Shown here piece by piece: positions 1 to 64,000 of a stretch of 64,000 nt of DNA. The notes under the pieces are model-generated. The model was given only the letters and a program-made list of their open reading frames with translations. It ran no database searches and was not told the origin of the DNA. Source of the DNA: Rhizobium leguminosarum bv. trifolii WSM1325 (lineage in GTDB: Bacteria; Pseudomonadota; Alphaproteobacteria; Rhizobiales; Rhizobiaceae); contig CP001623.1 of the NCBI GenBank assembly GCA_000023185.1, forward strand, positions 372,001-436,000, written 5' to 3'. Position numbers and translations under genes: made by a program. How positions within the stretch are numbered: position 1 is the stretch's first letter; each line of letters starts with the position of its first letter.

Positions 1-234
1 ATCGTTCAGCAACTCGCGGTAGTTCTGCAGGCCGACGAAGTTGGCCGGCGCGTTCGACGAAGCGCGAAAGTCGGTGAAGGAATAGCCGAGCGAATAGATC
101 AGCGGAAAGATGTTGAAGACGATCAGGAACAGGATCGTCGGAATGATGAAGAGATTGCGAATCCGGATGTCGCTCATGCCGCGGGATGCGGCACGCGATT
201 TCGTGTCCAGCGATGTCATGACTGCGGTGGCCAA
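1..234 (-). CDS. Sugar ABC transporter permease, N-terminal part (runs off the window)
   Basis: The first 78 codons of an inner-membrane permease of the MalF/UgpA type. After a short charged cytoplasmic tail there is a strong membrane segment (NLFIIPTILFLIVFNIFPLI) followed by the usual periplasmic YSFTDF and NFVGLQNYRELL motifs seen just after helix 1 in this family. I chose a TTG start at 234 because a GGAGGAGGAG ribosome site lies directly before it; the ATG at 219 is in frame but too far from that site. It follows the solute-binding protein gene on the same strand, so the two form a carbohydrate uptake operon. The substrate cannot be told from the sequence. Confidence 0.85.
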   Translation of the reverse strand, partial: MATAVMTSLDTKSRAASRGMSDIRIRNLFIIPTILFLIVFNIFPLIYSLGYSFTDFRASSNAPANFVGLQNYRELLND

Positions 235-355
235 TCCTCTCCTCCTCCGAGAGTTCGGCGCCGGATGCCGGAACGGCATCACGATGCGCGAAGTGAATTC
301 CGGGCGCCGCGCCCTCTTGAGCCGCGCCTTCAACGCGGAGATGCAGAATGAAATG

Positions 356-375
356 GGAGGGGCCGCGGCCCCTCC
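356..375 (-). terminator. GC-rich hairpin between solute-binding protein and permease
   Basis: A perfect 20-bp palindrome (GGAGGGGCCGCGGCCCCTCC) sits 14 bases after the solute-binding protein stop codon. It is followed on the minus strand only by a short CATTT, so it is a weak terminator at best. Such hairpins often stabilise the upstream message and lower permease expression relative to the binding protein; that role is inferred. Confidence 0.55.
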
Positions 376-389
376 GCTGAGCGCGCTTG

Positions 390-1700
390 CTACTTGTGGC
401 GTCCGTATTTCGCGAACGTCGCGTTCCAGTCCGCTGCCAGGGATTCGAGCGCTTCCTTCGCCGTGCCTTGGCCGGCAGTGACGAAGGGATAAATGCGCTG
501 GTTCATCTGGATCAGCAGTTCGGCATATTCAGGCGTTGCCCAGAAGTCCTTCACCTTGAACATCGTCTCGTAGAAGGCCTTGTTATAGGGTGTCGCGTTC
601 TGAAACTCCGGCGATTCAAGCACCTTGGCGCTTGCCGTATAGCCGCCGAGTTCGGCCCAGCGCTTCTGGGTCTCGTCCTTGATGAACCATTCGAGGAATT
701 TCATCGCCTCTTCCTGGTTTTTTGAGTAGGAGATGACCGATATGCCTTGGCCGCCGAGCGCTGCGAATTGCTCGCCGTTCGGGCCCGCCGGATTGGCAAA
801 GAAGCCGGTAACCTTGGCGTTCGGGTTGGACGCCTCGTTCACCAGGGCCGGGAAGAAGGCGAAGTAGTTCATGCTCATCGCCGCCAGGTTCTCAGTGATC
901 GCCTGGTTGTTCTCGACGAAGAAGGACTTGGCCCAGCCCGGTGGCGTAAAGCCGTAGAGCTCGCGATAAAGCTCGAGCGCCTTGACGTTCTTCTCGGAAT
1001 TGATGATGCCGTCGACCTTGTAGCTCTGGTAGTCGCCGAGTTCGCCTCCAAACGAGAAGATCGCGTTCTCGACACCCATGACGAGACCGTCATAAGAGTT
1101 GTCGGTGTAGATGGCGATTCCGTATCGCTTCTGGTCTGGACGGTGGAAGAACTCGGCGATGTCACGCATCTCGGCCCATGTCTTCGGCGGTGCGAGATCG
1201 TAGCCGTATTTGGCCTTGAACGCCTCCATCTCCTTGGGGTCTTCGAACCAGTCCTTGCGGTAGGACCAGCCGACGGCGTCGCCTTCGGCCGGAACCGACC
1301 AGTACTTTTTCGAGTTCGACGGATATTCGGCGTAGTATTTCACCGTTGCCGGGGCCATCACCTGGGTCAGATTGTGCTTGGTGAAGAAGTCGGTCAGATC
1401 GACGTAATGGCCGGCTTCTGACGCTGCCCCGATCCACTGACTGTCGCCGACGACCATGTCATAGGCTGAACCCTTGGCGTTGAACTCGGTGAAGGCCTTG
1501 GTCTGGAAGTCGGCCCACGGTGTGGTCTCGACCGTGACCTTGACGCCGGTTTGAGCCTCGTATTCGTTGACGAGTTCCTGAAGGTAGTTTGCCGGATCCC
1601 ACTCGGCCCAGAAGATGGTCAGTTCCTGGGCCTGTGCGGATGTTCCGCACGCCCACATCAATCCGACACCGGCCAACAGACCGGTCATAGTTTTGCGCAT
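390..1700 (-). CDS. Extracellular sugar-binding protein of an ABC transporter (family 1)
   Basis: A 436-residue periplasmic binding protein. It begins with a classical signal peptide (MRKTMTGLLAG... ending AQA before QELTIFWAEW), and the mature part has the family 1 layout: an early WAEWDPANYLQELVNEYEAQTG segment, a VVGDSQWIG ligand-lobe motif and a C-terminal helical lobe. The start at 1700 has a GGGAGGAA ribosome site six bases upstream; an in-frame ATG at 1715 would include that site in the coding region. It is the first gene of the operon with the permease at the window edge. The ligand is probably a mono- or oligosaccharide, but nothing in the window names it. Confidence 0.9.
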   Translation of the reverse strand: MRKTMTGLLAGVGLMWACGTSAQAQELTIFWAEWDPANYLQELVNEYEAQTGVKVTVETTPWADFQTKAFTEFNAKGSAYDMVVGDSQWIGAASEAGHYVDLTDFFTKHNLTQVMAPATVKYYAEYPSNSKKYWSVPAEGDAVGWSYRKDWFEDPKEMEAFKAKYGYDLAPPKTWAEMRDIAEFFHRPDQKRYGIAIYTDNSYDGLVMGVENAIFSFGGELGDYQSYKVDGIINSEKNVKALELYRELYGFTPPGWAKSFFVENNQAITENLAAMSMNYFAFFPALVNEASNPNAKVTGFFANPAGPNGEQFAALGGQGISVISYSKNQEEAMKFLEWFIKDETQKRWAELGGYTASAKVLESPEFQNATPYNKAFYETMFKVKDFWATPEYAELLIQMNQRIYPFVTAGQGTAKEALESLAADWNATFAKYGRHK

Positions 1701-2069
1701 AACGTTTCCTCCCATTTATGCACGCCTCCCGCTTCATCGCGGGCCTCCCGATCTGGCTTCCCGATCCTCCTGGGTGGTGTTCGTGCTGGGGGTCCTCCTC
1801 GACCCCTAGCTCGTTTCAGATCTCAAGCCTGAATGTCATTACCTTGATCTGGTATTACCAAATGCCATTATCGTCAAGCGCAACCTGGGACACCTCTCGT
1901 CAAAGGCTCGTCTTCAGGCCTTCGCTGTCATTCCCCTGTAATTCCTGGCCTGCCGACGCAGTCGTGGCGGGCCGCCTCACATTCATCATCGCCGATCCGG
2001 ACCACAATACAAGAACATATTACTGCCACTGGTCTAACCAGTTTGTGCGCCAAGTCTGGGCGCGCCACG
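1701..2069. promoter_or_regulatory. Upstream region of the sugar ABC operon with a FadR/GntR-like operator
   Basis: No gene is supported in these 369 bases. The region must hold the promoter of the solute-binding protein operon. At 1850-1860 there is a perfect dyad TGGTATTACCA, which matches the TGGTNNNACCA pattern of FadR-like GntR operators. The regulator may lie outside the window, since the GntR gene at 7.2-7.9 kb has its own, different candidate site. Weaker repeats in this stretch were not convincing. Confidence 0.4.
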
Positions 2070-2708
2070 TTATGCCCCGCTCTCTGCCTGCCGTAATGCG
2101 GTATCGACAAGAGCCCTGGCGGCCCACTCGGCAACAGACTGCGCGCCTTCCGAGGTCAGGCCCCATATATCCTTCAATACGATCAGCACCTCGACGCCGA
2201 AGACAAGCGAAAGCGCCTGTGCAAGGCGTTCCCGGGATTCGGGCGGCACAGTGCCCTGCAGGGGGGCCGTGACGCTCTTCAGCAGGTCGACCCGGTGGCC
2301 GCGCTTGAACGGCGGCTCGTTGCCGAGCGTGCCCGCCTGGCGCTGCGCCCACTGGTCCAGCGAAAGTTTCAGCGCCGCCTTGAAGGTGGCCTCGAACTCG
2401 TCGATGCGCGGCATTGCAGTCGCCAAGAGGTCGGCAACGCGAGTGCGTGCGTCCGGACTATCCGATGACCAACTGAGTATCGGCCCCAGAGCCTCATCCA
2501 CCACGGCATGCACGAGCACGGCCTGGCTCGGAAAGTAACGGTAGGCCGTCGCACGCGAGACTTCGGCTGCCTCGGCGACTTCACTTACCGACGGCGTGAT
2601 GCCGGACTGCATGAGCCGCGTAGCCGTTTCAAGCATCAGTTTTCGAGTTCGGGCACGCGGGCCTCGCTCGGTCCTGGCTGTTTCGTTCTGTTGACGTGAG
2701 ACATCCAT
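2070..2708 (-). CDS. TetR/AcrR family transcriptional regulator
   Basis: A 212-residue regulator with an N-terminal TetR helix-turn-helix (roughly residues 15-65: TRKLMLETATRLM, then VSEVAEAAEVSRATAYRYFPS) and an unassigned all-helical ligand domain. The reading frame stays open far upstream, but ATG 2708 is the sensible start: it sits just before the DNA-binding domain and gives the usual TetR length. The gene is divergent from the Tm-1-like operon that begins 99 bp away and very likely represses it. A palindrome overlapping its own start codon suggests autoregulation. The ligand is unknown. Confidence 0.9.
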   Translation of the reverse strand: MDVSRQQNETARTERGPRARTRKLMLETATRLMQSGITPSVSEVAEAAEVSRATAYRYFPSQAVLVHAVVDEALGPILSWSSDSPDARTRVADLLATAMPRIDEFEATFKAALKLSLDQWAQRQAGTLGNEPPFKRGHRVDLLKSVTAPLQGTVPPESRERLAQALSLVFGVEVLIVLKDIWGLTSEGAQSVAEWAARALVDTALRQAESGA

Positions 2709-2770
2709 GTCTTTATGATACGCACGTCTCACAAATTTGCAAGGGCCCGTCGCTTTGTCCCAACGTGAGA
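2696..2770. promoter_or_regulatory. Candidate TetR operator cluster in the divergent promoter
   Basis: AGACATCCATGTCT at 2699-2712 is a perfect 6-bp-arm palindrome that covers the regulator's start codon. It lies within a wider pattern of GTGAGAC at 2696-2702, its reverse complement GTCTCAC at 2726-2732 and GTGAGA at 2765-2770. Repeated half-sites between a TetR gene and a divergent operon are a usual operator layout. The exact footprint is inferred. Confidence 0.5.
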
Positions 2771-2807
2771 TATGCCGGGAGGAAATCCACCCGGTCTCGG
2801 AGGGGAA

Positions 2808-4004
2808 ATGAAGCAGATCTACGTGGTCGGCACGGCCGACACGAAGGGCGAGGAGCTTGCCTATCTTGCCGCTTGCATCGAAGCGGCGGGCGGCGGTGTT
2901 GTCCGCGTTGACGTCGGCATAGGCGAGCCTGCGACCGCCGTCGATGTGAAGGCCGACGCAGTGGCGGCGTGCCATCCGGACGGGGCTGGAGCCGTTCTTG
3001 CCAGCGGGGACCGCGGAAGTGCGGTCGCGGCGATGGGCATTGCTTTCGCGCGCTTCCTTGTGGAGCGCCAGGACATCGCCGGCGTCATCGGTATAGGTGG
3101 AGGCGGAGGCACTTCGATCATTACCGCAGGCATGCGCCAATTGCCGCTCGGTCTGCCAAAGATCATGGTATCGACGCTCGCATCCGGCGATGTGGCTCCC
3201 TTTGTCGATGTTTCAGACATCGTGATGATGCCTTCGGTCACGGACATGGCGGGCCTGAACCGGCTGAGCCGCGTCATCCTTCACAACGCCGCTCAGGCGA
3301 TCACCGCCATGACCCACCGCCCGGCTGAGGTGACTGCATCCAAGCCGGCCCTCGGGCTTACCATGTTCGGCGTTACCACACCTGCCGTATCGGCCATGGT
3401 CGAGCGCCTCCGAGCAGATTATGATTGCCTGGTCTTCCACGCCACAGGCACGGGCGGGCGGGCGATGGAGAAGCTTGCCGACAGCGAGCTCATCTCTGGC
3501 GTGCTCGACATCACGACGACCGAGGTCTGCGACCTGCTTTTCGGCGGCGTCCTGCCGGCCACCTCGGACCGTTTCGGCGCCATTGCTCGCAAAGGCTTGC
3601 CCTATATCGGTTCGGTTGGTGCGCTCGACATGGTGAACTTCTGGGCGCCGGAGACCGTTCCGGAGCGTTATTCCGGTCGGCTGTTTTACCAGCACAACCC
3701 GAACGTCACCTTGATGCGCACGACGCTGGCCGAATGCGCGCAGATTGGTCGCTGGATCGGCGACAAGCTCAATCTCTGCCACGGCCCCCTACGCTTCCTC
3801 ATTCCCGAAAAGGGTGTTTCGGCCCTCGACATCGAAGGCGGTGCGTTCTTCGATCCGCAAGCCGACGCCGCGCTTTTCGCCGCGCTCGAGGCGACGGTGA
3901 AGCCGACGGCGTCGCGACGTATTATTCGCCTGCCGCTCCATATCAACGACCCAGATTTCGCCGAGGCCGCCGTCGCGGCCTATCGTGACATCGCCAACCC
4001 CTGA
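2808..4004 (+). CDS. Tm-1-like ATP-binding protein (UPF0261)
   Basis: A 398-residue protein of the Tm-1-like/UPF0261 family. It opens with the diagnostic [18 protein letters not shown] and carries the glycine-rich nucleotide-binding segment [12 protein letters not shown] near residue 100, then the central [13 protein letters not shown] motif and the [10 protein letters not shown] motif. The ATG at 2808 follows an AGGGG ribosome site; an upstream in-frame ATG at 2772 lacks one. It is the first gene of a four-gene operon, with the TIM-barrel partner 11 bp downstream. These two families are often neighbours or fused in bacteria, but their joint reaction is not established; the context suggests catabolism of a small organic acid. 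Confidence 0.88.
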
Positions 4005-4015
4005 GAGACAAATCG

Positions 4016-4858
4016 ATGCCAGTCATACCGCGCAACACCATCCTCGAAAAATTTCACGGCATGATCGCAGCCGGCGTGCCGATCGTCGGGGGCGGGGCCG
4101 GCACGGGCATCTCCGCCAAGGCCGAGGAGGCAGGCGGCATCGATCTCATCATTATCTACAATTCCGGGCGCTACCGCATGGCGGGGCGCGGTTCGGCGGC
4201 CGGACTGCTCGCCTATGGCAATGCCAACGAGATCGTCAAGGACATGGCGCTCGAAGTGTTGCCGGTCGTGAAAAAGACGCCGGTACTCGCCGGCGTCAAT
4301 GGCACGGACCCCTTCGTGCTGATGCCGCGCTTCCTCGCCGACCTCAAGGCAATGGGCTTTTCCGGCGTACAGAACTTCCCCACAATCGGCCTCTTCGACG
4401 GCCGGATGCGGCAGAGTTTCGAGGAGACAGGCATGAGCTACAATCTGGAGGTCGAGATGATCGCCACCGCCCACGGGCTCGACCTGCTGACGACGCCCTA
4501 TGTCTTCAACGAGAGCGAGGCTGTCGCCATGACGGTCGCCGGCGCCGACATCATTGTGGCGCATATGGGCGTGACAACCGGCGGCACGATCGGGGCCACC
4601 TCCGGCAAGTCGCTCGATGACTGCATCGATGAGATCACCGCGATCGCCAAGGCAGCGCGTTCCGTGCGCGACGATGTCATTGTGCTCTGCCATGGCGGGC
4701 CGATCTCCATGCCGGAGGATGCGCGCTACGTTCTCGAGCGTTGCCCTGGCTGCCACGGCTTTTATGGCGCAAGCTCGATGGAGCGCCTGCCGGCAGAGGC
4801 GGCAATTCGTAAGCAGACGGAAGATTTCAAGGCGCTCGCCATCGGCGCGGTCGTCTGA
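4016..4858 (+). CDS. PEP-hydrolase-like TIM-barrel protein, partner of the Tm-1-like protein
   Basis: A 280-residue protein of the TIM-barrel family annotated as phosphoenolpyruvate hydrolase-like (TIM-br_sig_trns). Visible family motifs are [21 protein letters not shown] at the N terminus, [13 protein letters not shown], the [10 protein letters not shown] strand, [13 protein letters not shown] and LCHGGPI. The fold belongs to the phosphoenolpyruvate mutase/isocitrate lyase-like barrels, so C-C or P-O chemistry on a small acid is plausible. It starts 11 bp after the Tm-1-like gene and is surely co-transcribed. In plants and fungi the two domains occur as one fused protein, which supports a joint function. 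Confidence 0.85.
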
Positions 4859-4883
4859 GCAAGGACGTGGAGGAGGCCGTTTC

Positions 4884-5297
4884 ATGGTAAAGGACAAGTA
4901 CTTCATCTATCCTAAGGATGTGAGCGCCTTCGGCTTCGACTGGGGCAAGCTGTCGCTGACCGTGGCGCCCGAGGTCAACGGCGCCAGTCGCTTTTCGGGC
5001 GGTGTCGTCGAACTGCCAAGCGGCGAAGGCCATTCCCGCCACAATCATCCTGGCGCGGAGGAAATCATTTTTGTGATTTCCGGCGAGGGCGAGCAAATGG
5101 TCGAGGACGAGACGGGTAATCCGATCACGAGGAAGGTCGCCAGCGGCTGCACGATCTATGTTCCCGAAAGTCGCTTCCATTCGACGAAGAACACTGGCGG
5201 CGGGCCAATGCTCCTCTTCGTGGTCTACTCACCGGCGGGGCCGGAGCTTGCGCTTCGCGACTTGCCGGACTTCCGCCTGCTGCCGCCGGGCTTTTGA
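4884..5297 (+). CDS. Cupin-domain protein
   Basis: A 137-residue single-domain cupin. The metal site is visible as GHSRHNHPGAEEIIFVISGEGE (cupin motif 1 with two His and Glu), with the second motif around ESRFHSTKNTG supplying the last His. The start at 4884 is preceded by GGAGGAGG. The gene lies 25 bp after the TIM-barrel gene and 32 bp before the M24 gene, so it belongs to the same operon. It may be a sugar-acid or keto-acid isomerase/dioxygenase or a sensor-like cupin; the sequence does not decide. Confidence 0.8.
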   Translation: MVKDKYFIYPKDVSAFGFDWGKLSLTVAPEVNGASRFSGGVVELPSGEGHSRHNHPGAEEIIFVISGEGEQMVEDETGNPITRKVASGCTIYVPESRFHSTKNTGGGPMLLFVVYSPAGPELALRDLPDFRLLPPGF

Positions 5298-5329
5298 GGC
5301 GTCGCATCCATTTTCTGGGAGGAAAGACA

Positions 5330-6520
5330 ATGAACGACAATGCAGGGCAAACAAGGCAGGCCGCCGTGACGCCGTTCGACACGGCCAAGCTCGACCGTCT
5401 CATGGAGGAAGCCGGTATCGACGTCATTGTCGCCACCTCCAAACACAACACGCAATATCTCATGGGCGGCTACAAGTTCATCTTCTTCGCGGCCATGGAT
5501 GCGATCGGGCATAGCCGGTATCTGCCGATGGTGATTTATGAGAAAGGCGCGCCCGATCACTCCGCCTATGTGGGCAACCGCATGGAGGGCGCAGAACACC
5601 AGAATAATCCGTTCTGGACGCCCGCCGTGCATACGGCGAGCTGGGGCACTCAGGATGCCGCCGGGCTCGCCGTCGAGCACCTGAAGAAAATCGGCAAGAC
5701 CGGTGGGCGCATTGGCATCGAGCCAGCCTTCCTGCCATCCGACGCCCGCGACCTGCTTGCCGATCGGCTGGATGGCGCCCGATTTGTCGATGCCACGCAT
5801 GTGTTGGAGCGGTTAAGGGCGGTCAAGACGCCAGATGAACTGGCAAAGCTGAGACGCGCCTCCGAACTGATCACCGACTCGATGCTGGCGACGGTCGCGG
5901 CGGCCCGCGCCGGTTCGACGAAGATGGAGATTATCGAGCAGCTGCGCCGGGAGGAAACGAACCGCGGCCTGCACTTCGAATATTGCCTGCTGACGCTCGG
6001 CTCCAGCCACAACCGCGCGGGCTCGCCGCAAGCCTGGGTCGAGGGTGAGATCCTGTCGATCGATTCCGGCGGCAACTATCACGGATATATCGGTGACCTG
6101 TGCCGCATGGGTGTGCTCGGCGAGCCGGATGCGGAGCTGGAGGATCTTCTGGCCGAAGTCGAATGCATCCAGCAAGCGGCCTTCGCCAATGTCAGGGCAG
6201 GGGCTGCGGGCAGGGAGATGATCGTGGCAGCGGAGGCCGAGCTCAAGGCCTCGCCGTCAGCGGCCTTCACCGACTTTTTCTGCCATGGCATGGGCCTCAT
6301 CGCCCACGAAGCGCCATTCCTCATGACGAACCACCCCGTCACCTATGATGGCATCGATGCCGACAAGCCGCTGGAAGCCGGGAGCGTGATCTCGGTCGAG
6401 ACGACGATGCTTCACCCAAAGCGCGGATTCATCAAGTTGGAGGATACGCTCGCCATCACCGATGGCGGCTATGAAATGTTCGGCGAGCGTGGCCGCGGCT
6501 GGAACCGCGGCGGAGCGTGA
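5330..6520 (+). CDS. M24-family metallohydrolase (Xaa-Pro peptidase/creatinase-like)
   Basis: A 396-residue pita-bread metallohydrolase. The N-terminal creatinase-like domain (to about residue 165) is followed by the catalytic domain with all five expected metal ligands: two Asp in SIDSGGNYHGYIGDLCRMG, His in CHGMGL, Glu in SVETTMLHP and Glu in IKLEDTLAI. The start at 5330 has GGGAGGAA upstream. It ends the TetR-controlled operon and is followed by a strong terminator. Members of this family cleave Xaa-Pro bonds or C-N bonds in small molecules (creatine, ectoine). In an operon with a cupin and a PEP-hydrolase-like barrel, an amidinohydrolase or amide hydrolase role is as likely as peptidase. 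Confidence 0.85.
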   Translation: MNDNAGQTRQAAVTPFDTAKLDRLMEEAGIDVIVATSKHNTQYLMGGYKFIFFAAMDAIGHSRYLPMVIYEKGAPDHSAYVGNRMEGAEHQNNPFWTPAVHTASWGTQDAAGLAVEHLKKIGKTGGRIGIEPAFLPSDARDLLADRLDGARFVDATHVLERLRAVKTPDELAKLRRASELITDSMLATVAAARAGSTKMEIIEQLRREETNRGLHFEYCLLTLGSSHNRAGSPQAWVEGEILSIDSGGNYHGYIGDLCRMGVLGEPDAELEDLLAEVECIQQAAFANVRAGAAGREMIVAAEAELKASPSAAFTDFFCHGMGLIAHEAPFLMTNHPVTYDGIDADKPLEAGSVISVETTMLHPKRGFIKLEDTLAITDGGYEMFGERGRGWNRGGA

Positions 6521-6540
6521 TTGCTGGCCCAACCGCAAAC

Positions 6541-6571
6541 AAGGCCCGGCAGATGTCACCTGCCGGGCCTT
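6541..6571. terminator. Strong rho-independent terminator between convergent genes
   Basis: A perfect 12-bp stem, AAGGCCCGGCAG and its complement, with a 7-base loop. It is followed on the plus strand by TCTGTTATTT. It lies between the converging M24 gene and the DJ-1 gene and can serve both. Confidence 0.8.
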
Positions 6572-6591
6572 CTGTTATTTGGTCCGTCGTC

Positions 6592-7185
6592 TCAGGTGTG
6601 GTGAATCTCCGTTCCCAGCACCTTCAGGCATTCGCGGATAAAGGCGGCGAGCGCCGTCCAGCCCTTGGCCGAAACCATCGTGCCATCGACATAGGCTTCG
6701 GTTGGCGAGAGGTCGATATAGGTCCCGCCCGCCAGGGTGACTTCGGGTTCGCAGGCCCCAAGTGCACCCACCTTCTTGCCGCGAACGACACCGTCGACCG
6801 CGATCAGGATCTGAACCCCGTGGCAGATGGTGAAGATCGGCTTCTTCTGCTCGTGGAAATGACGCACCATTGCCTGCACCCGCTTGTCGGTGCGGATATA
6901 TTCCGGTCCGCGCCCGCCGGCGCAGTAGACGGCATGATACTGGTCGAGCTGGTTCTCGGCCTCGGAAAACGTCTTGTTGATGGTGACGTTGTGCCCGAGT
7001 TTTTCGGTGTAGGTCTGGTCTCCCTCGAAATCGTGCAGCGACGTCCTGAGGATGTCGCCGGCCTTCTTGTCCGGGCACACGACGTGCACCGTGTGGCCGA
7101 CCGCCTCCATCGCCTGCTGATAGACGAAGATTTCGTACTCCTCGGTGAAATCGCCGGTGAGCATCAGGATTTTCTTGCCTGGCAT
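6592..7185 (-). CDS. DJ-1/PfpI family protein
   Basis: A 197-residue protein of the DJ-1/PfpI superfamily (class I glutamine-amidotransferase-like fold). The nucleophile elbow is seen as TICHGVQI with the reactive Cys in CHG, and the conserved acidic residue lies in GDFTEEYE at the N terminus. CAGGRGPEYI corresponds to the family oxyanion loop. The ATG at 7185 has GGAGGAG upstream. It is 56 bp after the GntR gene on the same strand and probably shares its transcript. Related proteins act as glyoxalase III, deglycase-like or isonitrile hydratase enzymes. A detoxification role for reactive aldehydes fits the dehydrogenases next door, but this is inference. Confidence 0.85.
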   Translation of the reverse strand: MPGKKILMLTGDFTEEYEIFVYQQAMEAVGHTVHVVCPDKKAGDILRTSLHDFEGDQTYTEKLGHNVTINKTFSEAENQLDQYHAVYCAGGRGPEYIRTDKRVQAMVRHFHEQKKPIFTICHGVQILIAVDGVVRGKKVGALGACEPEVTLAGGTYIDLSPTEAYVDGTMVSAKGWTALAAFIRECLKVLGTEIHHT

Positions 7186-7241
7186 GGGTTCTCCTCCTCG
7201 TTGTCAGGTCGGGCAGGCTCGTCCTTGCCCGGCGCGGTTGC

Positions 7242-7940
7242 TCAGATTTCGTCGAATGCCGGCAACAGCCGGTCGCGCGAATGTTCGATATGAATGCGCA
7301 TTGCGTTCGCAGCCGCGCCCGCGTCGCGTGCCGCAAAGGCATCGAGCAGCGTCTGATGCTCGGCGAGCGCCTCCTCGGTGACGCGGCGATGGAACATCAG
7401 GCGAAAGATATGGAAATGCGTGTGCTGGAATGTCAGCATCTCGCGGATCAACTCGTTGCCGGCAAATTCCATGATCCGGTCGTGAAAGATGGCGTCCTGG
7501 CGCGCGAAGGCCGAATAGTTCGCTCGTTCGTCCCTGTTGTCGCTGCGTGTCATCACGCCCGCGGCCTCGGTGAGAATGGCCAGCTTTTCGTCGTTCATCG
7601 CCTCGGCTGCCTTCGCAGCGCCGGCAGGTTCCAACAGCAGACGCAGTTCATAGAGCTCGTCGAAACGGTGGCGCGTGATCTGCGGCGCGGCACGATAGCC
7701 AACGAGATGCTGCTTGACGACGAGGCCTTCGCCTTCAAGCCGGCCGAGGGCTTCGCGGATCGGCGTATGGGAGACGTTGAACTCCTTGACCAGGTTGTCG
7801 ACCGTGATGCGCGTCCCCGGCGCAATCTTCAACGACATGAGCTGGTTGAAAATTGCCTCGTAGACGTCGCCCGCCAGGCTGTTGGCGCGCGGTATCTGGC
7901 TTGTGCCCGTTGAGGGTTCCTTCGGTCTCGTCGAAATCAT
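7242..7940 (-). CDS. GntR family regulator, FCD subfamily
   Basis: A 232-residue GntR regulator. The N-terminal winged helix is seen in VYEAIFNQLMSLKIAPGTRI, NLVKEFNVSHTPIREALGRLEGEGLV (residues about 25-85), followed by an FCD helical ligand domain with the metal-type histidines (HDRIMEFAGNELI, HTHFHIFRLMFH). I start it at ATG 7940, which has an AGAGGCAAGG sequence upstream; an in-frame ATG at 7997 is possible but would overlap the operator region. It is divergent from the Ldh-ADH-ALDH operon and is its likely regulator. FCD regulators usually respond to small carboxylates. Confidence 0.9.
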   Translation of the reverse strand: MISTRPKEPSTGTSQIPRANSLAGDVYEAIFNQLMSLKIAPGTRITVDNLVKEFNVSHTPIREALGRLEGEGLVVKQHLVGYRAAPQITRHRFDELYELRLLLEPAGAAKAAEAMNDEKLAILTEAAGVMTRSDNRDERANYSAFARQDAIFHDRIMEFAGNELIREMLTFQHTHFHIFRLMFHRRVTEEALAEHQTLLDAFAARDAGAAANAMRIHIEHSRDRLLPAFDEI

Positions 7941-7998
7941 CCGCTGCCTTGCCTCTTGACAGGTCCAATCGCTAGCACGATGCTGCGGCCAAGACAAT

Positions 7999-8025
7999 CC
8001 TATATCCTATACGATTTAATATAGG
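7999..8025. promoter_or_regulatory. Candidate FCD-GntR operator before the Ldh operon
   Basis: CCTATA at 8006-8011 and TATAGG at 8020-8025 form an inverted repeat with an 8-bp spacer; a further CCTATA lies at 7999-8004. The overlapping ATCCTATACGAT at 8004-8015 is one base from the perfect dyad ATCGTATACGAT, a pattern typical of FCD-GntR sites. Its place just before the ribosome site of the operon suggests repression. Confidence 0.5.
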
Positions 8026-8036
8026 GAGGAAAAATC

Positions 8037-9071
8037 ATGCGTCTATCCGAAGCGGCAGCGCTTGCGCTTGCCACCCGACTGCTCGAAGAGCATGGCGCAC
8101 CGCGTGACCATGCGGCCCTGCAGGCTCGCGTCCTGGTGACGGCGGAGATGAAGGGGCACCCGTCGCATGGCCTGTACCGGCTTCCGCGGCTGGTCGAACG
8201 GATCGAGGCCGGGGTCATTGACCCGCAGACGAAAGGCACACAGCGCTGGCGCGCGGATGCGGTGCTGGAGGTGGAGGGGGCGTCGGGACTTGGCCCCGTC
8301 GTCGCCATGGCCGCGATCGAGCGGCTATCGCCTCACATTCCGGATCTTGGCATCGGCCTTGTCGCCGTGCGCAACGCCAACCATCTCGGCATGCTCGCGC
8401 ATTATGTGGAGGCCATCGCCGCAATGGGTTTCGTCGGCATCGCGCTCTCGTCGAGCGAGGCGCTGGTCCATCCCTTCGGCGGTACCCGGGCCATGCTCGG
8501 CACCAATCCCATCGCTATCGCCGTGCCGACGGCCGAGGAACCGCTCGTGCTCGACCTGGCCACCAGCCTCGTGCCGATGGGCAGCATCCATCATCACGCG
8601 GCGACCGGCAGGCCCATTCCCGAGGGATGGGCGCGCGATGCGGCCGGTAACCCGACGACCGATCCGGGGCGTGCGAAGGCCGGCGCGATTGCGCCCTTCG
8701 GCGACGCGAAGGGTTACGGGCTCGGCATCGCCATGGAGCTGCTGGTGGCAGCTCTTGCCGGCTCGGCGCTCGCGCCGGATGCGCGCGGCACGCTCGACAG
8801 CCAGTCGCCATGCAACAAGGGCGACGTCTTCATCTTGATCGAGCCCAGTCTGGCGCCGGGACTGCCGGCGCGACTGTCGACCTATCTCGATGCCGTGCGC
8901 GCTTCACCACCCGCCAGCGCCGGCAAACCGGTTCTCGTCCCGGGCGACCGTGCCCGCCGGCGGCGAGCGGCGGCAAGCCGCAACGGGTTCGAGATCGACC
9001 AGCGCCTCTGGGAAGACCTCAACGCGCTTTCGCACCCCCGCATTCTGGCCTTCGAGGGACAAAGATCATGA
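8037..9071 (+). CDS. Ldh-family NAD(P)-dependent 2-hydroxyacid dehydrogenase
   Basis: A 344-residue member of the malate/L-lactate/L-sulfolactate dehydrogenase family, which differs in fold from classical Rossmann dehydrogenases. Visible family motifs are KGHPSHGLYRLPRLVERIEAG (with the catalytic His of the SHG motif), RNANHLGMLAHYVE, the MLGTNPIAIAVP strand, VLDLATS and GDAKGYGLGIAMELL. The ribosome site GGGAGG lies 10 bases before the ATG. It overlaps the next gene by 4 bp (ATGA). The operon context with two alcohol/aldehyde dehydrogenases suggests oxidation of a 2-hydroxyacid or a related polyol-derived acid. The exact substrate is not evident. Confidence 0.88.
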   Translation: MRLSEAAALALATRLLEEHGAPRDHAALQARVLVTAEMKGHPSHGLYRLPRLVERIEAGVIDPQTKGTQRWRADAVLEVEGASGLGPVVAMAAIERLSPHIPDLGIGLVAVRNANHLGMLAHYVEAIAAMGFVGIALSSSEALVHPFGGTRAMLGTNPIAIAVPTAEEPLVLDLATSLVPMGSIHHHAATGRPIPEGWARDAAGNPTTDPGRAKAGAIAPFGDAKGYGLGIAMELLVAALAGSALAPDARGTLDSQSPCNKGDVFILIEPSLAPGLPARLSTYLDAVRASPPASAGKPVLVPGDRARRRRAAASRNGFEIDQRLWEDLNALSHPRILAFEGQRS

Positions 9072-10297
9072 GCCTGTTTGCCGCCTTGAGGCTGCCGCGG
9101 GAAATTCTGTTTGGCGTCGGCCAGCGCCATGCGCTCGCGAGCGTCGCCAGCAGAACCGGCCGGCGCGCACTCGTCTGCACGGATGCGCGTTTTTCCGCAA
9201 CACCGGTCTTCGCGGAAATGATCGCCGCGCTTGAAGCAGCCGGCATTGTCGTGCTGGTTCATGACCAGACGCTGCCGGACGTGCCGCAAGAAACTGTCGC
9301 GGTTTGCGTTGAGGCCGCGCGCGGCTTTGAGCCCGATATGGTGATCGGCATCGGTGGCGGCAGCTGCCTCGACATGGCGAAATGCGCTTCGCTCCTGCTC
9401 GCGCACGGCGGCGCGCTCGCCGATTACTACGGTGAGTTCAAGGTGCCGGCGCCCGTCCTGCCGGTCATCGCCGTGCCGACGACGGCAGGCACAGGCTCAG
9501 AGGCGACGCCGGTCGCGGTTGTTTCCGATCCTGACCGTACCCTGAAGGTTGGCATTTCCAGCCCTTATCTCATCGCCACAACGGCGATCTGCGACCCGGA
9601 ACTGACCTTGTCCTGCCCGCCCGGGCTCACGGCGATTGCCGGTGCGGATGCGTTGACGCATGCCATCGAAGCCTTCACGGCCATGCGCCGCCCCGGCGAT
9701 CCTGAACTCGCGCAGCAGCATGTCTTCATCGGCAAGAGCGATCTCTCCGACCAGTTCGCGCTGCATGCCATCCGGCTCCTCAGCCGGAGCCTGGAAAAGG
9801 CCTTCGTCGACGGCTCCGACATCGATGCGCGCGCCGATGTGATGATGGGTGCGCTCGCAGCCGGCTGCGCCTTCGGAACGGCGGGTACCGCTGCGGCCCA
9901 TGCGGTGCAATATCCGGTCGGTGCCTTGACCCATACGCCGCACGGCCTCGGGGTTGCGACCATGCTGCCCTATGTGATGACATATAATCGCCGCGTCGCG
10001 GGCGCGGACATCGCCATTGTCGGTAGGGCGCTCGGCCTCGATCCGACCGGAGTGGAGGACGACGAGACGCTTGCCGATGCCGCGATCGGCGAGGTGAGCC
10101 GCCTCTTCGCCGCGATCGGCATCTCGCCGACGCTTGCCGGGCTCGGCCTGCCGGAAGACCGGATCGACTGGGCCGCAGAGCAGGCGCTCGGCATCGGCCG
10201 GCTGATCAAGAATAACCCCCGCTCCTTCGATGCGGCCGCCATGCGCGGCCTGGTGCGCGCCGCCTATGACGGCGACCTGGCCGCTTCCGCCCTCTGA
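9068..10297 (+). CDS. Iron-containing alcohol dehydrogenase
   Basis: A 409-residue group III alcohol dehydrogenase. The NAD-binding half has the GIGGGSCLDMAKC motif, and VPTTAGTGSEATP follows. The metal ligands are in GADALTHAIEAF (Asp and His), AAAHAVQYPVG (His) and HTPHGLGVATMLP (His). Its ATG overlaps the stop of the Ldh gene in ATGA, so the two are translationally coupled. It probably supplies the aldehyde used by the aldehyde dehydrogenase that starts 14 bp downstream. Confidence 0.9.
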   Translation: MSLFAALRLPREILFGVGQRHALASVASRTGRRALVCTDARFSATPVFAEMIAALEAAGIVVLVHDQTLPDVPQETVAVCVEAARGFEPDMVIGIGGGSCLDMAKCASLLLAHGGALADYYGEFKVPAPVLPVIAVPTTAGTGSEATPVAVVSDPDRTLKVGISSPYLIATTAICDPELTLSCPPGLTAIAGADALTHAIEAFTAMRRPGDPELAQQHVFIGKSDLSDQFALHAIRLLSRSLEKAFVDGSDIDARADVMMGALAAGCAFGTAGTAAAHAVQYPVGALTHTPHGLGVATMLPYVMTYNRRVAGADIAIVGRALGLDPTGVEDDETLADAAIGEVSRLFAAIGISPTLAGLGLPEDRIDWAAEQALGIGRLIKNNPRSFDAAAMRGLVRAAYDGDLAASAL

Positions 10298-10311
10298 CCT
10301 GGGAAACCATC

Positions 10312-11799
10312 ATGAACGTCAACCAGCATTCTTCGCATCCAGACCACGATCCCTTCGAGCTCGGCGCGTTCTCCCGCGGCCTCTATATTGGCGGCGCCTG
10401 GCGGCCTGCGGCGGGCGAGGGTCGGATCGAGGTGATCGACCCCTCGACCGAGGCGGTCATTGCCGCCGTGCCGGATGCGACCCTTGCGGATGCGGCAGCG
10501 GCCGTGGAGGCCGCCGCAAGCGCCGCGGAAAGCTGGCGCGAGACGCCGCCTAGAAAGCGTTCCGAGATCCTGCGCCGCTGCTTCGAACTTATGGTGGAGC
10601 GCTCCGAAACGCTTGCCCGGCTCATTTCGCTCGAGAACGGGAAGGCGTTGCGCGACGCGCGCGGCGAGGTGGCCTATGCGGCGGAGTTCTTTCGTTGGAA
10701 CGCCGAGGAGGCGGTGCGGATCTCTGGTGAGTTCGGCCTTGCCCCGGCCGGCGGAAACCGCATCGTCGTCGATTACCAGCCTATCGGCATCTGCGTTCTC
10801 ATCACACCGTGGAATTTCCCGGCCGCGATGGCGACCCGCAAGATCGCGCCTGCCCTTGCGGCAGGCTGCACCGTCATCTTGAAGCCTGCGAGCGAGACGC
10901 CGCTGACGGCCTATGCACTTGCGGCTCTCTACGAGGAGGCTGGCGTGCCGCCGGGCGTCGTGAACGTGATGACAACATCGACGCCGGGCCCCGTCATCGC
11001 CGCCATGCTGGCCGACCCGCGGGTGCGAAAACTCTCCTTCACAGGCTCGACCGGCGTCGGCCGCATGCTTCTGGCGGAAGCGGCGAAAAATGTCATCTCC
11101 TGTTCCATGGAACTCGGGGGCAACGCCCCGTTCGTTGTTTTCGACGATGCGGACATTGACGCGGCGATCGAGGGTCTGATGGTCGCGAAAATGCGCAATG
11201 CGGGTGAGGCCTGCACGGCGGCAAACCGCATTTATATCCAGTCCGGTATCCACGATGCCTTCGCCAAAAAATTTACCCAACGCATGGCCGCCCTCAACGT
11301 AGGCTCGGGTGTGGATGCGGATACGGAATGCGGTCCGATGATCACGCGCAAGGCGGTGGAGAAGATCGAGCGCCTTGTTGAGGACGCCATTTCGCGGGGA
11401 GCGCGTGTCCTCTGCGGCGGACGATCATTGGCAGGCCGCGGCTTTTTTTATCGGCCGACGGTGCTTGTCGATGTTTCCCCGGCCTCCGATATGGGCTGCG
11501 AGGAGATTTTCGGTCCCGTCGCGCCGCTCTACCGTTTCGAGAGCGAGGCAGAAGTCATCGCTGCCGCCAACGATACGGAATATGGCCTCGCCGCCTACAT
11601 CTATACCCGCGACATTGGCCGCGGCATGCGCGTCGCCTCCAAGATCGAGGCCGGCATGATCGCGCTCAATCGTGGACTGGTCTCCGATCCCGCCGCTCCC
11701 TTTGGCGGTGTGAAACAGAGCGGCCTTGGACGTGAAGGAGGGCAGCATCACGGTATCGCCGAGTTCATGGAAGCCAAGTACATTGCGACAAGTTTCTGA
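10312..11799 (+). CDS. NAD(P)-dependent aldehyde dehydrogenase (succinate-semialdehyde type)
   Basis: A 495-residue aldehyde dehydrogenase. The cofactor site is seen in TPWNFPAAMATRKIAPALAAG and FTGSTGVGRML, the general-base Glu in MELGGNAPFVVFDDADID and the catalytic Cys in NAGEACTAANR. The C-terminal APFGGVKQSGLGREGG is typical of the succinate-semialdehyde/glycolaldehyde branch. The gene lies in the GntR-associated operon, 14 bp after the alcohol dehydrogenase and 11 bp before the hydrolase. The two dehydrogenases together would convert an alcohol to its acid. Confidence 0.9.
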   Translation: MNVNQHSSHPDHDPFELGAFSRGLYIGGAWRPAAGEGRIEVIDPSTEAVIAAVPDATLADAAAAVEAAASAAESWRETPPRKRSEILRRCFELMVERSETLARLISLENGKALRDARGEVAYAAEFFRWNAEEAVRISGEFGLAPAGGNRIVVDYQPIGICVLITPWNFPAAMATRKIAPALAAGCTVILKPASETPLTAYALAALYEEAGVPPGVVNVMTTSTPGPVIAAMLADPRVRKLSFTGSTGVGRMLLAEAAKNVISCSMELGGNAPFVVFDDADIDAAIEGLMVAKMRNAGEACTAANRIYIQSGIHDAFAKKFTQRMAALNVGSGVDADTECGPMITRKAVEKIERLVEDAISRGARVLCGGRSLAGRGFFYRPTVLVDVSPASDMGCEEIFGPVAPLYRFESEAEVIAAANDTEYGLAAYIYTRDIGRGMRVASKIEAGMIALNRGLVSDPAAPFGGVKQSGLGREGGQHHGIAEFMEAKYIATSF

Positions 11800-11810
11800 G
11801 GGAGGAACCT

Positions 11811-12659
11811 GTGGCCGCCGATCCGTTCCGCATTCGTGACCATGTCGCAGATTTCGACGCGATCGTTGACGATATCCGAGCTCGCAGCCTTGCAACGCGG
11901 CGCACTGTCGCCATGGAGGCCAACATCGCCTACGGGGATAGGCCTGGCGAGACGCTCGATATCTTCCTGCCAAACAGCGCCGGCTCGGACATGCCGATCC
12001 ACATGTTCATCCATGGCGGCTATTGGCGGATGTTTTCCAAGGAGGACTATTCCTGCGTCGCTGAAACGATCACCGGCGCCGGCGCGGTCGCAGCCATCGT
12101 CGATTATTCGTTGATGCCCACGGCGAGAATGGGCGCCCTGGTTGGTCAGGTCCTGAAGGCCAAGGCTTTTCTGCTGGCGCATGCCGATCGTTTTGGCGCC
12201 ACGTCAAAGCGGTTTTCCGTCAGCGGCCACTCCGCCGGTGCACATCTTGCAACCTTTCTCTTTCATCGCTCAGCGCCTTCGGGGGTCGTCGCTGCTCTCC
12301 TGCTTGGCGGGCTATACGATCTGGAACCCCTTCAGACGTCTTTCCTGCGGGACGAGATCGCCCTGAGCGACGAGGAGGTGCGACGGTTTACGCCCATGCG
12401 TCATGAGCACGATCCTGCAACGCGTGTCGCCATCATGACCGGCGAACAGGAAACTGGTCCGTTCAAAATTCAGGCAAATGCCTTCAGGGGCATTCTTGCC
12501 GCCCAAGGGCTTGACGTGCGGGCATCGCAGGTCGCAGACGGCAATCACATGAGCACGGTGCGCGATCTCGCTGTCCTCGGCACGCCTGTGGCGGCAGCAT
12601 TGCGCGCCTTGATTGCCAATAATGCCAGTGAGGAACCGAAGCGACACACCTTCCCTTGA
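11811..12659 (+). CDS. Alpha/beta hydrolase, kynurenine-formamidase-like
   Basis: A 282-residue alpha/beta hydrolase with a GTG start preceded by GGGAGG. The oxyanion motif HGGYWRMF and the nucleophile elbow SGHSAGAHLA (Ser in GHSAG) are characteristic of the arylformamidase/carboxylesterase branch. The catalytic Asp is probably in the GEQETGPFKIQ region and the His in DGNHMSTV. It is the last gene of the operon and lies 113 bp from a converging gene with no clear terminator between. In this context it may hydrolyse an ester, lactone or N-formyl group upstream of the dehydrogenases; a true kynurenine function is not supported by any neighbour. Confidence 0.82.
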   Translation: MAADPFRIRDHVADFDAIVDDIRARSLATRRTVAMEANIAYGDRPGETLDIFLPNSAGSDMPIHMFIHGGYWRMFSKEDYSCVAETITGAGAVAAIVDYSLMPTARMGALVGQVLKAKAFLLAHADRFGATSKRFSVSGHSAGAHLATFLFHRSAPSGVVAALLLGGLYDLEPLQTSFLRDEIALSDEEVRRFTPMRHEHDPATRVAIMTGEQETGPFKIQANAFRGILAAQGLDVRASQVADGNHMSTVRDLAVLGTPVAAALRALIANNASEEPKRHTFP

Positions 12660-12772
12660 CCGCCGGTTTTTCGTGATCGTGGCGATCGAAGCGCGACGCA
12701 TCGGCTCCTATGGCCGGTACCAAAGTCGTGCCGATCCGCGTCGTCGAACGCCGCGCAAAGGCCGACCGTGTC

Positions 12773-14098
12773 CTAAAAATCGGCCACTTTGCCCCAGGCG
12801 GATCCACCGAAGCGGTCGGGGTGGTAGGGTCTCGGATCAACGATCGGCTCATCGCCGGTGACGATATCGGCAATCAGATGACCGGCGCCAGGCCCGATGC
12901 CGAAGCCGTGGCCGCTGAAGCCGGCAGCGAGGATGAAACCGGGCAAGGTGGCGATCTCGCCGATCCCTGGTACGCCGTCGGGCGTGCTGTCGACATAGCC
13001 GGCCCAAGTCGCGCTGATGGCGGTTTTCTTCAAGGCAGGGAGAAGCTCGAGCGCCCGCGCACGCGTAAGCGCGATGGTGGCCTCGTCGACCGTCGGGTCG
13101 AGGATTCGCATGCGCTCCATTGGCGTCGGTCTGTCGAGCCGCCAGCGGGCCAGAGATTCGTGGCCGGAGCGAAAGCCCTCCAGCCCGCCTGGTGCGAGAC
13201 TGCGCCAGCGCCGGGCGAACATCGGCAGGAATTGCCGCGCGAAGCGGAACTGCTGTGGCGTCGGATCGACACGGGCGCGGCCGCTGATCGCGAGCGTGTG
13301 ACCACCATCGCGGCGCCGCGTTACCGAAACGGCTGATGTATGCAGCGCATCCGGCAGGCCGCTCGCGCCTGGAGATACGGCGAGGATCGAGGAGCGTATC
13401 GAGGCTTGCGGAAATCGAATGCCGAGCTGACGACAGAAGGAGGAGGCCCAGGCACCACCGGCGAGGACGGCGATCTTTGTCCGGATCGTGCCATGCTCGG
13501 TGACGACGCCCGAGAGCCGGCCGCCTTCGACGTCGAGGCCTCTGGCCGCGCAGGACTGATGCACCGTGCCGCCGAGTTTCAGGATCGCACGCGCGACGGC
13601 CGGTGCAGCGCTCGCCGGATCGGCGGTGCCGTCGGTCGGCGAAAACACCCCGCCTTTCCATGAAGTGCCGGTGGCATGCCCGCGTTCGGTTGCCTCGGCG
13701 CTGTTCAGCATATGCGTCGTGACGCCGACCGAGCGGGCGAAATCGCGCCAGCGGGCCCAACCGGACAGTTCCTCGTCGCTATTGCTGAGATAGAAGAGGC
13801 CGCAACGATGGAAGCCGGTGTCCTCCCCGGTCTCAATGGCGAAGCGCTCCCACAGGTCGAGGCTCTTCGTCGACATCGGCAGTTCGCGGGCGTCGCGGTT
13901 CTGCTGGCGGCACCAGCCCCAGTTGCGGCTCGATTGTTCGGCGCCGATCAGACCCTTCTCGACGAGGGCCACCTTCAATCCGCGCCGGGCGAGATAATAG
14001 GCCGTGAAAACGCCGACGATGCCGCCGCCGATGACCACGACATCAGCGGTGGAAGGCAGTTCCGGCGTGGTGTCGACGCGATTGAGCGGTGCGGGCAT
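12773..14098 (-). CDS. FAD-dependent oxidoreductase of the D-amino-acid/sarcosine oxidase family
   Basis: A 441-residue DAO-family flavoprotein. The dinucleotide-binding motif VVVIGGGIVGVFTAYYLARRGLKV lies at residues 20-44, followed by SSRNWGWCRQQNRD where the FAD contacts are expected, and the C-terminal GFSGHGFGIGPGAGHLIADI closes the fold. Members oxidise secondary or primary amines and amino acids. It is divergent from an Lrp-type regulator 233 bp away, which suits an amino-acid-inducible oxidase. A second, only distantly similar family member is at 29.5 kb. Confidence 0.88.
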   Translation of the reverse strand: MPAPLNRVDTTPELPSTADVVVIGGGIVGVFTAYYLARRGLKVALVEKGLIGAEQSSRNWGWCRQQNRDARELPMSTKSLDLWERFAIETGEDTGFHRCGLFYLSNSDEELSGWARWRDFARSVGVTTHMLNSAEATERGHATGTSWKGGVFSPTDGTADPASAAPAVARAILKLGGTVHQSCAARGLDVEGGRLSGVVTEHGTIRTKIAVLAGGAWASSFCRQLGIRFPQASIRSSILAVSPGASGLPDALHTSAVSVTRRRDGGHTLAISGRARVDPTPQQFRFARQFLPMFARRWRSLAPGGLEGFRSGHESLARWRLDRPTPMERMRILDPTVDEATIALTRARALELLPALKKTAISATWAGYVDSTPDGVPGIGEIATLPGFILAAGFSGHGFGIGPGAGHLIADIVTGDEPIVDPRPYHPDRFGGSAWGKVADF

Positions 14099-14331
14099 GG
14101 GAGAGTCTCCGTTTTAAGCGTAGTGTAGCGGATCCGACGCCACGGCTTTGCCGGAGATCGGTTGGTGGCAGCAGAAGATTCCGTGTCGGGAGCATGCCAG
14201 CAGTCGTTTGTGCTTCGGCCTGTCCTGCAACGCGATCGACAGGCCAACGTCATGTGTTAAGGTTGGTGCCGGCAAGCAGCAGCATAATCTGCTGCGTGAT
14301 TGGCGATCTCGAGCAAATGAGGGCGTGTGAG
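14099..14331. promoter_or_regulatory. Divergent promoter region of the oxidase and Lrp genes
   Basis: The region carries the promoters of both genes. GCAGCA-TAATC-TGCTGC at 14279-14295 is a perfect 6-bp-arm dyad 36 bp before the Lrp start and is a candidate site for autoregulation. No convincing -35/-10 pair was picked. Confidence 0.35.
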
Positions 14332-14808
14332 ATGAAACTCGACCGGATCGACGTAAAAATTCTCTACGAACTGCAGAAGAACGGCCGCGTCACCAATGTG
14401 GAACTCGCCGAACTGGTCAATCTTTCGCCAAGCCCCTGCCTGATGCGGGTGAAGAAGCTGCAGTCGGAGGGATATATCGAAGGTTATTCGGCTCAGATCA
14501 ACGTCAGCAAACTGGGGCAGACGCTGACCGTGTTCACCGAGATCACCCTGAAAAACCACCGGCAGATCGACTTCGCCCGCTTCCTGGCGGCGATCGAGAA
14601 GGTCGACCAGGTGATCGAATGCCATCTGGTTTCGGGCGGCTACGATTATATGCTGAAATTCGTCACTGCCGGGATAGACGAATACCAGACGATCATGGAG
14701 CGGCTGACCGACCTGGACGTCGGCATCGACAAATATTTCAGCTTCGTTGTCCTGAAATCGCCGATTATCAAGGCCCACATGCCGCTGACCACCCTATTTC
14801 CGCATTAG
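14332..14808 (+). CDS. Lrp/AsnC family transcriptional regulator
   Basis: A 158-residue Lrp/AsnC protein: N-terminal helix-turn-helix (LDRIDVKILYELQKNGR, VELAELVNLSPSPCLMRVKKLQSEGYI) and a C-terminal RAM ligand domain (VIECHLVSGGYDYMLKFV...). I prefer ATG 14332, which has GAGGG upstream, over ATG 14317. It is divergent from the amino-acid-oxidase-like gene and most likely controls it in response to the amino acid substrate, as PutR and BkdR do for their operons; that analogy is inferred. Confidence 0.92.
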   Translation: MKLDRIDVKILYELQKNGRVTNVELAELVNLSPSPCLMRVKKLQSEGYIEGYSAQINVSKLGQTLTVFTEITLKNHRQIDFARFLAAIEKVDQVIECHLVSGGYDYMLKFVTAGIDEYQTIMERLTDLDVGIDKYFSFVVLKSPIIKAHMPLTTLFPH

Positions 14809-15140
14809 AGCTATTTCAGCAAAACTGCGCATTTTTTTCGCGTCTCTCACCAGTCCTGCGCGGATAAGGTTCTCTCTGTCGTAGGTTGTTCTCCCTATAA
14901 CTATCAGCTTCTACTGGTTGGAAGGACTTGCGACAAATTTTCGGCCTTACCTTCCAAAGCCATGTTCGCTGCCACTTGCCGGGCTCCTGCCGTGGAGTCG
15001 AGGCTTTCCAGCACGACCCTGACCCGGTGCGCGCTTGATCGAGTAAGCGCCCAACTCTTGGTTCGAGGAGGGGAGTGCAGTTTGCCGCACAATTTCTTGA
15101 AGCAAATCCGACCCGAGAAATTTTGCAGTGGAATCGGCGC
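14809..15140. other. Intergenic stretch without a supported gene
   Basis: The 332 bases between the Lrp gene and the end of the peptide ABC operon hold only short open frames with no ribosome site and no recognisable product. No clear terminator hairpin was found for either flanking gene. I see nothing else in it. Confidence 0.5.
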
Positions 15141-16796
15141 TCAATGCCGGCAATAAGCCCGCACCAGTTCCGGATCCTGCTGGAGCCCGTCGAGCCAGGC
15201 CGGATCGAGCGTCGGCACCGATGAGAAGAGCAGTTGCGAATAGGGGTGTTGCGGCGCCTTCACCGTCAGGGATGTGATTTCCTCGACCTTGCGGCCGCCA
15301 TACATCACGACGATCTCGTCGCAGATCGCCTCCACCACCGAGAGGTCGTGGCTGATGAAGATGTAGGAAAGGCCGAGTTCGCGCTGCAATTCTTTGAGCA
15401 GGTCGATGACCGCGGCGGCGACCACCGTGTCGAGCGCTGAGGTAATCTCGTCGCAGAGGATCAGCTTCGGATCGGCGGCGAGTGCCCGGGCGAAGTTGAC
15501 GCGCTGCTTCTGCCCGCCCGAGAGTTCGCCCGGCCGGCGATGGCGCAGGTTGCGGGGCAGACGTACCATGTCAAGCAGCTGATCGATCCGGGCGTTCCGC
15601 GCCTTTCGATCCATGCGGTGGTAAAAGACCAAAGGTCTGTCGAGGATGTCCTCTACCGATTTTGCCGGGTTGAGTGCGGTATCGGCATATTGGAAGACGA
15701 TCTGCATCTCGCGCAACTCATCACGCGAGCGCTCGCGCGCGTTGCGATGCAGTTCCGTGCCGTCGAAGACAATCTTGCCGACGGCGGCCGGCAGGATGCC
15801 GGCGATTGTGCGGGCGAGCGTCGACTTGCCGCAACCGGATTCGCCGATAATACCGAGATTGCGGCCTCTTTCCACCTTCAGGCTCACGTTCTCCACCGCG
15901 CGAACGAGCGGCAGGCCATCCGCCTGGCGCTGCCCATAGCCCGCGACAAGACCTTCGATGCTCAGCAGGGGAGCCATCGCGGGTTCGGCGGGGCCAGTTG
16001 CGCCACGCGGTTTCGGTTCGAAGGCCGCGAGCAGCTCCCTGGTATAGGGGTGCTTGGCATTGTTGAGGATTTCGTCGGTGGTGCCGGTTTCCTGGGTCTC
16101 TCCGCCTTTCAAGACCACGATGCGGTCGGCGATCTGGGCGACGACGGCAAGGTCGTGCGAGACATAAACGCCAGCGATGCCGCCCTTTTTCATGACCGAT
16201 TTGAAAGCTCGCAGCACTTCGATCTGGGTCGTGACGTCGAGCGCCGTCGTCGGCTCGTCGAAGATGACGAGGGTCGGGTCGCCGATCAGCGCCATGGCGG
16301 CCGCCAGACGTTGCAGCTGGCCGCCGGAAACCTGGTGCGGGTAACGGCTGCCGATCGTCTCGGGTTCCGGCAGGGACAGCGCCCGGAAGAGTTCGACGGC
16401 CCGGGCCCGCGCATCATCAGGCGACATCAGCTGGTGAATACGCGTGACTTCGATCACCTGGTCCATGATCGATCTGGCCGGGTTGAAGGCGGCAGCCGCT
16501 GATTGCGGGACATAGGCGACTTCGGTGCCACGCACCTTGGCGCGCTGCTTCTCGCTCAGCGTGACCATGTCCTTGCCGCCGACCGAAACGCTGCCGCCGG
16601 AGATACGACAGCCCGCACGGGTGTGGCCCATCAGGGTCAGGGCGATGGTAGTCTTGCCCGAGCCGCTCTCGCCGATCAGCGCGACGATCTCGCCCTCGGC
16701 AACATCGAGGCTGACACCTTTGATGATTTCGACACGCCGGCCGGAATCGGTGGTGGCTTCGACCTTCAGGTCACGGATTTCGATGAAATTGCTCAT
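15141..16796 (-). CDS. Dipeptide-type ABC transporter, fused double ATPase subunit
   Basis: A 551-residue protein made of two ABC ATPase domains in tandem, equivalent to DppD plus DppF (GsiA-like). Domain 1 has Walker A GESGSGKTT (residues 42-50), signature VSGGQLQRLA and Walker B LVIFDEPTTALD. Domain 2 has Walker A GESGCGKST near residue 320, signature LSGGQKQRVN and Walker B LILCDEITSALD. Both sites look active. Its start overlaps the stop of the permease upstream by 4 bp. It powers uptake of the ligand delivered by the binding protein at 18.7 kb. Confidence 0.92.
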   Translation of the reverse strand: MSNFIEIRDLKVEATTDSGRRVEIIKGVSLDVAEGEIVALIGESGSGKTTIALTLMGHTRAGCRISGGSVSVGGKDMVTLSEKQRAKVRGTEVAYVPQSAAAAFNPARSIMDQVIEVTRIHQLMSPDDARARAVELFRALSLPEPETIGSRYPHQVSGGQLQRLAAAMALIGDPTLVIFDEPTTALDVTTQIEVLRAFKSVMKKGGIAGVYVSHDLAVVAQIADRIVVLKGGETQETGTTDEILNNAKHPYTRELLAAFEPKPRGATGPAEPAMAPLLSIEGLVAGYGQRQADGLPLVRAVENVSLKVERGRNLGIIGESGCGKSTLARTIAGILPAAVGKIVFDGTELHRNARERSRDELREMQIVFQYADTALNPAKSVEDILDRPLVFYHRMDRKARNARIDQLLDMVRLPRNLRHRRPGELSGGQKQRVNFARALAADPKLILCDEITSALDTVVAAAVIDLLKELQRELGLSYIFISHDLSVVEAICDEIVVMYGGRKVEEITSLTVKAPQHPYSQLLFSSVPTLDPAWLDGLQQDPELVRAYCRH

Positions 16797-17659
16797 GACG
16801 TGCTCCGGTCGCGAATTTTCTGCGGCAGGTTGTCGATCAGCAGGTTGACGCTGATCGTCAGGCTGGCGATGGCAAGCGAGGGAAACATCACCGCCGGCGC
16901 ACCGAATGGCAGGCCGCCGATGTTCTCACGTACGAGCGCACCCCAATCGGCATAGGGCGGCTGGACGCCGAGACCGAGGAAGGAAAGCCCGGAGAGCAGC
17001 AGAACGATGAAGACGAAGCGGATGCCGAGATCGGCAAGCACCGGCCCGACGATGTTGGGCAGGATTTCCGAGCGAATGAGATAGAGAGTGCTTTCACCGC
17101 GGATGCGCGCAACCGTGATGAAATCCATCGCGTTGATGTTGACGGCGAGCGCCCGGGCGAAGCGATAAGCGCCTGGGATATAGATCACCGACAGCGTCAT
17201 GATCAGCACCGGGACCGAGGAGCCGACGGCAGCGACGACCACCAGGCCGAACAGCTTGCTCGGGATGGAGTTGAGGGCGTCGAGGAAGCGGCTGAGGATC
17301 GTGTCCAGCCAGCCGCCGGCGACCGCTGCGATCATGCCGAGCACGACGCCGCTGAAGCAGGCGATCGTGACCGCAGCGAGCGAGATACCGACTGTATACC
17401 GGGCGCCCATCAGAATCCGCGAGAGCATGTCGCGGCCGAGATAATCGGAGCCGAGCCAGAGTTCCCGACTCATCGGGCCGAAATAGTCGAGATCGATAAT
17501 CTCGCCGACGGGGTAGGGGATGACCCATGGCGCGAAGATCGCAACGAGCGCCCATGAGAGGATCACAGTGAAGCCAATCGCGCCGACGATGTTGAAGCGA
17601 TAGCCAAACCGGGTTCCGGACAGCCGGCCGGAGGTGGTTTCGGAACTTGTCATGGTCAT
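16793..17659 (-). CDS. Dipeptide-type ABC transporter permease (DppC-like)
   Basis: A 288-residue inner-membrane permease. It has an N-terminal membrane helix (FTVILSWALVAIFAPWVI), then the DppC-type LGSDYLGRDMLSRILMGARYTV sequence, four more membrane segments and the EAA-like loop (AARI-type VARIRGESTLYLIRSEILPNI). It overlaps both neighbours by 4 bp (ATGA), so the transporter genes are tightly coupled. It pairs with the DppB-like permease upstream. Confidence 0.92.
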   Translation of the reverse strand: MTMTSSETTSGRLSGTRFGYRFNIVGAIGFTVILSWALVAIFAPWVIPYPVGEIIDLDYFGPMSRELWLGSDYLGRDMLSRILMGARYTVGISLAAVTIACFSGVVLGMIAAVAGGWLDTILSRFLDALNSIPSKLFGLVVVAAVGSSVPVLIMTLSVIYIPGAYRFARALAVNINAMDFITVARIRGESTLYLIRSEILPNIVGPVLADLGIRFVFIVLLLSGLSFLGLGVQPPYADWGALVRENIGGLPFGAPAVMFPSLAIASLTISVNLLIDNLPQKIRDRSTS

Positions 17660-18606
17660 CGGAGCCTCGGATTGGAAAGGATGGCGATGATATCGGCGAT
17701 GGTGATCAGGAGCAGATAACCCAGGCAGAAAATCATCGCGCAGCTCTGGATCAGCGGCAGGTCGCGGGTGGCGACGGCATCCAGCATCAGCTTGGCGATA
17801 CCGGGATAGTTGAAAATGGTCTCGACGATGATGACGCCTCCAAGCAGATAGGACAGCGAAAGCGCAACGGCATTGACGATCGGGCCGAGCGCATTCGGCA
17901 GCGCATGGCGAAAAACGATGCGCGGGCGGGACGCGCCCTTGAGCAATGCCATCTCGACATAGGGTGTGTTGAGCGTCTCGATGACAGCTGCGCGCGTCAT
18001 GCGGATCATCTGGGCCGAGACCACGAAGGTGAGGGTGATCACCGGCATGGCATAGACGCGCAACAGATCGGTCAGACTGTGGACCTCATTGGCGAAAGAC
18101 AGCGCCGGCAGCCATTTCAGATAGACGGCGAAGATGAGCGCGGCGGAGGTCGCGACCATGAACTCCGGCACGGAGATGACGCCGATGGTGATCACGGTGA
18201 CGATCCGGTCGTAAAGGGTGCCGCGCAGCATCGCCGCGGTGATCCCGAGCGTCAGCGCGATCGGCACGGAGAACAGCGCGGTGACGCCGGCAAGTTTTAG
18301 CGTATTGACGAAGCGGCCCGCAATGAGAGCGGCGACCGGCATTTCGTTGGCATAGGACGTGCCGAGATCGCCCTGCAGCAATCCGACGATCCAGCGCAGG
18401 AAACGAAAGAGCGCCGGTTCGTCGAGATGCATGGCCTTGCGCAGGCCTTCGACGGCTTCCGGCGTGGCGGCTTGGCCGAGCAGGATCGTCGCCGTATCTC
18501 CCGGCAACAGCGTTGTCGCAAAGAAGACGGCGAAGGAGACGATCACCAGGGTGATCACGGCGACGAACAATCTGCTCAGTACAAGGGATAAGACCTGGCG
18601 GTTCAC
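17656..18606 (-). CDS. Dipeptide-type ABC transporter permease (DppB-like)
   Basis: A 316-residue inner-membrane permease with six predicted membrane segments. It opens with LVLSRLFVAVITLVIVSFAVFF and the family's LLPGDTATILLGQAATPE segment. The coupling loop is seen as TPYVEMALLKGASRPRIVFRHALPNA, which contacts the ATPases. It ends in NPRLR overlapping the DppC-like start. It forms the translocation channel with that protein. Confidence 0.92.
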   Translation of the reverse strand: MNRQVLSLVLSRLFVAVITLVIVSFAVFFATTLLPGDTATILLGQAATPEAVEGLRKAMHLDEPALFRFLRWIVGLLQGDLGTSYANEMPVAALIAGRFVNTLKLAGVTALFSVPIALTLGITAAMLRGTLYDRIVTVITIGVISVPEFMVATSAALIFAVYLKWLPALSFANEVHSLTDLLRVYAMPVITLTFVVSAQMIRMTRAAVIETLNTPYVEMALLKGASRPRIVFRHALPNALGPIVNAVALSLSYLLGGVIIVETIFNYPGIAKLMLDAVATRDLPLIQSCAMIFCLGYLLLITIADIIAILSNPRLR

Positions 18607-18695
18607 GGGCGTCTTCCCTTTGCGTTCGAGTTAAGTTCCATCAATGCAGATGGAGGAACTGGGGCGCGGCTGCAGCCCCAGTCTCCTTTGCCGTA

Positions 18696-20306
18696 TCAGG
18701 CTTCAAGCCAGACATATTCCGCGAAAGCATATCCCATCTGGCCGCCGAGCGGGTTGGCTTCCAGGCCCTTGAGCTTGGCGGTCGTGGCGTCGACGTTCGA
18801 GATATAGGCGGGAATGATAGTACCAGCTTCCTGGGCGACCATGCCCTGCATCTCGTTGTAGATCGTCTTGCGCTTGTCTTGATCGAGAGAGCCGCGCGCC
18901 TCGATCAGCATCTTGTCGAACTTCTCCGACTTGTACTGGCTTTCGTTCCACGGAGCGTCCGAGGTGTAGAGCAGGGAGAAGAGGATATCCGGGGTCGGAC
19001 GCGGGTTGATATTGCCGAAGTGGATCGGCGCCTTGAGCCAGTAATTGTCCCAATAGCCATCAGATGGCACTCGCTGGACGTCGAGCTTCATGCCGATTTC
19101 GGCGCCGGCCGCCTGTATGATCATGGCCATGTCGATCGAGGAAGCCGCCGCATCGGAAGCGATGATCGGAATGGATTGGCCGAGAACCCCGGCCTTGTCG
19201 AAGTGGAACTTCGCCTTGTCGGGATCGAAGGCCCGCGCTTTCAGCTCTGCGTCATGATAGAAGTTCGCAGGCGAAACGGGTTGGTCGTTGCCAACTTCGC
19301 CGAGACCGCGCAGCGCCGCTTTGACGATCTGTTCGCGGTTGACGAGATACTTCATGCCCTCGACGAAATCCCGCTTGTTGCCGGGCTCCATATCCAGTCG
19401 CATGTTGAGATTGGTGTAGTTGCCGGAGGTGGTCTTCGACAAGGTGAAGCCGTCGCCCTGGGTCTCGACGAGGCGCATCGAGCGCGGATTGATCGAGGCT
19501 GCGAGGTGGATGTCGCCCGAAAGCAGCGCGTTAACGCGGGCATTGTCGTCGCTGATGGCGAAATATTCGAAGGAATCGACGTTCGGGCCGGATTTCCAGT
19601 AATTCTTGTTCTTGATCCCGACCGAGCGAACGCCCGGCTCGAAGACTTCCTTGACGAAGGCGCCGGTGCCGTTGGCCTTGGTGAAATCGGTCGTGCCGTC
19701 GGCGACGATCATGAAGTGATGCATCGACAGAATGGTCGGCAGGTCGGCATTCGGGCTGGCGAGCGTGATCTCGACGGTTTGTTTGTCGACCGCCTTGAAG
19801 CCGGTCATCTGGGCGGCGATCTTGGCGACCTTCGAGCCGACGGATGGGTCGAGATGGCGCTTCAGCGAGAAAACTACGTCATCGGCGGTCAGCGGCTTGC
19901 CGTCATGGAAAGTAACGCCGTTCTTCAGCTTGACCGTCCAGGTCTTCGCATCCTTGGACTCGATCGCGTCGGCAAGCTCCATCTGCGGCGTGCCTGATTT
20001 GTCGAGGAAGGTAAGGCGGTTATAGAAGGAGCAGCACCGGACATAGTCGGTGGAGAGCGACGCCTTGGCGGGGTCGAGCGTATCGGCCGTCGAGGACGAC
20101 CAGCCGGCCGCCTTGAGCGAGCCGCCGGAAACGGGCGTGGCGGCGAGCGCCTTGCCGGCACGGCCAAGCACGAGCCCGCCGGCAGACAGGGCCACGCCGC
20201 CCGCGAGCATCATATGCAGCAACTCGCGACGGGTGGCGCCACGACGGATGGCGCTTTCGACCATGGAGTCGTCGGATCTGGTCCAATTGGTGATCTTGTC
20301 GTTCAT
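18696..20306 (-). CDS. Dipeptide/oligopeptide-type ABC solute-binding protein (family 5)
   Basis: A 536-residue family 5 binding protein. Its N terminus carries ATRRELLHMMLAGGVALSAGGL, a twin-arginine-like export signal, ending near ALAATPVSG. The mature protein has the GWSSSTADTLDPAKAS entry, the KLKNGVTFHDGKPLTADDVVFSLKRHLDP family signature and a large second lobe. It begins 63 bp after the dehalogenase gene stop. Family 5 proteins bind peptides, but also opines, polyamine conjugates and glycosides. The co-transcribed aminotransferase, dehalogenase-fold and acetyltransferase genes suggest a modified amino acid rather than a plain peptide. Confidence 0.9.
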   Translation of the reverse strand: MNDKITNWTRSDDSMVESAIRRGATRRELLHMMLAGGVALSAGGLVLGRAGKALAATPVSGGSLKAAGWSSSTADTLDPAKASLSTDYVRCCSFYNRLTFLDKSGTPQMELADAIESKDAKTWTVKLKNGVTFHDGKPLTADDVVFSLKRHLDPSVGSKVAKIAAQMTGFKAVDKQTVEITLASPNADLPTILSMHHFMIVADGTTDFTKANGTGAFVKEVFEPGVRSVGIKNKNYWKSGPNVDSFEYFAISDDNARVNALLSGDIHLAASINPRSMRLVETQGDGFTLSKTTSGNYTNLNMRLDMEPGNKRDFVEGMKYLVNREQIVKAALRGLGEVGNDQPVSPANFYHDAELKARAFDPDKAKFHFDKAGVLGQSIPIIASDAAASSIDMAMIIQAAGAEIGMKLDVQRVPSDGYWDNYWLKAPIHFGNINPRPTPDILFSLLYTSDAPWNESQYKSEKFDKMLIEARGSLDQDKRKTIYNEMQGMVAQEAGTIIPAYISNVDATTAKLKGLEANPLGGQMGYAFAEYVWLEA

Positions 20307-20369
20307 CTTATTCCCCTTTTCTTGTGTGGCGGGCTGCCCGTTGCGGGCAGGCCCGATCTGCTTTCAAAG

Positions 20370-21083
20370 TCAGGCGCGCGCGGCGGCCACGGCATCGGCA
20401 AGGCCGGCCATGGAGGTGAAATGGTAATCGGGTTTGGTGAACTCGGCCGGTTCGATCGTGCCGCCGTAACCCTTCTCGTGATGTCGCCGCTCGATCCAGC
20501 AATTGGTCAGCCCGAGTTCCCGGGAAATCCCGATGTCGTGGTACTGGCTCTGGGCGACATGCAGGATGTCTTCCTTTGAATGTCCTTCCGAGGCGACGTA
20601 GTCGAATACCGTCTCGAAGAATGCGGGATCGGGTTTCTCGGTCCCGGTATCATCCGCGGTGAAGGCGGCATAAAAGGGATTGCCGAGTTCCTTCGCGAAG
20701 AAATCGAATGCCCAGCGGCGGGCGTTGGTCATCGCAACGAGGCGGTAATCCCTAGCAAGACTTGCCAGCGCTGCGGCGCTGTCTGCAAAACCCTTCCAGC
20801 CCTTGGCCGAATCCCGCAGCCGTTCGCCATATTTTTGCTCAGTGGGCAGGCCGAGCTTCGGCGCGATCGCGAGGTAGACGCGCACGAGGTCGTCGGGGAA
20901 GAGGTCGGCATCCTCGGAGTAGCGGGCTGCACGGTAAAGGCTAAGGGCCTGCTCACCGTCGATTTCAGTCCCCGCCTCGGTGGCAATCTCGGCAAGGCAG
21001 GTCTTGAGGCCGCCTTCGAAGTCGATGAGCGTGCCGACGACGTCGAAGGTCAGGTATTTGAATTCCGGAAGGCTTTTGCTCAC
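20370..21083 (-). CDS. HAD hydrolase, haloacid dehalogenase type II
   Basis: A 237-residue HAD-superfamily hydrolase of the 2-haloacid dehalogenase type. Motif I is LTFDVVGTLIDF with the nucleophile Asp, motif II is MTNA, motif III the Lys of TEKPDPAFF, and motif IV lies in HVAQSQYHDIGISRELG. I use a GTG start at 21083 preceded by GGGGA; the open frame extends upstream to 21269 but without family similarity. It sits between the aminotransferase and the binding protein. Whether it removes halogen or phosphate is not clear. A distant paralogue lies at 28.8 kb beside an FAD oxidase. Confidence 0.85.
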   Translation of the reverse strand: MSKSLPEFKYLTFDVVGTLIDFEGGLKTCLAEIATEAGTEIDGEQALSLYRAARYSEDADLFPDDLVRVYLAIAPKLGLPTEQKYGERLRDSAKGWKGFADSAAALASLARDYRLVAMTNARRWAFDFFAKELGNPFYAAFTADDTGTEKPDPAFFETVFDYVASEGHSKEDILHVAQSQYHDIGISRELGLTNCWIERRHHEKGYGGTIEPAEFTKPDYHFTSMAGLADAVAAARA

Positions 21084-21299
21084 GTGAATTCCCCAGTGTT
21101 CGGCTCCGATGGGAGCTCGGCTTCTCGAAGAAGAAAATTCTGTTCCGCTGGCGGGGTCTTTGTCCCGCTCTTGTATGGAAGGCCGGCTTCTGCCGCGGCC
21201 TTTCCTTGATTTCAGTGTGTCACCTGCACCGCACCGGATTCGCCGAATAGGCATCATGAGGCGGCACAAAATACCGAATCTGACCGTTTCGCGATATTC

Positions 21300-22676
21300 T
21301 CAGGCCTGCAGCGCCCGCCGCACGTCCGGGTCCTCCAGCGTCTCGTCCAGGGTGATGCGGGTGCGCTCGACGATCGCGTCTATCTCCGTTTCGGTGCAGC
21401 AGAGCGGCGGAGCATAGCCAAGCACACCATTGCCGAAGGCGCGGATGACGAGGCCGTTCTCCCAGGCGCGATCGAAGATGCGGCGGGCGGGTTCGGCGGA
21501 TGCCGGCAACGGCGTCTTGTTCACCTTGTCGACCACGAGCTCGACGGCGGCGAGCATGCCGCGGCCGCGGACATCGCCGACGAGCGGATGATCCCTCAGC
21601 GATTCCAGGCCCTGCATCAGCCGTGCGCCGGCCCTGACGCCGTTTTCGAGAAGGCCGTTTTCGTAGAGCTTCAGGACTTCGAGGCCGACCGCGGCGCTGA
21701 CGGGATGGGCCGAATAGGTATATCCATGGCCGACGGCGGCAGCACCCGCGCCCTCGGCGATCGTTTGATAGACGTGATCGGCCATCAAGACGGCGCCCAT
21801 GGGGACGTAACCTGAGGTGAGGCCCTTGGCGGTCGTCATGAAGTCGGGCACGATCTCATCCTCGGTGCAGGCAAAAAGCGGGCCGGTGCGGCCAAAGCCG
21901 GTGATCACTTCGTCCGCCACGAAGAGGATGTCGTGCGCGCGACAGAATTCGCGCATGGCTTTCATCCAGCCTTTCGGCGGCACCAGAACGCCGCCCGAGC
22001 CCTGGATCGGCTCGACATAGAAGGCGGCAACGCGTTCCGGCCCGATCGCCTCGACCTTGCTTTTCAGCGCAGCAAGCGAGGCGTCGATGATCGTCTGCGG
22101 ATTGTCGCCCACCGGGTTGCGATAGGCGTAGTGAGACGGAATCTTATGCTGCCAATCGAATGGAACGCCGAAGCCGGCATGGAAGGCAGGCAGCGCGGTC
22201 AGACCCGCGCCGACCGTCGAGGAACCATGATAGCCCTGTTCGACGGAGATGAACTGATCGCGCTGAGGCTGTCCACGGGCATGCCAATAGTAGCGGATGA
22301 AGCGGACCGTGCTGTCCACCGCATCGGAGCCGCCGAGCGTGAAATAGACATGGTTGAGATCGCCAGGAGCGCGGTCGGCGAGTTCGCCGGCAAGCCGGAT
22401 CGCGGGCTCGGAGCCGAGGCCGAAATAGGCCGTCGCATAGGGAAGCTCGCGCATCTGCCGGGCCGCTGCCTCGACGATGCTCTCGTGGCCGTAACCGGCA
22501 TTGACGCACCAGAGGCCGGCGAAGCCGTCGATCAGCTGCTTGCCAGAGGCGTCGGTGACCGTCGCGCCCTTGGCCGAAGCCAGCACGCGCACGCCGAGCT
22601 TTTCGTGGCCGCGGTAGGAGGCGACCGGATGGATGAGGTGAGCGCGATCGAGTTCGATGAGGGAATTGCTGTACAT
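21300..22676 (-). CDS. Class III aminotransferase (omega-amino acid:pyruvate type)
   Basis: A 458-residue PLP-dependent aminotransferase. The fold-type I landmarks are GFAGLWCVNAGYGH, the LGGSDAVDSTVRF phosphate-cup region, YHGSSTVGAGLT, FVADEVITGFGRTG with the cofactor Asp, and TTAKGLTSGYVPMGA with the Schiff-base Lys. I place the start at ATG 22676 (GGAGA upstream); the frame is open to 22832 but overlaps the GNAT gene. It would remove a terminal amino group from an omega-amino acid or polyamine-like compound, passing it to pyruvate. The GNAT gene lies 13 bp upstream and the dehalogenase 216 bp downstream. Confidence 0.9.
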   Translation of the reverse strand: MYSNSLIELDRAHLIHPVASYRGHEKLGVRVLASAKGATVTDASGKQLIDGFAGLWCVNAGYGHESIVEAAARQMRELPYATAYFGLGSEPAIRLAGELADRAPGDLNHVYFTLGGSDAVDSTVRFIRYYWHARGQPQRDQFISVEQGYHGSSTVGAGLTALPAFHAGFGVPFDWQHKIPSHYAYRNPVGDNPQTIIDASLAALKSKVEAIGPERVAAFYVEPIQGSGGVLVPPKGWMKAMREFCRAHDILFVADEVITGFGRTGPLFACTEDEIVPDFMTTAKGLTSGYVPMGAVLMADHVYQTIAEGAGAAAVGHGYTYSAHPVSAAVGLEVLKLYENGLLENGVRAGARLMQGLESLRDHPLVGDVRGRGMLAAVELVVDKVNKTPLPASAEPARRIFDRAWENGLVIRAFGNGVLGYAPPLCCTETEIDAIVERTRITLDETLEDPDVRRALQA

Positions 22677-22689
22677 GGAGATCTCCGGA

Positions 22690-23526
22690 TCAGCCGAGCG
22701 CCTGGCTGGCGAGGGCAAAGGTGGTGACGGCCGGGTCGGCAGCTTGGCGAACCAACGGCTTTTCCATCGTGATTCCGCCGCCGACATGAGCGAGCCCCTG
22801 TTCGGCGAGCCATGGAGAAAGCCCGGTCTCATCAGTGGTGTCGACCCTGAGGAACCGTCCGGACCGTCTGGCGATGAAATGTTCGATGAGTTTTCGGGCC
22901 TCGCCGAGGTTGGCGGCCACGACGGGTCCGATCACTTCGCCGCGGCCGAAGGGACGCAGGCACGCAAAGCCGGAAACGCGGCCATCGCGGCGAATGACGG
23001 CGAATGCGCCGATCCCGGCGAAATAAGAGAGCAGCCCTTCGCGATCGGCGCCGAAGGCACTGCGATCGAGTGCCGCGATAGCAGCGAGGTCGGCGTCGGT
23101 GGCGGCTTGCGTTTCCGCCGGCACGGCGATGTCGCCGGCAAGGCCCTGATGTTGCGCCACGGTTCCCGTCTCGTGGAAACCAAGCTTCTGGTAGAGCGGC
23201 AGGCCTGCCGTCGTCGCCACCAGCCTCAGCGGCCGGTCTCCGGCGGCCAGCAATGCGGCGTCCATGAGCTTGCGGCCGAGACCCCTGCCGCGCATCGTCT
23301 CGTCGACGATGACCATGTTGATCGTCGCACAATCTCTCTTGTACGGCGTGACGAGGACGGTGCCGACGACCTTGCCATCCTCGACCGCAACCATCCCGTC
23401 GCTCAAGGCGAGCGCCAACTGCCAGTCTTCCGTCCGATGCGGCCAGCCCGCCTGCCTTGAGAGCGCGACGGCGGCTTCCAGATGGTTGGGGCCGAACGGG
23501 ACGATTTCGATCTGACTTGTTTGCAT
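22690..23526 (-). CDS. Two-domain GNAT acetyltransferase
   Basis: A 278-residue protein with an N-terminal GNAT fold (acetyl-CoA loop MRGRGLGRKLMDAALL near residue 75) and a C-terminal Acetyltransf_18-like domain (ALDRSAFGADREGLLSYF ... FGRGEVIGPVVAA). I choose ATG 23526, which has AAGGA upstream; ATG 23541 is an alternative. It heads the aminotransferase-peptide transporter operon. A clear paralogue with the same two domains and the same SQALG ending lies at 46.0 kb, also beside a catabolic operon. It probably acetylates an amine substrate. Confidence 0.85.
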   Translation of the reverse strand: MQTSQIEIVPFGPNHLEAAVALSRQAGWPHRTEDWQLALALSDGMVAVEDGKVVGTVLVTPYKRDCATINMVIVDETMRGRGLGRKLMDAALLAAGDRPLRLVATTAGLPLYQKLGFHETGTVAQHQGLAGDIAVPAETQAATDADLAAIAALDRSAFGADREGLLSYFAGIGAFAVIRRDGRVSGFACLRPFGRGEVIGPVVAANLGEARKLIEHFIARRSGRFLRVDTTDETGLSPWLAEQGLAHVGGGITMEKPLVRQAADPAVTTFALASQALG

Positions 23527-23681
23527 GGGGCCGTCCTTCATGTCGTGCCCGCCAGTCTGCCGGAGCGCCGGCGGGCAGATCGTCTGAAGGCCATGGTTCA
23601 AGCAGTATCTTATGGCGTTGCTGTCATGGGGCGCCGCATCTTATGCTAGAACCGACCGATATTCGTCGGATCCCAGGTCTG

Positions 23682-24962
23682 TCAGCGCATCATCGCCAGC
23701 GCTGCCGTAAAGAAATCCTCGCCTCCGAAGTTTCCTGATTTCAGCGCCAGAAGCATGTCGCCCTGCGCATTGCCGACTGTGCGCAGCACCGGCACGCCGG
23801 GCGCAATCTCCGGGCCGATCAGAAATGCCGGAATGGCGAGCCTGTCGACGGCCGCGCCCGAGGTTTCGCCGCCGGCGACCACCAGGCGCCGCACGCCTCT
23901 CTCCACCAGTTCGGCTGTGATGATCGACGTCGCGGTCTCGATCGCGTGGCCGGAGGCCTCTCGTCCATGGAGCGATTGCAGCCGGGACACGGTTTCAGGC
24001 GCAGCACTCGCGGCGATGACGACGGGGCCGGCGGAGATGCGGTCTCCGGCCCAGGAAATCGCCGCGGCGATTTCATCGGGACCGGCAAGCAGCCGCTCCG
24101 GGTCGAGCCGCAGGACGGGCATCGACCGTTCGGCGATGTCGAGCTGGCGGAGCGTCGCCTTGGAGCAACTGCCGGCAACGATCGCGGAAAGCCCGCCCAC
24201 CGGGCGAATGGCGTCCTCCGTCGTTGCGCCGCCGGAGGAAATCCGACCGGAGCGGACGAGCGCGCGGGCAAGGCCGAGGCCGAGGCCGGACGCACCGGTG
24301 GACACCGGCATTTCCAACGCAATCTCGCCGAGCGTTTCCAGATCGCGTTCGAAAATCGCATCGGCGATAACAGCGGTGACGCCTGCGGTGCGAAAGGAAT
24401 CAAGCCTCATTTTGACGGCGCCGGGTCCGGCGCCGATGGTCGTGAGATCGACCAGCCCGACAGCATTGCGCGATTGTCGCGTGAGCACCCGAACGAGATT
24501 GGCGTCATGCATCGGATTGAGGGGGTGATCCTTGAGCGGGCTTTCATTCAGCGGCTGTCCGCCGACGAAGAGATGGCCAAGATAGACGGTGCGTCCCGTT
24601 TCCGGAAAGGCGGGCGTCACCAGCACGACGCCGCCGCCCGCCGCCTCCCTCAAGGCTTCGGTGACCGGACCGATATTGCCGGCATCGGTGGAATCGAAGG
24701 TCGAGCAGATCTTGTAGAGCACATGGCCGGCACCCCGCTGGCGCAGCCATCGCTCGGCGCTCGCCGCCGCCGTCACGGCGTCCGAGGCCGAGACGGAGCG
24801 GATCTTCAGGGAAACGACCACGGCGTCGACATCCGGTAGTGCCAGCGACGGGTCGGGAATGCCGACCGTCTGTACCGTGCGCAGACCGTTCTTCGTCAGG
24901 GTGTTGGCGAGGTCGGATGCGCCCGTATAGTCGTCAGCGATTGATCCGAGGAAAATAGCCAT
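23682..24962 (-). CDS. otnK: 3-oxo-tetronate 4-kinase (four-carbon acid sugar kinase, DUF1537)
   Basis: A 426-residue acid sugar kinase of the DUF1537 family. It opens with IADDYTGASDLANTL, the substrate-binding motif of the N-terminal domain; YKICSTFDSTDAGNIGPV follows, and the C-terminal nucleotide domain has VVAGGETSGAAV. The family phosphorylates C4 acid sugars; OtnK makes 3-oxo-tetronate 4-phosphate. The assignment rests on the neighbours LtnD, OtnI and OtnC, which complete the L-threonate/D-erythronate route to dihydroxyacetone phosphate. It is the last gene of the minus-strand arm, 3 bp after otnI. Confidence 0.85.
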   Translation of the reverse strand: MAIFLGSIADDYTGASDLANTLTKNGLRTVQTVGIPDPSLALPDVDAVVVSLKIRSVSASDAVTAAASAERWLRQRGAGHVLYKICSTFDSTDAGNIGPVTEALREAAGGGVVLVTPAFPETGRTVYLGHLFVGGQPLNESPLKDHPLNPMHDANLVRVLTRQSRNAVGLVDLTTIGAGPGAVKMRLDSFRTAGVTAVIADAIFERDLETLGEIALEMPVSTGASGLGLGLARALVRSGRISSGGATTEDAIRPVGGLSAIVAGSCSKATLRQLDIAERSMPVLRLDPERLLAGPDEIAAAISWAGDRISAGPVVIAASAAPETVSRLQSLHGREASGHAIETATSIITAELVERGVRRLVVAGGETSGAAVDRLAIPAFLIGPEIAPGVPVLRTVGNAQGDMLLALKSGNFGGEDFFTAALAMMR

Positions 24963-24965
24963 CGT

Positions 24966-25742
24966 CTAGCTCCGTGCAAAAGGTTTGAACCAGCCAAGAC
25001 CGTCGAGAGTGTGGTCGCGCGGAATGTATTCGCAGCCGACGAAACCGTCGTAAGCCAGGCGGTCGATTTGGCCGAACAGATAGGGATAGTTCAACTCCTC
25101 CCCATCCGGCTCATTGCGTGACGGCACACTGGCGATCTGGATATGGCCGGTGATCGGCAGCAGGCGTCGCAATGCCATGGTGACGTCGCCATGGATGATC
25201 TGACGGTGATAGATGTCGAACTGCAGCTTCAGGTTCGGCAGACCGGATTCGGCAATCAGCCGTTCGGCGGCGCCGAAGTCGTTGAGGAAATATCCAGGCA
25301 TGTTTCGCCCGTTGATCGGCTCGAGCAGCAGATCGATGCCTTTTTCCGCAAGCCGCTCTGCAGCATAGGTGACGGAGCGCCGATAACAGGAGGAGGCGCC
25401 TTCGTCATGATGGTCGGCGATGCCTGCCATCAGGTGCAACCGTCTGACCCCGGTCGCCTCCGCATAGTCCAATGCCCGCTCGACATCGGCTTTCAGCGCA
25501 TCGAAGCGTCCGGGAAGGGCCGCGATGCCCCGCTCGCCGGATGCCCAGTCGCCTGGCGGCAGATTGAAGAGGGCCTGCTGCAGATTGTTGCGGTCAAGCC
25601 GTTCGGCGATCGCCTCGGGCGCGGCTTCATAGGGAAAGAGGTATTCGACGGCGGCAAAGCCTGCATCGGCTGCGGCGTCGAAGCGGTCGAGGAACGCCCA
25701 TTCGTTGAACATCATCGTCAGGTTGGCGGCGAAAACCGGCAT
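24966..25742 (-). CDS. otnI: 2-oxo-tetronate isomerase (hydroxypyruvate isomerase family)
   Basis: A 258-residue TIM-barrel isomerase of the Hyi/OtnI family. It begins FAANLTMMFNEWAFLDRF and carries the metal-binding Glu in DLLLEPINGRNMPGYF, the LQFDIYHRQIIHGD Asp/His strand and a final Glu in GFVGCEYIPR. In the acid-sugar pathway it interconverts 2-oxo- and 3-oxo-tetronate. It lies between ltnD (14 bp) and otnK (3 bp). Hydroxypyruvate isomerase activity is the alternative, but the DUF1537 kinase favours the tetronate function. Confidence 0.85.
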   Translation of the reverse strand: MPVFAANLTMMFNEWAFLDRFDAAADAGFAAVEYLFPYEAAPEAIAERLDRNNLQQALFNLPPGDWASGERGIAALPGRFDALKADVERALDYAEATGVRRLHLMAGIADHHDEGASSCYRRSVTYAAERLAEKGIDLLLEPINGRNMPGYFLNDFGAAERLIAESGLPNLKLQFDIYHRQIIHGDVTMALRRLLPITGHIQIASVPSRNEPDGEELNYPYLFGQIDRLAYDGFVGCEYIPRDHTLDGLGWFKPFARS

Positions 25743-25756
25743 GTCGAGCGTTCCTT

Positions 25757-26701
25757 TTACAGGCTCTGCAGCCCTTTGGTGGAACCGGGCAATTCAGCGC
25801 CCGAAAGCTTGGCGTAGAGCCGCGCGAGCGAGGAATCGTCGTCACGGCCCATGCCCGCCCCGGAGGCGGCAAGATACATCTGCAAGGCTGCTGCCGCGAG
25901 CGGTACCGGGTAACGCTCAGAGCGGGCCATGTCTTGGACGATACCGAGATCCTTGACGAAAATCTCGATGCTGCTGAGCGGAGTATAGTCTCCGGCCAGC
26001 ACATGCGGCACGCGGTTTTCGAACATCCAGGAATTGCCGGCCGACGCGGTGATCACCTCATAGACCTTGTCGAGGTCGAGGCCCTGCTTGGCGGCAAAGG
26101 TTATCGCCTCACAGGCGGCCGCGATGTGGACGCCGGCGAGAAGCTGGTTGATCATCTTGAAGGCAGCACCTTTTCCGGCCTCGTCGCCAAGCTCGTAGAC
26201 CTTGGCGGCCATGGCATCGAGACCCGGACGCGCGGTGTCGAAGGCCTGTCTGGAGCCGGAGGCCATGATGGTCAGTTCGCCCCGCGCCGCCTTGGCCGCG
26301 CCGCCTGAAATCGGGGCGTCAAGATAATGCCGGCCAAGAGCCTCCGTCCGCTGCGCCAGATCGCGCGCGACGGCGGGATCCATGGTGGCCGACGAGATGA
26401 AAACGGCGCCGGGCTTCATTGACCTTGCAACGCCCGCAGGGCCGAACAGCACGGCCTCTGTCTGCGCGCCGTTGACGACCACTGAGACGACAATGTCGGC
26501 GTCCTTTGCCGCAGCGGCAGGGGTCGCCGCCCCACGTCCGCCGTCGGCGATGAAGCGGTCTACTGCCGCCGGCATGATGTCATATCCAACGACGTCGAGA
26601 CCTGCGCGCTTCATCGACCGGGCCATTCCAAGCCCCATGGAGCCAAGACCGATGACGGCTGCGACAACGGCCGAGCCCGAGTTTTCAGCAAGCGATGGCA
26701 T
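25757..26701 (-). CDS. ltnD: L-threonate (or D-erythronate-type) 2-dehydrogenase
   Basis: A 314-residue member of the 3-hydroxyisobutyrate dehydrogenase family. The NAD motif is AVIGLGSMGLGMARSMKRAG, the substrate loop is LDAPISGGAAKAARGELTIM, and the catalytic Lys is in GKGAAFKMINQLLAG. It is the first gene of the arm, so it would catalyse the first step, oxidising a tetronate at C2. Its start faces the LacI regulator across the three operators. Tartronate semialdehyde reductase is a family alternative, less likely with this operon. Confidence 0.85.
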   Translation of the reverse strand: MPSLAENSGSAVVAAVIGLGSMGLGMARSMKRAGLDVVGYDIMPAAVDRFIADGGRGAATPAAAAKDADIVVSVVVNGAQTEAVLFGPAGVARSMKPGAVFISSATMDPAVARDLAQRTEALGRHYLDAPISGGAAKAARGELTIMASGSRQAFDTARPGLDAMAAKVYELGDEAGKGAAFKMINQLLAGVHIAAACEAITFAAKQGLDLDKVYEVITASAGNSWMFENRVPHVLAGDYTPLSSIEIFVKDLGIVQDMARSERYPVPLAAAALQMYLAASGAGMGRDDDSSLARLYAKLSGAELPGSTKGLQSL

Positions 26702-26784
26702 GAGCAGGTTCTCCAGTCTTGTGAGAAAAGGTCTGCGCCTCCGGGTGTCAGGTCTGGGAGGGCAGAAGGTACGTCAGCCGCATG

Positions 26785-26853
26785 TTGGCAGCGCTGCCAA
26801 TTTCATTAGAGCATTTTGGCAGCGTTGCCAACTCCAAATGGTAGCGCTGCCAA
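26785..26853. promoter_or_regulatory. Three LacI-family operators in the divergent threonate promoter
   Basis: Three 16-bp dyads follow one another: TTGGCAGCGCTGCCAA at 26785-26800 (perfect), TTGGCAGCGTTGCCAA at 26816-26831 (one change) and ATGGTAGCGCTGCCAA at 26838-26853. Their centres are 31 and 22 bp apart, close to whole helical turns. The central CG and the AGCGCT core are typical of LacI-family sites. They lie between ltnD and the LacI gene and probably control both arms. Confidence 0.82.
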
Positions 26854-26955
26854 AAAAGTCTTGCTTCTTGTCGGGAGCGATGAAACAGGTGATGGGGAAG
26901 TGGCCATCGGCGGACAGGCCGGGCAACCAGGCCGCAAGCTGGGTCAGACGTAGTG

Positions 26956-27954
26956 ATGGAATTCAAACATCAGCCGACGGTAACGCTTGCCGAAGTCGCG
27001 GAAACCGCCGGTGTCGGCGAGAGCACGGTGTCGCGCGTGCTGCGCAACCATGGTTCGTTTTCCGACAAGACGCGCGAGCGGGTGATGGCCGCCGTCGAGC
27101 AACTGGGCTATGTGCCGAACCGGATCGCGGGAACGCTTGCCTCCACCGGTTCGCGTCTTGTCGCCTTCGTCATTCCCTCTTTGTCCAACATCGTCTTTCC
27201 CGATGTGCTGCGCGGTGCCAGTGCCGTTCTGGAGGAAAACCGGTATCAGGCGGTTTTCTCGGTGACCGACTATGATCCGGGCAAGGAAGAAGCGCTCGCC
27301 GCTGCGATGCTTGCCTGGCGGCCGGCGGCGGTCATGCTGGCGGGGTGCGAGCATAGCGAGGGCACGGTGAAGATGCTGCGCGCCAGCGGGTGCCGGGTCG
27401 TCGAACTGCTGGATCTGGACGGTGATGCTCTCGATATCGCCGTCGGCTTCTCGAACCGCGCGGCCGGGCGGGAGAGCGCTGCCTTCCTGCTCAAGCGGGG
27501 GTATCGCCGGATCGGCTATGTCGGTCACGACCTGAACCGCGATACCCGTGCCGGCAAGCGTTTTTCCAGCTTTTGTGAAACGCTCGGCGCGCATGACGCC
27601 CCGCTCGTCGCCCGTGAAATTCTCGCCGGCGCTTCATCCGTGGAAAACGGCAGGCTGGGGCTGGAGCGGCTGCTTGCCCGGACGAGGGATCTCGATGCGG
27701 TTTATTTCTCCAACGACGACATGGCGCTGGGCGGCTATTTTCATTGTCTGGCCGAGGGGATAGCGATCCCCTCGAAGCTCGCCATTTTCGGCTATAACGG
27801 CCTCGATATCGGCCGGGCAACACCGCAACCCTTATCGACCATCCGAACGCCGCGTGTCGCGACCGGACAGATGGCCGCGCAGTTGGTCGTCACGAATGCG
27901 CCGCCGCAGGCCGTCGATCTCGGCTTTGAACTGATCGAAGGGGCAACCGCGTAA
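26956..27954 (+). CDS. LacI family regulator of threonate/erythronate catabolism
   Basis: A 332-residue LacI-type repressor: helix-turn-helix VTLAEVAETAGVGESTVSRVLRNHG, hinge helix region TRERVMAAVEQLGYVPNRIAGTLAS, and a periplasmic-binding-protein-like core starting VAFVIPSLSNIVFPDVLRGA. A GTG at 26953 precedes ATG 26956 directly; no strong ribosome site distinguishes them. It is divergent from ltnD-otnI-otnK and 16 bp before otnC, so it is transcribed with the decarboxylase. It most likely binds the three dyads upstream and is released by a tetronate or pathway intermediate. Confidence 0.9.
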   Translation: MEFKHQPTVTLAEVAETAGVGESTVSRVLRNHGSFSDKTRERVMAAVEQLGYVPNRIAGTLASTGSRLVAFVIPSLSNIVFPDVLRGASAVLEENRYQAVFSVTDYDPGKEEALAAAMLAWRPAAVMLAGCEHSEGTVKMLRASGCRVVELLDLDGDALDIAVGFSNRAAGRESAAFLLKRGYRRIGYVGHDLNRDTRAGKRFSSFCETLGAHDAPLVAREILAGASSVENGRLGLERLLARTRDLDAVYFSNDDMALGGYFHCLAEGIAIPSKLAIFGYNGLDIGRATPQPLSTIRTPRVATGQMAAQLVVTNAPPQAVDLGFELIEGATA

Positions 27955-27970
27955 TATTGGAGGAACTGTC

Positions 27971-28645
27971 ATGTCCGACGCGCGCCTGCGTGAGGAAATC
28001 TGCCGATACGGCCGCTCGCTGTTCGAGCGCGGGCTGACGCCTGGTTCATCGGGCAACATATCGTTGCGGCTGGAGGATGGCGGCTGGCTGGTCACGCCGA
28101 CCAACGCCTCGCTCGGCTTTCTCGACCCGGCACGGATCTCCAGGCTCGATGCCGAAGGCAGGCTCCTGTCCGGCGACAAGCCGACCAAGGAGATCCCGCT
28201 ACACACTGCCCTCTATGATACGCGCGGCAGTGCCCGCGCCATCGTCCATCTTCACTCCACCCACGCGGTGGCACTGACCATGCTGCCGGAGATCGATCCG
28301 CGCGCCGCCCTGCCGCCGATGACGCCGTATTATCTGATGCGCGCCGGCGAAACCGCGCTGGTGCCCTATTATCGTCCCGGCGATCCGGCGGTGGCCGACG
28401 CGATCCGCGGACTGGCGGGCAAGTATTCGTCAGTGCTTCTGGCCAATCACGGACCTGTTGTTGCCGGCGACAGCCTGGAAGCGGCGGTCTTTGCGACCGA
28501 GGAACTGGAGGAAACGGCGAAGCTCTATCTGCTGTTGCGCAACCTCAATCCCCGTTTCCTCAGCCCGGCGCAGGTGGCCGATCTCGTCAACACCTTCGGC
28601 CTCGACCTTCCGTCGCATCACGATGATGATCACGACGGCGATTGA
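27971..28645 (+). CDS. otnC: 3-oxo-tetronate 4-phosphate decarboxylase (class II aldolase family)
   Basis: A 224-residue class II aldolase/adducin-family enzyme. The zinc ligands are two His in IVHLHSTHAVALT and one in LLANHGPVVAG; GLTPGSSGNISLRL is the phosphate-binding entry. In this pathway it decarboxylates 3-oxo-tetronate 4-phosphate to dihydroxyacetone phosphate. It is preceded by GGAGG. It is separated from the other pathway genes by the LacI gene on the opposite arm, so the pathway is split between two divergent transcripts. Confidence 0.85.
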   Translation: MSDARLREEICRYGRSLFERGLTPGSSGNISLRLEDGGWLVTPTNASLGFLDPARISRLDAEGRLLSGDKPTKEIPLHTALYDTRGSARAIVHLHSTHAVALTMLPEIDPRAALPPMTPYYLMRAGETALVPYYRPGDPAVADAIRGLAGKYSSVLLANHGPVVAGDSLEAAVFATEELEETAKLYLLLRNLNPRFLSPAQVADLVNTFGLDLPSHHDDDHDGD

Positions 28646-28816
28646 AGGCGTCACTGCGCCGGCCGTTGACGGCGGGCAGGCGCACAACCTTCTGCCAAAC
28701 CCTGCTTTCGATACGATAGATTCTGCTTCCGATGGCGGCAATTCAGGCGAGCTGTGGGTGAAGCGGTCCCTATGATTGTGACACGTCCCCAGTTCCGATC
28801 GCTCAAGGATACTCAA

Positions 28817-29485
28817 ATGACGACGTTCCGTCCGAAATACATCACCTTCGACTGCTACGGCACGCTGACCAACTTTCAGATGGCGGAGGCGGCACGCGAT
28901 CTCTACGGCGAAGAGCTCGACGAGCCACGCATGGCGGAGTTCATCAAGAATTTCGCTGCCTATCGCCTCGACGAGATCATGGGCGACTGGAAACCCTATG
29001 CCGAGGTGGTGCACAATTCGCTCGAGCGGACATGCAAGCGCAACGGCGTGACATTTCGCGACGAAGCCGCCCGGATGGTCTATGAGCGGGTTCCGACCTG
29101 GGGGCCACATTCAGACGTCCCGGCCGGTCTCGCCAAGGTCGCCAAGGAAATCCCCTTGGTCATCCTCTCCAACGCCATGAATTCGCAGATCATGTCGAAC
29201 GTTGAAAAACTGGGCGCGCCCTTCCACGCGGTCTATACCGCCGAGCAGGCGCAGTCCTACAAGCCACGCTTCAAGGGCTTCGAATATATGCTCGATATGC
29301 TGGGCTGCGGGCCGGAAGACGTGCTGCATTGCTCGTCCTCCTTCCGCTATGACCTGATGTCGGCCCACGACCTCGGCATCAAGAACAAGGTTTGGGTCAA
29401 TCGTGGCCACGAGCCGGCCAATCCCTATTACGGCTATGTCGAAATTCCCGATATCTCGGGCCTGCCTGGCGTCGTCGGGCTCTGA
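28817..29485 (+). CDS. HAD hydrolase, haloacid dehalogenase type II
   Basis: A 222-residue HAD hydrolase. Motif I is ITFDCYGTLTNF with the nucleophile Asp, motif II is ILSNAM, motif III the Lys in SYKPRFKGFEYML and motif IV lies in CSSSFRYDLMSAHDLG. The start at 28817 has AAGGA upstream; the frame is open from 28754. It is 13 bp before the FAD oxidase and clearly co-transcribed. It resembles the dehalogenase-type gene at 20.4 kb (both share the KYxTFD entry), so the two may act on similar intermediates. Confidence 0.87.
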   Translation: MTTFRPKYITFDCYGTLTNFQMAEAARDLYGEELDEPRMAEFIKNFAAYRLDEIMGDWKPYAEVVHNSLERTCKRNGVTFRDEAARMVYERVPTWGPHSDVPAGLAKVAKEIPLVILSNAMNSQIMSNVEKLGAPFHAVYTAEQAQSYKPRFKGFEYMLDMLGCGPEDVLHCSSSFRYDLMSAHDLGIKNKVWVNRGHEPANPYYGYVEIPDISGLPGVVGL

Positions 29486-29498
29486 CGGAGAGACGCGG

Positions 29499-30773
29499 AT
29501 GTGGTTCGAATCCTACTGGCACGACACGGCACCAGCCTTTGCCGGCGGCGCTCAGGGCCCCGTCGAAGGACATTATGACGTCGCCATCATCGGCGCCGGC
29601 TTCACCGGGCTTGCCGCGGCGCGCCAGCTTGCAAAGGCCGGCGTCAAGGTCGTCGTGCTGGAGGCTGAACGGGTCGGCTGGGGGGCATCGGGGCGCAATG
29701 GCGGCCATCTCAACAACGGGCTCGCCCACAGTTTCCTGTCTGCCAAATCAGCACTCGGCGTGGAGCGGGCCGTCGCCCTCTACAAGGCGTTCGACGATTC
29801 CATCGACACGATCGAGGCGATTATCGCCGAAGAGGAGATCGACTGCAGTTTCCGCCGCGCCGGCAAGCTGAAACTTGCCTCCAAGCCGCAGCATTTCGAC
29901 GCCATTGCCCGCAATTTCGAGGCTGTTCACAGAGAAGTCGATCCCGACACGGCACTTCTGACGGCGAGTGACCTGAAAAGCGAGGTTGGGTCGCCCTTCC
30001 ATGGCGCCATGCTCTCGAAGAAAAGCGCGATGATGCATATGGGCTGCTATGTCGTGGGGCTCGCCACGGCGGCCGCGCGTCACGGCGCGACCATCTTCGA
30101 AAAGGCGGCCGTGACCGCCCACCGGCAGGGCAACGGCCGGCACAGCCTGACGACGGCACGCGGTACCGTCACCGCAGACCACGTGCTGGTCGCGACAGGC
30201 GCCTATACGCCGTCGCTTTTTAATTATTTCCGCCGCCGGATTATTTCCGTCGGCAGCTTTCTGATCGCCACCCGTCCGCTGACCGACGCCGAAATCGCCG
30301 CTACGATGCCGGGCAACCGGACCTGCGTGACGTCGATGAACATCGGTAATTATTTCCGGCTATCGCCGGACAAACGGCTGATCTTCGGCGGCCGTGCGCG
30401 ATTTTCCGCCACGTCGGATCAGCGCTCGGACGCAAGGAGCGGCGATATTCTGCGCGCCAGCCTTGCTGAAATCTTCCCGCAGCTTGCCGGCGTCGAAATC
30501 GACTATTGCTGGGGCGGGCTCGTCGACATGACGAAGGACCGCTATCCGCGCGCCGGCTATGTCGACGGTGTCTGGTATGCCATGGGCTATTCCGGCCACG
30601 GCGCCCAGCTCTCCACCCATCTCGGCATGATCACGGCCGACGCCATCCTCGGCAAGGCCGACCTTAATCCGATCAAGGGGCTCGACTGGCCCGCCGTCCC
30701 CGGCCATTTCGGCAAGCCGTGGTTCCTGCCGCTCGTCGGGCTCTATTACAAGACGCTCGATCGCTTCCAGTAA
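29499..30773 (+). CDS. FAD-dependent amine oxidoreductase (OrdL/PuuB-like)
   Basis: A 424-residue DAO-family flavoprotein. The N terminus has the SYWHDTAP motif common to gamma-glutamylputrescine oxidase-like proteins. The FAD site is VAIIGAGFTGLAAARQLAKAGVKVVV with GWGASGRNGGH after it, and the C-terminal half has GGRARFS and YAMGYSGHGAQLSTHLG. The start at 29499 has GGAGAG upstream. It would oxidise an N-substituted amine to an aldehyde. Polyamine or opine-like substrates are the usual ones, and the aminotransferase operon nearby fits such a diet, but the specific substrate is not shown. Confidence 0.87.
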   Translation: MWFESYWHDTAPAFAGGAQGPVEGHYDVAIIGAGFTGLAAARQLAKAGVKVVVLEAERVGWGASGRNGGHLNNGLAHSFLSAKSALGVERAVALYKAFDDSIDTIEAIIAEEEIDCSFRRAGKLKLASKPQHFDAIARNFEAVHREVDPDTALLTASDLKSEVGSPFHGAMLSKKSAMMHMGCYVVGLATAAARHGATIFEKAAVTAHRQGNGRHSLTTARGTVTADHVLVATGAYTPSLFNYFRRRIISVGSFLIATRPLTDAEIAATMPGNRTCVTSMNIGNYFRLSPDKRLIFGGRARFSATSDQRSDARSGDILRASLAEIFPQLAGVEIDYCWGGLVDMTKDRYPRAGYVDGVWYAMGYSGHGAQLSTHLGMITADAILGKADLNPIKGLDWPAVPGHFGKPWFLPLVGLYYKTLDRFQ

Positions 30774-30836
30774 CGGGCCGGATCAGTCCGATTGCCACTG
30801 TTCTAGGATTGCGATGAGCGCCCGCGCGGCGGTTAA

Positions 30837-31142
30837 CTACCTGGCCTCGCTGACGGGATAGATCCTGAAAATCCCAAGGCGGTTATCAGTCGTGATCGCT
30901 GCAATACCCGCCTCATATGCGGCGCGGACGATTGCCTCATGCAATTTCTCAGGCTCGCTCTCTCCGGTAAGGACCTCCAAACAGATGCTCACCGCCGTGA
31001 GAAATTCCTCACCGTCGTCGGTGGGCCATTCCTTCAGCAACAGTTGGGCAGCCTCGCGAGCGGTATGGATCACCTTGCGATCTTTCCCTTCCGCAAAAAC
31101 CAGAATTATCGTTGGGAAACTTTTGAACATATCGAATCTCAT
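30837..31142 (-). CDS. DUF982 protein
   Basis: A 101-residue protein that matches DUF982, a small family nearly confined to Rhizobiales: AREAAQLLLKEWP, the middle FLTAVSICLEVLTGE and EAIVRAAYEAGI. The start at 31142 has AGGGGG upstream. A C-terminal tail (residues 80-101) is longer than usual. It is the last gene of the unit that contains the ThiF and HExxH-like genes, 77 bp after the small protein gene. DUF982 has no known function. Confidence 0.75.
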   Translation of the reverse strand: MRFDMFKSFPTIILVFAEGKDRKVIHTAREAAQLLLKEWPTDDGEEFLTAVSICLEVLTGESEPEKLHEAIVRAAYEAGIAAITTDNRLGIFRIYPVSEAR

Positions 31143-31219
31143 TGCCCCCTGAACTCCGCGGGACGGCCAGTGCCAATGACGGGCCATGGTTTCGGACCGG
31201 GATTGGCCACACATGCTCG

Positions 31220-31468
31220 TCAACCATCTTCGGTGTCGTTTCGACAATCACGTCGCCTTTCTTCCCTTTGGTGGGAAGCAAGCTTGGCTTTTAGCTCGCG
31301 GGCTGCCGCCTCAAGAAGTCGCTTGAATTCTTCGGAGGTCACGCCATCCGCGCGCATCACCATGGCGATCAGTGGATCACCAAGAGCTTCGGTTATCGTC
31401 AGCTCATCGTTCTTTCCGGCAGTTGCCCCAACGGAGCAATGATATTCCGAGGAAAATAGCGCGATCAT
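31220..31468 (-). CDS. Unrecognised 82-residue protein encoded directly after thiF
   Basis: I do not recognise this protein. It starts at ATG 31468, 9 bp after the ThiF stop, with AAGG upstream; ATG 31474 is too close to that site. The N-terminal third is mixed and has a Cys (SEYHCSVGAT); the middle reads EALGDPLIAMVMRADGV; the rest is a long charged helix (SEEFKRLLEAAARELKAK) ending in a Cys-containing tail that stops at EDG. Its position right after an E1-like enzyme and its C-terminal glycine make it a candidate substrate or leader-type peptide, but it shows no beta-grasp pattern. It could also be a simple structural partner. Confidence 0.6.
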   Translation of the reverse strand: MIALFSSEYHCSVGATAGKNDELTITEALGDPLIAMVMRADGVTSEEFKRLLEAAARELKAKLASHQREERRRDCRNDTEDG

Positions 31469-31477
31469 GGACATACC

Positions 31478-32230
31478 TTACATTCGGGTTCTTTGGAGAG
31501 AGCGCAGCTTGGCCTGGTCGCCTTTGAGGTCCAATATCCATTGGCGTCCCCGGGCGAGCGAGTGTCTCGAAAGGCATTTTTGGACAATCTGCGACACGGC
31601 AAGGCCGGCGACCAATGGGCTGTCGACGGTAGCCTGCGGCGCGCGTAAGCCGTCGTCGGCCGTGACTTGGGTAGCGCAATGGCAGACGGAACATGCGTCC
31701 TCATGCACCAAGGCCAAAGGCCCTGCCATGCAATAGTTTGCAGAGCGGCCCAGATGCAGATGAGGCGGCAGGCCGGCTTCCAATGCCAGGCAGGCTGACA
31801 GGAGATCTTGGGTTGGACGAGAATCGCCGCCGGCGAGGATGAGGAACGGGTTATTGGCGTAGTTTGCGATTAACCGCAGCGCCGAGGCGCCTTCCGCAAA
31901 TTCCGGCAGCGCGAAGACAGTGGCCGAGAAACCCGCGGCCAGATGGGTCGCCAGCCTGTCCGTCTTCAGCCGGCCGAGATCAGCCTCGCATGCCCATGGG
32001 AGATGGTTCAAGTCGTTCTCATCGATACGATCCGCATCCACGAGAAGGAAACGACGCGCGCCGAGGGCCGCGAGCTGGATGGCGATCTGCGAGCCCAAGC
32101 CGCCGCATCCGATGATGACGAAGTCGATGTCGCCAAACAGTGCGATGTCGCGTTGCCGATAGCAAAGAGGCGCCAGGAAGGGGTCGTGATGATCGACTGC
32201 GGCGGGATCATATTCGTTCTTCGCCGGCAT
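31478..32230 (-). CDS. ThiF/MoeB/HesA-family E1-like adenylyltransferase
   Basis: A 250-residue E1-like protein. The ATP-binding Rossmann motif FVIIGCGGLGSQIAIQLA is followed by FLLVDADRIDENDLNH and DLGRLKTDRLATHL. Where ThiF and MoeB usually have NLNRQ, this has NDLNHL, so the conserved arginine is missing. One metal-type motif CSVCHC is present near the C terminus instead of two CxxC pairs. I prefer ATG 32230, with GGAGG 8 bases upstream. A longer form from ATG 32422, overlapping the previous stop, is possible, but that extra stretch contains a strong hairpin. It probably adenylates a carboxyl end; the target is unknown. Confidence 0.8.
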   Translation of the reverse strand: MPAKNEYDPAAVDHHDPFLAPLCYRQRDIALFGDIDFVIIGCGGLGSQIAIQLAALGARRFLLVDADRIDENDLNHLPWACEADLGRLKTDRLATHLAAGFSATVFALPEFAEGASALRLIANYANNPFLILAGGDSRPTQDLLSACLALEAGLPPHLHLGRSANYCMAGPLALVHEDACSVCHCATQVTADDGLRAPQATVDSPLVAGLAVSQIVQKCLSRHSLARGRQWILDLKGDQAKLRSLQRTRM

Positions 32231-32274
32231 ATCTGGAGCCTCCAACGAGACGACGAATGCAGGCCTGGTAACAT

Positions 32275-32327
32275 GGGGGCTCTGTTCCTCGACAGAATCG
32301 GCACTATTGCCGGTGAACAGAGCCCCC
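32275..32327. repeat. 13-bp inverted repeat (large stem-loop) ahead of thiF
   Basis: GGGGGCTCTGTTC at 32275-32287 is the exact reverse complement of 32315-32327. A second dyad (CGGCA at 299-303, TGCCG at 308-312 of 32 kb) sits in the loop. It lies in the 191 bases between the HExxH-like stop and the preferred ThiF start. No T-run follows, so it is more likely an RNA structure that affects stability or translation of thiF than a terminator. Confidence 0.65.
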
Positions 32328-32421
32328 CGGCCGCCCCGCCCCAGGCTGCGGGTGACAAGGTTCGGGAAGTCGACGGATACGCTGGCAGCCGCCGATAATC
32401 GTTTGGACCGATAATTGACCA

Positions 32422-33867
32422 TCACATCGCCTCCATCTCGCGGGGCGCAACTCCGCGGATCGTCGCGGCGTAGTGACCGTAATCCTCGCCCATCGCATAA
32501 TCGGGTGTCTTCACAATCACGTGGAATTTGCCGTCGTACCACAGGCTGACATTGTCGCCGCTGTCATCGATCTCTCGCCGGCCCATCCGAGGATCGATCG
32601 GCTCCTTGCCGCGCAGCAGCATCTGTCCGATATCCCAGGCTTGGCGATCGAGAACTCGCTGGCGCTCGGCAAGATGCGCCTGCCGGTGCGCAATGGGTTC
32701 TTCGGCAAGCAACTGGCTGACGAGGAACAAGATCCGACTACTCCAGGAAGGAATGGCGGCGATGTCTGGGAGGTCGAGGAGGACATCGCCGCCGAGACGT
32801 TCGATCCCTTTCCGAGCGATGTCGATAAGCGGGACTTGCCGCGCGGCATAGGCGATTATGAATGCCGCTTTCCGGGAGCGGCGCTTAAGATCCGCCTCGG
32901 TGGATAGGCATGCCATGCGCAAGGCGCACTCCCAGGGAATGGTGTAGGCCGTATGCAGGATGCTCTCGAGCGTCTGTAGGTCCTTCTTGTATGGGGAAAC
33001 ATATTGGAACTCGCCGGGCAGGGATGCCGCCGCCGAGGTCGTATAGAACCCGAGCAGGATATTCCCCGCCTCATGAAGCAGTTGGGCCGCTGTCGCGGCA
33101 TGATCGCCGACGCGTAATCTCTCGCTGGAAAGGACGATGAGCGCGCTGCCCGGCAATTCGTTCGAACTCGAAAAGGAGCACTGCGGTTCGCGCCGCACGC
33201 CAACGTAAAGCGTGTGCAGGCCGGCGATCAGACGCTGATGGCCATACTCGTCCAAGTCCGCGATCAATGCGAAGGCCTTCTCCAGATGGTCGGCGATTCG
33301 ATCCAATTGCGCATCGTCGGAGATCGGAAAGCCGGGCCGGGGATAGTCCGGCATGCATCGGCGCAGGAGGGCTTGCATGATACGGCTACGCGCCGGACTT
33401 TCGATGTGCATGAGGCCGATGCCGCAAGAGAGCCGGCACGCTGTCTGACGTTCGAGTTCAAGATCCGATGCGATCAGATCCGGCTGCAGATAGCGGCCGA
33501 CGACCTGCACATCGGGGCGGGCTGCCTGCCATTCCAGACTGCGCGCGAGCGCATCCATCCAGGCCGCAAGTACGGATGAACGGTAAGGGTCGGCGCGGAC
33601 CGGTCCGGCAACCGCTGGCGGAAGCTCCGGCAGGCGCGTGTATCGGCCATCTGCAAGGTCGGGGAAATAGCCTGACAGTGCCTCTACCCCAGCCGAACAA
33701 CCGGCGAGCTTCGAAGCCGCCGCAAGCGTGCGGCCATATTGGAAGCGTCGCTTCAAAAGGTTGCGTGTTGCCACGCGCTGGAGGGAGACGGAACTTGCCA
33801 TCAGGGGATTGCGCTTGAGCAGGAGGCGCGCCTCATCTGCCAACTGTTGTATGCGGGACGCGGACAT
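32422..33867 (-). CDS. Uncharacterised protein resembling HExxH-type peptide beta-hydroxylases
   Basis: A 481-residue protein from ATG 33867 (GGAGG upstream; the frame is open to 34005). The N-terminal 240 residues are unassigned and helical. Residues 262-315 resemble the HEXXH motif domain found with RiPP clusters: QLLHEAGNILLGFY, then YVSPYKKDLQTLESILHTAY, matching the family pattern of a metal motif followed by a Y-SPW-x-DPRPL...LHG segment. The motif here is H265-E266-A-G-N269, so the second His is replaced by Asn. There is no signal peptide. It heads the unit with thiF. The family call is from memory of the pattern and is moderate. Confidence 0.55.
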   Translation of the reverse strand: MSASRIQQLADEARLLLKRNPLMASSVSLQRVATRNLLKRRFQYGRTLAAASKLAGCSAGVEALSGYFPDLADGRYTRLPELPPAVAGPVRADPYRSSVLAAWMDALARSLEWQAARPDVQVVGRYLQPDLIASDLELERQTACRLSCGIGLMHIESPARSRIMQALLRRCMPDYPRPGFPISDDAQLDRIADHLEKAFALIADLDEYGHQRLIAGLHTLYVGVRREPQCSFSSSNELPGSALIVLSSERLRVGDHAATAAQLLHEAGNILLGFYTTSAAASLPGEFQYVSPYKKDLQTLESILHTAYTIPWECALRMACLSTEADLKRRSRKAAFIIAYAARQVPLIDIARKGIERLGGDVLLDLPDIAAIPSWSSRILFLVSQLLAEEPIAHRQAHLAERQRVLDRQAWDIGQMLLRGKEPIDPRMGRREIDDSGDNVSLWYDGKFHVIVKTPDYAMGEDYGHYAATIRGVAPREMEAM

Positions 33868-34021
33868 CGGCAGCCTCCGTGAGTTTGTCTTCGGGCGGAT
33901 CAAGGTTGCATCTCGGGCAAAAATGCCGGAGTTCGGGACGGCTTTGCCCGGCATCGGAACGTTGCGCGTCGTCGGTTGAGAGGCACTATTCCCCAAGGGC
34001 GTCATTGGCCCGCCAGTTTGG

Positions 34022-34054
34022 CGTTAAAAATCCGTAAAAATGACGTAAACAAAG
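34022..34054 (-). promoter_or_regulatory. Three 11-bp direct repeats, candidate SARP boxes
   Basis: Read on the minus strand, heptamers GTTTACG, TTTTACG and TTTAACG follow one another with 4-bp spacers, giving an exact 11-bp period (plus-strand units start at 34022, 34033 and 34044). SARP activators bind such heptamer direct repeats. They lie upstream of the HExxH-like gene and just past the terminator of the preceding unit. A similar pair precedes the SARP gene. Confidence 0.55.
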
Positions 34055-34057
34055 AAA

Positions 34058-34081
34058 AAGCCTCCTCGATCGAGGAGGCTT
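34058..34081 (-). terminator. Rho-independent terminator after the S8 peptidase gene
   Basis: A perfect palindrome with 12-bp arms (AAGCCTCCTCGA and its complement). On the minus strand it is followed by TTTTCTTTG. It closes the SARP-PAP2-peptidase unit and shows that the HExxH-thiF unit needs its own promoter. Confidence 0.85.
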
Positions 34082-34109
34082 AGAATTCTGGATAACGCAG
34101 CCGCAGCAG

Positions 34110-35804
34110 TCAGATCGCCAGAGCGGCCTCAACCGCCGCCCGCGCATTCGGCAGGCCCGACCCGAAGAAATAGACCGCGTCGAGAGCGTCCTCGCTTTCG
34201 GCGTTCATGCAATCTGCCGTCAGTTGTCTCGTTCCGGGTGCGACAATGGCGTCCAGGCGAGAGGCGGCTTTCAGAATTGACTTGACTTGAGGCCCCGAGA
34301 GGCGGTCACCGGGATTGTGGCGGCTTTTGTGGGCCCGCTGTATCAGGGCGCATAACCCGCCCACCTGCGCCGACGCGCCTGATGTGCCCCCGAAGGGGGT
34401 GTAGTATCCGCCCCCGATGCCCGGATTGGTACCGAACGGCACGATGGCCGACCACGGATCGGAGCCATGATTATAACCGAAAATCCCCGGCAGGTCCGTC
34501 GTCAGCAGCGAGAAGTGCGAATAGTAGTATTCCCGCGTTCGAAAAGCGCTGTAGTCGTGCTGCGCGGCAAATGGAGAAAGCCGGTCGAGGCGCAACTGAT
34601 GCCTGTTGAAGACCTCCCCGTCGTCAGAGGGGGAGACAACCGTCAATCCTTCGCCGTAATTGCTGTAGCCCGAACGGAAACCTTCGACGGTAACGGCTCC
34701 AACTGCAATGATGCCGTTGTTGTCGGCGGCAAGACTAGCCGGATAGATCAGCTGGCTCTCGCCACTGTTTCCTGCGGCGCAGACGATCGGGATGTGCCGG
34801 CTGATGGCGAGGATGAGTTGTTTGAGGACATGCCATGGGCGATCCGGATTAGAGCCTTTCTGCGCTGCCTTCGGCTCCAGTTCAGGCCCACCCTGATCCG
34901 CAACGGCAATGCGCGTGAACAGATTGGCGGCATCCTGGTTTTTCCATAATTCCAGGTCGGCCTTCAGTTCGTTCTTCGGGTCAACGATACTGTGTTTCGG
35001 GTCAGGCAGACCGCGCGGCAAGACGATCACGTCTGCTTTCTGAAGATAGGCATAAAGGAAGGCAGCAATGAACTGCCTGACATCGTCTTCGAAGGAGGTT
35101 CTGATCGAGATGAGCCTTGAGAAAGGATCAACGCCGAAATAGGGGATGACGTTGCGATTGCCGCTCGTGCGCAGCTCGTCGCCATTCCCGTAGAAGGCTC
35201 CTTCCGGCGGAAGGCTTGGCGTGCCTTCTTCCGCAACAACGGCGGGTTCGCCGACGATCAGCCCAGCGCAACAAGTACCATGCGACGCAAACAGCGATTC
35301 CGGATTGTAGAGCCGCCGGAGAACACCCTCCGACGCGGCGTATTCGGCAACCAGATCACCGAGATAGTCCCGGTCGTCGTTCGAAAGGCCGATATTGCCG
35401 AGCGGAGCGATGTCGAGCCCGGCAAAGAAGGCATGCCTTTCCTCGCGGTCGAAGGATGTGGTCGTCTCGAGAATTTCGAGCACGCGTGCGCCGTAACGAT
35501 GGGTCGTCAAATCGATTGACGCCTCCCGGTCAAGCCGGGTTGCCAGATTGGGATGATCCGGAGATACGCCGACATCGATCAGCGCGACCCGCGCGGGTCG
35601 CAGCGGGCCGGCGGAAGCGATGGCATCCCAGACCGTGCCGGTGATGAGGGGATCGGAGAGCGCGCGTGCGGAGCTCGCATCGGGCGCTGGAGGCGCCGGT
35701 GGAGCCGATCCGTATTCCGCGTCGACTACGCCAAGAGCAGTCAGGTGCCAGAGGTAATAGTAGTTGATCGGCGAGGGCTCAGGCATTTGTGTTTGATCCG
35801 TCAT
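34110..35804 (-). CDS. S8 (subtilisin-like) serine peptidase without signal peptide
   Basis: A 564-residue subtilase. The catalytic triad is complete: Asp77 in VALIDVGVSPDH, His175 in FASHGTCCAGLI, oxyanion Asn346 in CAAGNSGES and Ser475 in FGGTSGASAQVGG. No signal peptide or membrane segment is seen; the first 60 residues are Pro/Ala-rich with a SPINYYYLWHLTALG entry. It therefore probably works in the cytoplasm, unlike most secreted subtilases. I start it at ATG 35804 (AGGG upstream); a GTG at 35813 is in frame. It lies 33 bp after the PAP2 gene. In modified-peptide clusters such peptidases remove leader sequences, which would suit the E1-like neighbour. Confidence 0.9.
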   Translation of the reverse strand: MTDQTQMPEPSPINYYYLWHLTALGVVDAEYGSAPPAPPAPDASSARALSDPLITGTVWDAIASAGPLRPARVALIDVGVSPDHPNLATRLDREASIDLTTHRYGARVLEILETTTSFDREERHAFFAGLDIAPLGNIGLSNDDRDYLGDLVAEYAASEGVLRRLYNPESLFASHGTCCAGLIVGEPAVVAEEGTPSLPPEGAFYGNGDELRTSGNRNVIPYFGVDPFSRLISIRTSFEDDVRQFIAAFLYAYLQKADVIVLPRGLPDPKHSIVDPKNELKADLELWKNQDAANLFTRIAVADQGGPELEPKAAQKGSNPDRPWHVLKQLILAISRHIPIVCAAGNSGESQLIYPASLAADNNGIIAVGAVTVEGFRSGYSNYGEGLTVVSPSDDGEVFNRHQLRLDRLSPFAAQHDYSAFRTREYYYSHFSLLTTDLPGIFGYNHGSDPWSAIVPFGTNPGIGGGYYTPFGGTSGASAQVGGLCALIQRAHKSRHNPGDRLSGPQVKSILKAASRLDAIVAPGTRQLTADCMNAESEDALDAVYFFGSGLPNARAAVEAALAI

Positions 35805-35837
35805 GGTTGTCACCCTGTTGAGCAGCAGCTGGAGAAT

Positions 35838-36866
35838 TCAGACCCATTCGTCGTGTACGGCCGCGAACAAAGGACCGAACGCGTCGTGGAGGTAGGGAGC
35901 GAAGCGTCGGGCGAGATCTCGCCCCGCCTGCGTGTCGCTCGGATAGTGCAGGCCGGCCCATTCGCGATTTTCGGCGACGTTCTGGGCGATGCGGGCAAGC
36001 TCGTCGGTGGCCGGATGTTCCGGCAGGATTGTTGAGAACGCGAAGGCGATCGAAAAGCACTGGAACGAATGGTTGCTGGGATAGGACTCGTGGACGGGCA
36101 CGGCCAGCAACGGCCGCAGCAGGGGCTCGAACTGGTTTGGCCGCTGCCGGTTGAACTGGCTCTTGTAGATCAGTCCGACATATTCGCAGGCCGTCAGGAT
36201 CGCCTGAAAAAGGCCTTCCGTCTGCTCGAAACCGCCGAGATCCTCGATATACAATGCGCGTGTGAATTCCCCCACGGAGATCGTCGACTCGATTTGAATA
36301 TCGGGCAGGCGCCGCATGCGTTCGCGGTCGCGGCGTTGCATAGAGAGCAGTACCGTCGTTTCGAGGCGGGTATAATCCGGGCCGGGTGGCGGAAGTATAT
36401 CCAGCATTTCCCAGGTGAAGCGCCGCGCCGCGGTATAGGCGTTGCGTGACGGCTGCTGGTGCAGCCTGCGCAGCTCGAAGGAGGGGATAAGCTGCGACAC
36501 GCCGAGGCTGCCGCCGTCCATCGTCGACTTGTTCTTGTTCTTGTTCTTATTTTTGTTCTTGTTTTTGTTCAGCGACGCCTTGTTGAGCACCGACTTGTTC
36601 GCCACGCTTTTGTTGAGAACCGAGGCTACGGCCATCGTCGCCATCATCGGCCCGGCCAGAAGCGCTGCATCTTCACCGGTGCCGGGGAGCAGCGCAGGTT
36701 CGGAGGCTGCATCCGGTGCAGCCGGCGACGCACCGGCGAGAGGATCAGCACCGGTATCGTCCCTGGGTTCGCATGGAAGGACCGTATCCGGCTCAATCCT
36801 GAATTTATAACTGTTTAGAAATAAAACTAATTTTGATTGCGATTCGTGGGCAGTGTCCGCTTCCAT
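35838..36866 (-). CDS. Soluble PAP2-superfamily protein (phosphatase/haloperoxidase-like) with Asn-Lys repeat
   Basis: A 342-residue protein with a complete PAP2 active-site signature: K235-x6-R242-P243 (KSQFNRQRP), P-S-N-H266 (YPSNHSF), and R301-x5-H307-x3-D311 (REWAGLHYPSD). No membrane helices or signal peptide are evident, so it resembles soluble acid phosphatases or vanadium haloperoxidases rather than lipid phosphatases. Residues 1-117 are outside the fold: a SKLVLFLNSYKFRIEPDTVL segment, an Ala/Pro-rich linker and an NK-rich repeat at 82-113. GGAGG precedes the start. It is 41 bp after the SARP gene and 33 bp before the peptidase gene, so all three are co-transcribed. Confidence 0.85.
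   Translation of the reverse strand: MEADTAHESQSKLVLFLNSYKFRIEPDTVLPCEPRDDTGADPLAGASPAAPDAASEPALLPGTGEDAALLAGPMMATMAVASVLNKSVANKSVLNKASLNKNKNKNKNKNKNKSTMDGGSLGVSQLIPSFELRRLHQQPSRNAYTAARRFTWEMLDILPPPGPDYTRLETTVLLSMQRRDRERMRRLPDIQIESTISVGEFTRALYIEDLGGFEQTEGLFQAILTACEYVGLIYKSQFNRQRPNQFEPLLRPLLAVPVHESYPSNHSFQCFSIAFAFSTILPEHPATDELARIAQNVAENREWAGLHYPSDTQAGRDLARRFAPYLHDAFGPLFAAVHDEWV
36528..36623 (-). repeat. Coding microsatellite: SVLNK-type pentapeptides running into (NK)n
   Basis: Within the PAP2 gene, codons 82-113 encode SVLNK, SVANK, SVLNK, ASLNK and then about six NK pairs, written as alternating AAC and AAG/AAA codons. The 6-base unit keeps frame when it changes length, so the protein could vary in repeat number between strains without loss of function. 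Confidence 0.85.
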
Positions 36867-36907
36867 TGCAGCCTCCTTGCGCGATGATGTGAAGAATTGT
36901 CCGGGGT

Positions 36908-38695
36908 TCAGCGCAGCTTGGCGCCGGCCTTGAGCAGGCCGTCGATCAGGATCTGCCCGCCGCCTGTGTCAAGCAGCGGATAGCCGCTGCCGCGGAAGGC
37001 GTCGATGGAGAAACCGCCCTCGACTGCCTCAAGACGCTGCAGGTAATGCCGCGCGCCGCCGAGATCGTTGGAATGGGCATGACTGGAGGCAAGATAGCGC
37101 AGCAGGCTGTTGAAGTTCGGCCGTGCCCGCAGGGCTTCTTCGCCTGCAGATATGGCTGCGGCATGATCGCCTGCAAGCGCTGCCGCAATGCATTTGGTCG
37201 TATCGAAGTAATATTTATGCGGGCTGTAGACGCCGAGCTCTTGTACCCAACGCGCCATCGCCACCGCCTTGTCGGGCTGGCCTGCATAGCAGTGCAGCAT
37301 CGCGTAGAGGTCCCAACCGAGCGGCAGGGCCGGATTCAGGCGGATCGATTTTTCGAACAGGTTGGCCGCATAGTCGTATTCGCCGAACAGGAACGAATGG
37401 ACGTGGCCGACGAGCGCGAGCGACACGGAATTCTGCGGATCGAGTTCCAGCGCCTTGCGTGCATAGGCCTGGGCTTCCTCGATCAGATGGGCATCCAGCG
37501 CGTTGAAACGCTGGCCGACCTGGAAAGTCCGAATGAATGACAGCCAGGCAAAAGTCGATGATCGCGGCTGATACTGGATCTGTTCTTCCAGGCGCCGTTC
37601 CGCGTTGTCGAGGTCGTCGCGCGACAGCCGAAAGATCGCATTGACGGCGTCGATCAGGAGACCGTCTTGCGACAATCTGCTGTCGGTTGCCTGGATCTCC
37701 TCGAAATAGGCCAGTTGATCGACTGCCTGGCTGATCAGCGCAGCGGCGATGCCGAACTCGCCGCGCTCGAACTGCGTGCGGTTGATTGCCTGACTTCCCA
37801 GCCAATGAATGCGGTTGTTGATCAGGTGCTTCATCACCAGTTCGATCAGCACCATGTCACCATCAAACGTCAGGCGAAGCTGAAGGCATAGGGGAAGGCT
37901 GATTTGCTGTTCACTCTCTTCAATATGCGGCGAGGTGAACGAGAGGTCGGTGACGCCAAAGCCCAGCCCATCGATGATGGCTTTTGCAATGAGGTTTTGG
38001 AACCGTGTCGCAGCAATTTGCCCGCCCTCGCCGGCACCCACCACGATGGGGGACAGAAGAGCCATCATCCATCGCCAGTCACCGCCAACCCGCCGCCCAG
38101 AGGGACCGCTGCTGGCGATATCCACGGGTGGTTTGCCTGTTCTCGACGTATCCGGGGCGCCAGTTAACGGCAGCAGGGCGGAATGTTTGGCGATATCGCG
38201 GCTCGGCTGCTGTCGCGGCTCGAAGACGTCGTGGACTTGTCCTTCATCGAGACGGCGATACCAGTTTTGCCTTTCCAGCGCCAACCAGTCCTCGAATTCA
38301 GGATCGCGGATGTCGATACCTTCGAGCAATTCGTCGGTGACTTGATCCGCAGACCGCTCCGTCCGAACCACCAGGTCGGTATCGAGCGCCAGTCGGTCCA
38401 TATCCAGCCAAACGGTATTCTTATCCGCAATCAAGAGATCACGTGCCGGCCCCAGACTCTTATGAATGTCCAAAAGCGCCTGGCGTAGACTGGCTGCCGC
38501 CTGGTCGTCGGAGCGATCGCTCCATAACTTGTCCCTAAGCCAGATTCTCGAGCGCGAGCCCCGGGTGGACAATGCAAGCATTGCCAAAAGAGCCTGTGCC
38601 TTTTTGGATTTCGGAGCAACCGACCGCCCCCCGGCGTCCACAAGGGCAAAGGGCCCGAGCAGGAACATCCGAAACGGATATTGCTCCTTGTTCAT
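36908..38695 (-). CDS. SARP-type transcriptional activator with TPR domain
   Basis: A 595-residue regulator. Residues 8-110 form the OmpR-like winged helix of SARP/BTAD activators (FRMFLLGPFALVDAGGRSV, KKAQALLAMLAL, RIWLRDKLWSDRSDDQAAASLRQALLDIHK), followed by a short BTAD-like segment. The C-terminal half is helical TPR-type repeats (ALELDPQNSVSLALVGHV, SIRLNPALPLGWDLYAMLH). I start at ATG 38695 before the fold; the frame is open to 38899. It is the first gene of the PAP2-peptidase unit. Direct repeats upstream of it and of the HExxH-like gene suggest that it activates both. SARPs in Gram-negatives are rare outside pathway-specific clusters. Confidence 0.85.
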   Translation of the reverse strand: MNKEQYPFRMFLLGPFALVDAGGRSVAPKSKKAQALLAMLALSTRGSRSRIWLRDKLWSDRSDDQAAASLRQALLDIHKSLGPARDLLIADKNTVWLDMDRLALDTDLVVRTERSADQVTDELLEGIDIRDPEFEDWLALERQNWYRRLDEGQVHDVFEPRQQPSRDIAKHSALLPLTGAPDTSRTGKPPVDIASSGPSGRRVGGDWRWMMALLSPIVVGAGEGGQIAATRFQNLIAKAIIDGLGFGVTDLSFTSPHIEESEQQISLPLCLQLRLTFDGDMVLIELVMKHLINNRIHWLGSQAINRTQFERGEFGIAAALISQAVDQLAYFEEIQATDSRLSQDGLLIDAVNAIFRLSRDDLDNAERRLEEQIQYQPRSSTFAWLSFIRTFQVGQRFNALDAHLIEEAQAYARKALELDPQNSVSLALVGHVHSFLFGEYDYAANLFEKSIRLNPALPLGWDLYAMLHCYAGQPDKAVAMARWVQELGVYSPHKYYFDTTKCIAAALAGDHAAAISAGEEALRARPNFNSLLRYLASSHAHSNDLGGARHYLQRLEAVEGGFSIDAFRGSGYPLLDTGGGQILIDGLLKAGAKLR

Positions 38696-39093
38696 GCGAT
38701 CCACCGGCCCCGCCCCCGCTGCCTCCGATACGCTCGTTTGGCGGCCGGAAAACCTGGCATCCAGGGGCCAGTCTGCCACAACTTCGGCTCCTGGCAAGCA
38801 ACCGGGAAGGGAAACCGGGATTGCGAAATGTAAATCTATGCTATGGCGATGATCGAACTGAAGCATAACCGGTTGAAATCCCTCTGCGTAACTTCGCAAA
38901 CCGGCCGTAGCATCCTGCCGTCAAAGCAGCGTCAAAGAAATGTTGTTTGGGCACCGTAATTTTGCGGGCATCCGCCAAAGGCTGCGGAGTACTTAGAACG
39001 ATGTGTCGGTGTTGCTCCAGCGGGAGCATCGACCGTGGCTCCCGATCATCCAGCGCCGGGATGATGTCCCGGCGCTCTTTTGTTTTCCTGTAG
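38696..39093 (-). promoter_or_regulatory. SARP promoter region with paired TTTGACG repeats
   Basis: No gene is supported in these 398 bases. At 38919-38940 two 11-bp units stand side by side; on the minus strand they read TTTGACG, 4 bases, TTTGACG. This matches the TTTNACG repeats before the HExxH-like gene and points to autoregulation. A hairpin (AGCGCCGGG arms) lies at 39052-39076. Confidence 0.5.
39052..39076. terminator. Hairpin downstream of gabD-like gene
   Basis: A 9-bp GC-rich stem (AGCGCCGGG and its complement) with a 7-base loop, 18 bases past the stop of the minus-strand aldehyde dehydrogenase. The T-rich tail (CTTTTGTTTT) is on the plus-strand side, so it is a poor canonical terminator for the minus-strand operon and may mainly stabilise its 3' end. 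Confidence 0.5.
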
Positions 39094-40551
39094 TTAGGCG
39101 AGACCGCCGATGTGGAAGCTCTTCATTTCGAGATATTCCTCGATGCCGCACTGCGCGCCCTCGCGGCCAAGACCGGATTGTTTGACGCCGCCGAAGGGAG
39201 CCACCTCGGTCGAGATCGCCCCTGTGTTCAGGCCGACCATCCCGAATTCGAGGGCTTCGGCGACACGCCAGGAGCGTTTCAGGCTCCCGGTGTAGAAATA
39301 GGCCGCAAGCCCGAAGGGCGTGGCGTTGGCTATGCGGATCGCCTCTTCCTCGTGGTCGAAACGGAAAAGCGGGGCAACGGGTCCGAAGGTCTCTTCGCTG
39401 GCAAGCTGCATCTCGGTCGTCGCACCGCCGAGCACCATCGGCACCGCATATTGGTCGCCTTCAGGCACGGAATCTGCGGTGGCGAGGATGCTTGCTCCCT
39501 TTTCCACCGCATCGTCGACATGACGCTTGATCTTGTCGATCGCCGCCTTGTTGATCATCGGCCCGATATCCGTGCCTGCATCCGTGCCGGCCCCGACCTT
39601 CATGGCCGATACGCGCGCGGAAAGTTTGGCGGCAAAGGCCTCATAGACGCCGGACTGGACGAGAAGCCGGTTGGCGCAGACGCAGGTCTGCCCGCCATTG
39701 CGGAATTTCGAGGCAACTGCGCCTTCCACGGCCAGATCAAGATCGGCATCGTCGAAGACGATGAAGGGCGCGTTGCCGCCGAGTTCGAGGCTGAGTCGCT
39801 TGATGCTGTCGGCCGCGCCGCGCATCAGCAGCGAGCCGACGCGGGTCGAGCCGGTGAAAGAGATCTTGCGAACGGTCTGGTTCGCCATCAGTTCGTCGCC
39901 GATGCCGGCCGGCATGCCGGTGACGATATTGATCACGCCCTTGGGGATGCCGGCGCGCTCCGCCAATACGCCGAGCGCCAGCGCCGAATAAGGGGTGAGG
40001 TCCGATGGCTTGACGACGACGGTGCAGCCTGCTGCGAGCGCCGGCCCGACCTTGCGGGTGATCATCGCATTCGGAAAATTCCACGGCGTGATGATCGCCG
40101 ATACGCCGACGGGCTCCTTCAGAACGACGATCCGCCGGTCCGCTGTCGGCGAGGGAATGGTCGTTCCGCCGATGCGGCGTGCCTCCTCGGAAAACCATTT
40201 GATGAAGGAGGCGCCGTAGCGGATTTCGCCGCGCGCTTCCGTCAGTGGCTTGCCCTGCTCTCGGGTGAGGATCAGCGCCAGATCCTCGATATTGTCGAGC
40301 ATCAGATCATGCCAGGCTTCCAGCAATGCGCCGCGCTCGGCATTGGTCTTTGCGCGCCATGGACCGAAGGCCTTTTCCGCCGCCGCGATCGCCGTCGTCG
40401 TATCGGCTCCGTCCATGTCAGGCACCGTGCCCAGCACATGTTGCGTCGCCGGATCGATCACCTCGATCGTGCGCCCAGCTTCAGCCCCGCGCCATTCTCC
40501 GTCGATCAGCCCCAGCTCACGAAGCAGACTGCTATCCCTTAATCCGTTCAT
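39094..40551 (-). CDS. Succinate-semialdehyde dehydrogenase-like aldehyde dehydrogenase
   Basis: A 485-residue GabD-type aldehyde dehydrogenase: TPWNFPNAMITRKVGPALAAG, FTGSTRVGSLL, general base Glu in LELGGNAPFIVFDDADLD, catalytic Cys in NGGQTCVCANR, and the C-terminal APFGGVKQSGLGREG of the semialdehyde branch. The start at 40551 has GGAGA upstream; ATG 40563 would swallow that site. It ends the six-gene operon that begins at 45.66 kb. The in vivo substrate may be another semialdehyde. Confidence 0.9.
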   Translation of the reverse strand: MNGLRDSSLLRELGLIDGEWRGAEAGRTIEVIDPATQHVLGTVPDMDGADTTTAIAAAEKAFGPWRAKTNAERGALLEAWHDLMLDNIEDLALILTREQGKPLTEARGEIRYGASFIKWFSEEARRIGGTTIPSPTADRRIVVLKEPVGVSAIITPWNFPNAMITRKVGPALAAGCTVVVKPSDLTPYSALALGVLAERAGIPKGVINIVTGMPAGIGDELMANQTVRKISFTGSTRVGSLLMRGAADSIKRLSLELGGNAPFIVFDDADLDLAVEGAVASKFRNGGQTCVCANRLLVQSGVYEAFAAKLSARVSAMKVGAGTDAGTDIGPMINKAAIDKIKRHVDDAVEKGASILATADSVPEGDQYAVPMVLGGATTEMQLASEETFGPVAPLFRFDHEEEAIRIANATPFGLAAYFYTGSLKRSWRVAEALEFGMVGLNTGAISTEVAPFGGVKQSGLGREGAQCGIEEYLEMKSFHIGGLA

Positions 40552-40566
40552 TCTGTTCTCCATTGA

Positions 40567-41610
40567 TCAGCCGAGTGCCGAAAGCACCGATGCCGTGATC
40601 GCGTCGGTCTTGTCCTTGCCGGGAATTGCGCCGATGCCGCGTGCCGTCGTCGCTTCGATTGATGCCATCACCCTTGCGGCGGCAGCCGTTTCTCCCAAGT
40701 GCTCCAGCATCATCGCGCCCGACCAGATGGCGGCGATTGGATTGGCGATGCCGAGTTCGGCGATATCGGGTGCGGAGCCGTGGACGGGTTCGAACATCGA
40801 CGGCGCCGAGCGATCGGGATTGATGTTGGCGGAGGCGGCAAAGCCAAGCCCGCCCTGGATGGCGGCGCCGAGGTCGGTCAGGATATCGCCGAACAGGTTG
40901 GAGGCGACCACGACGTCGAGACTATCAGGCGCCATGACCATACGCGCAGCCATGGCGTCGATATGGTAGCTGGTCACCTCGATATCGGGATATTCCAATG
41001 AAAGCTTCTGGGTGATTTCGTCCCAGAAGACCATCGAATATTTCTGTGCGTTGGACTTCGTCACCGAGGCAAGCTTGCCGCGTCGCGTCCGCGCCTGCTC
41101 GAAGCCGAAACGCAGGATGCGCTCGACCCCCGTGCGGGTGAAGATCGAGGTCTCGACCGCCACTTCATTGTCGGTGCCCTGGTGGACGCGGCCACCGGCG
41201 CCGGAATATTCGCCTTCGGTATTTTCACGAATGCAGAGGATGTCGAAACCATCGGACCGCAACGGCCCCTGCACACCCGGCAGCAGCCGGTGCGGGCGGA
41301 TATTGGCATACTGCACGAAAGCCTTGCGGATCGGCAGCAGAAGCCCATGCAGCGACACCGAATCCGGCACTTTACGAGGCCAGCCGACGGCGCCGAGCAG
41401 GATGGCATCGAAGGACCGGAGCGTCTCGATGCCATCGGCGGGCATCATGCTGCCGTTCTCCAGATAGTAGTCGCAGGACCAGGGATAGCTGGTTGCATCA
41501 AGAGAAAATCCGTTCAGGCGAGCTGTTTTTTCAAGCACGGCCCAGGCTGCTGCCGTCACGTCGCGGCCGATGCCGTCTCCGGGCAGAAGAGCGATCTTGT
41601 AGGTTTTCAT
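40567..41610 (-). CDS. Tartrate/D-malate dehydrogenase-like beta-decarboxylating dehydrogenase
   Basis: A 347-residue member of the isocitrate/isopropylmalate dehydrogenase family. It has the entry IALLPGDGIGRDVTAAAW, the substrate loop CIRENTEGEYSGAGGRVHQG, the catalytic Tyr/Lys region SNAQKYSMVFWDE, the metal site in VVVASNLFGDILTDLGAAI and the cofactor motif FEPVHGSAPDIA. The ENTEGEYSG loop is typical of tartrate dehydrogenase/decarboxylase and D-malate dehydrogenase. It sits 15 bp before the GabD-like gene and 9 bp after the second aldehyde dehydrogenase, so hydroxyacid degradation is likely. Confidence 0.88.
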   Translation of the reverse strand: MKTYKIALLPGDGIGRDVTAAAWAVLEKTARLNGFSLDATSYPWSCDYYLENGSMMPADGIETLRSFDAILLGAVGWPRKVPDSVSLHGLLLPIRKAFVQYANIRPHRLLPGVQGPLRSDGFDILCIRENTEGEYSGAGGRVHQGTDNEVAVETSIFTRTGVERILRFGFEQARTRRGKLASVTKSNAQKYSMVFWDEITQKLSLEYPDIEVTSYHIDAMAARMVMAPDSLDVVVASNLFGDILTDLGAAIQGGLGFAASANINPDRSAPSMFEPVHGSAPDIAELGIANPIAAIWSGAMMLEHLGETAAAARVMASIEATTARGIGAIPGKDKTDAITASVLSALG

Positions 41611-41619
41611 CGCAGGTCC

Positions 41620-43083
41620 TCACAGGCTGATGAGCACACTCTTGCTCTTGCGGTTGGCGAGATAGGCGTCGCGGCCGAGATCCTTGCCGATGCCGGACTG
41701 CTTGTAGCCGCCGGTCGGCAGGATATGGTCGCGCGAGCGGCCGTAGCGGTTGACCCAGACGGTGCCGGCCTGCAGGCGGCGGGTCACGCGGATGGCACGC
41801 GAGAGATCGCGGGTGAAGAGGCCGGCGGCGAGCCCATAGGCCGGATGGTCGGCGAGCCTCAGCGCCTCCTCCTCGTCCTCGAAGGTCTGAATGGTCAGCA
41901 CCGGTCCAAAAATTTCCTCAAGAACCGCCGGCGATGTTGCGGTCACGCCCGAAATCAGGGTCGGTGCGTAGAAATAACCTTCGCGGTCGAGCCGGCGGCC
42001 ACCGGTGAGGCATTCGGCGCCGTCGTCGATAGCGGCACGGATGATGCCGTCCATGCGGGCGATCTGTCGTTCGGAGATGACCGGCGAATAATCGGTCGCC
42101 TCGTCCCAGGTGGGGCCGGGGCGGATGGCCGCCAGCCTCTCGATAAGTGCGGCTGCCAGCGCGTCCGCCACCTTCGCCTCGACGATGAGGCGGGATCCGC
42201 AAACGCAGGCCTGACCGGCGTTGGAGAGAATGCTGCCGGCGATTGCGCCCGCCGCAAGCTCGAGATCGGCATCGGCGAAAACCAGCTGCGGGCTCTTGCC
42301 GCCGAGTTCGAGCGTCATCGGCTTGACACCGGTGCGGGCGATGTTGGTCATGATCGCCGAGCCGGCCGCGGTCGAACCGGTGAAACTGACCTTGGAGATG
42401 CCTGGATGTCCGGTGATCGCATTTCCGGTGGTCGGGCCGTCGCCGAGCACGATGTTGACGAGACCGGCCGGCAGGCCGGCCCGCACCGAAAGTTCGGCGA
42501 GATAGAGTGTGGAAAACGGCGTCATTTCCGATGGCTTCAACACCACCGCATTGCCTGCCGCCAGCGCCGGGCCGAGCTTCCAGCCGGCCATGGACACGGG
42601 ATAATTCCAGGGCGTGATGGCGCCGACGACGCCATAGGGTTCCGTCATGATCATGCCGAAATTCGCATTGTCAGTCGGGACGAGGTCGCCGCCTTCCTTG
42701 TCGGCGAATTCAGCAAAGAAACGGATCTGTTCGGCGGTGACGGCGATATCGCCGGCGACGAGATGGCCGACTGGCCGTGTCGAGGAAAGCGCTTCGAGCC
42801 TGGCGAGGGTCTCCGCCTCGGCTTCGATCAAGTCCGCCCAGCGCTGCAGCGCCACGGTGCGCTCGCGTGGCCGTATGCCACCCCAATTGCTCGTCTTCAA
42901 TGCGGTCCTGGCGGTTTCGACAGCCTGATCGACAAGGGCCTCGTCGGCCAGCGGGCAGCCGGCATAGGCCTTGCCGTCGGATGGACGATGCATGTCGATG
43001 ACGGCTTCGGCCGGAACCAGCCGGCCGCCGATGAAATGTCCGACGGGCAGGGAAATCGTGTTCGGATCGAAGCTGAGTGTCAT
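41620..43083 (-). CDS. NAD-dependent aldehyde dehydrogenase
   Basis: A 487-residue aldehyde dehydrogenase of the betaine-aldehyde/gamma-aminobutyraldehyde type: TPWNYPVSMAGWKLGPALAAG, FTGSTAAGSAIM, Glu in LELGGKSPQLVFADADLE and Cys in NAGQACVCGSR. It differs from the GabD-like copy in the same operon (GGKSP against GGNAP), so the two have separate substrates. It lies 9 bp before the tartrate-dehydrogenase-like gene. Amine-derived aldehydes are the usual substrates of this branch. Confidence 0.9.
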   Translation of the reverse strand: MTLSFDPNTISLPVGHFIGGRLVPAEAVIDMHRPSDGKAYAGCPLADEALVDQAVETARTALKTSNWGGIRPRERTVALQRWADLIEAEAETLARLEALSSTRPVGHLVAGDIAVTAEQIRFFAEFADKEGGDLVPTDNANFGMIMTEPYGVVGAITPWNYPVSMAGWKLGPALAAGNAVVLKPSEMTPFSTLYLAELSVRAGLPAGLVNIVLGDGPTTGNAITGHPGISKVSFTGSTAAGSAIMTNIARTGVKPMTLELGGKSPQLVFADADLELAAGAIAGSILSNAGQACVCGSRLIVEAKVADALAAALIERLAAIRPGPTWDEATDYSPVISERQIARMDGIIRAAIDDGAECLTGGRRLDREGYFYAPTLISGVTATSPAVLEEIFGPVLTIQTFEDEEEALRLADHPAYGLAAGLFTRDLSRAIRVTRRLQAGTVWVNRYGRSRDHILPTGGYKQSGIGKDLGRDAYLANRKSKSVLISL

Positions 43084-43212
43084 CGCATGTCCTCGGGGTG
43101 GGCTGAGACAAGCCTAACTGGCGAAGGCGAGCAGCATGCGTCGACCGGGGATGCCGCAGCGGCGAAAAATTGCGTTTTCGTCGCTGCGGCAGTCAAATCT
43201 ACGGCGTCGGCA

Positions 43213-43566
43213 TCACGACACGGTGACGTAGATCTTGCGCACCGTCTCGATCGTCTTCCAGACGCCAACGAAGCCCGGCTTCATGACGAAGCTGTCGCCG
43301 GCCTTGTAGACCACCGGTTCACCGCCTTCCGGAGTGAGTTCGACCAGGCCGGAAAGGATATGGCAGAACTCGAAGGTCTCGCCCTTGATCGAGCGCGTCT
43401 CGCCGGGTGTCGCTTCCCAGACGCCGCTATGAACGGTCTCGCCGCGGGCAGCGTCCTGCGCCCAGGTCTTGAAGGCAGGACTGCCCGAGATCAGCCGTTC
43501 GGGGAGGGGGCCGGATTCGCGCGGCGCGAAGGATGGGTCGGTGTCGATCGTCTTGAGGAGGAACAT
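43213..43566 (-). CDS. Small cupin protein
   Basis: A 117-residue cupin of the (S)-ureidoglycine aminohydrolase-like/DUF861 type: SGVWEATPGETRSIKGETFEFCHILSGLVELTPEGG and FVMKPGFVGVWKTIETVRKIYV. These proteins are common in operons for amine and carbohydrate breakdown, and their function is usually unknown. It lies 25 bp after the GhrA-like gene and 129 bp before the aldehyde dehydrogenase. Confidence 0.85.
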   Translation of the reverse strand: MFLLKTIDTDPSFAPRESGPLPERLISGSPAFKTWAQDAARGETVHSGVWEATPGETRSIKGETFEFCHILSGLVELTPEGGEPVVYKAGDSFVMKPGFVGVWKTIETVRKIYVTVS

Positions 43567-43591
43567 GATTTTGCTTTCCTAGGTTGAGAAC

Positions 43592-44515
43592 TCAGTAGCC
43601 GCGGTTGCGATCGACCAGGCCGATCGGATCGAGGCCCGCTTGGTGCCGTTTGATGTTGCCGATGACGGCCACTGCCGCGGTTTCAGGCTGGGTGACGCTC
43701 GCAATGTGCGGCGTCAGCAGGATCTTCGGATGGTTCCAGAAGGCGTGATCCGCGGGAAGCGGTTCCGGATCGGTGACGTCGACGACGGCGCCGAAGAGAT
43801 GCCCAGCATCGAGCGCGTCAATGAGCGCCTGATGGTCGAGCTGAGGGCCGCGGCCGACATGGACGAGTGCGGCGCCGGCCGGCAGTCCGGCGAAGAGTTC
43901 GGCATTCAGGAAGCCCCGCGTCTCAACCGTCAGCGGCAGCAGGCAGACGAGAATGTCGGTGGTTGCAAGCAGGATATCGAGACCGTCGCGGCCGCTCAGG
44001 CATCGGATGCCGTCGATCTCGCGGGGGCTGCGGCTCCATCCCGAAAGCGGAAAGCCGAAGGGCTGCAACCGTTCGAGCACGGCGCTCCCAAGCATGCCGA
44101 GGCCAAGCACGCCGATGCGGCGTTCCGAGGCCTGCCTGGAAGCGATCGTCTGCCAGGTCCGGCGCCGCTGCTGGTCGAGATAGGCCGGCAAGTCGCGATG
44201 GAGCGCAAGCACCGCCAGCGTCACATATTCCTGCATCATCCTGACGATGCCGTCTTCGACCATGCGCACCACCTTCACCGACGCCGGCACCGCATCGATA
44301 TGGAACTGGTCGATGCCGGCGCCGATCGAAAACAGGATTTCGAGATTGCGATAGCGGGCGAGATCCTCCGGTACGGTCCAGGTGATGAGGAAGCGTACGG
44401 CGTCGGGTTTGACCGACTTGGGATCCATGGAGAAGGCAATGTCGGGCAGTTCGCGCGCGAAGGCTTCGGCGAATATCGCGCCGCGCTTCGCATCGGAATT
44501 GAAGAGGAAGGTCAT
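43592..44515 (-). CDS. Glyoxylate/hydroxypyruvate reductase A-like 2-hydroxyacid dehydrogenase
   Basis: A 307-residue D-2-hydroxyacid dehydrogenase. The NAD motif is [21 protein letters not shown]; catalytic residues are Arg in [10 protein letters not shown], Glu in [12 protein letters not shown] and His in [12 protein letters not shown]. The start at 44515 has AAGGAG upstream, overlapping the end of the M20 gene region. GhrA enzymes reduce glyoxylate and hydroxypyruvate with NADPH, consistent with the tartrate-type dehydrogenase downstream that can yield such products. Confidence 0.88.
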
Positions 44516-44541
44516 GGCGTCGGCTCCTTGATCCGATGTCA

Positions 44542-45663
44542 TCAGGCGCAGCGGCGGCCAAGCGCCTCGACCATCGCCTGGCAGGCGAGCAGTTCGCCCG
44601 TGAGGATGAATTCGTCCGGCTTGTGGGCGCGGCCGATGTCGCCCGGTCCGCAGATGATCGCATCGATGCCGGCGCGCTGGAAAAGTCCGGCCTCGGTGCC
44701 GTAGCTGACGGCGGCGAGCGGCTCGATGCCGGTCAGTTCGCTAAGCAGGGCCGCAAGCGGCGCATCGGCGGCAAGCGAAAGCGCCGGATAGGCGCTGAGT
44801 TCGCGCCAGTCTATCTGGAAGCCAAGCTGCGATAGTCCCTCGGCCGATGCCCGCAGTGGCGCGAGCAACGTAATCGGATCGACGCCGGAAATAGCCCGCG
44901 CTTCGAACTCGGCCTCGCAGCTGTCGGGAATGATGTTGACCGCCTGGCCGCCCTTCAGCGTGCCGACCTGAAGCGAGGAGTAGGGCGGTTCGAAGACAGG
45001 CTCATACGGGCCGCGCGTGAGCCGTTCGGCTTCGGCGCGAGCGCAAGCCAGAATATCGGTGATGGCATGGATTGCGTTCAGTCCCTGGTCCGGACGCGAG
45101 GAATGGCCGGACCGGCCCCTGACCGTCAGTCGGGCGGCGGCCTTGCCCTTGTGGGCGCGGATTGCCCGCATGCCGCTCGGCTCGCCGATGATCGCGCCAA
45201 GCGGGGTTGCACAGAGCTCCGGCAGGCGCGCGATCATGTGCGGCACGCCGCGGCAGCCGGCCTCCTCGTCATAGGAAAAGGCAAGGTGGACGGGCTGGCG
45301 AAGCGGTGAGGCCACCAGCGCCGGAACGGCCGCGAGAACGGCGGCAAGGAAGCCTTTCATGTCGGTAGCGCCGCGACCGTAGAGGATGTCTGCTTCAGCC
45401 CGCAATCGGAACGGATCGCTGGTCCAGCCGCCTCCAGCGGCGGGAACCACGTCCATATGGCCGGAGAGAATATAGCCCGGCGTTTCCTTCGGGCCGATCG
45501 TGGCGAAGAGGTTCGACCGGTCGCCCTCCGGGCCGGGAAGCTCGGTGACGACGGCGCCGTGGCTTTGCAGGTAGTGCCGGATCCACGCCACGATCTCGCC
45601 GTTCGGCGTGCCGACGACGGAGGGGAAGCCAACGAGCCTTTCGAGAATTTCAATGGCCTGCAT
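44542..45663 (-). CDS. M20-family deacylase, acetylornithine deacetylase-like
   Basis: A 373-residue zinc hydrolase of the ArgE/DapE family. Metal and catalytic residues are seen in [15 protein letters not shown] (His, Asp), [13 protein letters not shown] (bridging Asp), [14 protein letters not shown] (catalytic Glu pair), [16 protein letters not shown] and the C-terminal [14 protein letters not shown] (His). The start at 45663 has GAGG upstream; ATG 45681 is possible. It is the first gene of the six-gene operon and would release an amino or hydroxy acid from an N-acyl conjugate. A role in arginine synthesis is unlikely here. Confidence 0.87.
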
Positions 45664-45993
45664 CGGCGACCTCACAAACATGCTGCTTGCCGAGACGGCG
45701 GCCATGCCGCCGGCGGAAACGACAATTCGGCCCAGCGAGATGTTAGAGGTGTTTGCAACTGGACTGAGGGGGGTGACATTTCCGGGCTCTCACAGTGAAC
45801 AGCGACTCCGGCCGCTGGATCTGTCAATGAGTCTAGCGGGAGACGCAGGCGTTACTTGCCGAAAGCGCATCGGGATTTGGTCGATTGTTGTGTTTGCGCA
45901 GGCTTCACCAGTGAATTGTATCGAACGATCTGTTCTAGTCTGGGCGGAGAAGTTTCCGGGCGCAGACTTGGCCAATGCGGCAGGAGGGCGGGA
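45664..45993. other. Divergent intergenic region, no gene
   Basis: The 330 bases between the M20 operon and the GNAT gene must contain both promoters. I found no clear dyad, promoter pair or open frame with a ribosome site that I would defend. Confidence 0.4.
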
Positions 45994-46896
45994 GTGAGTG
46001 AACTGATATCCGAATCCAGGTTCGTCGATAGTTTCGAGACGCATATCGCCGGGATCGACAGCGTTGCTCTCGACCAGTTGCACGCACTTTCGATGACCGT
46101 CGCCTGGCCGCATCGCGGCGAGGATTGGCAGTTCCTGCGGGAGTTCGGCCAGGGCATCGTGGCGATCGATGAAATCGGCCGTATCCTGGGCTCTGCCATG
46201 TGGTTTCCCTATGACGCGCAATTTGCCACGGTCGGTATGGTCATCACCTCGCCGCGTCTTCAAACCAATGGCGCCGGGCAATGGCTGATGGGACACGCGC
46301 TTACTCAGGTCGCCGGGCGGAACCTCGGGCTGAATGCGACGCGCGCAGCGCGCCGCCTTTATCGGTCCTTGAACTTTGTTCGGGAGGCGCTGGTCTTTCA
46401 ATGCCAAGGCGAAGCGATGTCGCCGCCGGATGTAGAGCTGCCGTCCGGTGCCGCAATACGGGCAGTGGAGGCTGGCGATCTGGAAGCGATCGCCGAATTG
46501 GATTGTGTGGCTTTCGGCACGGATCGCAAACTGCTGCTGGCCCGGCTCATGGCGAATTCCAAGGGCATCGTGTTGACCCGCGCGGGCCGGATCGAGGCTT
46601 TCTCGCTTTGCCGGCGGTTCGGGCGTGGCCATGTCATCGGTCCTGTTGTGGCGCGCAGTGACGCCGACGCGATCGCCGTCGTCCGCCCGCATGCGGCCGA
46701 ACGCGCAGGTGCGTTCCTGCGCCTCGATACACGCGAGCAGGGCGGAGCCTTTTCCGATTTCCTCTCCCGCTGCGGTCTTCCTGTCTACGATATCGTGACG
46801 ACCATGTCGCTCGGTGGCGCTTGGCTTCCGGTTGCCGGACGCGCAACTGCGCCCGAGCCGAAGACCTATGCACTCGTCAGCCAGGCACTCGGTTGA
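45994..46896 (+). CDS. Two-domain GNAT acetyltransferase (paralogue of the 22.7 kb gene)
   Basis: A 300-residue protein with a GTG start after AGGAGGG. The N-terminal GNAT part has LSMTVAWPHRGEDWQFL and TNGAGQWLMGHAL (acetyl-CoA loop, poorer than usual in glycine and arginine). The C-terminal Acetyltransf_18-like part has ELDCVAFGTDRKLLLARLM and FGRGHVIGPVVARS. It shares domain order and the final SQALG with the gene at 22.7 kb, so the two are paralogues. It is divergent from the M20-GhrA operon, as if each catabolic operon had its own copy. Confidence 0.85.
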   Translation: MSELISESRFVDSFETHIAGIDSVALDQLHALSMTVAWPHRGEDWQFLREFGQGIVAIDEIGRILGSAMWFPYDAQFATVGMVITSPRLQTNGAGQWLMGHALTQVAGRNLGLNATRAARRLYRSLNFVREALVFQCQGEAMSPPDVELPSGAAIRAVEAGDLEAIAELDCVAFGTDRKLLLARLMANSKGIVLTRAGRIEAFSLCRRFGRGHVIGPVVARSDADAIAVVRPHAAERAGAFLRLDTREQGGAFSDFLSRCGLPVYDIVTTMSLGGAWLPVAGRATAPEPKTYALVSQALG

Positions 46897-46941
46897 CGCA
46901 AACCCGCACGGGCGCCCGACGCAAACCGGCCTTCGCGTGGA

Positions 46942-47148
46942 TTAGGCGCCGGGACAGACGGGGAGGCAGGTCAGAGCCTGCTGGCGTTCGAGTTCGGGCC
47001 GGAACGAGCGGTATTGCCAGAAACCCTCCGGGCTTTCCCGCCGATACACTGTCTCGAGCCAGAACACCGAGTCATCGATCGGCAAGACAGGATGCCACGC
47101 ATACCACTGCGACCAGATCTTTCGTGCCGGTTTCCCGTCCATGATCAT
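46942..47148 (-). CDS. Small protein with WSQWYAWHPV motif
   Basis: A 68-residue protein of unknown function, unusually rich in Trp and Tyr (KIWSQWYAWHPVLPIDDSVFWLETVYRR, GFWQYRSF). The start at 47148 has GGAG upstream. It begins 21 bp after the cyclo-ligase gene and probably shares its transcript. The pattern looks conserved rather than random, but I know no family name for it. Confidence 0.65.
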   Translation of the reverse strand: MIMDGKPARKIWSQWYAWHPVLPIDDSVFWLETVYRRESPEGFWQYRSFRPELERQQALTCLPVCPGA

Positions 47149-47169
47149 CGCTCATCTCCTCATCATCGG

Positions 47170-47874
47170 CTAACCCTGGAACATCCGCGCGGCAACGGAG
47201 CCGTTGCCTTTGCGAAAGCGGATTTCGCCGTCGGTTACGATCGCATCCATCGGGATGTCATGGTCCTGAGGACGGATGGTCTCGATCTCCTGGAAGTCGA
47301 AACCAACGCCGATCGCGAAAGGCCGGGGATGGAGAGCGGCCAGCGTTCGATCGAAATAACCGCCTCCGAAACCGAGCCGGTAACATTGCGCATCGAATCC
47401 GACGACCGGGGCGATGACGATATCGGGCCGGCGCTCTTCGCCTTGAAGCGGAACCGGGATGTTCAGGATGCCCCGTGTCAGTTCTTCGCCGACGCACCAC
47501 GAGCGGAAGCTGAGGGGCTTCCTTTTTTCCGTCACCACCGGCAACAGGCAAGTGGCGCCGCAAGCTGCCGCAGACTGCATCCAGCCGCGGAGGTCCGGCT
47601 CGCCCAGAAACGGCCAGTAGAGGCTTACACTGCGGCCGGCGATCTTCGGCAGCAGCCGATCCAGATGATGACGGATAAGAGATGTTCGTTGCTCGCGCTC
47701 ATTCGCGCCGAGCAGCGTCCGGCAGTCTATCAGGCGACGGCGTTGTTCCTTCCGCCACTCCCGGACGACTTCGGGCTCCGGTTCGAGCCCCATGTAAGCC
47801 GGATCAACCTCATGCATGAAGCAGGCCGGTGAGGAAAAGCCATCGGCATTGTTTTTCATGGCATCGTCACTCAT
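47170..47874 (-). CDS. 5-formyltetrahydrofolate cyclo-ligase
   Basis: A 234-residue enzyme that converts 5-formyl-THF to 5,10-methenyl-THF with ATP. Family motifs are EWRKEQRRRLIDCR at the N terminus (with an extension of about 35 residues), VSLYWPFLGEPDL, and the C-terminal nucleotide site IVIAPVVGFDAQCYRLGFGGGYFDRTL. The longer N terminus is odd for the core family. It might be a second copy specialised for one-carbon flux in amino-acid catabolism; the window shows no other folate gene. Confidence 0.9.
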   Translation of the reverse strand: MSDDAMKNNADGFSSPACFMHEVDPAYMGLEPEPEVVREWRKEQRRRLIDCRTLLGANEREQRTSLIRHHLDRLLPKIAGRSVSLYWPFLGEPDLRGWMQSAAACGATCLLPVVTEKRKPLSFRSWCVGEELTRGILNIPVPLQGEERRPDIVIAPVVGFDAQCYRLGFGGGYFDRTLAALHPRPFAIGVGFDFQEIETIRPQDHDIPMDAIVTDGEIRFRKGNGSVAARMFQG

Positions 47875-48072
47875 GGAGCGTTTCTTTTCTGTTCGTCGCC
47901 CCTCAATCCGTGTTCAACGTTAGAGAATAACAGTGCGGTACTATTCTTCAATAGAGATTGTTTTTCGCGTGGCCTGAAATCTCTCTCGCCAGAGGGAGGG
48001 CTTCAGCCGCCGTGGCGGAAATCCAGGAATATTGCTCTCTCTGCGCCAAGCCGTGACGCTCTCACTCAGGTT

Positions 48073-48109
48073 ATCTTGATAATATGTCGTAATACGATAT
48101 TATCAAGAT
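48073..48109. repeat. 13-bp inverted repeat in the AT-rich upstream region of a broken small gene
   Basis: ATCTTGATAATAT at 48073-48085 is the exact reverse complement of 48097-48109, with 11 bases between. It lies in the AT-rich part of the 261-bp gap before 48136, and looks like an operator or a structured leader. It ends 26 bp before the ATG of the small gene. Confidence 0.7.
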
Positions 48110-48135
48110 CGCCCGATTGTCGAGGAGCGAGCTTT

Positions 48136-48413
48136 ATGGAAAACCGACTTCATCCCGCAACGCGCTGCCCCACGCCCTTCCCTCGTGATGAGCTTTCGAA
48201 AAACTGCGGCAAAGAGTTCACGCCTTGCTCGAGAATGCGGAAGCAAGTCGTTGGGAGCTTTTGCGCACGGAATGGCTGTACGATGTGGTGCTGCTGACGA
48301 ATGACTTTCGTCTCTGGATGCAGCGTCTCGATAAGGGCTTCGGTACCGCCAACAGGACTGCATTATCCCGTGAAAGCGGGATGCCTCAGGTGATCGCACG
48401 TAGCCCGAGATAG
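48136..48413 (+). pseudogene. Small gene apparently broken by a one-base deletion
   Basis: ATG 48136 (GAGGAG upstream) opens a frame reading MENRLHPATRCPTPFPRDEL. At the A5 run 48199-48203 the sensible reading moves to the -1 frame, which continues KLRQRVHALLENAEASRW, then a Trp/Leu-rich part (RTEWLYDVVLLTNDF) to a stop at 48413. A sixth A would join the two into one protein of about 92 residues. The downstream part alone has only a TTG and no ribosome site. I do not recognise the product. A sequencing error in the A run is an alternative to a real mutation. Confidence 0.5.
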
Positions 48414-48697
48414 GCCGCCAAACTGACGGCGGAGAGGGCGATTGTCAGCCTGGGTCTCGCATCGTCGAACATCGCCGCCAGCGCAAGGCCGAGCATCAGG
48501 ATGACGGATTTTGCCCAAAGCTCCTGATCGGAGACGGTGAAAGCGATTGCTGCCAGAAAGACGGCGTTGGCGACGATGGTCACGGGGGCGGATTTCTGGG
48601 CGAGATCGCCGCCTGGGAAATACGGCATTAAAAAACGGCGCATGCTCAAGCCTGAAGCGACGCTCAGAAGAAGACAGGTCAAGACAAGTTGCAACAT
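48386..48697 (-). CDS. Small integral membrane protein
   Basis: A 103-residue protein that is mostly hydrophobic, with four likely membrane segments (LQLVLTCLLLSVASGLS, TIVANAVFLAAIAFTV, AKSVILMLGLALAAMF, LTIALSAVSLAAYLGL). The ribosome site is weak. Its 3' end overlaps the tail of the converging broken gene by 28 bp. I do not recognise a family; the regular spacing of helices makes it more credible than a chance frame. Confidence 0.55.
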   Translation of the reverse strand: MLQLVLTCLLLSVASGLSMRRFLMPYFPGGDLAQKSAPVTIVANAVFLAAIAFTVSDQELWAKSVILMLGLALAAMFDDARPRLTIALSAVSLAAYLGLRAIT

Positions 48698-48956
48698 AGG
48701 ACGTCGCCGATCGATCCGCAGATAGCCCTATGCATGCAAACCTTATGCCAGCCTCAAACCCTCAAAACGTCGTCCGATAGAGGCAATGTCGCGGCTTGCA
48801 TGGCTATTTCCTCGGCGTCGCGACCCTTTTTTCGGCAATCGCTCGTCTGCTTGGGCTCATGTTTCTCGTCCAATGCCGAAACCGGCTTGAGCTGGAGCAA
48901 TGATTTTTATATAGAGAATTATCTGTCGTCTTAATTCCGGAAACGAGATCTTTTCA

Positions 48957-49862
48957 TTGGACCTTTCATCGATCGAGATATTCCTCGCCGTTGTCAGCGA
49001 CCGCAGCGTGACGAAGGCTGCCAAGGCCGTAGGGCGGGTGCCATCGAATGTGACGACGCGCATCCAGCAACTGGAGGAGGACCTCGGCGTTTCCCTCTTC
49101 AGCCGTGATGGCAAGAAGATGACGTTGACGCGGGAGGGGGAGACGTTTTTCGCCTATGCCAACCGGCTTATGGCGCTTGCGCTCGAAGCGCGCCAGGCCG
49201 TGCGGCCTCTCGCCCCATCGGGGACGTTGCGGGTCGGCACTATGGAGAGCACGGCGGCAAGCAGGCTGCCGGCGGCGCTGATGCAATTCAATCAGATGTG
49301 GCCCGATGTGTCGCTTCAGCTGACGATGGGGGCGTCCCGCGATCTGACCCGCGATGTTCTCTCTGATGCGCTGGATTGTGCGCTGATTGCCCGCCTGCCG
49401 AAGACGATGCGCGAGGAAGACTCGAGCTTCGATGCCGAACTCAAAGCGCTCGAAATGGAGCTGACCTTCGTCGAAGACCTGTTGATCGTGTTGCCATCCG
49501 GGCATCCCTCCATCAAATCCGCCGCCGACCTGCGTGTCGGGTCGCTCGCCGCTTTGGAGCCTGGCTGCACCTATCGCAGGATCGCTGAAAACTGGGCGCG
49601 TAAATCGAGCGCGCTGCCGACGAGCGAACTCGGTTCCTACCACGCGATCCTGGCGAGCGTTGCGACCGGGAACACGGCGGGTGTCATGCCCCGATCGGTC
49701 CTTGACCTCATGCACTGGCCGACACCGGTCCAGACCCATCAGCTCGGTGCTGTCGAGACGCTGCTCGTCTATCGCAAGAATGATCGCCCCAGCGCGTTCA
49801 ACGCGTTCCACGAAGTTCTCAGCGCGACAAAGGGCAGAGATGTCAGGCTGACAACAAACTAG
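48957..49862 (+). CDS. LysR family transcriptional regulator
   Basis: A 301-residue LysR regulator with a TTG start. The helix-turn-helix is seen in IEIFLAVVSDRSVTKAAKAVGRVPSNVTTRIQQLEEDLGVSLFSRDG (residues 6-55), followed by the substrate-binding core LRVGTMESTAASRLPAALMQF. The nearest genes are an HPP membrane protein 57 bp downstream and the small membrane protein upstream, either of which may be its target. A 259-bp AT-rich gap before it shows nothing else clear. Confidence 0.88.
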   Translation: MDLSSIEIFLAVVSDRSVTKAAKAVGRVPSNVTTRIQQLEEDLGVSLFSRDGKKMTLTREGETFFAYANRLMALALEARQAVRPLAPSGTLRVGTMESTAASRLPAALMQFNQMWPDVSLQLTMGASRDLTRDVLSDALDCALIARLPKTMREEDSSFDAELKALEMELTFVEDLLIVLPSGHPSIKSAADLRVGSLAALEPGCTYRRIAENWARKSSALPTSELGSYHAILASVATGNTAGVMPRSVLDLMHWPTPVQTHQLGAVETLLVYRKNDRPSAFNAFHEVLSATKGRDVRLTTN

Positions 49863-49918
49863 TTCGCACGCCCCTCTCCTTCGCCGCCAGATAATCCTCG
49901 CTTAAAATTGGTCTTGTC

Positions 49919-51049
49919 ATGCAGTATCCCGTTTCCCCGAAGGTGGGATCGAGCCGCCTCCGCCGCTTCCGTTTGTTCTCACCCATATTGGCGGGAGCGA
50001 CTCTACGAGAGCGATTGATTGCATGTCTCGGCGCTTTGCTGGCCATTGGTTTCACCGGCGTCATCAGCGGCTATCTGTTCGGGCAGGGGCCGCATCTTCC
50101 CTTGATCGTCGCGCCGATGGGGGCGTCCGCAGTGCTTCTTTTCGCGGTGCCTGCAAGCCCGCTGGCGCAGCCATGGTCGATCATCGGCGGCAATACGATT
50201 TCCGCTCTGATGGGGATCATTGCCGCCTATTTCATTCGTGATCCGATCATCGCGACCGGTGTCGGCGTTTCGCTTGCCATCGGCGCGATGTCCTTCACGC
50301 GGTGCCTTCATCCGCCAGGAGGAGCCGCCGCACTGACCGCCGTGCTCGGCGGCCCTGTCGTTGCCGGTTGGGGATTTCTCTTTCCCTTCGTGCCCGTCGC
50401 CTTGAACTCCTGCATTCTCGTCGGCCTTGGCCTGCTGTTCCACAAGCTTTCCAAGCGGAATTATCCGCACGTCGTTCCGAAACCCGTGGAGAACACCCAT
50501 CAGACGATCGACCTGCCATCGGCGGTGCGGGTGGGTTTTCGCGAGGAGGATGTCGACGCGGCCCTCGAAGCGCTTGACGAAACCTTCGATATCGACCGGG
50601 CAGACCTCGGCCGGCTGCTGCAGCAGGTTGAGTTGCAAGCGGCGATCCGCTCAACCGACAAGATCAGCTGTGCCGATATCATGTCGCGTGACGTGATCGC
50701 CATTGGCGAAGCTTCGGAACCGGATGCCGCACGGCATCTGCTCTTGAAGCATAATATCCGCACGCTGCCGGTTAAGGACCCCGAAGGCCGCCTCGTCGGC
50801 GCTGTCGGCTTGCGGGAATTGTCGATGAGCACCGAGACCATCGCGCATGCGATCTCGAGGCCGGCGGTGGCCAGACCTTCCGATGCCGCTCTGTCGCTAT
50901 TGCCCGTTCTGACGGACGGCCGCACGCATGCCGTCATCATCGTCGACGACGATTTTCGCATCCTCGGCCTGATATCGCAAACGGATCTGCTGAGCGCAGT
51001 AGCGCGGCTGCTGCCAAAGGAAGACAATGCAATTCCGGCGGTGGCCTGA
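49919..51049 (+). CDS. HPP-family membrane protein with C-terminal CBS pair
   Basis: A 376-residue protein. The N-terminal HPP domain has four membrane segments and the family motif RCLHPPGGAAALTAVLGG near residue 130. A linker leads to two CBS motifs (CADIMSRDVIAIGEASEPDAARHLLLKHNIRTLPVKDPEGRLVGAVGLREL and the second ending ILGLISQTDLLSAVARL). HPP proteins have been linked to nitrite transport in plants, and CBS pairs usually sense adenine nucleotides. The substrate here is unknown. It lies 57 bp after the LysR gene on the same strand. Confidence 0.88.
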   Translation: MQYPVSPKVGSSRLRRFRLFSPILAGATLRERLIACLGALLAIGFTGVISGYLFGQGPHLPLIVAPMGASAVLLFAVPASPLAQPWSIIGGNTISALMGIIAAYFIRDPIIATGVGVSLAIGAMSFTRCLHPPGGAAALTAVLGGPVVAGWGFLFPFVPVALNSCILVGLGLLFHKLSKRNYPHVVPKPVENTHQTIDLPSAVRVGFREEDVDAALEALDETFDIDRADLGRLLQQVELQAAIRSTDKISCADIMSRDVIAIGEASEPDAARHLLLKHNIRTLPVKDPEGRLVGAVGLRELSMSTETIAHAISRPAVARPSDAALSLLPVLTDGRTHAVIIVDDDFRILGLISQTDLLSAVARLLPKEDNAIPAVA

Positions 51050-51084
51050 GCGGTCGGCGTGGGACGAAGCTGGAGAAAAAGTCG

Positions 51085-51363
51085 GTGCTGATCGAGCGCG
51101 ATTCAAATGGTGATTTCATCCTGGAATCATCCGAACTGGCGCAGCGGTTTGGGCTGTCGCTCGCCGATCTTCGCCGCCACATTCGCCATGGCTCCGTCGT
51201 TAGCTCCGTGGAAATCGGCACGGCTGAACACCAGGGGACGAAACGGGTGTCGCTTCGCCTCGGCAACAGGCTTTGGCGAGCCATTTTGAACGATGAAAAT
51301 GAAGTGCAGCAGGAGCAGATGACCGTTCTTCGGGGTAAATCCTCCGGAGGGCATCCGCGCTAA
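51085..51363 (+). CDS. Small protein of the DUF6522 type
   Basis: A 92-residue protein with a GTG start (GGAG upstream). It has the pattern IERDSNGDFILESSELAQRFGLSLADLRRHIRHGSV and TKRVSLRLGNRLWRAIL seen in the rhizobial DUF6522 family, which has no assigned function. The N-terminal half resembles a helix-turn-helix-like segment. It is 35 bp after the HPP gene and probably in its operon. Confidence 0.65.
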   Translation: MLIERDSNGDFILESSELAQRFGLSLADLRRHIRHGSVVSSVEIGTAEHQGTKRVSLRLGNRLWRAILNDENEVQQEQMTVLRGKSSGGHPR

Positions 51364-51415
51364 CACCATCACATCTCTGTTCCGCGCGGCTTACTACGCG
51401 CAGGCGCGGCATTTC

Positions 51416-51652
51416 CTACCGTTCGCTCGTTTCGAAGAGGCCGCGGGCCGCCTCGACCATCGACTGCAGGTGATCGGGGTCACGCACGCCCTGCCGGTAA
51501 AGCTCGATGATTATGCTCGCCGTTCGTTCGGCTTCGTCGCTGTCCTTTTCCACCTGGTACTCGGATCTGATCTTGTCGAAGACCCGCTGGCAGATTTCGA
51601 GATCGCGGGAGTCCAGCGGTGCCTGCGATCGGGTTTTGATCGTTTGAACCAT
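51416..51652 (-). CDS. Small conserved-looking protein downstream of groEL
   Basis: A 78-residue, helical protein (DSRDLEICQRVFDKIRSEYQVEKDSDEAERTASIIIELYRQGVRDPDHLQSMV). The VFDKI...A..II.LY..G..D...L pattern recurs in small rhizobial proteins, but I know of no function. It lies 54 bp after groEL on the same strand, so it may be read through from the heat-shock operon. Confidence 0.7.
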   Translation of the reverse strand: MVQTIKTRSQAPLDSRDLEICQRVFDKIRSEYQVEKDSDEAERTASIIIELYRQGVRDPDHLQSMVEAARGLFETSER

Positions 51653-51706
51653 CTCTATTCCCTCAGATAAGGCCCGCCCAGCGAGGCCGGCGGGCCGGCA
51701 AGCGCC

Positions 51707-53347
<1,641 letters not shown>

Positions 53348-53421
53348 TCATAGGCGGCCAGAGTAATTCCAGGAAAAGTACGACGCGTATTCCTTTCGGA
53401 TTGCGTCAGAAATTAAAGGTT

Positions 53422-53460
53422 GGAGCGGTTCTGCGTTTCCATGAAAAGCTGAAGCGCTCC
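53422..53460. repeat. Palindromic rhizobial repeat in the groES-groEL gap
   Basis: GGAGCGGTTC at 53422-53431 and GAAGCGCTCC at 53451-53460 form an inverted repeat with one mismatch around GCGTTTCCATGAAAAGC. The sequence matches, from memory, a palindromic element dispersed in Rhizobium intergenic DNA. It explains the unusually long 149-bp gap between groES and groEL. Confidence 0.6.
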
Positions 53461-53484
53461 GGCCTTGACTGATGTCCGCAGATC

Positions 53485-53799
53485 TCAGGCGGCCTGCTTC
53501 TTTTCACCTTGCGGTTCGATGATGCCCATCACGTCGCTTTCCTTCATGATCAGCAGGTCTTCGCCATTGATCTTGATCTCGGTGCCCGACCATTTGCCGA
53601 ACAGGATGCGATCGCCGGGCTTGACGTCGAGCGCCTGGATCTGGCCGGCGTCGTTGCGCGCGCCAGGGCCAACGGCGATGACCTCGCCTTCCTGCGGTTT
53701 TTCCTTGGCGGTGTCGGGAATGATGATGCCGCCCTTGGTCTTTTCCTCTGAATCGACCCGGTGGACGAGAATGCGGTCATGAAGCGGTCGGAACGACAT
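53485..53799 (-). CDS. groES: Co-chaperonin GroES (HSP10)
   Basis: A 104-residue co-chaperonin with the GroES entry [44 protein letters not shown], mobile-loop glycine-rich [10 protein letters not shown] and the closing [34 protein letters not shown] short [10 protein letters not shown] tail extends the usual end. It is upstream of groEL with a repeat between. Its regulatory CIRCE lies 255 bp upstream because of another inserted repeat. Confidence 0.98.
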
Positions 53800-53851
53800 G
53801 TCTTTCCTCCATCGACAAACAGTGATGACGTTGTTCCCTTGGAGAATGATG

Positions 53852-53954
53852 CCGAAAAGTGTGCGCGGTTTTCGGACGACATCAAGCTCTAACTCTTAGA
53901 TTAGAACAGGATTCAGATTTTAGGCCGAGCAGGCCTAAAGTCATCCTGTTCTAA
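53852..53954. repeat. Mosaic of two palindromic repeats between CIRCE and groES
   Basis: First element: CCGAAAA (53852-53858) and TTTTCGG (53869-53875). Second: TTAGAACAGGAT (53901-53912) and ATCCTGTTCTAA (53943-53954), enclosing TTTAGGCC and GGCCTAAA (53919-53926, 53932-53939). Both resemble RIME-like repeats scattered in Rhizobium genomes. They separate the heat-shock operator from groES and would lie in the leader RNA. Confidence 0.7.
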
Positions 53955-54053
53955 CCGGACCGACTGACCAATCCGGGCGGGTGCTCGCGCGCGCGCCTTG
54001 TGAGAATGATTTGGTTCGATGATTCTACAATTCAAGAGGTGATGGAAGAAAAA

Positions 54054-54080
54054 TTGGCACTCTCTGCCGGTGAGTGCCAA
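54054..54080 (-). promoter_or_regulatory. CIRCE operator (HrcA site) of groESL
   Basis: TTGGCACTC and GAGTGCCAA form a perfect 9-bp dyad with the canonical 9-base spacer. The standard CIRCE is TTAGCACTC-N9-GAGTGCTAA, so each arm differs by one symmetric base. It marks HrcA repression of groESL. A CTTGAA downstream on the minus strand (54031-54036) is a possible RpoH-type -35, but no matching -10 was clear. Confidence 0.92.
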
Positions 54081-54260
54081 CGCTCGGCAGGGAACAGAAA
54101 ATCGGCTCCCGCGTTCGAATAATGAAGGCGACGGCGTGGTGCCGGAGGCGAGTTCGAGCAGGATTGAGGCTTGAATCCGGATTTCGGCATTCCCAAATCT
54201 TTGGTGATCGAGGCTTTCTTAAGCTCGGTCATCGTCCCACGTCTTTTTGGAGTGAGTGAC

Positions 54261-54551
54261 ATGGAAGAGAAGACCAATATCATCAAAGACCTCAGTATCG
54301 AGGAACGCGAGGAAATCCTCGTCGATATCGCTCGTACGCTGGAGGACACGGCGCGCGAGGCCTTTGTCGAAGGAAATACGCATTTTGCGGCACTCTCCAA
54401 CAACATGGCTGAAGCGATCCGCGTCAATGCCGATGAACTCGCCCGTGACGATCCTGAGAATGCCGAGTTGGTATTGCAGCAGGCAGCGGCGATGATCTCG
54501 CAATTCGAAGCCGTGCACCCCTATCGGATGGTGAGCATGGCTGTCCATTGA
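54261..54551 (+). CDS. Small acidic helical protein next to groESL
   Basis: A 96-residue protein from ATG 54261 (GGAG upstream; the frame is open from 54171). It is acidic and helical (NIIKDLSIEEREEILVDIARTLEDTAREAFVEGN, VNADELARDDPENAELVLQQAAAMIS). I do not recognise a family. It is divergent from groES, so it shares the upstream region with the CIRCE and might be heat-regulated. Confidence 0.6.
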   Translation: MEEKTNIIKDLSIEEREEILVDIARTLEDTAREAFVEGNTHFAALSNNMAEAIRVNADELARDDPENAELVLQQAAAMISQFEAVHPYRMVSMAVH

Positions 54552-54660
54552 CTGCCGGCGGCGTGGCCCCGCCTGGATCGCCCGCTCAAATCAATCACCA
54601 CTCACGCGGAACTCTCACTGCCTGCGAAGGTTATTGGATCACAATATCGAAAGGTGATCC

Positions 54661-55017
54661 ATGACGACTTTCAAATCCAGCGTGCCGCCTGAGAGCGGCA
54701 CAGACGACGCGCGGTCCGCCGATACAGAACGGGCCGAGACCGATCGCAAAAGGGCATTGGAAACTGCCCGGCGCAACGCGAGGACGGCATTAGATCGCAA
54801 TAGCGGCACGGAAACCCCAAGCCTGAAGCTTGCAAGGGAATATCTCAGCCTCGGCGGCCACCGCCGCTCCAAGATCGACGACAATATCACCGATGTCCGC
54901 CAATGGGATGAGGACCCGCCGGAGGCCGAACGGTTCTGGAAGGAACGGGTGGAGACGCTTCCAAAGGATCAACGCAAACAGGTGGAGGATTTTCTTCCAA
55001 CCATCAACACGCCCTGA
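54661..55017 (+). CDS. Hypothetical hydrophilic protein
   Basis: A 118-residue protein, highly charged and low in hydrophobic residues; the N-terminal half (DARSADTERAETDRKRALETARRNARTALDRN) looks disordered or coiled. The start has GGTGATCC upstream, a weak ribosome site. No family is recognised. It is followed 54 bp later by a DUF2934 gene, and sits in a run of small stress-type genes beside groESL. Confidence 0.6.
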   Translation: MTTFKSSVPPESGTDDARSADTERAETDRKRALETARRNARTALDRNSGTETPSLKLAREYLSLGGHRRSKIDDNITDVRQWDEDPPEAERFWKERVETLPKDQRKQVEDFLPTINTP

Positions 55018-55071
55018 AAGGCGGCCGGGCCGCTCTTCGGAGGGCTCATCCTAATGCGCTTGGAGGAGATC

Positions 55072-55398
55072 ATGGCCATAGACAAGCACGAGCAGATACG
55101 CCAGCGCGCCTACGAAATCTGGGAGGCCGAGGGCCACCCCGATGGCGCTGACGAGCGCCATTGGCTGCAAGCCTGCGACGAACTGGCCGGCGAGGATGAG
55201 CATGAGACGCTGCAGGACCTGCTCGATGAAGACGACAGGGACGATGCGGCGCTGCTTCAAGGCGCCGGTGAGAGCGGCGACTTCGATCGGCCACGAGCGA
55301 GGCCGGTTCAAACAGCCGTGGCTCCGGTCCCTGACGTCGAGATGACGACGGGCGAAAAGCCTTTCCGGCGGAAAGTGAAGAAGACCGAAGGGCCGTGA
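55072..55398 (+). CDS. DUF2934 domain protein
   Basis: A 108-residue protein with an N-terminal DUF2934 motif (IRQRAYEIWEAEGHPDGADERHWLQA), common in Rhizobiales and Bradyrhizobium-like genomes, and an acidic then basic C-terminal tail (QDLLDEDDRDDAALL; RRKVKKTEGP). GGAGGAG precedes ATG 55072. The function is unknown. Its stop overlaps a GTG of the next gene, so the two are coupled. Confidence 0.75.
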   Translation: MAIDKHEQIRQRAYEIWEAEGHPDGADERHWLQACDELAGEDEHETLQDLLDEDDRDDAALLQGAGESGDFDRPRARPVQTAVAPVPDVEMTTGEKPFRRKVKKTEGP

Positions 55399-55403
55399 TC
55401 GCC

Positions 55404-55820
55404 ATGCAGCATCTCGACCATGCCATCCAGATCGCTCTTACGGCCCATAAAGGCCAGGCGGACAAGACCGGCCGGCCATTCTTCGAGCACTGCCAGCGGG
55501 TAGCGCTTCTGGTTTCCGGCGACGAGACACGAACGGTCGCCTACATTCATGATGTGGTCGAGAAGGGCAGCGGGTGGACGCTCGACAGGCTGAGAGAAGA
55601 AGGCTTTCCGCCGGCGATCATCTCCGCGGTGAATGCTTTGACACGGCGGCCAGATGAGCCGGATGACGACTTCGTCAGACGTGCGGCATCAAACCCGCTG
55701 GCCCTGTCCGTCAAACAGGCCGATCTTGAAGACAATCTCCGGCAGGCCGAACAGAGCGGCAAGAAAACGGAAAAATACCAGCGCGGCCTGGATCTCTTGC
55801 GCGACATCAGGAGCGGATAA
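55404..55820 (+). CDS. HD-domain protein resembling the RelA/SpoT hydrolase domain
   Basis: A 138-residue single HD domain: AIQIALTAHKGQADKTGRPFFEHCQRVALL, then the metal HD pair in TVAYIHDVVEKGSGW and a later Asp in KQADLEDNL. This is the layout of the hydrolase half of RelA/SpoT-like (MESH1-type) ppGpp hydrolases. It may hydrolyse an alarmone or another nucleotide. I use ATG 55404; a GTG at 55395 overlaps the DUF2934 stop and is possible. Confidence 0.75.
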   Translation: MQHLDHAIQIALTAHKGQADKTGRPFFEHCQRVALLVSGDETRTVAYIHDVVEKGSGWTLDRLREEGFPPAIISAVNALTRRPDEPDDDFVRRAASNPLALSVKQADLEDNLRQAEQSGKKTEKYQRGLDLLRDIRSG

Positions 55821-55919
55821 TAGGAACTCGGACAAATTTGCAGTCGCTAGCCATTGCCATCAAGGTCGGCAATCGGCCGAGCGCACACTACCCGCCTGCA
55901 TGTCATGCACTGAGAGCGG

Positions 55920-56189
55920 TCACGCCTTGTTGGTAAACCACACCGTCGGCGCGCCGAGCACGCCTCCCGTGCGCATCGCCGTCTTCAATTCGTCCAGCTT
56001 GCTGAATGCTTGCGCCGCTTCAAGCGTGGCGAACTCGTGGGTGACGGTAATATCGTTCGGGTTGTCGATTGCTCGATAAACGGCCTGCGCCGTCACCCCA
56101 TTGGCCTTCTGCACCGGCGAAAAGGTATCATATATCTTGCGCCAAGCGGCGTAGTCGGAGACCTCGTGCCGCACGAATAATGTCGTCAT
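55920..56189 (-). CDS. Small dimeric alpha/beta-barrel (cyclase/monooxygenase-like) protein
   Basis: An 89-residue protein with the pattern of ferredoxin-like dimeric alpha/beta-barrel proteins: TTLFVRHEVSDYAAWRKIYD, DITVTHEFATLEAAQAFSK and a terminal strand APTVWFTNKA. Such proteins are annotated as cyclase or antibiotic-biosynthesis monooxygenase-like. It lies 44 bp after a second small protein of similar layout (56.2 kb), suggesting a tandem duplication or a two-subunit pair. Confidence 0.7.
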   Translation of the reverse strand: MTTLFVRHEVSDYAAWRKIYDTFSPVQKANGVTAQAVYRAIDNPNDITVTHEFATLEAAQAFSKLDELKTAMRTGGVLGAPTVWFTNKA

Positions 56190-56233
56190 GTCATCCTCCC
56201 GCGTTGCATTTCCAAGACTCGTTAAGACGTGTG

Positions 56234-56497
56234 TTACGATTGAACGAGGAACACCATGGTTTCGGGCAAGACGCCGTCACTCGCCATCGCATCGGCCGCT
56301 GCCTTGGTCTGCATGAAGGCCATCAACTTTTCCATGTCTGCAACGTCCATGACCAAGCCGACGCGGTTGGAGTTTTGAGAGTCCGTAAACGTGCGAATGT
56401 TCGTGACGCCGTTGGGTTCCAGTACTTGCTTGCGGATGGGTGAAGCGAGCCAGTGTTTCGTGTCCTTGACATCGTGACAGATCATTATGGTAGGCAT
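56234..56497 (-). CDS. Second small alpha/beta-barrel-type protein
   Basis: An 87-residue protein with the same overall size and strand-helix order as its neighbour: PTIMICHDVKDTKHWLASP, NRVGLVMDVADMEKLMAFMQTKAA and the end ETMVFLVQS. Sequence similarity to the neighbour is weak. It has GGAGGAGG upstream. The function is unknown; a stress-related small-ligand protein is a guess from the fold. Confidence 0.65.
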   Translation of the reverse strand: MPTIMICHDVKDTKHWLASPIRKQVLEPNGVTNIRTFTDSQNSNRVGLVMDVADMEKLMAFMQTKAAADAMASDGVLPETMVFLVQS

Positions 56498-56698
56498 TGC
56501 GTCCTCCTCCCAAGATTTCGGAAACTGAAAGCTGAGTATGCTGCTGCGCTTTGCCGGATTTCATTACAGCAATGTTGTGAAGAGTGGGTTTTTCTTATTC
56601 ATTAGTTGAAGATGTAAATATAACTATTGAGTAATCCGAAAATATTATGTTCTTCAGCCGGTTTGCCGCGCCAAAATTCCGGAAGTTTGCGACCGCCA

Positions 56699-57216
56699 TT
56701 GGAGAGGTTCAGAATCATCGAACGCCAACCATTTGATCTCGAGGCCTATGTGCACGACATCGGAAACCATGCTTTATCTGCAGCTTGGTCAGGAACGACC
56801 CTGCCTTCTTTCATCATCGCGTTTTTGAAGACCACGAGACGATCATTTTCCTGAGCAAATATCCCACTCTACCGGGCTATTGCCTCGTCTGTCCGAAGGA
56901 GCACCGTGAGGATCTGGCGCGGGACATGTCGACGGATGAATATCTTCGACTTCAGGAGAAGGTGCATGTCTTGTCGCGCGCCCTCAAAAGTGTGTTCGAC
57001 GCCGAGCGAATTTATGTGCTTTCGCTCGGCAGCCAACAAGCCAACAGCCACCTGCATTTTCATGTCGTTCCCTTGCCCTCAGGTGTGCCTCTTGAAAAGC
57101 AGCAATACCATGCACTGATGGCGGAGCACGGGGTTCTGCAGATCCCTGACGATCAAATGGCCCAGCTGGCGCAGCGCATTGGTGAGGCATACCGTTTCGA
57201 GTTCACCGCACGATAA
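56699..57216 (+). pseudogene. HIT-family hydrolase gene with a probable frameshift
   Basis: From 56785 the frame encodes a good HIT domain: HHRVFEDHETIIFLSKYPTLPGYCLVCPKEHRED and the catalytic NSHLHFHVVPLP. Its true N terminus appears to be split. The frame from about 56699 reads IERQPFDLEAYVHDI, and the other frame, after 56758, continues RKPCFICSLVRNDPAFF with the family CxxC. One lost base near 56756-56761 would explain this. The HIT frame itself has only a TTG at 56785, past the CxxC, with no ribosome site. I treat it as a frameshifted gene; a sequencing error is possible. Confidence 0.6.
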
Positions 57217-57263
57217 TCAACCGTCTGGCCCGCGGTCGAAACCCGGAAGCCGGTGCCTCCAAG

Positions 57264-59114
57264 CTACATCCCGAGGGCGAATGCCGGCACCTGTACGCCT
57301 TTCTCGCGGAAGAGCCGCTCTACCTCGTCGAGGCGGGGACGGGCTGGCGGATTATCGAGCGCTTTTGCCCAGTTCTCACGGCTGGGCAGGGCCATCGCGG
57401 CGGTCACCAGCACGATGGTGCCTGCGCCGATGTTGCCGCGCAGCTGCGGCAGTAGGGTCTTGGCGTGGATGAGATTGGTGTTCGGGATCGGGCTCATCGC
57501 ATGGCCGGCCCTTGGATTGGGCGATAGATCGACGATGGCGCTGACGTCGGTCTGCCCGTACCAGACAGCCCGGCCATCCCTTGCATCGGAGCGGTCGGCA
57601 TTGAAATCCGCGCGCTCGATCGCAAAACCGCCCTCGATGGTGCTGAGTGTGCGTGGCGTGGCGATGCGGTGAATGCGGATGTGCCACGGATTTTCAGGAA
57701 GCAGCCAGGTTTCGATAGTGACATCGCTCCAGGGGCGCCAGCGCGAATAGAGCAGGTCGCCTGCGATCAACGCCTCTTCGAGGGTTTCGCGCATGCGGAA
57801 ATGGACGCCGTCGTCGGAGAGGCCGAGCATGCCGTCGAAGCTTGCGGCGGAGAAATTCCGGTCGTCGGCTTCGACGTTGAAGGCGTAGCGGGTGGAATAG
57901 ACGAATTTCGAATATTTCTCGTTTGCACCGAGCATCTTGTCGTGCTGCTGCCCTGAGGAGAGCACGACCACGTTTCCCGGCGTGTGCATGGCGACCATTC
58001 CCGCCGGCTTCAACGCAACCGGCTCCGGAAATTCCGGCTGCGACGCCTCCTCGGCCGCCCAGAAGCGATGATCCCCCGGAAGGGCGAGCGGCAGGAAGAA
58101 TTTCAGCGCCCAATAGGGCGAGCCGGGAGAGTTGTAGCTCTCGCTCATGAAGAGGTTCGGATAGCCATAGCCGACCGAAAGAACGCCGTCGCGATCGGCA
58201 ATCGGCATCGCCGCCCACCAGCGGATATGGCGCATGTAATAGCCCTTGATCTCGGCCCAGGGCAGGGCTTCGACACCGGCAAAGGCAAGCGCGCCCCAGA
58301 AACCTCCGGCCGCGAAGCGGTAGGTCTGGCTGCGGCCGAAGGCAAGGGCTGCCCCATCCGGGCCGAACCAGTGGCGGATATCGCTGGCGAAGATCTCGGC
58401 GCGATCGCGGAAGCGATCCTTGCGCGCCTCGTCGCCCTTGGCCAGGACGGCATAGATCATTCCGTAGAAATGCATGGCAAAGGGAATGTAATGATCGACC
58501 CGCCGAACCGGCCCGTCGCGATACCAGCCTTCTCCGAGGTCGAAGGCCTCCAGTTCTTCGAGATAGGCGAGGGTTTTCCGGTGATCGAACGCCACGCCCA
58601 CGCGTTCCAACCCGAGATCGATGAGCACACGGAAGAATTTCCAGTTATTGTCGATGAATTCCAACTCGCGCGCTCGAAGAAGATAGGCAGCGACCGTCTT
58701 CTTCTCGCCGTCGTTGAGCGGTTCCCAGATGTGCTCGGGCACGAGCGCCAGGGCGAAGCCGACCGCGGCGAGCTCGACCAGCCGCTGATTGCGGTCGGCA
58801 AGATCGCCCCAATATTCGGGATGAGCAGGATTGGTGCCGTTTGCCAGCCCGCGGCGATAGAGGTCCCAATGCGGAAACGCGCCGCCGCCGGCAACGAGCG
58901 GAACGATCCCCCAGAGCGGCCGCGCAAATCCCTCCAGATCCGCCGCCGCCCGATCGAAAATCGCGCCGGCTGCGCCGAGGCGCACACGGGCGCCGCCTTC
59001 GGAAAAATACGGCAGCAGCGGCTCGAAGAGATCGGTGACTGCCTTGGCGAGGTCGTCGCGTGTCTTCAGGGGATTGCCGAGAAGCGGATTGGCCCGGGCG
59101 GGATCATATATCAT
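57264..59114 (-). CDS. DUF2264 protein (carbohydrate-related)
   Basis: A 616-residue cytoplasmic protein of the DUF2264 family, with the entry NPLKTRDDLAKAVTDLFEPLLPYFSEGGARVRLG and an alpha-alpha toroid-like helical first half (WGIVPLVAGG, AGGFWGALAFAGVEALPW) followed by a beta-rich C-terminal half. These proteins are common in clusters for pectin, rhamnogalacturonan and other polysaccharides, and may be lyases or hydrolases acting on uronides. It is downstream of the ABC solute-binding gene and in the same operon. Its activity is not established. Confidence 0.85.
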   Translation of the reverse strand: MIYDPARANPLLGNPLKTRDDLAKAVTDLFEPLLPYFSEGGARVRLGAAGAIFDRAAADLEGFARPLWGIVPLVAGGGAFPHWDLYRRGLANGTNPAHPEYWGDLADRNQRLVELAAVGFALALVPEHIWEPLNDGEKKTVAAYLLRARELEFIDNNWKFFRVLIDLGLERVGVAFDHRKTLAYLEELEAFDLGEGWYRDGPVRRVDHYIPFAMHFYGMIYAVLAKGDEARKDRFRDRAEIFASDIRHWFGPDGAALAFGRSQTYRFAAGGFWGALAFAGVEALPWAEIKGYYMRHIRWWAAMPIADRDGVLSVGYGYPNLFMSESYNSPGSPYWALKFFLPLALPGDHRFWAAEEASQPEFPEPVALKPAGMVAMHTPGNVVVLSSGQQHDKMLGANEKYSKFVYSTRYAFNVEADDRNFSAASFDGMLGLSDDGVHFRMRETLEEALIAGDLLYSRWRPWSDVTIETWLLPENPWHIRIHRIATPRTLSTIEGGFAIERADFNADRSDARDGRAVWYGQTDVSAIVDLSPNPRAGHAMSPIPNTNLIHAKTLLPQLRGNIGAGTIVLVTAAMALPSRENWAKALDNPPARPRLDEVERLFREKGVQVPAFALGM

Positions 59115-59191
59115 TGTCAGGCTCGAAATTCATGAAAAACAGGATCGGCCGCGGCCAGATATTGCCCGCGGCCGTCGAAATTTCTGGACGC

Positions 59192-60466
59192 CTACTTGAT
59201 GGCCTTCACGCCTTCGGTCATTTCCTTCAGCCCGTCATCGACGGAGGTGCTGTCAGTCATGATCGCGTCATGCACCCGGTTGAGTACGACCTCGATCTTG
59301 GCGGCGTTCGGGTTGACCGCCATCTCCAGGTAGGCTTTCGACGGCTTCAGCGCCTCCTTGCTGGCCGCATCCTCAGGAAATCCGGGTGTTGCCGCGATCT
59401 TGGCGCTGACATCATCCGTCTTGAGCGCAGGGAAGGTGCCCGTCGACGCGATAACTGCTGCGCCCTCAGGACCGGTGACAAACTTGATGAAATCGAGCGC
59501 GGCATCCTTGTGGTCGGAATTGGCGTTGACCGCCAGGCCGGAAATCTGCGCAGCGGTCGTGCCGGTTGCCACACCGTCGGGATGCGGGAACTTGACGATG
59601 CCCCAGTTCCTGCTCTTCGATTCACCCGATTTCACCTTGGTGATCTGGGTGCCGACGAACCAGGTTCCCATCGGCAGCATGCCGATCGTGCCATTGAAGA
59701 AGAGCGCCGAATAATGTGTGTTCGACGTCTTCAGGAAGGCATAGGAGGGAATCGCGCCATCCTTCTGCAGGGTCAGCGCCCTCTCGTACCAGGGCTTCAG
59801 GAAGCCGTAGTCGCCGTCGACAAGCGTGTGTTTTCCGTCGAGGATGGCAGGCAATTGAACGGTTGACCGCCAGGTATGCAGAAGCGCGCCATAGGTCTTG
59901 TTGGTGCCCATGCCGCCTGAAAGCTTCTCGGCGGTCTCGTCGAACTGCGCCCAGGTCATGTCATTGGTGGGGTAGGGGACGCCTGCTTTGTCGAATATAT
60001 CCTTATTGTAATAGACAACCCAGAAGTCGGAGCGGAACGGCAGGGAGTAGATCTTGCCATCGATGGTCAGTTCCTCGATCAGGCCGCCAAAGGGAGCCGG
60101 GTCGATCTTCTGATCCTTCACGAAGCCGCTGAGATCGGCGATGTTGCCGGCGCGCACCAGATTGGTGTAGCCCGGCACATCCTTGATAGTGACGATGTCG
60201 ATGTCCTTGGAGCCGCCGGTCAACTGCGTTGAGATCATCTGCTGATAGTCTTGCGAGCCGAGATCCATCGGCTCGAACTTCACGTTGGGGTGCTTGGCCT
60301 GATAGGCCTCGATCAGCGGTTTGTAATAGGCGGTCTTGTCCCAGTCCCACAAAGCCCATTTCAGCGTCACGGCGTCCTGGGCAAACGCTGCCCCGGCCGT
60401 CATCGCCGCCAAGGTGAATCCTGCCACGGCAAGTTTCACCGTCCCCCCGAATTTATCCAAATACAT
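59192..60466 (-). CDS. ABC sugar/oligosaccharide-binding protein (family 1)
   Basis: A 424-residue periplasmic binding protein with signal peptide (VKLAVAGFTLAAMTAGAAFA before QDAVTLKW). The mature part has LKWALWDWDKTAYYKPLIEAYQAKHPNV and a Trp-rich ligand cleft (SLPFRSDFWVVYYNKDIFDKAG). The start at 60466 has AAGGAG upstream; ATG 60490 is in frame. The ligand is probably an oligosaccharide that the GH88 enzyme degrades. Confidence 0.9.
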   Translation of the reverse strand: MYLDKFGGTVKLAVAGFTLAAMTAGAAFAQDAVTLKWALWDWDKTAYYKPLIEAYQAKHPNVKFEPMDLGSQDYQQMISTQLTGGSKDIDIVTIKDVPGYTNLVRAGNIADLSGFVKDQKIDPAPFGGLIEELTIDGKIYSLPFRSDFWVVYYNKDIFDKAGVPYPTNDMTWAQFDETAEKLSGGMGTNKTYGALLHTWRSTVQLPAILDGKHTLVDGDYGFLKPWYERALTLQKDGAIPSYAFLKTSNTHYSALFFNGTIGMLPMGTWFVGTQITKVKSGESKSRNWGIVKFPHPDGVATGTTAAQISGLAVNANSDHKDAALDFIKFVTGPEGAAVIASTGTFPALKTDDVSAKIAATPGFPEDAASKEALKPSKAYLEMAVNPNAAKIEVVLNRVHDAIMTDSTSVDDGLKEMTEGVKAIK

Positions 60467-60506
60467 TCCCGTTCTCCTTCCCTGGATCATCTCTGGATCA
60501 GTTATT

Positions 60507-61232
60507 TTATGAAGCGTCTCGTCTATGCGGTTCGCGGTGCGGCCGTGTTTCGTTTGGCAGGTCTAGAACCGTCACCGCCGCCCGATGGACGCCGAATGCG
60601 ACGGCGAACATTCCGAGTGAAAAATTGAAGGTTGCCGGCATGAACACCGAAACCGGATAGAAGAGGACATGCGCCAGCCAGAGGCCGGCGGCAAAGGCGA
60701 GTGCGGCGAGCGCCGGGAGCGGACGGACAATGGAGGCGAGGGCGGCGAGGCGCAGCAGCCTCAGAGCCGGCAGATCGCGCATCACCATCAGAACGATGAG
60801 ATGGCAGGCGAGGACCGCAACGAAGGCGGTGGCGACGAGCGCGATCGTCAGCGGTGCGCTCAGCAACAGATTGTCGCGTGCGCCGGCGCCATAGGTGGCG
60901 ATCGCATAGAGGCAGACTGCGAGAGCGCCCGCCAGCGCCAGGCCCCAGGCGGTGGCGCGCCAGAAGTAGCGCAGAAAGGCTTCCGTGAAGTCGCGCAGCA
61001 GATAGGTGTTGCGATCTTCCACGAGGGCCACCGAGACCCGGGCCATGGCGGCGAGCGCTGCCGGCAGCGTCACGACGAAGAGGCCAGCCAGGATGAAGAG
61101 GATGTTCAGCTTGACCATCTCCCACCATTCACGGACGAGGATCTCGGCGAACAGGGCAAGGCCGGTCCTCTTCGGCGCATCCTTCGGAATGCCCGGTCCC
61201 TCCCTCGTCCACATGTCCCGCAACCACTGCAT
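60507..61232 (-). CDS. YesL/DUF624-type membrane protein
   Basis: A 241-residue integral membrane protein with about five membrane helices (LNILFILAGLFVVTLPAALAAM, ATAWGLALAGALAVCLYAIA, ALVATAFVAVLACHLIVLMVM, and more). The FLRYFWRATAWG and FVVTLPAALAAMARV motifs are typical of YesL/DUF624 proteins, which accompany ABC sugar transporters for rhamnogalacturonan-like substrates. It lies between the binding protein and the ATPase. Its molecular role is unknown. Confidence 0.85.
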   Translation of the reverse strand: MQWLRDMWTREGPGIPKDAPKRTGLALFAEILVREWWEMVKLNILFILAGLFVVTLPAALAAMARVSVALVEDRNTYLLRDFTEAFLRYFWRATAWGLALAGALAVCLYAIATYGAGARDNLLLSAPLTIALVATAFVAVLACHLIVLMVMRDLPALRLLRLAALASIVRPLPALAALAFAAGLWLAHVLFYPVSVFMPATFNFSLGMFAVAFGVHRAAVTVLDLPNETRPHREPHRRDAS

Positions 61233-61252
61233 AGCCGTCTCCCGCAGGCGTC

Positions 61253-62362
61253 TCAGTATAGAATCGAGCGTTCCGTTTCATTGTCGAACAACTGCGCATT
61301 GGTCATATCGGCGACCAGCGTCGCCTCTTCGCCGATATCAGGCCGGTAACGCGGCGAGACGCGGGCGATCAGATTGCGACCGCCTGCTACCATGTTCAGG
61401 TGCACTTCCGATCCCATCGGTTCGGCAAGTTCGACGATCGCCTTGAGAGGCGCCAGGTTCTCGGGCGCGATGTCGGCCGGCGGCAGCTCGTGGAAATTCT
61501 CCGGACGGATGCCAAGCACCAGTTCGCGACCCTCGTAGGGGGCGATCCTGCTTTTGTCGAAATGGGCAGGCAGCGGCAGTTCCCGGCCGTCGAAGACGGC
61601 GACGTAGCCGTCGCCCCGGCGCAGAATGGTCGAGGGCAGCATGTTCATCTGCGGTGCGCCGATGAAGCCGGCAACGAACATGTTGACGGGGCGGTCATAG
61701 AGGTTCTGCGGCGTATCCACCTGCTGGATGTGCCCGTCCTTCATGACGACGATCCGATCCGCCATGGTCATGGCCTCGACCTGGTCATGGGTGACGTAGA
61801 TGAAGGTGGCGTTGAGGCGCTTGTGCAGCTTGGTGATTTCGGAGCGCATGGTGCCGCGCAGCTTGGCGTCGAGATTGGAAAGCGGCTCGTCGAGAAGGAA
61901 GACCGCCGGATTGCGCACCATGGCGCGGCCGAGCGCGACGCGCTGGCGCTGCCCGCCCGAAAGCGCCTTCGGCTTGCGGTTGAGGAGATGAGAGATGTCG
62001 AGGATCCTGGCGGCGTCCTGCACCTGCGCGTCGATGAAGTCGCGCGACACCTTCCTGAGCTGCAGGCCGAAAGCCATGTTCTTGTAGACGGTCATATGCG
62101 GATAGAGCGCATAGTTCTGGAACACCATGGCGATATCCCGATCTTTGGACGGGACGTCGTTCATGACGTCGCCGCCGATCTTGAGCTCTCCTCCCGATAT
62201 TTCCTCGAGGCCGGCGATCATCCGCAGCGTCGTCGATTTGCCGCAGCCCGACGGGCCGACCAGAATGATGAATTCCTTGTCTGCGATCTCGAGGTCGATG
62301 TCGTGGACGACGGTGAGCGCACCGTAGCTCTTGTTCAGCTCTTTAAGCGAAATGCTGGCCAT
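61253..62362 (-). CDS. UgpC/MsmK-type ABC transporter ATPase
   Basis: A 369-residue ATPase: Walker A GPSGCGKSTTLR, signature LSGGQRQRVALGRAM, Walker B VFLLDEPLSNLDAKLR, switch His in THDQVEAMTMADR, and a C-terminal TOBE-type regulatory domain (LVLGIRPENFHELPP ... GSEVHLNMVAGGRNLIARV). It energises the carbohydrate transporter. It starts 15 bp before the GH88 gene's stop side and lies directly upstream of yesL. Confidence 0.95.
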   Translation of the reverse strand: MASISLKELNKSYGALTVVHDIDLEIADKEFIILVGPSGCGKSTTLRMIAGLEEISGGELKIGGDVMNDVPSKDRDIAMVFQNYALYPHMTVYKNMAFGLQLRKVSRDFIDAQVQDAARILDISHLLNRKPKALSGGQRQRVALGRAMVRNPAVFLLDEPLSNLDAKLRGTMRSEITKLHKRLNATFIYVTHDQVEAMTMADRIVVMKDGHIQQVDTPQNLYDRPVNMFVAGFIGAPQMNMLPSTILRRGDGYVAVFDGRELPLPAHFDKSRIAPYEGRELVLGIRPENFHELPPADIAPENLAPLKAIVELAEPMGSEVHLNMVAGGRNLIARVSPRYRPDIGEEATLVADMTNAQLFDNETERSILY

Positions 62363-62377
62363 CGGGTTCTCCTGAAT

Positions 62378-63550
62378 TCACCAATAGGAAGACCAGTTGC
62401 GCGAAAGGCGCGTCAAAGCTTCCATGTAATAATAATCTCCCCAGGAGACGCATTCATCGACGCCCTCGCCGCGGCAGGTGTTGAACGGCGATTTCTTCGA
62501 ATAGGTGGCGTGCAGCACCAGGCCGTTGGAGACGGTGGGATCCTTGACCGCATAATGATCCGCAAGGCTCTTCATCATGCGGCGCGCCAGCGTGCGATAG
62601 CGTGAGGCCGGTTCCGGTTCGACGAGATCGGCCATCTCCAGAAGGCCGCAGGCGGCGATCGAGGCCGACGAGCTGTCGCGCGGCTCGCCATCGCCATCCG
62701 AAAAGACGAGATCCCAATAGGGCACCATGTCGGCCGGCAGCCGGTTGAGATAGAAGGCAAGCAACCTGTCGAAGGTTTGGCGATATTCCTCGATCCGCTC
62801 ATAGCGATAGGAGAGCGCCATGCCAGCGATTGCCCAGGCCTGTCCGCGCGCCCAGGCGCTATCGTCTTTGTAACCCTGTTTGGTGGCGCCGCGCACCGGC
62901 GCCCCGGTGACCGGGTCCAGATAGAAGGTGTGATAGGTGGAATCATCCGGCCGAACCGAGTTGGCAAGCGTTGTGCGGGCGTGAATGAGCGCGATCTCGC
63001 GGTATTTCGGATTGCCGGTCTCGCGGCTTGCCCAGTAGAGAAGCGGCAGGTTCAAGAGGCAGTCGATGATGTAGCGGTATTCCTCCGCCTTGCCCTTGCG
63101 GCCCCAGGCCTGGATGAACTGACCGACGGGCTGGAAGCGCTCGATCAGCTGGTCGGCGGCCAGGATGGCGGCCCTGCGGCCATCCTCGTCTCCGACGAGC
63201 TTCCAGGCGGCGATGCAAGAGGGCGAATAGAGAAAGCCCATGTCGTGATGATCGGTCTCGATGCGGTTCACGATCCGATGCAGGAATGACTGGACTTGGA
63301 CCTGCGCGGCATCGCGGAAAACCGCCTCGCCGCTGTGCTCGAAAGCGAGCCACAGCTCGCCGGGCCAGAAGCCCGCTGTCCATTGGTCGTTCGCCACCGC
63401 GGGATAGAAATTTCCGACGCTCGAATGGTTCTGCGAGGCATGGGTGAATTGGGGGAGGTTGCGCCTGATCTGCTCGACGGCAAGATCGAGCGCGGCTTTG
63501 ACCTCCGGATCGGTGATCGGCTGTGGGGCGACGGACGAGACGGCGTTCAT
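62378..63550 (-). CDS. GH88 unsaturated glucuronyl hydrolase
   Basis: A 390-residue alpha6/alpha6-barrel hydrolase of family 88. Family motifs are NDQWTAGFWPGELWLAFE, HHDMGFLYS (Asp103) and IIDCLLNLPLLYWAS (Asp163), the residues matching the catalytic Asp pair, then DDSAWARGQAWAIAGM and the end SWGDYYYMEALTRL. It hydrolyses oligosaccharides with an unsaturated uronic acid at the non-reducing end, products of polysaccharide lyases. No signal peptide, so it acts in the cytoplasm after uptake. It is 4 bp from the permease gene. Confidence 0.92.
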   Translation of the reverse strand: MNAVSSVAPQPITDPEVKAALDLAVEQIRRNLPQFTHASQNHSSVGNFYPAVANDQWTAGFWPGELWLAFEHSGEAVFRDAAQVQVQSFLHRIVNRIETDHHDMGFLYSPSCIAAWKLVGDEDGRRAAILAADQLIERFQPVGQFIQAWGRKGKAEEYRYIIDCLLNLPLLYWASRETGNPKYREIALIHARTTLANSVRPDDSTYHTFYLDPVTGAPVRGATKQGYKDDSAWARGQAWAIAGMALSYRYERIEEYRQTFDRLLAFYLNRLPADMVPYWDLVFSDGDGEPRDSSSASIAACGLLEMADLVEPEPASRYRTLARRMMKSLADHYAVKDPTVSNGLVLHATYSKKSPFNTCRGEGVDECVSWGDYYYMEALTRLSRNWSSYW

Positions 63551-63554
63551 GGAT

Positions 63555-64000
63555 TTAACCCTTCAGTCCCGTCGAGGCTATGCCCTCGACGAAGAAACGC
63601 TGGAGAGAGAGGAATACGACGAGAACCGGAATGAGGGCGACAACGGAGGCAGCCATGATGAGCCCGTATTCGGCCGAATATTGCGAGATGAACATACGCA
63701 GGCCGATCTGGACGGTCTTCAGCTCGGTCTTGGTCAGGTAGATCATCGGCCCGAGAAAATCGTTCCAGGTGGTGACGAAAGTGAAGATCGTCAGCGTCGA
63801 GAGTGCGGGCTTCGACAGCGGCAGCATGATACGCGCCCAGATCTGGTACTCGTTCATGCCGTCGATGCGAGCCGCCTCGCAGAGCTCGGTCGGGATCGAC
63901 ATGTAGAACTGCCGCATCAGGAAGACACCGAAGGCGGTGAAGGCCTGCAGACAGATCAGCGCCAGATGGGTGTTGTTGAGGCCGAATTCACGCATCAGCA
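63555..64000 (-). CDS. Carbohydrate ABC transporter permease, C-terminal part (runs off the window)
   Basis: The C-terminal 148 codons of a MalG-type inner-membrane permease. The coupling loop reads EAARIDGMNEYQIWARIMLPLSKPALST, the family EAA motif that contacts the ATPase, followed by membrane segments TIFTFVTTWNDFLGPMIYL and LIMAASVVALIPVLVVFLSLQRFFVEGI. It precedes GH88 by 4 bp, so the permeases upstream head the operon. Confidence 0.93.
   Translation of the reverse strand, partial: LMREFGLNNTHLALICLQAFTAFGVFLMRQFYMSIPTELCEAARIDGMNEYQIWARIMLPLSKPALSTLTIFTFVTTWNDFLGPMIYLTKTELKTVQIGLRMFISQYSAEYGLIMAASVVALIPVLVVFLSLQRFFVEGIASTGLKG

What the first reader, a model, noticed from the sequence alone, without database searches (positions are those of the whole stretch)
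30837..39093. Possible undescribed system: SARP activator, soluble PAP2, cytoplasmic subtilisin, HExxH-like protein, ThiF and small proteins
Seven minus-strand genes lie between ordinary catabolic operons. The combination of an E1-like enzyme, a signal-less subtilase, a protein like HExxH peptide hydroxylases, and a pathway-specific SARP resembles a modified-peptide (RiPP-like) or protein-tagging pathway, yet has no YcaO, radical SAM, E2 or export gene. The PAP2 protein may be a haloperoxidase or phosphatase tailoring enzyme. I know of no described system with this set.
Basis: partly seen in the sequence, partly recalled or inferred. Interest (0 to 1): 0.8.

Follow-up and report, generated by a model that had tools for sequence, protein, structure and literature searches.

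The report
Repeat-tailed phosphatase operon beside peptide-cluster relics
A clover-nodule bacterium carries a widespread but apparently undescribed three-gene unit (a regulator, a phosphatase-like enzyme whose front end is a perfect short peptide repeat that differs between lineages, and a protein-cutting enzyme), next to decayed leftovers of a peptide-making gene cluster.

Summary
The seven genes are real (R. leguminosarum WSM1325 plasmid) but form two units.

(1) SARP-PAP2-S8, followed by a terminator. Window queries find it collinear in 77 of 80 PAP2-anchored loci. PAP2 carries an N-terminal perfect repeat, (NK)7 here; homologues show 33 units, such as NR, GNT, GGA, NSF, DAR. In 60 sampled PAP2 hits, repeat and partner genes coincide: 33 yes/yes, 27 no/no. 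Codons inside repeats are scrambled, so the peptide is selected. In five loci an A4-type peptidase stands in for S8.

(2) HExxH-like and ThiF genes occur in 28 of the 80. Two species hold a full RiPP cluster there, with rSAM, two precursors and intact HEAGH. The others have lost most of it, and show fused ThiF starts and degenerate motifs (window HEAGN).

Best mechanism, inferred only: the peptidase processes the repeat tail of a cytosolic acid-phosphatase-like enzyme. I found no description of the module in the libraries searched.

The parts
36908..38866 (-). SARP/TPR transcriptional regulator, gene 1 of the conserved operon (RLEG_RS24905)
   Evidence: RefSeq annotation; TPR hits and a weak AfsR hit; window query found in 78 of 80 PAP2-anchored loci
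35838..36866 (-). soluble PAP2 acid-phosphatase-like protein with N-terminal repeat tract, gene 2 (RLEG_RS24900)
   Evidence: PF01569 over cut-off; catalytic K235, R242-P243, S264-N265-H266, R301, H307, D311 invariant or at least 90% conserved in 25 homologues; closest solved structures 7f17/7f18 acid phosphatase
36528..36569 (-). (Asn-Lys)x7 tract inside the PAP2 gene, with three different 6-nt units
   Evidence: sequence; adjacent-unit identity 0.86 against 0.89 expected from independent codon draws
34110..35804 (-). S8 subtilase with no apparent signal peptide, gene 3 (RLEG_RS24895)
   Evidence: PF00082 over cut-off; catalytic D, H, N, S identical in 75 of 75 aligned proteins, the window's and 74 from the 80 loci
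34058..34081 (-). intrinsic terminator after S8 (10-bp stem, 4-nt loop, T tail)
   Evidence: MFE -18.9 kcal/mol, z -3.27, 1 of 200 shuffles as good; the scan as a whole found no more terminators (6) than its shuffles (mean 7.1)
32422..33867 (-). aKG-HExxH-family protein, probably a relic of a RiPP cluster (RLEG_RS24890)
   Evidence: TIGR04267 71.9 bits; 66% identical to the HExxH protein of the intact cluster L037
33061..33075 (-). degenerate metal motif HEAGN, where the intact clusters have HEAGH
31478..32422 (-). ThiF/E1-like protein, probably a relic: N-terminus resembles the start of the AdoMet decarboxylase gene, C-terminal CKVC is in another frame (RLEG_RS24885, annotated from 32230)
   Evidence: PF00899
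31220..31468 (-). small protein whose first ~15 residues resemble the start of the cluster's double methyltransferase
   Evidence: 0 and 2 of 2000 shuffles score as high; present in 17 of 80 loci
30837..31130 (-). DUF982 protein, probably an unrelated neighbour (RLEG_RS24875)
   Evidence: PF06169; present in 17 of 80 loci

Best explanation
The locus is a conserved three-gene operon plus a decayed RiPP cluster. SHOWN: a TPR-containing regulator, a PAP2 acid-phosphatase-family enzyme with a perfect N-terminal peptide repeat and, in most loci, a peptidase (S8, or A4 in one clade) lie together across Alpha- and Betaproteobacteria; the PAP2 catalytic residues and the repetitiveness are kept, while the repeat unit changes between lineages. 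SHOWN: the HExxH and ThiF genes are lineage-restricted and match parts of an rSAM/NHLP-like RiPP cluster that is complete at the same place in two relatives. INFERRED: they are remnants of it. INFERRED: the regulator switches on PAP2 and peptidase together, and the cytosolic peptidase acts on the periodic tail of its partner PAP2, trimming it and so activating, releasing or turning over the phosphatase. The unit would then drift to match the peptidase. My odds are about 0.95 for the anatomy, 0.85 for the relic reading and 0.35-0.4 for 'the peptidase acts on the tail'; the figure below is for the whole statement.
For: With window queries only, SARP 78/80, PAP2 80/80, S8 79/80 loci, same order and strand in 77/80; in Sinorhizobium B11 all seven genes sit between other flanks. 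Gaps of 41 and 33 nt and a terminator. S8 catalytic D/H/N/S in 75/75. Repeat and partner genes coincide 33 yes/yes, 27 no/no among 60 sampled PAP2 hits, self-derived queries excluded. Such tracts in 58 of 64 PAP2 ORFs against 0 of 77 regulators, 0 of 74 S8 and 3 of 1270 other ORFs; the 3 are minus-strand ORFs lying over the PAP2 repeat. Adjacent units share 0.788 of bases against 0.833 for independent codon draws over 113 tracts, so selection on amino acids, not DNA copying, keeps them alike. Peptidase class swaps: A4 in L153-L157, all with units of type [A/T/S][G/S]N. Relic: rSAM, precursors, AdoMetDC and the two small genes in 2 of 38 HEX loci, methyltransferase halves in 8 Neorhizobium loci; fused ThiF N-termini; HEAGH in 2 of 2 intact and 5 of 34 reduced loci; ThiF dN/dS 0.41-0.60 in Rhizobium pairs.
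Against: Nothing here shows cleavage, activity or expression. No peptidase was recognised next to four regulator/repeat-PAP2 pairs (L158, L159, L160, L194), so it may be dispensable. In six divergent subtilase-like partners (L161-L166) a motif search found the Ser motif in 6, but the Asp motif in 1 and the His motif in 1, and one had no Pfam hit (L164); their activity is open. In L178 and L183 the regulator is divergently transcribed. The A4-unit link is confounded by descent. Against decay: HEX dN/dS is 0.23-0.36 in Rhizobium and 0.14-0.33 in Neorhizobium pairs, near the 0.24 of the intact pair; ThiF is 0.10-0.29 in Neorhizobium, not relaxed; five reduced loci keep HEAGH. So the remnants may keep a function. 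The AdoMetDC-like start of the window ThiF is weakly significant (3 to 14 of 2000 shuffles).
Confidence: 0.45

Rival explanations
1. The repeat tract is itself the product: an enzyme-fused, multi-copy peptide precursor. The peptidase excises many identical short peptides, possibly changed first by the PAP2 domain, and the lineage-specific unit is the variable core, as in RiPPs whose precursor is fused to its enzyme.
For: The unit is variable while the enzyme is conserved; copies are identical in protein but codon-scrambled; a peptidase of exchangeable class; SARPs often run natural-product clusters (recalled). Units differ between cores 66-69% identical (TGV/AGV, GGF/NSF).
Against: Among the ORF families that I placed (the 13 largest after the core three, in at least 7 of 80 loci each), I saw no exporter or tailoring enzyme at a fixed place across clades; an ABC-ATPase cluster occurs in 19 loci at scattered distances. 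Units of 2-5 residues are short for a product. Units are constant in all 1300 pairs at 70% core identity or more, slower than typical cores.
Confidence: 0.2
2. The tract is a structural tail (disordered spacer, polyanion or surface binder, or assembly segment), and the peptidase and regulator serve general turnover or another substrate.
For: Most units are small or polar residues; all five dipeptide units pair a small or polar residue with a basic one, (NK), (NR), (GR), (AK), (TK).
Against: Charge and hydrophobicity are not conserved (DAR, NAE, GGF, GSF, GGL), yet strict periodicity is; a mere spacer should not stay perfectly periodic with scrambled codons.
Confidence: 0.3
3. One reading: all genes form one live pathway in which HExxH and ThiF modify the (NK) tract or a small protein of the locus.
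For: HExxH enzymes can hydroxylate runs of Gln (PMC12636437, abstract), so an Asn-rich tract is conceivable; HEX and ThiF frames are open in most Rhizobium loci, and dN/dS is below 1.
Against: Of 58 NK-tailed loci among the 80, 30 have no HEX match, for example Phyllobacterium, Aminobacter, Aliiroseovarius; one of the 30, L069, is too short to tell. Motif lost or gene truncated in 29 of 34 reduced loci; no precursor or rSAM at E<=1e-40 in this genome; a terminator separates them.
Confidence: 0.07
4. A defence or stress module: the TPR regulator senses a trigger, the peptidase frees a PAP2 effector that attacks lipids or nucleotides.
For: The combination of TPR protein, peptidase and hydrolase recalls protease-activated effectors (recalled, not tested). 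One plasmid locus (L178) has a SIR2-family gene nearby.
Against: PADLOC gives only E1-E2 models for ThiF and one marginal hit for SARP; the annotated flanks seen are mostly metabolic genes.
Confidence: 0.08

Closest known systems
Class A non-specific acid phosphatases / PAP2 superfamily (PhoN; 7f17, 7f18)
   Same: catalytic signature K-x6-RP, PS(G/N)H, R-x5-H-x3-D (signature recalled); best PDB hits
   Different: no apparent signal peptide, N-terminal peptide repeat, encoded with a TPR regulator and mostly a peptidase; sampled PAP2 hits without these partners have no repeat (0 of 27)
Vanadium-dependent haloperoxidases
   Same: share the PAP2 catalytic residues (recalled); weaker profile hits, best 9.1e-10 against 1.2e-26 for 7f17; precomputed PF22778 on many homologues (meaning recalled)
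   Different: weaker similarity than to acid phosphatases; haloperoxidase activity untested
aKG-HExxH peptide hydroxylases with NHLP precursors (PflC/PosC of Pseudomonas; also ChlBH, BpmH)
   Same: TIGR04267 match; the intact relatives L037/L041 pair HEAGH with NHLP-like precursors (PMC12636437 sections 4 and 6)
   Different: window motif HEAGN, no precursor, rSAM or MNIO gene at the locus; the intact clusters have an rSAM and methyltransferases, where pfl has an MNIO-nitroreductase
MccB / PaaA E1-like peptide adenylating enzymes
   Same: MccB is the best solved-structure hit of the ThiF protein, PaaA is also listed
   Different: no short precursor gene recognised at the locus; C-terminal CxxC lost in the window
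Enzyme-fused RiPP precursors (borosin-like; recalled)
   Same: a repeat or core-like segment fused to an enzyme domain
   Different: PAP2 instead of a methyltransferase, N-terminal perfect short tandem repeat, separate peptidase; no product known

Membership tests
RiPP biosynthetic cluster (window locus) | precursor peptide gene plus a core modifying enzyme | tested here: not met
   precursor of L037 not found in the window's genome (positive controls L037 and L041 found); no rSAM at E<=1e-40 in G000; neither at the window locus
RiPP biosynthetic cluster (L037, L041) | precursors, rSAM/SPASM maturase and tailoring enzymes side by side | tested here: met
   the precursor match to NF038399 is below its cut-off (15.2 and 18.8 bits, cut-off 40) and the rSAM passes Pfam but no NCBIfam maturase cut-off shown; product unknown
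aKG-HExxH hydroxylase (TIGR04267) | profile score over cut-off | tested here: met
   71.9 bits, cut-off 40
aKG-HExxH hydroxylase (TIGR04267) | HExxH motif | tested here: not met
   HEAGN in the window
Bacterial E1/Ubl conjugation | E2 and ubiquitin-like partner | tested here: not met
   no such domain among the seven window proteins
PAP2 phosphatase | complete catalytic signature | tested here: met
Secreted class A acid phosphatase | signal peptide | tested here: inconclusive
   no hydrophobic N-terminal stretch in a simple hydropathy scan; no signal-peptide predictor available
Vanadium haloperoxidase | vanadate-dependent halide oxidation | not testable with these tools
   residues shared with phosphatases; needs an assay
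SARP regulator | OmpR-like DNA-binding domain with BTAD/TPR | tested here: inconclusive
   TPR hits, weak AfsR hit E 0.0017; RefSeq name SARP
Active S8 subtilase (window type) | catalytic Asp, His, Ser (and Asn) | tested here: met
   75 of 75 aligned
Active S8 subtilase (divergent partners L161-L166) | catalytic Asp, His, Ser | tested here: inconclusive
   motif search: Ser 6 of 6, Asp 1 of 6, His 1 of 6; not aligned
Known anti-phage system | PADLOC match | tested here: not met
   only E1-E2 models hit ThiF and one marginal hit on SARP

The most novel reading that the evidence does not exclude
A previously undescribed class of systems in which a PAP2 enzyme carries its own multi-copy peptide 'product' as an N-terminal perfect tandem repeat. 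A TPR regulator turns it on and an exchangeable peptidase (S8 or A4) cuts it into many identical short peptides; each lineage encodes its own unit (33 seen), kept perfect at the amino-acid level while codons randomise.
Probability: 0.18. Interest if true: 0.93.

Novelty: categorically new. Interest (0 to 1): 0.8.

Why it matters
Perfect peptide repeats usually come from DNA slippage and decay, or carry a fixed structural motif (general knowledge). Here the enzyme keeps a perfect repeat, the DNA beneath it is scrambled, and the motif is swapped between lineages. That calls for a selective force that reads periodicity itself, and the neighbouring peptidase is an obvious candidate. The module is found on plasmids of rhizobia and Phaeobacter among others, is annotated only piecemeal, and can be tested with two purified proteins. 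The neighbouring full cluster in Rhizobium BK602 and Peteryoungia is also a new RiPP candidate, and the remnants around it suggest how such clusters decay.

Tried and rejected
One seven-gene pathway: rejected because HEX/ThiF are restricted, mostly degenerate and behind a terminator.

PAP2 as a haloperoxidase: not preferred; acid phosphatases score far better. Undecided without an assay.

A PAP2-S8 fusion (P0069) as support: not used; the junction looks to me like a frameshift.

Repeats as DNA microsatellites: rejected by codon variety. Expected values come from codon use in the rest of each gene, a small sample; one row (L061) had no codon variation in that sample, so its z-score is meaningless.

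Defence system: little support.

Controls and drops. The 60-hit table came from the 79 loci held (L101-L152, L185-L211); a few further matched places were given no locus. Dropped: the window itself and two close NK triads (L101, L131, L132), 6 duplicate places (L185-L188, L191, L211), and 10 whose PAP2 match failed my filter (L116, L117, L122, L125, L126, L201, L207-L210). Fisher p is about 1e-17, but the rows are related by descent, so it is not a true probability. The 179 proteins include some genes seen twice. L065 and L067 have imperfect tracts and L047 was not scored. My catalytic-motif regex was wrong, so its C-terminal control is void (the repeat was sought in the whole protein there); one search repeats it correctly (0 of 179). 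Three duplicate loci (L009, L017, L018) were dropped, and the motif of L070, missed by the regex, was read by eye as HEAGN. One search stopped with an error and was rerun.

No paper describing the module was found in searches. Searches listed nothing; the listed titles of 50, 92 and 108 look unrelated (1 of 1, 18 of 18, 15 of 23 shown), and I read none of them. The library lacks most subscription journals.
Full report
WHAT IS THERE. The window is from Rhizobium leguminosarum bv. trifolii WSM1325, plasmid pR132501. Seven minus-strand genes run from 38866 down to 30837: SARP, PAP2, S8, HExxH-like, ThiF, a small protein and DUF982. Pfam confirms PAP2, S8, ThiF and DUF982; NCBIfam puts the HExxH-like protein in TIGR04267 at 71.9 bits, cut-off 40. 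RefSeq places several starts later than the longest ORFs. A 10-bp hairpin with a T tail follows S8 at 34081-34058 (z -3.27). The scan found no more terminator-like sites in all than its shuffles (6 against 7.1), so the claim rests on this site's stem and place.

TWO UNITS, NOT ONE. I anchored on the most conserved protein, PAP2, and took the best 80 of 143 related loci from a collection with one genome per species. With window proteins as the only queries, PAP2 is in 80, S8 in 79 and SARP in 78 of 80, same order and strand in 77; the misses are L069 and L087, which lie near contig ends, and L065. HExxH and ThiF are in 28 of 80, and the small protein and DUF982 in 17 of 80. Flanking genes differ: in Sinorhizobium sp. 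B11 the seven genes sit between a methyltransferase and biotin genes. Of 72,556 plasmid records the HExxH protein matches 68, all Rhizobium (62), Neorhizobium (5) or Sinorhizobium (1).

THE RELIC. In Rhizobium sp. BK602 (L037) and Peteryoungia ipomoeae (L041) the space after S8 holds a full cluster: an rSAM/SPASM protein, two ~107-aa precursors, HExxH with intact HEAGH, an AdoMet-decarboxylase-like protein, a methyltransferase, two small proteins, ThiF and a double methyltransferase. The four precursors share a leader resembling the NHLP clan (NF038399, 15.2 and 18.8 bits for the two of L037, below its cut-off of 40) and a C-terminus DGNCGCA-L-x-GPGGVL. Characterised HExxH enzymes do act on NHLP precursors in Pseudomonas (PMC12636437; outline with abstract, passages and sections 4 and 6 seen). 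Of 38 loci with HExxH (some the same genome twice), only these two have rSAM, precursors, AdoMetDC or the two small genes; eight Neorhizobium loci keep about half of the double methyltransferase. Deletion scars are visible. Neorhizobium ThiF begins with the first ~15 residues of the methyltransferase fused to ThiF residue ~105 (0 of 2000 shuffles score as high in each of five loci tested). The window's small protein begins like the double methyltransferase (0 and 2 of 2000). The window's ThiF begins like the AdoMetDC, more weakly (3 to 14 of 2000), and its C-terminal CKVC is in another frame. In 36 loci the HExxH motif is intact in 2 of 2 full clusters but in 5 of 34 reduced ones. The rest read HEAGN/HEAAN (10, counting L070 read by eye), HQAGH (6) or R/G-E-x-G-x (10), and 3 are truncated. 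dN/dS in eleven Rhizobium pairs is 0.41-0.60 for ThiF, 0.23-0.36 for HExxH, 0.08-0.14 for S8, 0.10-0.19 for PAP2 and 0.10-0.38 for SARP. In five Neorhizobium pairs ThiF is 0.10-0.29 and HExxH 0.14-0.33; in the intact pair they are 0.21 and 0.24, with saturated dS. So ThiF is relaxed in Rhizobium but not in Neorhizobium, HExxH is little changed, and neither is neutral: the remnants may still do something. No precursor (positive controls) and no rSAM match at E<=1e-40 was found elsewhere in the window's genome.

THE CORE: A REPEAT-TAILED PAP2. The PAP2 N-terminus holds (NK)7, and NK tracts are kept in near relatives. PAP2 hits sampled from whole genomes of the class, the phylum and one further family, with plasmid hits, showed that distant homologues have other perfect tracts: (NR), (GR), (AK), (GNT), (GNA), (SNT), (GGA), (GGF), (SGV), (AGV), (NSF), (GSF), (DAR), (DGM), (NAE), (GGNWF) and more, 33 units in all. 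In 60 scored hits, having a regulator or peptidase neighbour and having a repeat coincide exactly: 33 both, 27 neither (drops listed under Tried and rejected). Regulators seen include SARP, winged-helix and class III cyclase proteins, several with TPRs; in two plasmid loci (L178, L183) the regulator is divergently transcribed. Betaproteobacteria are included (L174, L181). The third gene is a subtilase in most. It is a Peptidase_A4 in L153 and L157 by Pfam, and in L154-L156 by similarity. L167 has a subtilase that my search missed. L158, L159, L160 and L194 have no recognised peptidase. As a control, of 1485 ORFs in the 80 loci such tracts occur in 58 of 64 PAP2 ORFs, 0 of 77 regulators, 0 of 74 S8 and 3 of 1270 others; the three are minus-strand ORFs that lie over the PAP2 repeat. 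None of 179 catalytic halves has one.

WHY THE REPEATS ARE ODD. In 113 distinct tracts adjacent units share 0.788 of their bases, against 0.833 expected if each codon were drawn independently. For instance, (DAR)7 has 7 different DNA units and (AGR)11 has 11. The peptide is perfect, the DNA is not, so selection acts on the peptide. Yet the unit changes: at least 35 changes of state (counting 'none' as a state) on a 93-row tree of the catalytic part, with units differing between cores as close as 69% (TGV/AGV) and 66-67% (GGF/NSF). At 70% identity or more all 1300 pairs share the unit (quick tree, several long branches; many pairs are near-identical). Copy number varies between close relatives: one NSF unit fewer in Phaeobacter piscinae than in P. 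gallaeciensis; 4 to 11 NK. I have no explanation for how a whole tract changes unit in concert while codons stay scrambled.

FUNCTION. The PAP2 profile fits class A acid phosphatases best (7f17, E 1.2e-26), then a PAP2-family protein and bromoperoxidases (about 1e-9) and LpxE; catalytic residues are invariant or nearly so. S8 catalytic residues are identical in 75 of 75 of the window type; in six divergent partners the Asp and His could mostly not be located by motif. None of the three window proteins shows a strongly hydrophobic N-terminus. From constant linkage and the swap of peptidase class I infer that the peptidase acts on the PAP2 tail (0.35-0.4). The tract as a released multi-copy peptide (0.2) and as a structural tail (0.3) remain open.

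NOVELTY. The parts are known families. I found no described system with this set, nor any report of these tracts, in full-text searches (listings only), PADLOC (window proteins) or NCBIfam. The library lacks most subscription journals.

Noticed in passing
L037:12932-20789 (Rhizobium sp. BK602) and L041 (Peteryoungia ipomoeae): A complete, apparently undescribed RiPP cluster: rSAM/SPASM, two NHLP-like precursors with GNCGCA cores, HExxH, AdoMet decarboxylase-like protein, methyltransferases, ThiF.
   Followed up: partly
L037:17724-17951 and 17986-18162: Two tandem similar small proteins, both ending DLVAN, between the methyltransferase and ThiF; role unknown.
   Followed up: no
L080, L084, L085, L089, L091, L094, L096 about 3 kb upstream of PAP2: In these (NR)-type Rhodobacteraceae loci a second, larger subtilase-family protein recurs upstream of the module (Pfam PF00082 for L080), with a regulator-like minus-strand ORF between.
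   Followed up: partly
L044-L049, about 0.8 kb after S8: A LuxR-type regulator (GerE for L044) recurs downstream of S8 in six Phyllobacterium loci.
   Followed up: partly
L153-L157: All five loci with an A4-type peptidase have units of the form [A/T/S][G/S]N, while S8 loci have others; possible peptidase-unit matching, confounded by descent.
   Followed up: partly
L148/L166 and L129/L162: Whole tracts differ in unit (TGV vs AGV, GGF vs NSF) although cores are 66-69% identical; no mechanism for such concerted change is known to me.
   Followed up: partly
L159:8100-9500: An M24-like peptidase frame (recognised by eye, not scanned) lies after a (DGM) PAP2; could be a third peptidase class or chance.
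   Followed up: no
L160:8243-9310: A membrane-protein-like ORF without a Pfam match follows the (DAR) PAP2 instead of a peptidase.
   Followed up: no
L173, L184 (Phaeobacter gallaeciensis, Parasedimentitalea marina plasmids): A similar run of small minus-strand hypothetical genes follows the S8 gene in both records.
   Followed up: no
L012, L015, L034, L042: HExxH or ThiF truncated or frame-broken, in line with decay of the remnant.
   Followed up: partly
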